From the NCBI GenBank assembly GCA_043820105.1, contig JBDREC010000111.1:1-18192 (forward strand): a stretch of 18,192 nucleotides of DNA. Reading direction: 5' to 3'. Each line of letters opens with the position of its first letter. Position 1 is the stretch's first letter. Source of the DNA: JBDREC01 sp043820105 [NCBI: Pseudomonadota bacterium]. Its GTDB lineage: Bacteria; Bdellovibrionota_F; JAHFAK01. The position numbers were made by a program, and so were the translations under genes. The notes below the pieces were generated by a model, which saw nothing but the letters and a program-made list of their open reading frames with translations, had not been told where the DNA came from and ran no database searches. Positions 1 through 18,192 of the stretch are shown here, piece after piece.

Positions 1-47
1 ATCTTACTTTTTATTGAATATTGGAGTGTGCACCCATTGGGTTATTT

Positions 48-140
48 ATGAAAATATTAATCTTTTGCTTAATATCCCGTTCTTATCTTGGCTTGCTCTG
101 TTTTCTATTCTTCTCTTTTATTAAGAATCGCCTTGTTTAG
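48..140 (+). other. signal-peptide ORF ended by an in-frame TAG
   Basis: A 30-codon ORF starts at ATG 48 and ends at TAG 138-140. It begins MKILIFCLIS and then has a strongly hydrophobic stretch, so it reads as a Sec signal peptide. It is in the same frame as the large ORF starting at 159, with only the TAG between them. A single C in place of T would make the TAG a CAG and create the junction LVQA-IVNERM, an acceptable signal peptidase I site (V at -3, A at -1). The bases before the ATG (TTGGGTTATTT) resemble those before the exported-protein gene at 16344 (TTGGGTTTATACT). I infer that this is the detached 5' end of the next gene. A sequencing error, a true nonsense mutation and local readthrough are all possible. 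Confidence 0.5.
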
Positions 141-158
141 GCAATAGTTAATGAAAGA

Positions 159-1463
159 ATGTTGGAAATATTAGCTTCTAAGCTAAGTGATGAAGAATTT
201 ATAAGAATTGAACAATATTTTGAATCGCGCCAAAACCAGCCTGATTTAAGTGCAAGTCAACATAGTTCTTTGAGGCTTACAATGATACTGCTTGCAAAAG
301 CAAAATTAATAAGAGCTGAGATAGCAAATCCTATAGCACCTGTTGATATTTTTGCACAATCTTTAGAAGCTCTTTCTTCTGTTGCTTCAAAAGAAGTTAT
401 CGAGGCTTTAAGTTTTATTAACAATTTAACGAATGAAATAATCGCTTCTCCAAATAGCAAACAATTCCTTGCAAATCTAAATATTAAAATTCTGGAAAGG
501 CATTTAAATACTTTTATTGAATTGGATGCTAGTGATTTTAATAAAATTCCAATTAAAAATATAAAGATGCTTTTTACTTCTCTTGTTATGATTGTTTGCG
601 AAAATAAAGCAGATGTACTTGAGCCAAGTAGAGTTAAAATACTTGAAATAATTGATAGTTTAATAAGAATAAAAGGCGTAGAAATTCTTTGTAATAATAG
701 TATGATTACTGTTTTTCTTGATACTTTAATAGAATTACGTGAAGCCAAATCATCTAAAATCAGAACACTTGCTTCACGAATAGAAACATACGTTTATTGT
801 GAAGTAACAACAGTTCAGGTTTTAGCAAGACAAAATGGGAAAATGCACGATAACTTAAAAAGCCCTGATCCTGATGTTAGAAAAGGTGCTTTAGAGATTT
901 TAGGAGAGTCAACAAGGTCAATGGAAATCCTTAGAAAATTGTTGCAAGTTAATGCTAATAGAGCTGGAATAGAAATAGATATAGAATCTGAAATGGAATT
1001 TATAGCAAGAATAAGAGCGTTAAAAGTGGCTCAAGATATGCGTTCAACTGCTTTATTACCTAGACCAAAAGAATCCGCACAAACTACGGATGGTGAAGTA
1101 GCACCAACTGAGACAACAGTTAGAGAAATGCTCATACAAGCACAAGAAAGTGAAGGTCATTTGCTTAGACCCTCAGATGTTTCAGCTGATCTTTTAGTGC
1201 CTTCAGAAGCTTCTCTTACAGCTATGGAGCTTACTGTAGTTCAGCGAAGAACTATTGGAACTTACAGAAGGTTATTAAAAGCAAGAGGCCTTGATGTTGA
1301 GAGACTAGAAGATTCAGAACTTGCTAGAATTTCAAGTAAAGCTAAAGAGCTTGGTTTTACATCTGTGTCAGATAGAATTGATTTTGTTGAAGCTGAAGCT
1401 ATGAAAGTTATAACTGGATCAGCAAAAGCTCAAGAGATGGGGGCTGGCAGGGTTAGGAAATAA
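159..1463 (+). CDS. exported α-helical protein of unknown function (body)
   Basis: I do not recognise a named family. The 434-residue protein is almost entirely predicted helix. Residues about 40-230 have the alternating hydrophobic pattern of HEAT/ARM-like repeats. About 290-345 is a polar, probably flexible linker. The C-terminal part is a charged helical segment ending GAGRVRK, similar to the basic ends of the proteins encoded at 9109 (PGKVR) and 16344 (KVEVR). ATG 159 has no good Shine-Dalgarno sequence and gives a protein with no signal peptide, unlike its three look-alikes. The in-frame ORF 48-140 supplies the expected signal peptide but is separated by TAG. As sequenced, the protein would be cytoplasmic or unexpressed. 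If the TAG is an error, the gene is 48-1463 and the product is periplasmic. The stop codon runs directly into a 7-bp repeat array. Confidence 0.7.
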   Translation: MLEILASKLSDEEFIRIEQYFESRQNQPDLSASQHSSLRLTMILLAKAKLIRAEIANPIAPVDIFAQSLEALSSVASKEVIEALSFINNLTNEIIASPNSKQFLANLNIKILERHLNTFIELDASDFNKIPIKNIKMLFTSLVMIVCENKADVLEPSRVKILEIIDSLIRIKGVEILCNNSMITVFLDTLIELREAKSSKIRTLASRIETYVYCEVTTVQVLARQNGKMHDNLKSPDPDVRKGALEILGESTRSMEILRKLLQVNANRAGIEIDIESEMEFIARIRALKVAQDMRSTALLPRPKESAQTTDGEVAPTETTVREMLIQAQESEGHLLRPSDVSADLLVPSEASLTAMELTVVQRRTIGTYRRLLKARGLDVERLEDSELARISSKAKELGFTSVSDRIDFVEAEAMKVITGSAKAQEMGAGRVRK

Positions 1464-1503
1464 GTGGTAAGTCGTAAGTTGTAAGCCTTAAGCTGTAAGA
1501 TCT
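1462..1503 (+). repeat. 7-bp tandem repeat array, unit AAGTNGT
   Basis: Six consecutive 7-base units are visible: AAGTGGT, AAGTCGT, AAGTTGT, AAGCCTT, AAGCTGT, AAGATCT. The first three match AAGTNGT and the rest decay. The array overlaps the TAA stop of the upstream gene by two bases. It is one of three heptamer arrays in the window that follow stop codons. Confidence 0.75.
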
Positions 1504-1573
1504 GTCCTTGACTAACTTGATGTTTTGTTGTTTTTATTTTCGAGATTAAGATAATTAGTTGAGGGTGTTCAAA

Positions 1574-4500
1574 ATGAAATTAATTAAAGTCATGCTACTT
1601 TTTTTATTCCTAAATTTATTATTTTTCCATTTATATGCAAATGAAGAAATAAAAGAAATCGAAATCTATGTTGACAGGGCTCCTACTTCTTCACATTCCT
1701 ATGGTGAACTCATGCTTCGGTTTGAAGATTTTATGGACAGCAATTCTGAGTACAAGGATCGGGTTGAAGTTTTGGGATTTGAATTGTTTAAAGGATATTA
1801 TAATAAAAATTATTATTTATTTGATTTTGAAAATAAAACAGAAAAAGAAAGCCTGCCAAATCCTTTTGAAAATGATGGCAATATGCTTTATGAAAAAGAA
1901 AATATTCCATATCTGTCTAATTGGGATGGAATAATTTTTCAATATCCAAGAACAAATTTTGATTTACTTGAGCAGATAAAGGAAAGTTCAGTTTTCGGAA
2001 AAACCAAAGAAAGCGTTTTATACAGATCAAGAGAAGGCATTATCCAAAAAAAAACAGGTTCTATTGTGTCGTTAAAAAGCAGCCTTGGTAAAAAAATGGA
2101 TGCTTTTAAAGTTGATACTTCAAAACAAAAAGACAACAGATGGCATCTTATATTTGGCTTCAGATATAAATTAAAAATAGATTCTCAGGAAGTTGTGTTA
2201 GTTGGACTTGTTAAGGATTTTGGATCTTTAATTAGAAGAGTAACCTTTTATAAGAATCTAAATAAAAACCTAAAAGAAAAACTTATCCTGTTTCCAGGTT
2301 CCGCTATAGTTGATTTTGACGATCATCCTTTTAATACAGAGAATTTGCTGCAGATTTATGAAAAAATGGGAGTTGATGTAATAAATGTTAATTATCATGA
2401 ATTAAAGTATGCAAAGGATAAAATAATAGAGTATGGGAAAACAAAAGATCCTTTAAAAATTCAATTCATTTCTTCTAATATATTTAAAAATACCACTAAT
2501 AGCGAAAAAGATTATTTGTTTACTCCTTATGCAATTAAAGAAATTAATGGGATTAAGGTTGGAGTTATTGGCTTAGCTGATGACAGATCATATGCCTGGC
2601 TTGAAAACAATGAAAGAGATGACCTCATATTTATGGAATATGAAGAAGCAATAAAGAAAGTTATATCCCAAATTATAGACAAAGTTGATTTTATTGTTCT
2701 GCTTTCCAGGTTAAGAAATGAGGTTAATGCAAAATTTACCCATATCAGTGGGCTTGATTTTATTCTTTCAAACATGGAATGGCCCTTTTCACCTGTTTCT
2801 GAACGAAGCCTAAAGGTTTCTAAAGACCACTTCAGATTTAATAAACTGATAGGTATTACAAGCCATTCAGAAATTGAAAAGTTAAGCATTAAGCTTATAA
2901 AAGAAAATGACAAATTCAGACCCATTGAGATTGTTGAGCAAAATATTATGTTAGATGATTCAATTTCCTTGGATGAAGAAGCAGAACCATTAAGAGAAGA
3001 AGCCTGGGCAGAGATGCTGGATTTAAAGGAAGTTTTAATTCAGGATCAAAAAATGATATTTCCAAAAAAGAATTCTAAAGATTCAGTTGATAACAAATTA
3101 ACAGATGATAACTTAACTAATTTTGTTGCCAGAGTAATGCTTGAGTCATCTGATAGTGAACTCGTTGTGACCACTAAAAAATTCCGATCAAACTTCAGAT
3201 CAATGCCAGGTCCGCTTTATAGACGCTATTTTGATGAGTGGTTAAGTGATAAAGAATATATAGTGTTAATTGAGTTGTCCGGAAAAGATTTACTTAATTT
3301 CAACGAGGAATTGAAAATCGAAGCTGACAAACAGTTAGGGGTAGGTACTTTGATGCTTGGTTTGGATGATTTTGGCAGGATTAATGGACGCAAGGTTACT
3401 TTAGGTGAATATTATACAATATCTGTTGATTCGTTTCTTTTGAATAATCCTGAAAAATTTCCAACACTGAAAAATGCAATTAATATTAGAGATAATTTTA
3501 ATAATACGAGATCAGGCTTAAAAGTTTCTTCAAAAGGTCAAAAAGTTCTGATTAAAGATATGGTCATTGATTATTTAAAGAAATTAAATGAAAAATATGA
3601 GGGTAAAAGTGAAAAAGAACTTTTTAAAGCCCTTGATAAACCATTTCGAAACACATATAAAGAAATTAGTAAGGAAGCAAAAACCACTGATGATAAGGAA
3701 CTTGCGCTGTTAAAGACAAGACTGGATTCAGAAGTTGAATTAATAAAAAAAGAGCTTGTGGAAAAAGTTAATGAAGATTATTATAAACACCTGCAAAATT
3801 TATTTTCCGTTCCATCACCAACTCCAAAAGGTAATTTCAGAATAAATGTTAAAGAACTTTCTCTAAGTATTATGAACAATGATATGATAAATAATACTGA
3901 CTTTACTGAAGTTAGTAATAGTCGTGTGGCAGGAACTGATCAGTTGCTTATTGGCGGAGGTCTGGATTCCGCTTTAGAATATGATTACATTGATTTTAAT
4001 TGGGATACTGAATTAACAGCTGACCTTCAAAGAATTACTGTTCAAGTTCCAGGAAGTGATAGTATTACTCAAGATATTGAAGATGAAATATTATTGCAGA
4101 CTGAATTGTCATACAAGACTTTGAAATATTCACAAAATTGGTTTTCTCATGATATTGGACCATTTGGCAATATTTCCTATGAAACAGAATTTACTCCAGA
4201 AGATGGCTTGCCCAGAGTTTCTTTATTTGATGTGATTTTAGGAGGCAAAATATTTTCTGGCAATTATTTGCAATCCTTCAAACTGGGTGGTTTAATGGAA
4301 ACGGATTTTGCTCAGGACAATAATATTGAATATGGTATATATTCAAAGCTAGAGTTCATGTATCCACTTCCCGCTGGCTCTGTTTGGCTATCTGAATCAA
4401 TTATGAAATACTTTTTTCCATCTTCATCTGATACCGCTGATGACCTTGGTTTAGAACTAGGCCTTTCAAATAAATTTCTTGTTCCAATTTTAAGAGACTT

Positions 4501-4633
4501 AAGCCTTGGCCCATATGCCGATATTTTCATGTATACAGGCAAGGAAGTTGATGCTTTTGGTGCAAGTGTGATTATTGGTTTGACACTAAGTTATTCAAAG
4601 ATTTGGAAGCCGGCTTATCAGAGGCTGTTTTAA
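1574..4633 (+). CDS. degenerate 5'-nucleotidase-like protein fused to a C-terminal β-barrel
   Basis: Start ATG 1574 is preferred over TTG 1559 because GAGGG (1561-1565) lies 8 bases upstream. The product is 1019 residues. Residues 1-22 form a signal peptide ending near LYA. About 235-400 follow the metallophosphatase/5'-nucleotidase order: VDVINVNYHELKYA stands where active enzymes have GNHEFDYG, then SSNIF, then PYAIKEINGIKVGVIGL. VDFIVLLSRLR and GLDFILSNMEW stand where the later metal-binding His motifs should be. About 510-632 resemble the 5'-nucleotidase C-terminal domain (NFVARVMLESSDSELVV, LSGKDLLNF, YYTISVDSFLLN). A charged helical linker (about 711-745) leads to a β-rich region, about 755-1019, ending in Phe as outer-membrane barrels do. 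Most metal-ligand residues are missing, so I infer no hydrolase activity and an outer-membrane location with the nucleotidase-like part in the periplasm or at the surface. The fold call is by eye. Confidence 0.7.
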   Translation: MKLIKVMLLFLFLNLLFFHLYANEEIKEIEIYVDRAPTSSHSYGELMLRFEDFMDSNSEYKDRVEVLGFELFKGYYNKNYYLFDFENKTEKESLPNPFENDGNMLYEKENIPYLSNWDGIIFQYPRTNFDLLEQIKESSVFGKTKESVLYRSREGIIQKKTGSIVSLKSSLGKKMDAFKVDTSKQKDNRWHLIFGFRYKLKIDSQEVVLVGLVKDFGSLIRRVTFYKNLNKNLKEKLILFPGSAIVDFDDHPFNTENLLQIYEKMGVDVINVNYHELKYAKDKIIEYGKTKDPLKIQFISSNIFKNTTNSEKDYLFTPYAIKEINGIKVGVIGLADDRSYAWLENNERDDLIFMEYEEAIKKVISQIIDKVDFIVLLSRLRNEVNAKFTHISGLDFILSNMEWPFSPVSERSLKVSKDHFRFNKLIGITSHSEIEKLSIKLIKENDKFRPIEIVEQNIMLDDSISLDEEAEPLREEAWAEMLDLKEVLIQDQKMIFPKKNSKDSVDNKLTDDNLTNFVARVMLESSDSELVVTTKKFRSNFRSMPGPLYRRYFDEWLSDKEYIVLIELSGKDLLNFNEELKIEADKQLGVGTLMLGLDDFGRINGRKVTLGEYYTISVDSFLLNNPEKFPTLKNAINIRDNFNNTRSGLKVSSKGQKVLIKDMVIDYLKKLNEKYEGKSEKELFKALDKPFRNTYKEISKEAKTTDDKELALLKTRLDSEVELIKKELVEKVNEDYYKHLQNLFSVPSPTPKGNFRINVKELSLSIMNNDMINNTDFTEVSNSRVAGTDQLLIGGGLDSALEYDYIDFNWDTELTADLQRITVQVPGSDSITQDIEDEILLQTELSYKTLKYSQNWFSHDIGPFGNISYETEFTPEDGLPRVSLFDVILGGKIFSGNYLQSFKLGGLMETDFAQDNNIEYGIYSKLEFMYPLPAGSVWLSESIMKYFFPSSSDTADDLGLELGLSNKFLVPILRDLSLGPYADIFMYTGKEVDAFGASVIIGLTLSYSKIWKPAYQRLF

Positions 4634-4647
4634 GGTTCTGGGGAAAT

Positions 4648-4682
4648 AATCAATAATTAATAAATAACAATTAATAATTAAT
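4648..4682 (+). repeat. 7-bp tandem repeat array, unit AATTAAT
   Basis: Five consecutive 7-base units: AATCAAT, AATTAAT, AAATAAC, AATTAAT, AATTAAT. The array begins 14 bases after the TAA of the nucleotidase-like gene. Its low complexity makes chance more likely than for the other arrays, but three of five units are identical and all keep phase. Confidence 0.55.
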
Positions 4683-4695
4683 TCACATAAAAACT

Positions 4696-4724
4696 TTGCA
4701 ATTAATTTATCCAGTTTATACAAT
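4696..4724 (+). promoter_or_regulatory. candidate σ70-type promoter for the lipoprotein gene
   Basis: TTGCAA (4696-4701) and TACAAT (4719-4724) are 17 bases apart, the ideal spacing. The -10 matches the consensus at 5 of 6 positions and the -35 at 4 of 6. Transcription would start near 4731, leaving a leader of roughly 27 bases before ATG 4758. AT-rich DNA produces such matches easily. Confidence 0.4.
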
Positions 4725-4757
4725 CATTGTCGATTTTGTTCACCAATGAGGTTCTTT

Positions 4758-7148
4758 ATGAAAAAACTAATTCTTATTGTTTTATCTATATTTGTTCTAA
4801 TTTCTTTTTCAGCTTGTGAGTTTCTAGGCATCGAACTTTGGGGTGAAGAAGATGATGCTGAGGTCACTTTTTATTTTGATGAAGAAACTACTACTGAGAT
4901 AAACTCAGCTCTAGAAGCCTATGATGCAGAAAATCCAGATTCTGCTAATTCTACCCTTGTTTTTGCTGTTTATTCTGATGAGCTTGCAGATGAAGAGGCT
5001 ACATCTTATTTTAAAAGTGATAAAATAGAAATTAATAAGCAGATCACCTGTTTTAAAAACTCAAATAAAAAAGATTGTGAAATCAAAATTAAAGGGAAAA
5101 AAGATTATTTATATAGAGCTGATATTGCTTATCATAATGGTAATAATGATGATGTGAAACCTGTATTTCCAGCTATTGATGGCAAGAAAAATTATATAAA
5201 TTTTAAGGACAAAAAAAGAATTGAGTGTGAATATGATGATAAAGTTGAAATAATTAAACCAAAGGAAAAAGGGAAATTTCAAGATGATATAGAAGATGAA
5301 GAACCTTCAGAGGGAATTAATATTTCAGGTATTTACAAATTAACCTTTACTGAAAATACGAAAAGCAAAAAAGATGCAAGTTTTTCTGGTAATATTGAAG
5401 ATCTTGATGAAATGACAGTTAAAATGTTCCACACACCTGCTGAAAATAAAGTTTATTTAAAAATTAAAGATAAGGATGCAATCTTTACCTGTTCAACGGA
5501 ATTTAAGGAAAAAAATGACTATACAGACTTTACAATTGCCTGTGAAGATTCAGAAAATGACAATTTGAAAATTCCCACTGAATATCCGGGCTGCTATCAA
5601 TATTTTTACTTTATTCTTAATGGCAAATATTACCCTTCAGAAAATAAAGGTGAAGGCAAATTTGATATGACTTATAATCCAAGTGATGATTGCCCAAAAC
5701 AAGTTAAAAAAGAAAAGATAAGTCAAAAAGTGACTATTGAACGAATTGATACGCATGCTGATGATGTTGAAGATCCTGATCCTGATGAAATTAAAGATAA
5801 GCCTGTTACTAACAAACCATTTAAATTTAAGAAAAAAGATATCATTCTAATGTGCGATGGTGAAGAAGTAAAAAATAATGATTTAAAAGAAGAATTGCTT
5901 GATTTAGTTGGTCTTGAATATAAAAAGGGCAAAATTTATTATACATTTGATAATACAGATTATACTGGAAGCTTATCCTTTGGTTCAGAAAATTGGGATA
6001 TAGCTTGCACTGATTTTGGTGATACAAATGTAACTTTTTGCCAATCAGATGTAGTGGACAAAAGAGATTATCAAGGTTTTGCTTATTCCTATTATTCAAT
6101 AGATGAAAAGGGAGGGAAAAAATATAAGATTGTAATACAGATTGCAGATGAAGAATTGATTGGAGTATATGGTAAAGTCATGATGAAGTCTGATAAAAAT
6201 GATGATGATTATGATCTTTCTTCTTCAGCTCAATGTTCTTTATTTATTAAAGCAGCTAACGCTGATTTTAATTATTTTGATGCGGAGTATTATGAAGAAT
6301 TTGCCCAAGATTTAGATGAAGCTGATGTCGCTGAAATATTAGAAGCAGATGGTTTTGATTTTGATGAAGATGATGTTGTCTTATATCATTATAAAGATAC
6401 TGCTTTAAGCTTAGACTGCCTTCCATGGGCTAGTTATTTAGATGCTAGTACATTAAGGGTTTCGTTTAGTGGCAATAAAATGACCTTTACTGGATATGGT
6501 GTAAGCGGAAATCAAACTTTTACCATAGATTCTGATAATTCAATGTGGACAGATAAATATTACATGAACTGGGGAGATGGAATGCAGGTGTTTCTGAATG
6601 GAAACTATTCAGGTTATCCTGCTCAGGCAATTTTTGCTTATTTTCCATTATATGATATGGCTTATGCGATGTTGGAAATTTCTTCTCCACAGGGAAGATG
6701 TGAAGTAGAGTTAGATGCTCAGTATTATCATGATGAAATCCATGAAATAACAGAGAAAACATATTCTGAGACCATATCAAATGATTATTATGATTCAACA
6801 GATTATGTTAACTCTTGCTTTGATGCAAGTGCTGTTTCTTCCTCAAAGTTCACTATTGCATACTCTGATTCCAGGTCACTTGTATTGGAAATGACAAAAC
6901 CTGGGGGTAAAACATTAGATATTGATCTATCCTGGGCAGAGGGAGTTGGTTATACATACTATGCCGATAGCACTGAAGATCCATATATTTATGCCTTTGC
7001 TTTACCAAGTACAATTTTTTATGAAATTGATAAAGCTGGGAATTTTGCTTTTACAGATGATTCAAAAATAATTGAACTATATTTTATGTATTTTTCTTAT
7101 GTCGATTATTCCTATTGCTGGGATACATATTTTGGATTTTTGGAGTAA
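4758..7148 (+). CDS. large acidic cysteine-rich lipoprotein, function unknown
   Basis: ATG 4758 is chosen because GAGG (4748-4751) lies 6 bases before it; the ATG at 4746 has no such site and contributes part of it. The 796-residue product starts MKKLILIV and has a lipobox FSAC with the lipidated Cys at residue 20, so it is membrane-anchored. The mature part is rich in Asp and Glu, has many short β-prone stretches and contains 15 further Cys, a count that suggests disulfide bonds outside the cytoplasm. Several blocks look like diverged copies of one β-rich module, with a Cys-containing strand such as FTIACEDS (near residue 260) and WDIACTDFG (near 415). Later blocks are SFSGNKMTFTGYG (near 570) and SSKFTIAYSDS (near 695). 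I recognise no named family. The gene converges on the response-regulator gene with only 5 bases between stops. Confidence 0.8.
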   Translation: MKKLILIVLSIFVLISFSACEFLGIELWGEEDDAEVTFYFDEETTTEINSALEAYDAENPDSANSTLVFAVYSDELADEEATSYFKSDKIEINKQITCFKNSNKKDCEIKIKGKKDYLYRADIAYHNGNNDDVKPVFPAIDGKKNYINFKDKKRIECEYDDKVEIIKPKEKGKFQDDIEDEEPSEGINISGIYKLTFTENTKSKKDASFSGNIEDLDEMTVKMFHTPAENKVYLKIKDKDAIFTCSTEFKEKNDYTDFTIACEDSENDNLKIPTEYPGCYQYFYFILNGKYYPSENKGEGKFDMTYNPSDDCPKQVKKEKISQKVTIERIDTHADDVEDPDPDEIKDKPVTNKPFKFKKKDIILMCDGEEVKNNDLKEELLDLVGLEYKKGKIYYTFDNTDYTGSLSFGSENWDIACTDFGDTNVTFCQSDVVDKRDYQGFAYSYYSIDEKGGKKYKIVIQIADEELIGVYGKVMMKSDKNDDDYDLSSSAQCSLFIKAANADFNYFDAEYYEEFAQDLDEADVAEILEADGFDFDEDDVVLYHYKDTALSLDCLPWASYLDASTLRVSFSGNKMTFTGYGVSGNQTFTIDSDNSMWTDKYYMNWGDGMQVFLNGNYSGYPAQAIFAYFPLYDMAYAMLEISSPQGRCEVELDAQYYHDEIHEITEKTYSETISNDYYDSTDYVNSCFDASAVSSSKFTIAYSDSRSLVLEMTKPGGKTLDIDLSWAEGVGYTYYADSTEDPYIYAFALPSTIFYEIDKAGNFAFTDDSKIIELYFMYFSYVDYSYCWDTYFGFLE

Positions 7149-7153
7149 AAAAC

Positions 7154-7525
7154 TTAAACTCTTATTACAAAATTAATTCTCTCTTTCAAATAATCGGTAT
7201 TATATGGCTTGGGAATAAAATCATAAGCCCCCATCATCATAAAGGATTCTTTCATCTTGTCTTTTGCTGTAAGAATTATGACAGGAATGTCACGTGTATT
7301 TGTATTAGCTTTTAGCATCCAAAATAGCTCATATCCTGTTATATTAGGCATCATTACATCAAGTAATATCACATCTGGCCTTTCTACTATAGCCTGATGA
7401 AAACCTTCCAATGGATCTAAGTTAGTGATAACATTATATTCTTCGTTTTTAAGTAAGACTCCTAAGGTGAAAAGAATATCTTCATCATCATCAATAATTA
7501 GTACTTTCTTAATGTCTTGTGGCAT
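7154..7525 (-). CDS. stand-alone response-regulator receiver domain protein (CheY-like)
   Basis: The 123-residue product is a single receiver domain with no output domain. Its key residues are present: the acidic cluster IDDDED (D12-D14), the phosphoacceptor Asp56 in ILLDVMMP, Thr86 in ILTAK and Lys106 in PKPY. A longer reading of the frame exists, but the start is fixed by a strong AAGGAGGAGG Shine-Dalgarno sequence just before ATG 7525-7523. A near-consensus promoter lies about 33 bases upstream of the start codon. The family relays phosphate from a histidine kinase to a partner protein. No kinase is encoded nearby, so the partner is unknown. It lies 259 bases downstream of the peptide gene on the same strand but has its own promoter, so it is probably a separate unit. 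Confidence 0.95.
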   Translation of the reverse strand: MPQDIKKVLIIDDDEDILFTLGVLLKNEEYNVITNLDPLEGFHQAIVERPDVILLDVMMPNITGYELFWMLKANTNTRDIPVIILTAKDKMKESFMMMGAYDFIPKPYNTDYLKERINFVIRV

Positions 7526-7564
7526 TTCCTCCTCCTTTTTCAAGAATACCCCCTTGTAATTCTT

Positions 7565-7593
7565 ATTATATAATATCACTTCATATAAGTCAA
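7565..7593 (-). promoter_or_regulatory. near-consensus σ70 promoter of the receiver-domain gene
   Basis: Read on the minus strand, TTGACT (7593-7588) and TATAAT (7570-7565) are separated by exactly 17 bases. The -10 is perfect and the -35 matches 5 of 6. The expected start of transcription is near 7558, giving a leader of about 33 bases before ATG 7525. This is the strongest promoter I can see in the window. Confidence 0.8.
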
Positions 7594-7597
7594 AAAG

Positions 7598-7613
7598 TGT
7601 GATAAAAGTCACA
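7598..7613 (-). promoter_or_regulatory. CRP/FNR-type operator candidate
   Basis: TGTGATAAAAGTCACA fits TGTGA-N6-TCACA, the classic CRP-type half-site arrangement, with both five-base arms perfect. It begins 5 bases upstream of the -35 box of the receiver-domain gene, centred about 47 bases before the expected transcription start, close to where CRP-family activators bind. No DNA-binding CRP-family protein is encoded in the window. The cyclic-nucleotide-binding protein at 10787 lacks a DNA-binding domain. Confidence 0.55.
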
Positions 7614-7784
7614 AACCTAAATTGATTTAATAAAAACAAGTACTTAGCTCAAATTCTGCATGGATTTAAATTCCATTTTTTAAATAAAATACGAAATAAT
7701 TGATAAAAATTGCAAATTTGCAGAGAAATTTCATTAAAAAAATTGTTTATAGAGGAATTATTGATGAAAAAAAGTTATTTATAT
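7614..7784. other. intergenic region between peptide gene and receiver promoter
   Basis: This stretch carries no convincing gene. It contains a perfect 12-base palindrome TGCAAATTTGCA (7711-7722). A weak hairpin with arms ATGGA and TCCAT (7660-7676) is followed by five T on the plus strand. Neither makes a convincing terminator for the minus-strand peptide operon. Confidence 0.4.
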
Positions 7785-7802
7785 CTAATTGCCAGTTCCT
7801 GA
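7764..7802 (+). other. 12-codon aborted ORF resembling the start of an exported protein
   Basis: On the plus strand AGAGG (7751-7755) lies 8 bases before ATG 7764. This is followed by MKKSYLYLIASS and then TGA. The Lys-Lys start and hydrophobic run look like the beginning of a signal peptide. The ORF overlaps the 3' end of the convergent peptide gene. It may be a gene remnant cut off by arrival of the minus-strand island, or chance. Confidence 0.25.
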
Positions 7803-7994
7803 TTCACATTTTCCAAATGCAGCTGCACCGCTATTGCATTTTGAACCAGCAGCAGCTCCTGCTTCGCAACCTGAATTTGCTTCAGGTCCAGCTACACAGC
7901 TGGCTGGATTCCCGGCAGCATCTCCATTAATACAAGCAGCTGCACCTATTCCAGGTGGATAAATTCTATATATTTTAGGTTCTTGATATTTCAT
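7785..7994 (-). CDS. putative RiPP precursor peptide with five C-x-x-G repeats (ScmA-like)
   Basis: The 69-residue peptide begins MKYQEPKIYRIYPPGIG, a short leader-like segment of about 20 residues. It then has Cys at 21, 33, 43, 53 and 63. Each Cys starts a C-x-x-G motif: CING, CVAG, CEAG, CNSG, CESG. The last four are exactly 10 residues apart and the intervening residues are Ala, Gly, Ser and Asn, so the core is an imperfect decapeptide repeat. AGGG stands 7 bases before ATG 7994-7992, and the gene starts 13 bases after the stop of the ScmC gene, so the two are surely co-transcribed. Cys-repeat peptides beside maturation genes are typical substrates for radical-SAM thioether-forming enzymes. 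No such enzyme is in the window. Assignment to the ScmA family is from context and memory, not a search. Stop codon is TAG. Confidence 0.75.
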   Translation of the reverse strand: MKYQEPKIYRIYPPGIGAAACINGDAAGNPASCVAGPEANSGCEAGAAAGSKCNSGAAAFGKCESGTGN

Positions 7995-8007
7995 TATTGA
8001 TCCCTAT

Positions 8008-8883
8008 TTATATTACTTTTTCGATTTCTTCCCAAAATTTACCATCTAAAGTTGCGTCCAGATTATATGCTGGAATTTGCATACTAATATTAGCTGCATT
8101 ATTAAACATATGACTAAAATACATTTTTTTGTCTACGGGTCTAATTTTTGTAAAAAATGATTCAAGTGGTTGTTTTAGACTTTGATAAATCCCCTGGCAA
8201 GCTTCTCCTTTTGAAAGAGGTGTTACTTTATCAATTTCTGCTTGCTTTAGAAAAAATATAGCCTTTAAAGGGACTGAATAACTAGAATTAAATGTTGAAT
8301 GTTTTCTTAGCCAGAGATGGTCAGACCATGTTGGAAGAGGGTGGCCGACAATTTGCTTGTCTTTGTCTTTTAATAATAAGGCCATATCATCAGACAATGG
8401 TTTCCAATAATCCGGCAATCTTTCATAACATGTAGATTTACCAACTCCACCGGAAGCCGCGATTAAAATGCCCTTGCCATTTAACTCTGCAAAAGTTGCA
8501 TGAATGGGGCCTCCGTTATTTGAACAATAGAACAGACTTATTGGTCTAACTAATGACCACATATTAATTACTTTTATTTCAGGATGATCAATATACTCTT
8601 TGTTTATTTCAACCAAGAATTCAGGAGTTTTTTTATTAATAACAACTCTTGCTGATTTACCTTGTTTTATTTCAATATAATCATCTTTATTATATTCTGT
8701 TTTTTTATTTTCATTATTGTATTCATTGATGATAATTTTATATTCAGAGTTTGAAGCTTCGGTTTTTTCAAGACCCAGTATTTCAGCAAAATTATTTAAA
8801 AGAGGTTTCAGTTCTTCTGAATATGAAAAAATCCAATCTTTTCCATCTGCAAATTTCAGTTTATAGTTTAAATAATTTATCAT
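8008..8883 (-). CDS. scmC: HPr-kinase-like SynChlorMet cassette protein ScmC
   Basis: The 291-residue protein has an N-terminal α/β region (about 1-100) and a C-terminal kinase-like nucleotide-binding domain. This contains HATFAELNGKGILIAASG, a P-loop SGGVGKST (K149, S150) and LSDDMALL (D165, D166). The last matches the Asp pair that binds metal in HPr kinases. GHPLPTWSDHLW, SVPLKAIFFLKQAE, TPLSKGEA and the ending DGKFWEEIE are hallmarks I associate with ScmC of the SynChlorMet cassette. HprK homologues in peptide clusters can phosphorylate the peptide (as in some lasso-peptide pathways), but the ScmC reaction is not established. It is the first gene of a two-gene minus-strand operon with the Cys-repeat peptide. 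The ribosome site before ATG 8883-8881 is weak. A poor promoter-like pair (TTTTCA, 16 bases, TAAAAT) lies just upstream on the minus strand. Confidence 0.85.
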   Translation of the reverse strand: MINYLNYKLKFADGKDWIFSYSEELKPLLNNFAEILGLEKTEASNSEYKIIINEYNNENKKTEYNKDDYIEIKQGKSARVVINKKTPEFLVEINKEYIDHPEIKVINMWSLVRPISLFYCSNNGGPIHATFAELNGKGILIAASGGVGKSTCYERLPDYWKPLSDDMALLLKDKDKQIVGHPLPTWSDHLWLRKHSTFNSSYSVPLKAIFFLKQAEIDKVTPLSKGEACQGIYQSLKQPLESFFTKIRPVDKKMYFSHMFNNAANISMQIPAYNLDATLDGKFWEEIEKVI

Positions 8884-8994
8884 TTTATTAATTTTTCCAA
8901 AGTATATATTTTAACTTGTTTCTTTTTAATGAAAAATGCTTTGAAGTCAAAGAAAAAGGTGAATTAATTAACAGAATAATTTAAAACTGCCCAC

Positions 8995-9023
8995 TTGACA
9001 TGCCGCGACAGATTTGCTAGATA
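8995..9023 (+). promoter_or_regulatory. candidate promoter with perfect -35 for the exported helical protein
   Basis: A perfect TTGACA (8995-9000) is followed after 17 bases by TAGATA (9018-9023), a poor -10 box. It lies in the divergent space between scmC and the gene at 9109. The TTG in this -35 box also opens the long reading frame, but it is not a credible start codon. A 14-base palindrome CTTTGAAGTCAAAG (8939-8952) lies on the other side and could be an operator. Confidence 0.35.
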
Positions 9024-9108
9024 TGCCGCTCACTTCAAAACCAAATTCAAAAGCTTAAGAGTATATTTTATAGCAATTTTTTTTATTAATAAGGATATTT
9101 TCAAGCAA

Positions 9109-10425
9109 ATGTTATATAAATTAATAATTAGAAGTGTATTGATTTTTATATTAATAACTATTTTCACCTATTTAAATGCTACAGAAGATAAAGAGCCAAG
9201 TGTAGAAGAAATTGAAAAATTACTGCAATTAAGATCTCGTACTTCATCACTTTTTATTAAAAGCAAGCTTGATGCCTATATTAATGAAGTCGATATGTCA
9301 CAGTATTCAGACTTAGAGAAAGCTCAGATTTATGAACTAATTTTTTATAGAGATAGTGAACAAAACCAAGTGGATAAAAGTGGTGAATTGGAAGGACTAA
9401 AACCAACTCTTGCTGATTTAAAATTCATGATCCAAGAAGAACAAATACACAAAATACCTCTTGTTCAGCGATTATTAATTTCTACGATAGTTGCCTTAGA
9501 TGTATCTGAAATGAGTCCTTCAGAGGTTTATGATTTTGCAGAAGTAACAAAAACTATTCAAAATCCTCAATTTGCTCAACATGCTGTGAGAAAGTTTGCT
9601 TCAGCAATATTTAGTTATTCATTAACCTTGCCTTATCCTCCCAAAAATACAAAAGAAGGCAGAAAGCACAAAGATTATGTAATAGCAAAATCAGCTGCGA
9701 TATCTGATGCTCTTGCAATTATTGCCAGAGCAAGCGATGATATTGTTATTAGGCTTGATGCTGTAAGGATTTCTATTTTTAGTGTTAATAGACTTTATGC
9801 AAGCTTGGGAGAAACAGGTATAATATATGGTGTGGAAAACTTTTTAGAATGTTTAAATATTTTTCTAGATAAAAATGATCCAGTAAATGTCAATAATATG
9901 TCAGTGCATTTGAAAGCTCAGGTAGCTTTTATACAGCTTGTATCAAATATGCTTTTAAGCAATATGTTTGACAGAGAATTATTACCCTTTTTGCTAAATG
10001 CCTTAGAAAAAGTTGCACAAGAAACCGAATTTAAGGAGGTCAAAACTATTATTTCTAGAGTACTGTTATTATCTGTTCATTTGTTTAGGATAGAATATGG
10101 TGAAGGCAATCCTTTATCAGATAAAGCACTTTTAACACGAGCAAAATTAGATGAAGCTTATTCTGTTAGAGCTTTTTCTGATCAAGATTTAAGAAATAAA
10201 GGTTCAGATATTAGTTTAGATAGCATTTTTATGCAGGCTGATATTGCAGACCATGAAATTTCTCTTGAAACAAGGTTAGCAGAAAGGCTTGAACCTGATA
10301 CCCGAAGTCTTGATGATATGCTAAGGGGTATGTCTGAAGGAAGGTCTGTAGAGGAACTTATCAAAGCCAGAATAAAAGATAGTGAAAATAGAACAGGAAG
10401 AAGCAAACCAGGTAAAGTTCGATGA
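9109..10425 (+). CDS. Sec-exported α-helical repeat protein, function unknown
   Basis: The frame is open from 8995, but ATG 9109 gives a clean signal peptide (MLYKLIIRSVLIFILITIF, cleavage after LNA) and a 438-residue product. AAGGA at 9091 is rather far, 13 bases upstream. The mature protein is helical with few Cys and an ARM/HEAT-like hydrophobic rhythm. A segment EMSPSEVYDFAEV followed by NPQFAQHAVRKFAS resembles SMSPAAFLDVAHE and SPKVAERCLEII in the protein encoded at 14068, which suggests the two are distant paralogues. The C-terminal 70 residues are charged and end in a basic tail, SKPGKVR, like the proteins at 159 and 16344. It is probably periplasmic. A weak terminator follows the stop. 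I recognise no named family. Confidence 0.8.
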   Translation: MLYKLIIRSVLIFILITIFTYLNATEDKEPSVEEIEKLLQLRSRTSSLFIKSKLDAYINEVDMSQYSDLEKAQIYELIFYRDSEQNQVDKSGELEGLKPTLADLKFMIQEEQIHKIPLVQRLLISTIVALDVSEMSPSEVYDFAEVTKTIQNPQFAQHAVRKFASAIFSYSLTLPYPPKNTKEGRKHKDYVIAKSAAISDALAIIARASDDIVIRLDAVRISIFSVNRLYASLGETGIIYGVENFLECLNIFLDKNDPVNVNNMSVHLKAQVAFIQLVSNMLLSNMFDRELLPFLLNALEKVAQETEFKEVKTIISRVLLLSVHLFRIEYGEGNPLSDKALLTRAKLDEAYSVRAFSDQDLRNKGSDISLDSIFMQADIADHEISLETRLAERLEPDTRSLDDMLRGMSEGRSVEELIKARIKDSENRTGRSKPGKVR

Positions 10426-10426
10426 T

Positions 10427-10449
10427 AATCAAATCTTGATTTTTTTTTT
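10427..10449 (+). terminator. weak intrinsic terminator
   Basis: Directly after the TGA (10423-10425) the arms AATCAA and TTGATT form a 6-bp stem with a 3-base loop. An unbroken run of ten T (10440-10449) begins in the last two bases of the stem. The stem is AT-rich and so weak, but the T run and position support a terminator that separates this gene from the operon downstream. Confidence 0.45.
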
Positions 10450-10471
10450 GAATTCTACCATATTTTCATGC

Positions 10472-10783
10472 ATGTCAGATTACAATTTTTCAACACAAGA
10501 TAGTTGTTATTACATTTATCGTGATGCACATTATAAAAAGAAAAAGGAATTAAAGTTTATCTTATGGCAAATGTTGGATAAAGCTTTAAAGTCATTTTCT
10601 CAAGCCAAAGAGATAAATAATAAGGATCCAAAAACATATTTTTATCTTGGCCATCTTTTTCTTGAAAAAGGCAAATATGATTTGGCCGTTGAAAACCTAT
10701 TAAGCTCTTTAGCTTATGATTCCATTCAACCAATAGCTCACTATAACTTAGATATTGCTGAAGGCTTACAAAAAAGGAGTTAA
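10472..10783 (+). CDS. short, partly decayed TPR-repeat protein
   Basis: From ATG 10472 the product is 103 residues; the frame is open further upstream from GTG 10382 but that would overlap the preceding gene. One tetratricopeptide repeat is good (KTYFYLGHLFLEKGKYDLAV and following residues). The repeat before it contains LDKALKSFSQAKEIN but is broken by about eight extra residues (LKFILWQM). The last one, AHYNLDIAEGLQ, has Asp and Glu where the conserved Gly and Tyr belong. There is no signal peptide and no strong ribosome site. These features suggest the tail of a larger TPR protein in decay. Its end carries the Shine-Dalgarno sequence of the next gene, 3 bases away, so it may persist as the operon head. 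TPR domains mediate protein-protein contacts. Confidence 0.45.
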   Translation: MSDYNFSTQDSCYYIYRDAHYKKKKELKFILWQMLDKALKSFSQAKEINNKDPKTYFYLGHLFLEKGKYDLAVENLLSSLAYDSIQPIAHYNLDIAEGLQKRS

Positions 10784-10786
10784 AAA

Positions 10787-11254
10787 ATGAATCTTCAAGA
10801 ATATTTAAAAGCAATTTTTTTATTTGAAAAATTTTATGTCGATGAACTTAATGTTTTGTGTGAAACTGCTCAAGTTAAAGAGTTTGAAGATAATGAAATG
10901 ATTTTTGCAGAAGGAAGTTTGCCAGATGAGTTTTATGTTGTTTTAGAAGGTAAGGTTTCTATTTTAAAAAATGTAGCTGGTGGTCGCAAAAGAGTGCTTG
11001 CTGTGCTTGAAGAAAGCAAGGTTTTTGGTGAAATTTCATTGTTTGATAATGAACCAAGGTCTGCTGGGGCAGAAGCATCTGGGGACACTAAAATTGTAAG
11101 TTTTAACATTGAAAAGTTTCGTTATATTCTTGATACAAATTCACAACTCGCCGCTAAATTTCAAAGACAGATCATTCTAATTTTGGGTTCTCGAATAAGA
11201 AAAACAAATGAAAAATTAAACCAGGGAATTATTTGGGGATTTACCACACAATGA
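10787..11254 (+). CDS. single-domain cyclic-nucleotide-binding protein
   Basis: The 155-residue protein is one cyclic-nucleotide-binding (CRP-type) domain. The β-roll is at about 30-110 (IFAEGSLPDEFYVVLEGKVSIL) and the phosphate-binding cassette is FGEISLFDNEPRSAGAEA. Glu82 and Arg91, the residues that hold ribose and phosphate, are both present, so ligand binding is plausible. After the C-helix (about 121-146) there are only a few residues, so there is no helix-turn-helix. It is not a transcription factor by itself and more likely acts as a sensor or adaptor. AAGGAG (10774-10779) sits 7 bases before the ATG. Its stop TGA overlaps the next ATG (ATGA), which couples its translation to the outer-membrane protein gene. 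Confidence 0.9.
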   Translation: MNLQEYLKAIFLFEKFYVDELNVLCETAQVKEFEDNEMIFAEGSLPDEFYVVLEGKVSILKNVAGGRKRVLAVLEESKVFGEISLFDNEPRSAGAEASGDTKIVSFNIEKFRYILDTNSQLAAKFQRQIILILGSRIRKTNEKLNQGIIWGFTTQ

Positions 11255-12525
11255 AAAAAGGCTTTTTGTTTTCATCCCAAAAGCCAATTATAATTTATCT
11301 TCTTTGTCTAATTCTGTTTTTTGAAATTACAATAAATGCACAAGATAGTGATAATTTTACTAGCATTATAAGTATATATATTGATGACTCAACAGGAGCC
11401 GTTGATGAAGAGTTTATAAAAGAAAAAATATCTTTGGTTAACTACGCTATTGATAGGAAAGATTCTCATGTTCATGTAATTGTTACTTCGCTATCCACTG
11501 GCTCTGGGACAGAATATGTTTTAGAATTCTATGGAAAGAAAAAATTTAAAAATATTGATGATAGGATAACATTTAATATTTACTCCAATGATTCTGATGA
11601 TCAAATTAGGAAATCTCTTGTTTATAATTTAAAACTTGGTCTTTTCCCTTATCTAATTCGAACAACTTATCTAAAAGACCTTTCTTTAACTTATAAAAAA
11701 CAAAATTTATTAGACTTAAGTAATGACCCCTGGGATAAGTGGGTTTTTACATTGGGATTACAGGGTTCTTTTAATGGAGAAGAATCAACAAATACTTTAA
11801 ACATGAAAAGTACTTTTGATGTTGATCGGGTTACCGAAGATTGGCGTTTTGATTTATCTTCTAATTATACATATAATAAAAGCTCCTATGAAATTTCTAG
11901 TACTGAAACTATTGATTCCATATTAGATGAAAAGACACTCAATCTTACTATCGTTAAAAGTCTTGGCCAGCATTGGGGCTTGGGTGTTAACGGAAGAGTG
12001 CAGGCATCCTCATATAGTAATTTAGATTTTTCAAGCAAATTAGCTCCTGCAATTGAATACAATATCTTTCCTTATTCTGAAGCTAATAGACGGATTTTTA
12101 GGATTCATTATTGGCCTGGTTTTTATTATCAAAATTACACAGAAGAAACTATTTATGATAAGTGGTCAGAGTTTTTATTTGGTCACTATCTTCTTTGCGC
12201 ATATAGCATGAAAGAACAATGGGGACAAATCGATTTTTCAACCTCAGGCTTTCATTATTTTCATGATTATGAAAAATATTATGTTAATATTGCTAACACA
12301 TATAGTGTTAATTTATTTAAGGGACTATCTTTAGATCTTTATGGCTATCTTGCAATGATTCATGATCAGTTAACCTTGCCAAAGGGAGGGGCAAGCCAAG
12401 AAGAAATTCTATTGCAACAAGTTGAGATTGAGACTTCTTACACATATACAATTTCATTGGGATTAAGTTATAAGTTTGGTTCTAAGTTTAGTAATATTAT
12501 TAATCCCAGGTTTGGTTATTATTAA
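11251..12525 (+). CDS. outer-membrane β-barrel protein with periplasmic N-domain, copy 1
   Basis: ATG 11251 overlaps the preceding stop. The 424-residue product has a signal peptide ending at INA before QDSDN. About 30-155 form an N-terminal domain with VNYAIDRKDSHVHVIVTSLS, TEYVLEFYGKKKF and IRKSLVYNLKLGLFPYLIRT. I recall this domain from a widespread but unnamed family of outer-membrane proteins in diverse Gram-negative bacteria. From WDKWVF (near 160) to the end the sequence alternates aromatic and polar residues in amphipathic strands, with family motifs such as IVKSLGQHWGLG, EYNIFPYSEANRR and YTEETIYDKWSE. It ends NPRFGYY, and the terminal aromatic residue fits outer-membrane assembly. 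The function is unknown. The next gene is a paralogue. Confidence 0.85.
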   Translation: MKKGFLFSSQKPIIIYLLCLILFFEITINAQDSDNFTSIISIYIDDSTGAVDEEFIKEKISLVNYAIDRKDSHVHVIVTSLSTGSGTEYVLEFYGKKKFKNIDDRITFNIYSNDSDDQIRKSLVYNLKLGLFPYLIRTTYLKDLSLTYKKQNLLDLSNDPWDKWVFTLGLQGSFNGEESTNTLNMKSTFDVDRVTEDWRFDLSSNYTYNKSSYEISSTETIDSILDEKTLNLTIVKSLGQHWGLGVNGRVQASSYSNLDFSSKLAPAIEYNIFPYSEANRRIFRIHYWPGFYYQNYTEETIYDKWSEFLFGHYLLCAYSMKEQWGQIDFSTSGFHYFHDYEKYYVNIANTYSVNLFKGLSLDLYGYLAMIHDQLTLPKGGASQEEILLQQVEIETSYTYTISLGLSYKFGSKFSNIINPRFGYY

Positions 12526-13742
12526 TGAAGAATATTCGTTTTTTTATATATTTTATGCTTATTTTTTTAGTGGCTACTGGTCTTTTCTGTGCCCAGGAGA
12601 AAAGTATTCCAAATTTGTTTATTGAAGCTGATGTTGCTAATCTTAGAGAGGCTATTGAAAAAATTGAGTTTGTCCGGCTTGTTGAAAATATGGATTTGGC
12701 TCAGATTTCTTTGAAAATTAGAAAACATGATTTTGATAGTATTTATTATCTTGAGTTTAAAGGTTTTGGCGATTTTGAGGGTATTGATGATGATTATGTG
12801 ATTAAGATTAAGAGTGAAGAAGACGAAATTCAAAGTATTATAAAAAATATTGAAATAGCCTTGTTAAAATATATGTCAAAAACCAAGTTAAAGAATAATT
12901 TCAAAATTCATTTTGATAAAAATATGAAAGCCAATAAAAAACAAGAAGATGAATGGGATTATTGGGTATTTCAAGTTGGAGGAAGCATTAATCTTACTGG
13001 CGAACAAACAAGAGATACACAGACGTTTTCTGGTTTTGTTTATGCTGATAGGATAACAGATGAGGTCAGGCTTGATATTAATCTAAGCGCAAGTTATGAA
13101 TCTCAGAACTATGAGCTTATAGATAGCACCATCACAAGTGTATATGAAAATTATTCTCATACTTCTTCCTTAGTGAAAAGTCTTGGTGATCATTTTGCCT
13201 ATGGTTTTCACTTTGGTACAACTCAGTCTTCATATGACAACCTGGATTTATATGCTTACATAACTCCAGCAGTGGAGTACAATCTTTTTCCATATTGGAA
13301 ATCAAATCATTATATTTTAAGGGCCTATTATCGAGCAGGATACGTTTATAATAATTACATTGAAGAAACAGTTTATAATAAATGGGAAGATCACTTAGCT
13401 AAACAATGGCTGAGTCTTGCATTTTCAGCAAATGAAAACTGGGGTACAATTCTTGCCTCAATTTCTGGTTCAAACTATTTTCATGATTTAACATTATATA
13501 GATTAACAACAAATAATTCCATTGATTTTAAATTATTTGGAGGTCTTGCTTTATCTCTTGGTTTTGATTTTTCCTTAATAAGTTCCCAATTATCCCTTCC
13601 ACTTTCAGAAGCCAGTGAAGAAGAGATTTTATTAGGAGAGATCCTTCTTGAAACTTCCTTTGACTATTCTCTTACTTTTGGCTTTACATACACCTTTGGC
13701 TCTGATAAAGCGCATGTTGTTAATCCAAGATTTGGGTATTAG
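12525..13742 (+). CDS. outer-membrane β-barrel protein with periplasmic N-domain, copy 2
   Basis: The start ATG shares one base with the preceding TAA (TAATG), so translation is coupled. The 405-residue product has a signal peptide ending near LFCA before QEKSIP; the Cys there is not in a proper lipobox. It matches copy 1 through the barrel: WDYWVFQVGG, ADRITDEVRLD, LVKSLGDHFAYG, VEYNLFPYWKSN, YIEETVYNKWED, NYFHDL and SEASEEEILLGE. It has the same ending, NPRFGY. The N-terminal domain is more diverged than the barrel, and copy 1's VNYAIDRKDSHVHV is not preserved. I infer a tandem duplication followed by change of the periplasmic domain, perhaps to bind a different partner. The stop is TAG at the same place where copy 1 stops, so TAG works as a stop here. 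A long heptamer array follows. Confidence 0.85.
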   Translation: MKNIRFFIYFMLIFLVATGLFCAQEKSIPNLFIEADVANLREAIEKIEFVRLVENMDLAQISLKIRKHDFDSIYYLEFKGFGDFEGIDDDYVIKIKSEEDEIQSIIKNIEIALLKYMSKTKLKNNFKIHFDKNMKANKKQEDEWDYWVFQVGGSINLTGEQTRDTQTFSGFVYADRITDEVRLDINLSASYESQNYELIDSTITSVYENYSHTSSLVKSLGDHFAYGFHFGTTQSSYDNLDLYAYITPAVEYNLFPYWKSNHYILRAYYRAGYVYNNYIEETVYNKWEDHLAKQWLSLAFSANENWGTILASISGSNYFHDLTLYRLTTNNSIDFKLFGGLALSLGFDFSLISSQLSLPLSEASEEEILLGEILLETSFDYSLTFGFTYTFGSDKAHVVNPRFGY

Positions 13743-13752
13743 AGAAATTATT

Positions 13753-13864
13753 GGTATCTGGTATTTGGTATTCAGTATTCGGTATTCGGTATTCGGTATT
13801 CAGTATTCAGTATTCGGTATTCGGTATTCGGTATTCAGTATTTAGTATTCAGTATTTAGAATTC
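13753..13864 (+). repeat. 7-bp tandem repeat array, unit (G/A)GTATTC, 16 units
   Basis: Sixteen 7-base units run without a break: mostly GGTATTC and AGTATTC, with edge variants GGTATCT, GGTATTT, AGTATTT and AGAATTC. G and A alternate at the first base in runs (three GGTATTC, two AGTATTC, three GGTATTC). That suggests higher-order duplication of a longer block. It begins 10 bases after the TAG of the second outer-membrane protein gene. It is the longest of the three heptamer arrays. Confidence 0.9.
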
Positions 13865-14067
13865 TAACTTGTGACTTCTAAGTCTCAGGTTTATCATATT
13901 ATGTAAATATAACTATCTGTTTAACAAAAAAAATCAAATTAGGTGAGCGTAAGTTATCAAAATAAAAGATAATAGCCTTATTTATCTTTTGGTATTTCAT
14001 TTGCACAGTATTAAAGCCCTATGGGATAAAATTATAGGAAACATCATTGATTGTATTAAAATTTAAA
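13865..14067 (+). other. intergenic leader region with a hairpin
   Basis: With the heptamer array this completes a 325-base gap. A 9-bp stem is formed by AAAAGATAA (13964-13972) and TTATCTTTT (13982-13990) around a 9-base loop. It could terminate the operon before it (the right arm ends in four T) or regulate the gene after it. No clear promoter for the gene at 14068 is seen: TTGCAC at 14000 and GATAAAAT at about 14024 are spaced too widely. Confidence 0.35.
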
Positions 14068-16311
14068 ATGATTTTTATCAAAAAGCTTTTTTTCTTGGCG
14101 ATTCTAGTCTGTTTATTTACTTTAATTTTATTTGGAGATTCGCTTTTTGCAGTTTCTAAAAGGCAAGAATATATCGCCAGGTTGAAATTATCTACTTTAA
14201 CTCAACTAGATAATGCACTTGGAATGATTAGAAACCCAAGCTCAATAAAGGCGCAAATAATTTCTAAAGAAATTGTAAGAAGATATAAAGAGGCCGAATA
14301 TGTTGAGCGACAGTCTATTGAACGTGTTTTGTTAAAGCATATTAACAGTATGTCTCCAGCTGCTTTTTTAGATGTGGCTCATGAGCTGCCCCAAAGTCCT
14401 AAGGTTGCAGAAAGATGTTTGGAAATTATAGAAGGTAGATGGAATTCTATTACTGCAGAAAAAGCATATGCTGCAGTAGTTCTGCTTCAGCGCCTGAGCT
14501 TAACAATGAATAAAGCGAGAAAAGAACGTTTGGCAAAGGCTTTATTAGAGCCTGGACTTCTAGAATATATTTTAAAAATTAACATAAATCCAAGTCGTGT
14601 TAAAGATAGTAAGATCGATGTATTTGGAGAACATAGAGTTGGTTTTAGAGTTTTAAAAGAACTTTCGATTTTAGCAGCTGAAGCTGTATATGTCCTTGAT
14701 CCTGGAAATAAATCAATTGCAGATTTATCAAGATTACCTAAAGACACACATACGGTTGTAGACAAAGTATACTCTGATTGTTTTCAAAGCGTTCGTGCAA
14801 AATATTCCTTTAAAGCTGCTTTTACTATGAACCCAGCTGATACAGGGATGATCGCTGTTCCACTTCCAATGAGAGAACGACCAATTGAGCAAGAAAGATT
14901 GCCAGATCCAATATCACTTGATCCTGTTATAGAGAAGCCAGGAATTATAGGTGTCCCTGTTACAGAAGATACAGCACCTATTGGTTTGGATTTTAGTGAT
15001 GCTAATAAACCAAGATCTACTCCAACAGTAGCTGGAAAAACTGTTCAATATGCCTCAGGCACCTTAATGGGTGGGGCTACATTTTTAGTTGGCGATGTAG
15101 GGTCTGAATTAATTTTAGCTGCAATTGAAGGTGGTAACTGGTCTCGTCTTGAACACTTACATATTCTTAATATTTTAAAAAGTTATGCTGGTTTAACTCT
15201 TGGACATGGAGCTGGCTTGGCTTCTGTAAAGGGATTAGAGGCTTCATATATTAAGCTTTCTGGAAATGCTTTAAGAAAAATAACTCCAGGTCCTCTGCCA
15301 GTAAACGCTAATATTGGCTTTGGTCGCCTTGCTTTAAATCGAGGAGTTCCTTTATTTTTTGCCTTAAAGGCACAAGAAATTATCATGACAGGGGAGCTTA
15401 CTTTTGGAGTGCATGATGCGCTCACAATGGCAAATATTTTAACTGCTGAAGCATCAGTTCGTGCAATTATCGCTTTACTTAGACAAGGAACAAGACTGGT
15501 TAACTCTGGATCAAAACTTGCAAACATTGTAAGCCTTGAAAATCCATGGCTTGCTTTGTCGGCTATTGCTGCTCGTGAAATCTTTGTTTTTACTATTATT
15601 AAGGCCTTGGCAATGGCTGAAGATGAGGCCATATTAAGTATGTACAAGCTTGAAGCAAAAACCAAGTTAGCATTCAATATGCTGAATCTTGATATTATGC
15701 TTAAAAAGGCCCATCAAGGAACGGATTTTATAAGTTTAAAAGATTATGAAAATGCTCTTTCTAAACTCGTGCAAAGTTTTAATGACGTAATAGAAATTCA
15801 TTCACCATATTTGAAAATTGCAATGGCGGCAAGTGGACGAATTGAAGCTGCTTGTGAAGATGCTCCTTGTGATGATTCTTTTCAAAAGGATTATTCTTTA
15901 GATGTTAAAGATCGCTACAATATGCTTTTAGATTATACTAAATGTGAGAATGAAAAAGTTAATGTTAATAGATGGTATGAAGATGCTGCCTTTGATCTTG
16001 AAGAATCTTTAATTTACACTGATGATCATTCATCATTTGAAGACCTGGCTATAGCAGAATTAGATCTAGATTTTATCGCTAGCCTGGAAAGTTCAGAAGA
16101 TAAGACTTATGTATTAGATTTAATGAAACTCCTTGAGTTTTATAGTGATGAAAACATTACAGGTCTTATGGAACTTGGTCATACATATCTTTCAATGCAG
16201 GATTATGTGTCTGAGATAATTGGAAGTCTTGCTAGCACAAAGGAAGGGCTTATGTTGCAGATGTTTGAATATTTGATTTCAAGAGAAGCTTTTTTAGCGA
16301 GCTTAATTTAA
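14068..16311 (+). CDS. Sec-exported protein with helical N-domain and hydrophobic Ala/Gly-rich centre
   Basis: ATG 14068 gives a clear signal peptide (MIFIKKLFFLAILVCLFTL, cleavage after SLFA); the frame also opens at TTG 14047 but that start is poor. The product is 747 residues. About 30-230 are helical with HEAT-like spacing, and SMSPAAFLDVAHE resembles the protein at 9109. About 265-320 are a Pro-rich linker. About 325-525 contain several long hydrophobic, Gly/Ala-rich stretches (GTLMGGATFLVGDVG, LTLGHGAGLASVKG, PWLALSAIAAREIFVFTIIKAL) that could be membrane-inserting helices. About 535-747 are charged and helical, with a close Cys pair CEDAPC. I do not recognise a family. A pore-forming or membrane-associated role is only a guess from the hydrophobic centre. 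Confidence 0.8.
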   Translation: MIFIKKLFFLAILVCLFTLILFGDSLFAVSKRQEYIARLKLSTLTQLDNALGMIRNPSSIKAQIISKEIVRRYKEAEYVERQSIERVLLKHINSMSPAAFLDVAHELPQSPKVAERCLEIIEGRWNSITAEKAYAAVVLLQRLSLTMNKARKERLAKALLEPGLLEYILKININPSRVKDSKIDVFGEHRVGFRVLKELSILAAEAVYVLDPGNKSIADLSRLPKDTHTVVDKVYSDCFQSVRAKYSFKAAFTMNPADTGMIAVPLPMRERPIEQERLPDPISLDPVIEKPGIIGVPVTEDTAPIGLDFSDANKPRSTPTVAGKTVQYASGTLMGGATFLVGDVGSELILAAIEGGNWSRLEHLHILNILKSYAGLTLGHGAGLASVKGLEASYIKLSGNALRKITPGPLPVNANIGFGRLALNRGVPLFFALKAQEIIMTGELTFGVHDALTMANILTAEASVRAIIALLRQGTRLVNSGSKLANIVSLENPWLALSAIAAREIFVFTIIKALAMAEDEAILSMYKLEAKTKLAFNMLNLDIMLKKAHQGTDFISLKDYENALSKLVQSFNDVIEIHSPYLKIAMAASGRIEAACEDAPCDDSFQKDYSLDVKDRYNMLLDYTKCENEKVNVNRWYEDAAFDLEESLIYTDDHSSFEDLAIAELDLDFIASLESSEDKTYVLDLMKLLEFYSDENITGLMELGHTYLSMQDYVSEIIGSLASTKEGLMLQMFEYLISREAFLASLI

Positions 16312-16343
16312 GGGTAGAATTAATAACTATTTGGGTTTATACT

Positions 16344-17879
16344 ATGTTTTTTTATAGAAATCATTTAAAAGTAGTATTACTTTTATTTGTATTATTTTTT
16401 ATCTTCATTATTTCCTTTAAATTAAATGCAAGTGAAATTCCAATTGAAGCAAAATTTCAGGTTTTGTCTGATACTGAATCTTCTGGTGAAAAACGTGCGA
16501 GTGTTATTCAAGAGCTATTGGTCGAATTTGGAAGGAATGCGCTTTCTGTAGAGAATGCTAATAAACTTGTTGGGCTAATGTTTCTGCCTCAAAACAGACA
16601 ATCTCTTGAGCTACTTAATCTTTCTTTGCGGGAGCAAATAGCACGGGGGCTTGGATACTCTGAGGGTGATTTGTTATTCTTGGTAACATCTTCTTACATG
16701 CTCGGAAGCGAATATGGAAAAATTAAAGAAATTCGTCCTGGCTTTCTTATTTTTACCAAAAGAACTGAATATAGCTTTGGTGAAATGTTATTTGTTTATA
16801 GTGCTGAAACAGCAAGGTTATTTACAGTTGTAGCCTTGGATTCACCCGAAGCATTAGGCTATCTGGAAAGAGAAGCTAGTCAAGAAGGATTAAGAGAAAC
16901 TATCGAATTTCTAACTCTTGTTAATAAAAGAATAACTGAAGGACCTAATCAAAAGCATGCAGATTTGTTGCTTGATATTGTCACTGATCTTCAAGAAATG
17001 CATTCGATTTCTGAAAGAACCGCTGCTTTAATCCATCTTTTATCAGAAAATATTTTTGTAAGTGAAGAAATTAGAAATGAGCTTTTAATATTTTTAATCG
17101 GTGAAAAAGATTTTTCAAGAAGAGTTTATAATAGACTATCTTATTTAATGAGATTAAGTCAAAATAATCCGGATCTTAAAATACATGAAGCTAGCCTGAT
17201 AGAGTCAGGTTTATCTTTAAGTGAAATACCACCTTGGCTTGATTCTAAACTTCCATCTTTAATTTATAAAGATATGCAGGCCGTTGAAAGTTTATGGCTT
17301 GCTTTAAATGCTTGTTTAAATTTAGATGCAAAAGAAATAGGTGTAGAGGGAATTCCATTTGTAGATACAAAAGCAAGAGCAATAAAAGAGCTGGCATATG
17401 TGCCTGGGATTCTACGTTCTTTAGAGTATTTGGGGTACAGGCGAGTTAATGTTTGGGGCATTGAATTTATTCTTAGACGATCAGGACCAAGTATTACTTC
17501 AAGAGAAGTCCTTGCCTTTCCTCCTATTTGGAATGACTATTATCGTTCATTTGATAGATCAGGTGCTACTCACTTTGTTTCAGAAGTTCCAAGAAACGCA
17601 AATGCTTATTCTAATAGTACTACTTTAATTGTTGAATCTCTAGAAGTAAGTGAAAGAGCTAGACCTAACCAGATGAATTTAGAAATCCGAGAAGTTCCAG
17701 AAGCTGTTTCAATGATTTTAGCTGAGTATTCTTTGGCTCCAGAACATTGGATTCACATAAGGGGAGAAGATGGAAGGCTTCTTGAAGGCGAGGCATTGAG
17801 AAGAGCTCTTGAACTTCACGCTGAAAAAAGGTTTGAAATTGATGGGCGTAGAGTTGTTAGGAAGGTTGAAGTAAGATGA
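16344..17879 (+). CDS. Sec-exported α-helical protein, function unknown
   Basis: The 511-residue product has a signal peptide (MFFYRNHLKVVLLLFVLFF) with cleavage after LNA before SEIPIE. The rest is mainly helical with one Cys. About 20-300 have HEAT-like hydrophobic spacing. A middle region near 340-400 is more mixed (GIPFVDTKARAIKELAYVPG, YRRVNVWGIEF). The end is a charged, Arg-rich segment (LEGEALRRALELHAEKRF) finishing KVEVR. The start follows the stop of the preceding gene by 32 bases, so the two are probably one operon. It is the same general type as the proteins at 159 and 9109, with signal peptide, helical body and basic tail. No named family recognised. Confidence 0.8.
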   Translation: MFFYRNHLKVVLLLFVLFFIFIISFKLNASEIPIEAKFQVLSDTESSGEKRASVIQELLVEFGRNALSVENANKLVGLMFLPQNRQSLELLNLSLREQIARGLGYSEGDLLFLVTSSYMLGSEYGKIKEIRPGFLIFTKRTEYSFGEMLFVYSAETARLFTVVALDSPEALGYLEREASQEGLRETIEFLTLVNKRITEGPNQKHADLLLDIVTDLQEMHSISERTAALIHLLSENIFVSEEIRNELLIFLIGEKDFSRRVYNRLSYLMRLSQNNPDLKIHEASLIESGLSLSEIPPWLDSKLPSLIYKDMQAVESLWLALNACLNLDAKEIGVEGIPFVDTKARAIKELAYVPGILRSLEYLGYRRVNVWGIEFILRRSGPSITSREVLAFPPIWNDYYRSFDRSGATHFVSEVPRNANAYSNSTTLIVESLEVSERARPNQMNLEIREVPEAVSMILAEYSLAPEHWIHIRGEDGRLLEGEALRRALELHAEKRFEIDGRRVVRKVEVR

Positions 17880-18025
17880 ATCAGTTTTTATCTATTATTC
17901 AAAAATATACAGCATAGCATCTCCTTGCTTTTAATGCATTTTATAAAAGAGATCTGTTAAAACTTTTAGCAAGCACTGTTTCTAAATAATAAGATATAAC
18001 GATACTTGATACAATGTGGACCAAA

Positions 18026-18042
18026 TTAAGAACTGTTCTTAA
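18026..18042. promoter_or_regulatory. perfect 8-1-8 palindrome, operator candidate
   Basis: TTAAGAACTGTTCTTAA is a perfect inverted repeat with 8-base arms and a single central base. The 8-1-8 (or 7-1-7) geometry is typical of Fur/PerR-family boxes, though the sequence differs from their consensus. CCAA (18021-18024) and TTGG (18047-18050) extend it imperfectly. It is too AT-rich and lacks a T tract to be a normal terminator. Confidence 0.4.
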
Positions 18043-18132
18043 TAAATTGGGATAAAAAACATTACAAAACCTCTTTTTCAAAAAGCATAAAAATGCTCAG
18101 AACACGACTGCATGAAAGTAATAAAAATATAT

Positions 18133-18187
18133 TTATTATAAAGGTTTATTGCATGACAGTGGGAATACAATAAGCCTTTAATAATAA
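18133..18187. repeat. long imperfect inverted repeat
   Basis: The arm TAAAGGTTTATTG (18139-18151) pairs with CAATAAGCCTTTA (18168-18180), 13 bp with a single G·U wobble, around a 16-base loop. Outside these, TTATTA (18133-18138) pairs with TAATAA (18182-18187) if one base bulges. The total arm is 19 bp. It may be a structured RNA, a terminator or one end of a small repeat element. Confidence 0.5.
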
Positions 18188-18192
18188 AATAT

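Follow-up and report, generated by a model that had tools for sequence, protein, structure and literature searches.

The SynChlorMet (SCM) cassette and its ScmC and ScmA components are already known as database families (TIGR04248–TIGR04252); in the literature we searched, no paper names SynChlorMet, and none found for ScmC or ScmA, or for an HPr kinase combined with radical SAM, PqqD or RiPP, apparently describes the SCM system. The locus reported here resembles this cassette in encoding an ScmC protein that scores over its family cut-off, adjacent to a cysteine-repeat, ScmA-like peptide. It differs in that no ScmD, ScmE, ScmF, S26 protease, ABC exporter or NTP transferase was found in the 18 kb analysed (a stretch of 18,192 nucleotides, hereafter the window), and in that the kinase gene precedes the peptide gene.

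Linear Polyphosphorylated Peptides (LPPs) likewise combine an HprK-type kinase with a peptide carrying a [Y/W]xxPx[LVIFA] leader, and their core genes (Popov et al. 2026, PMC13381572) match in kind the accessories of full SCM cassettes: PqqD/RRE, a signal-peptidase-like protease, an ABC exporter and an NTP transferase. The paper mentions no radical-SAM enzyme, ScmC or SynChlorMet, and its authors call LPPs restricted to Bacillota. The longer LPP consensus printed there, YxxPxVLxHQxIxFETxxS, is not matched by the window's peptide, and none of the genes expected at an LPP locus (SpI-like protease, RRE, NTP transferase, exporter) was found in the window. The lasso-peptide kinases PadeK, ThcoK, SyanK and PsmK are HPr-kinase homologues encoded beside a precursor and bearing a His-Lys-Asp-Asp motif (PMC9266682, PMC8498205); mutation shows this motif to be essential (PMC9266682), and the substrate is the precursor peptide (PMC8498205). 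They differ from our locus in targeting a C-terminal Ser and in residing in lasso clusters: the window's peptide ends in Asn, not Ser, and neither a lasso macrolactam cyclase nor a B2 protease appeared among the Pfam matches of the 12 window proteins scanned. Prochlorosin and synechococsin precursor genes are scattered away from their modifying enzyme (PMC10783134), which is the likeness to our locus, although their chemistry is that of lanthipeptides.

On the minus strand of the window, the ScmC gene (8883 to 8008) is followed after a gap of 13 nt by the peptide gene (7994 to 7785), so the tight two-gene arrangement described in the initial annotation is present as stated. The 291-aa ScmC protein scored 235.9 bits with TIGR04249 (NCBIfam cut-off 125), which bears out its earlier naming; in the comparison with HprK and TIGRFAM models suggested at that time, it reached only 20.2 bits with the HPr(Ser) kinase/phosphatase model TIGR00679 (cut-off 240) and also fell far under the NCBIfam cut-off for HprK-related kinase A. 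Its AlphaFold2 model has a mean pLDDT of 93.2; in Foldseek, PEPCK matches began at E 2.3e-7 and HprK matches at E 1.4e-5, both among the best, and VIA-align put PEPCK first (2pc9_D, Z 14.4, rmsd 4.3 over 248 residues), a lead of PEPCK over HprK on which we base no choice of substrate. ScmC is thus modelled as a P-loop kinase of the HprK/PEPCK fold.

The predicted active site comprises His128, the P-loop residues Gly148-Lys149, and Asp165-Asp166. Equivalents of His128, Lys149 and Asp165 are kept in 70 of 70 aligned ScmC proteins, and that of Asp166 in 67, with Glu in the other three. The first loci had been fetched with a motif demanding the Lys and both Asp residues, the His never being selected for; 37 of the 70 lack this motif, and 34 of those 37 retain all four residues, as do all 11 ScmC proteins of another alignment. 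The window's protein also matches every one of the 14 columns that are invariant across 27 ScmC sequences. Taken together, the fold model and a His-Lys-Asp-Asp set like that of proven lasso kinases suggest that ScmC probably phosphorylates the peptide encoded beside it; this peptide-kinase role, the site of phosphorylation and the co-transcription of the two genes are inferred. We rejected a role as an HPr-type regulator of carbon use, because the score is far under the HPr kinase cut-off and because ScmA-like peptides lie within 3 kb of ScmC in 50 of 69 loci. Phosphorylation of a C-terminal Ser in the style of the lasso kinases is also unsupported, given that just 3 of 65 other ScmA-like peptides end in Ser. 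On a tree of ScmC proteins the window's sequence forms a long branch (1.65), and we found no confirmed relative of it in plasmids or, in a search for close relatives only, in viral contigs.

Elsewhere in the family, ScmC is fused to a signal peptidase domain of the S26/S24 type: with the protease last and over the Pfam cut-off in L084 8917-10428(-) and L085 3615-5195(+), and with the protease first and under the Pfam cut-off in L072 2768-4528(+). Such fusions tie the kinase and leader removal together.

The peptide gene (7785..7994, minus strand) encodes 69 residues that begin with the leader MKYQEPKI, in which YQEPKI (residues 3–8) fits [Y/W]xxPx[L/V/I/F/A]. Five cysteines follow, at positions 21, 33, 43, 53 and 63 (spacing 12, 10, 10, 10), each within CxxG. 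With the database ScmA model TIGR04252 the peptide scored 12 bits against a cut-off of 35; this is a narrow model, since at E ≤ 0.01 it also missed the peptide of a complete cassette (L034) and that of a bare pair (L057). With a profile of our own, built from 15 peptides near other ScmC loci, the window's peptide scored 37.6 bits (E 6.6e-10) among 5341 small open reading frames, placing it in the leader-plus-cysteine-repeat family; the best of 2000 same-letter shuffles reached 13.3 bits, so that the peptide stood above all 2000. A leader-only profile ranked the peptide first of 117 window reading frames (E 0.098, with 1 of 2000 shuffles higher), and we set this result aside as too weak for argument. 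Among the relatives' ScmA-like peptides, CxxG occurs at 301 of 385 cysteines, the commonest cysteine spacing is 10, and 63 of 65 carry a [Y/W]xxPx[LIVMFA] leader motif, in which M also counts at the final position. The Ser and Thr residues of the cysteine-type peptides show no strong positional preference.

None of the window's reading frames of at least 50 aa matched ScmE or ScmF, and none of at least 60 aa matched PqqD, S26 protease, ABC exporter or NTP transferase (E ≤ 1e-4); ScmD, ScmE and ScmF thus do not join ScmA and ScmC at this locus, as the initial annotation had noted in reporting no cassette maturase. Its description of the two neighbours also holds. Downstream of the peptide gene lies a receiver-domain protein (7154..7639, minus strand; response-regulator families, best 75.5 bits), and on the other side an exported-looking protein (8995-10425, plus strand) with no Pfam match at E ≤ 0.1. 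A flanking exported protein had no match in 37 genomes, in a search that lacked a positive control and so carries no weight. A separate promoter-like site at 7593-7565 (11 of 12 positions) makes it probable, if tentatively so, that the receiver-domain gene stands outside the ScmC–peptide unit, although sites of this sort are in no excess in the region (9, against a shuffle mean of 10.2). Inspection by eye also shows a receiver-like protein some 3 kb from the L057 pair. The visible flanks, of 7.8 kb and 9.3 kb, are filled by other genes, most of them without Pfam matches. Two adjacent exported-looking proteins there, 11233-12525(+) and 12525-13742(+), are 37% identical over 336 residues and represent a tandem duplication with no Pfam match; just beyond, at 13749-13864, is a tandem array of 7-bp (TATTCGG) and 28-bp units spanning about 110 bp. 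The window gave no Rfam match at gathering scores and no tRNA, and three of its proteins gave no match to defence families.

Scanning species-representative contigs with an ScmC P-loop pattern yielded 33 loci from many phyla, archaea included, of which 31 were kept (L010 and L029 were dropped, their isolate names being the same as those of L005 and L013). In these 31 genomes, ScmC was matched in all and over cut-off in 30, and ScmF was over cut-off in 26. A second sample, 395 genomes from the phylum of G011 searched by profile, held ScmC over cut-off in 18; ScmF was over cut-off in 7 of the 14 ScmC genomes that were new. The closest ScmC to that of the window (L022/L034, 40–41% identity) sits in a full cassette, with PqqD (ScmD, 127.8 bits), ScmE (640.4), ScmF (633.6), four cysteine-repeat peptides and ScmC, together with an S26-type signal peptidase, an ABC exporter and an NTP_transf_5 protein. 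The findings that might have undone the earlier assignment thus did not arise: the protein belongs to the ScmC family, and peptides of its relatives do adjoin modifying enzymes. In the phyla of G020 (74 genomes), G008 (198) and G021 (395) no relative exceeded 41% identity over a long stretch, the sole exception being a 55-residue piece at the end of a contig (47%). Fifty relatives have a peptide no farther than 3 kb from ScmC; the nearest one shares the strand of ScmC and lies upstream of it in 39 cases, and shares the strand but lies downstream in 6, which makes the kinase-then-peptide order of the window a minority arrangement. Gene content can also be richer, as at L038 1-12273 (G004), where three ScmC genes and seven ScmA-like profile matches surround one ScmE–ScmF pair.

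How often does ScmC stand apart from ScmE and ScmF? We took a census of 69 ScmC genes, not counting the window, with up to about 10 kb fetched on each side. In 45 the fetched stretch carries ScmE or ScmF, never farther off than 5.6 kb; the distance is no more than 1 kb in 34 of them and no more than 3 kb in 42. Of the other 24, 16 run into a contig end less than 5 kb away, and the remaining 8 (L041, L044, L057, L060, L061, L075, L088 and L089) have flanks of 5 kb or more in either direction. ScmF is over cut-off elsewhere in the genomes of five of these well-flanked loci (G009, G011, G012, G013 and G085); two more come from genomes where ScmE accompanies a partial or broken ScmF (G330 and G341), and one is in a genome with neither ScmE nor ScmF over cut-off (G016).

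Sorting loci with our own profiles for PqqD, S26 protease, ABC exporter and NTP transferase defined a bare class, with none of the four and a cysteine-rich peptide: the window, L044, L057, L045 and L058. L044 and L057 have 7.7–9.5 kb of flank on each side, while L045 and L058 each have one contig end within 1.5 kb. The bare ScmA–ScmC pairs of G011 and G012 coexist with full ScmE–ScmF cassettes on other contigs (ScmF 614.8 and 603.7 bits, respectively); G027, which carries L058, has ScmE at 584.7 bits and two ScmF pieces. L061 also lacks all four accessories, with no peptide found. Two loci are partial, with cysteine-rich peptides and no PqqD: L089 (S26, NTP) and L075 (S26, ABC, NTP), the latter belonging to the broken cassette of G330. 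L051 is partial too: its contig ends at a distance of 4.6 kb, and beside ScmC it shows PqqD and, on the other strand, a weak match to a cysteine-bearing peptide. L060 and L088 have PqqD and NTP transferase with no peptide found. Shortly after the bare pair in G011 there is a 2011-aa open frame (L057 10990-17025(+)).

We placed these loci on a quick ScmC tree of 68 proteins. With rows cut by contig ends omitted, separating the eight well-flanked loci and the window (9 rows) from 44 cassette rows took 8 changes, so the loss of neighbours is not one old event. In the genome that carries L044, the ScmC of the bare pair and that of the cassette are sisters (support 100/99), the pattern that budding of satellites from a cassette would produce.

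Among 51 genomes tabulated, an ScmA-like peptide with two or more cysteines occurs in 42, and ScmF is over cut-off in 35 of those 42. The remaining seven have lower-scoring or partial ScmF: G015 (376 bits); G604, G639 and G645 (300–323 bits, adjacent); G027 (the two pieces noted above); G558 (a piece at a contig end); and G330, where ScmE is whole and ScmF broken. None of the 42 had a cysteine-type peptide with no trace of ScmE or ScmF. In G330, a single contig of 3.4 Mb, ScmD–ScmE lies about 325 kb from ScmA–ScmC (L093 7953-9340(+) and L075 10590-10790(-)); the only ScmF there is a short C-terminal stretch, 46 residues matched, beside ScmA–ScmC, and the cysteine peptide is kept.

A different class of locus emerged in the phylum of G016, where 10 of 39 genomes matched the ScmC query. 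Of eight tested, seven had no ScmF over cut-off, the best other match scoring 86.5 bits in genomes of unstated completeness; the eighth, G1085, has ScmF at 629.7 bits and an adjoining cysteine-repeat peptide. Five of the seven (G1121, G1087, G1100, G1099 and G1098) have a leader-type peptide adjoining PqqD and ScmC, an arrangement repeated at the second ScmC locus of G009, and in the other two, G1088 and G1102, no peptide was found. The leaders read [Y/F]EKP or YEPP, with L or I at the second residue beyond, and all seven peptides are free of cysteine. These YxxPxL-type peptides, each beside PqqD and ScmC, lie at L108 8987-9217(+), L110 7689-7904(+), L111 5261-5518(-) and 10815-11012(-), L114 9047-9226(+), L115 9062-9256(+) and L041 8532-8837(+); the seed set recovered the L110 peptide and the second peptide of L111 without containing them, and five of the six genomes concerned lack ScmF over cut-off. 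Seven ScmC proteins of this class score 173–271 bits on TIGR04249. PqqD is present, with no ScmE or ScmF, in L041 and in all of L108–L115; all four accessory genes occur in L109–L112, and also in L114 and L115 if a distant S26–NTP open frame is counted, and one or two of the four are missing from L108, L113 and L041. The frames in question, starting at 1720 and 4205 in L114 and L115, each match both the S26-protease and the NTP-transferase profiles and are likely fusions. Visual inspection places most of the cysteine-free peptides next to a gene whose large product looks exported, and several have endings of the SFDWL or SYEWL kind. These cassettes resemble Linear Polyphosphorylated Peptides, and they lie outside Bacillota.

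These comparisons bear on what the window's pair might be. We favour, with a probability of roughly 60% from our analysis, a satellite kinase–precursor pair of an SCM-type RiPP pathway whose maturases would act in trans. ScmC would phosphorylate Ser or Thr of the peptide made by the next gene; the YxxPxI leader is of the kind read by PqqD-type recognition domains; and the core, a Cys-x-x-Gly-x-x-Ala repeat in steps of ten, would be modified at its cysteines by ScmE and ScmF encoded elsewhere in the genome or beyond the ends of the window, with the leader cut off by the cassette's S26-type protease, likewise in trans. Five regularly spaced cysteines with no accessory genes argue for reading the window as a satellite and not as self-sufficient, and since PqqD, protease and exporter are all missing, more than ScmE and ScmF would have to come from elsewhere. 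The in-trans role of ScmE and ScmF is proposed by analogy, because no relative over a long stretch exceeds about 41% identity; the bare cysteine-rich pairs of G011 and G012 lend this analogy to the earlier suggestion that the cassette is split across the genome. Counting against the satellite reading are the minority gene order, the distance of all relatives, the weak leader score and the long ScmC branch, as well as the unpositioned Ser and Thr residues, a peptide end that is not Ser, and two genomes: G016, with no ScmE or ScmF over cut-off, and G330, with a cysteine peptide and a broken ScmF.

The other option in the initial annotation was a minimal form, with the HprK-like protein as the sole enzyme acting on the peptide. 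Such a form does exist in other genomes, with cysteine-free peptides, with PqqD and, to differing extents, with a signal-peptidase-like protease, an exporter and an NTP transferase. For the window itself we consider it unlikely that the kinase suffices and that radical-SAM chemistry plays no part. PqqD–ScmC cassettes with no ScmF over cut-off in seven of eight tested genomes of the G016 phylum speak for that idea, as does LppK, which according to PMC13381572 polyphosphorylates a core Ser in a pathway free of radical-SAM genes; yet all seven peptides of those cassettes lack cysteine and every such locus has at least PqqD, none being bare, whereas the window's peptide keeps its five cysteines at regular spacing, and neither PqqD nor a protease or exporter was found in the window. 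Slightly less probable again is a decaying remnant of a cassette that lost its maturases, of which the broken cassette of G330 would be a precedent: the reading frames of both window genes are open, none of the five CxxG units is damaged, the 14 invariant ScmC columns are shared, and well-flanked loci devoid of ScmE and ScmF are scattered over the ScmC tree, all of which tells against decay. The least probable of these alternatives is an unusually loose cluster whose remainder lies just outside the window. Flanks of 7.8 and 9.3 kb leave room for it, but where ScmE or ScmF was near ScmC, in 45 of 69 loci with at most about 10 kb fetched per side, it was never more than 5.6 kb away, and both flanks of the window are occupied by other genes.

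As far as the literature searched extends, neither the cysteine-free ScmC cassettes nor their likeness to LPPs has been described. Scattered prochlorosin and synechococsin precursors are not known to carry a kinase of their own. ScmC itself gains a testable role, as a peptide kinase, on three lines: its active-site residues are those of proven lasso kinases, it persists beside a leader peptide in genomes free of ScmF, and its accessory genes resemble those of LPPs, whose kinase is reported to polyphosphorylate the core. More tentatively, and at a little under even odds, the kinase–precursor pair may be the heritable unit and the radical-SAM maturases an optional, shared layer, giving SCM where cysteine repeats are present and an LPP-like class where they are not; the product of the window would then be phosphorylated by its own kinase and modified at its cysteines by distant enzymes. 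Searches anchored on radical-SAM genes would miss satellite precursors such as this one.
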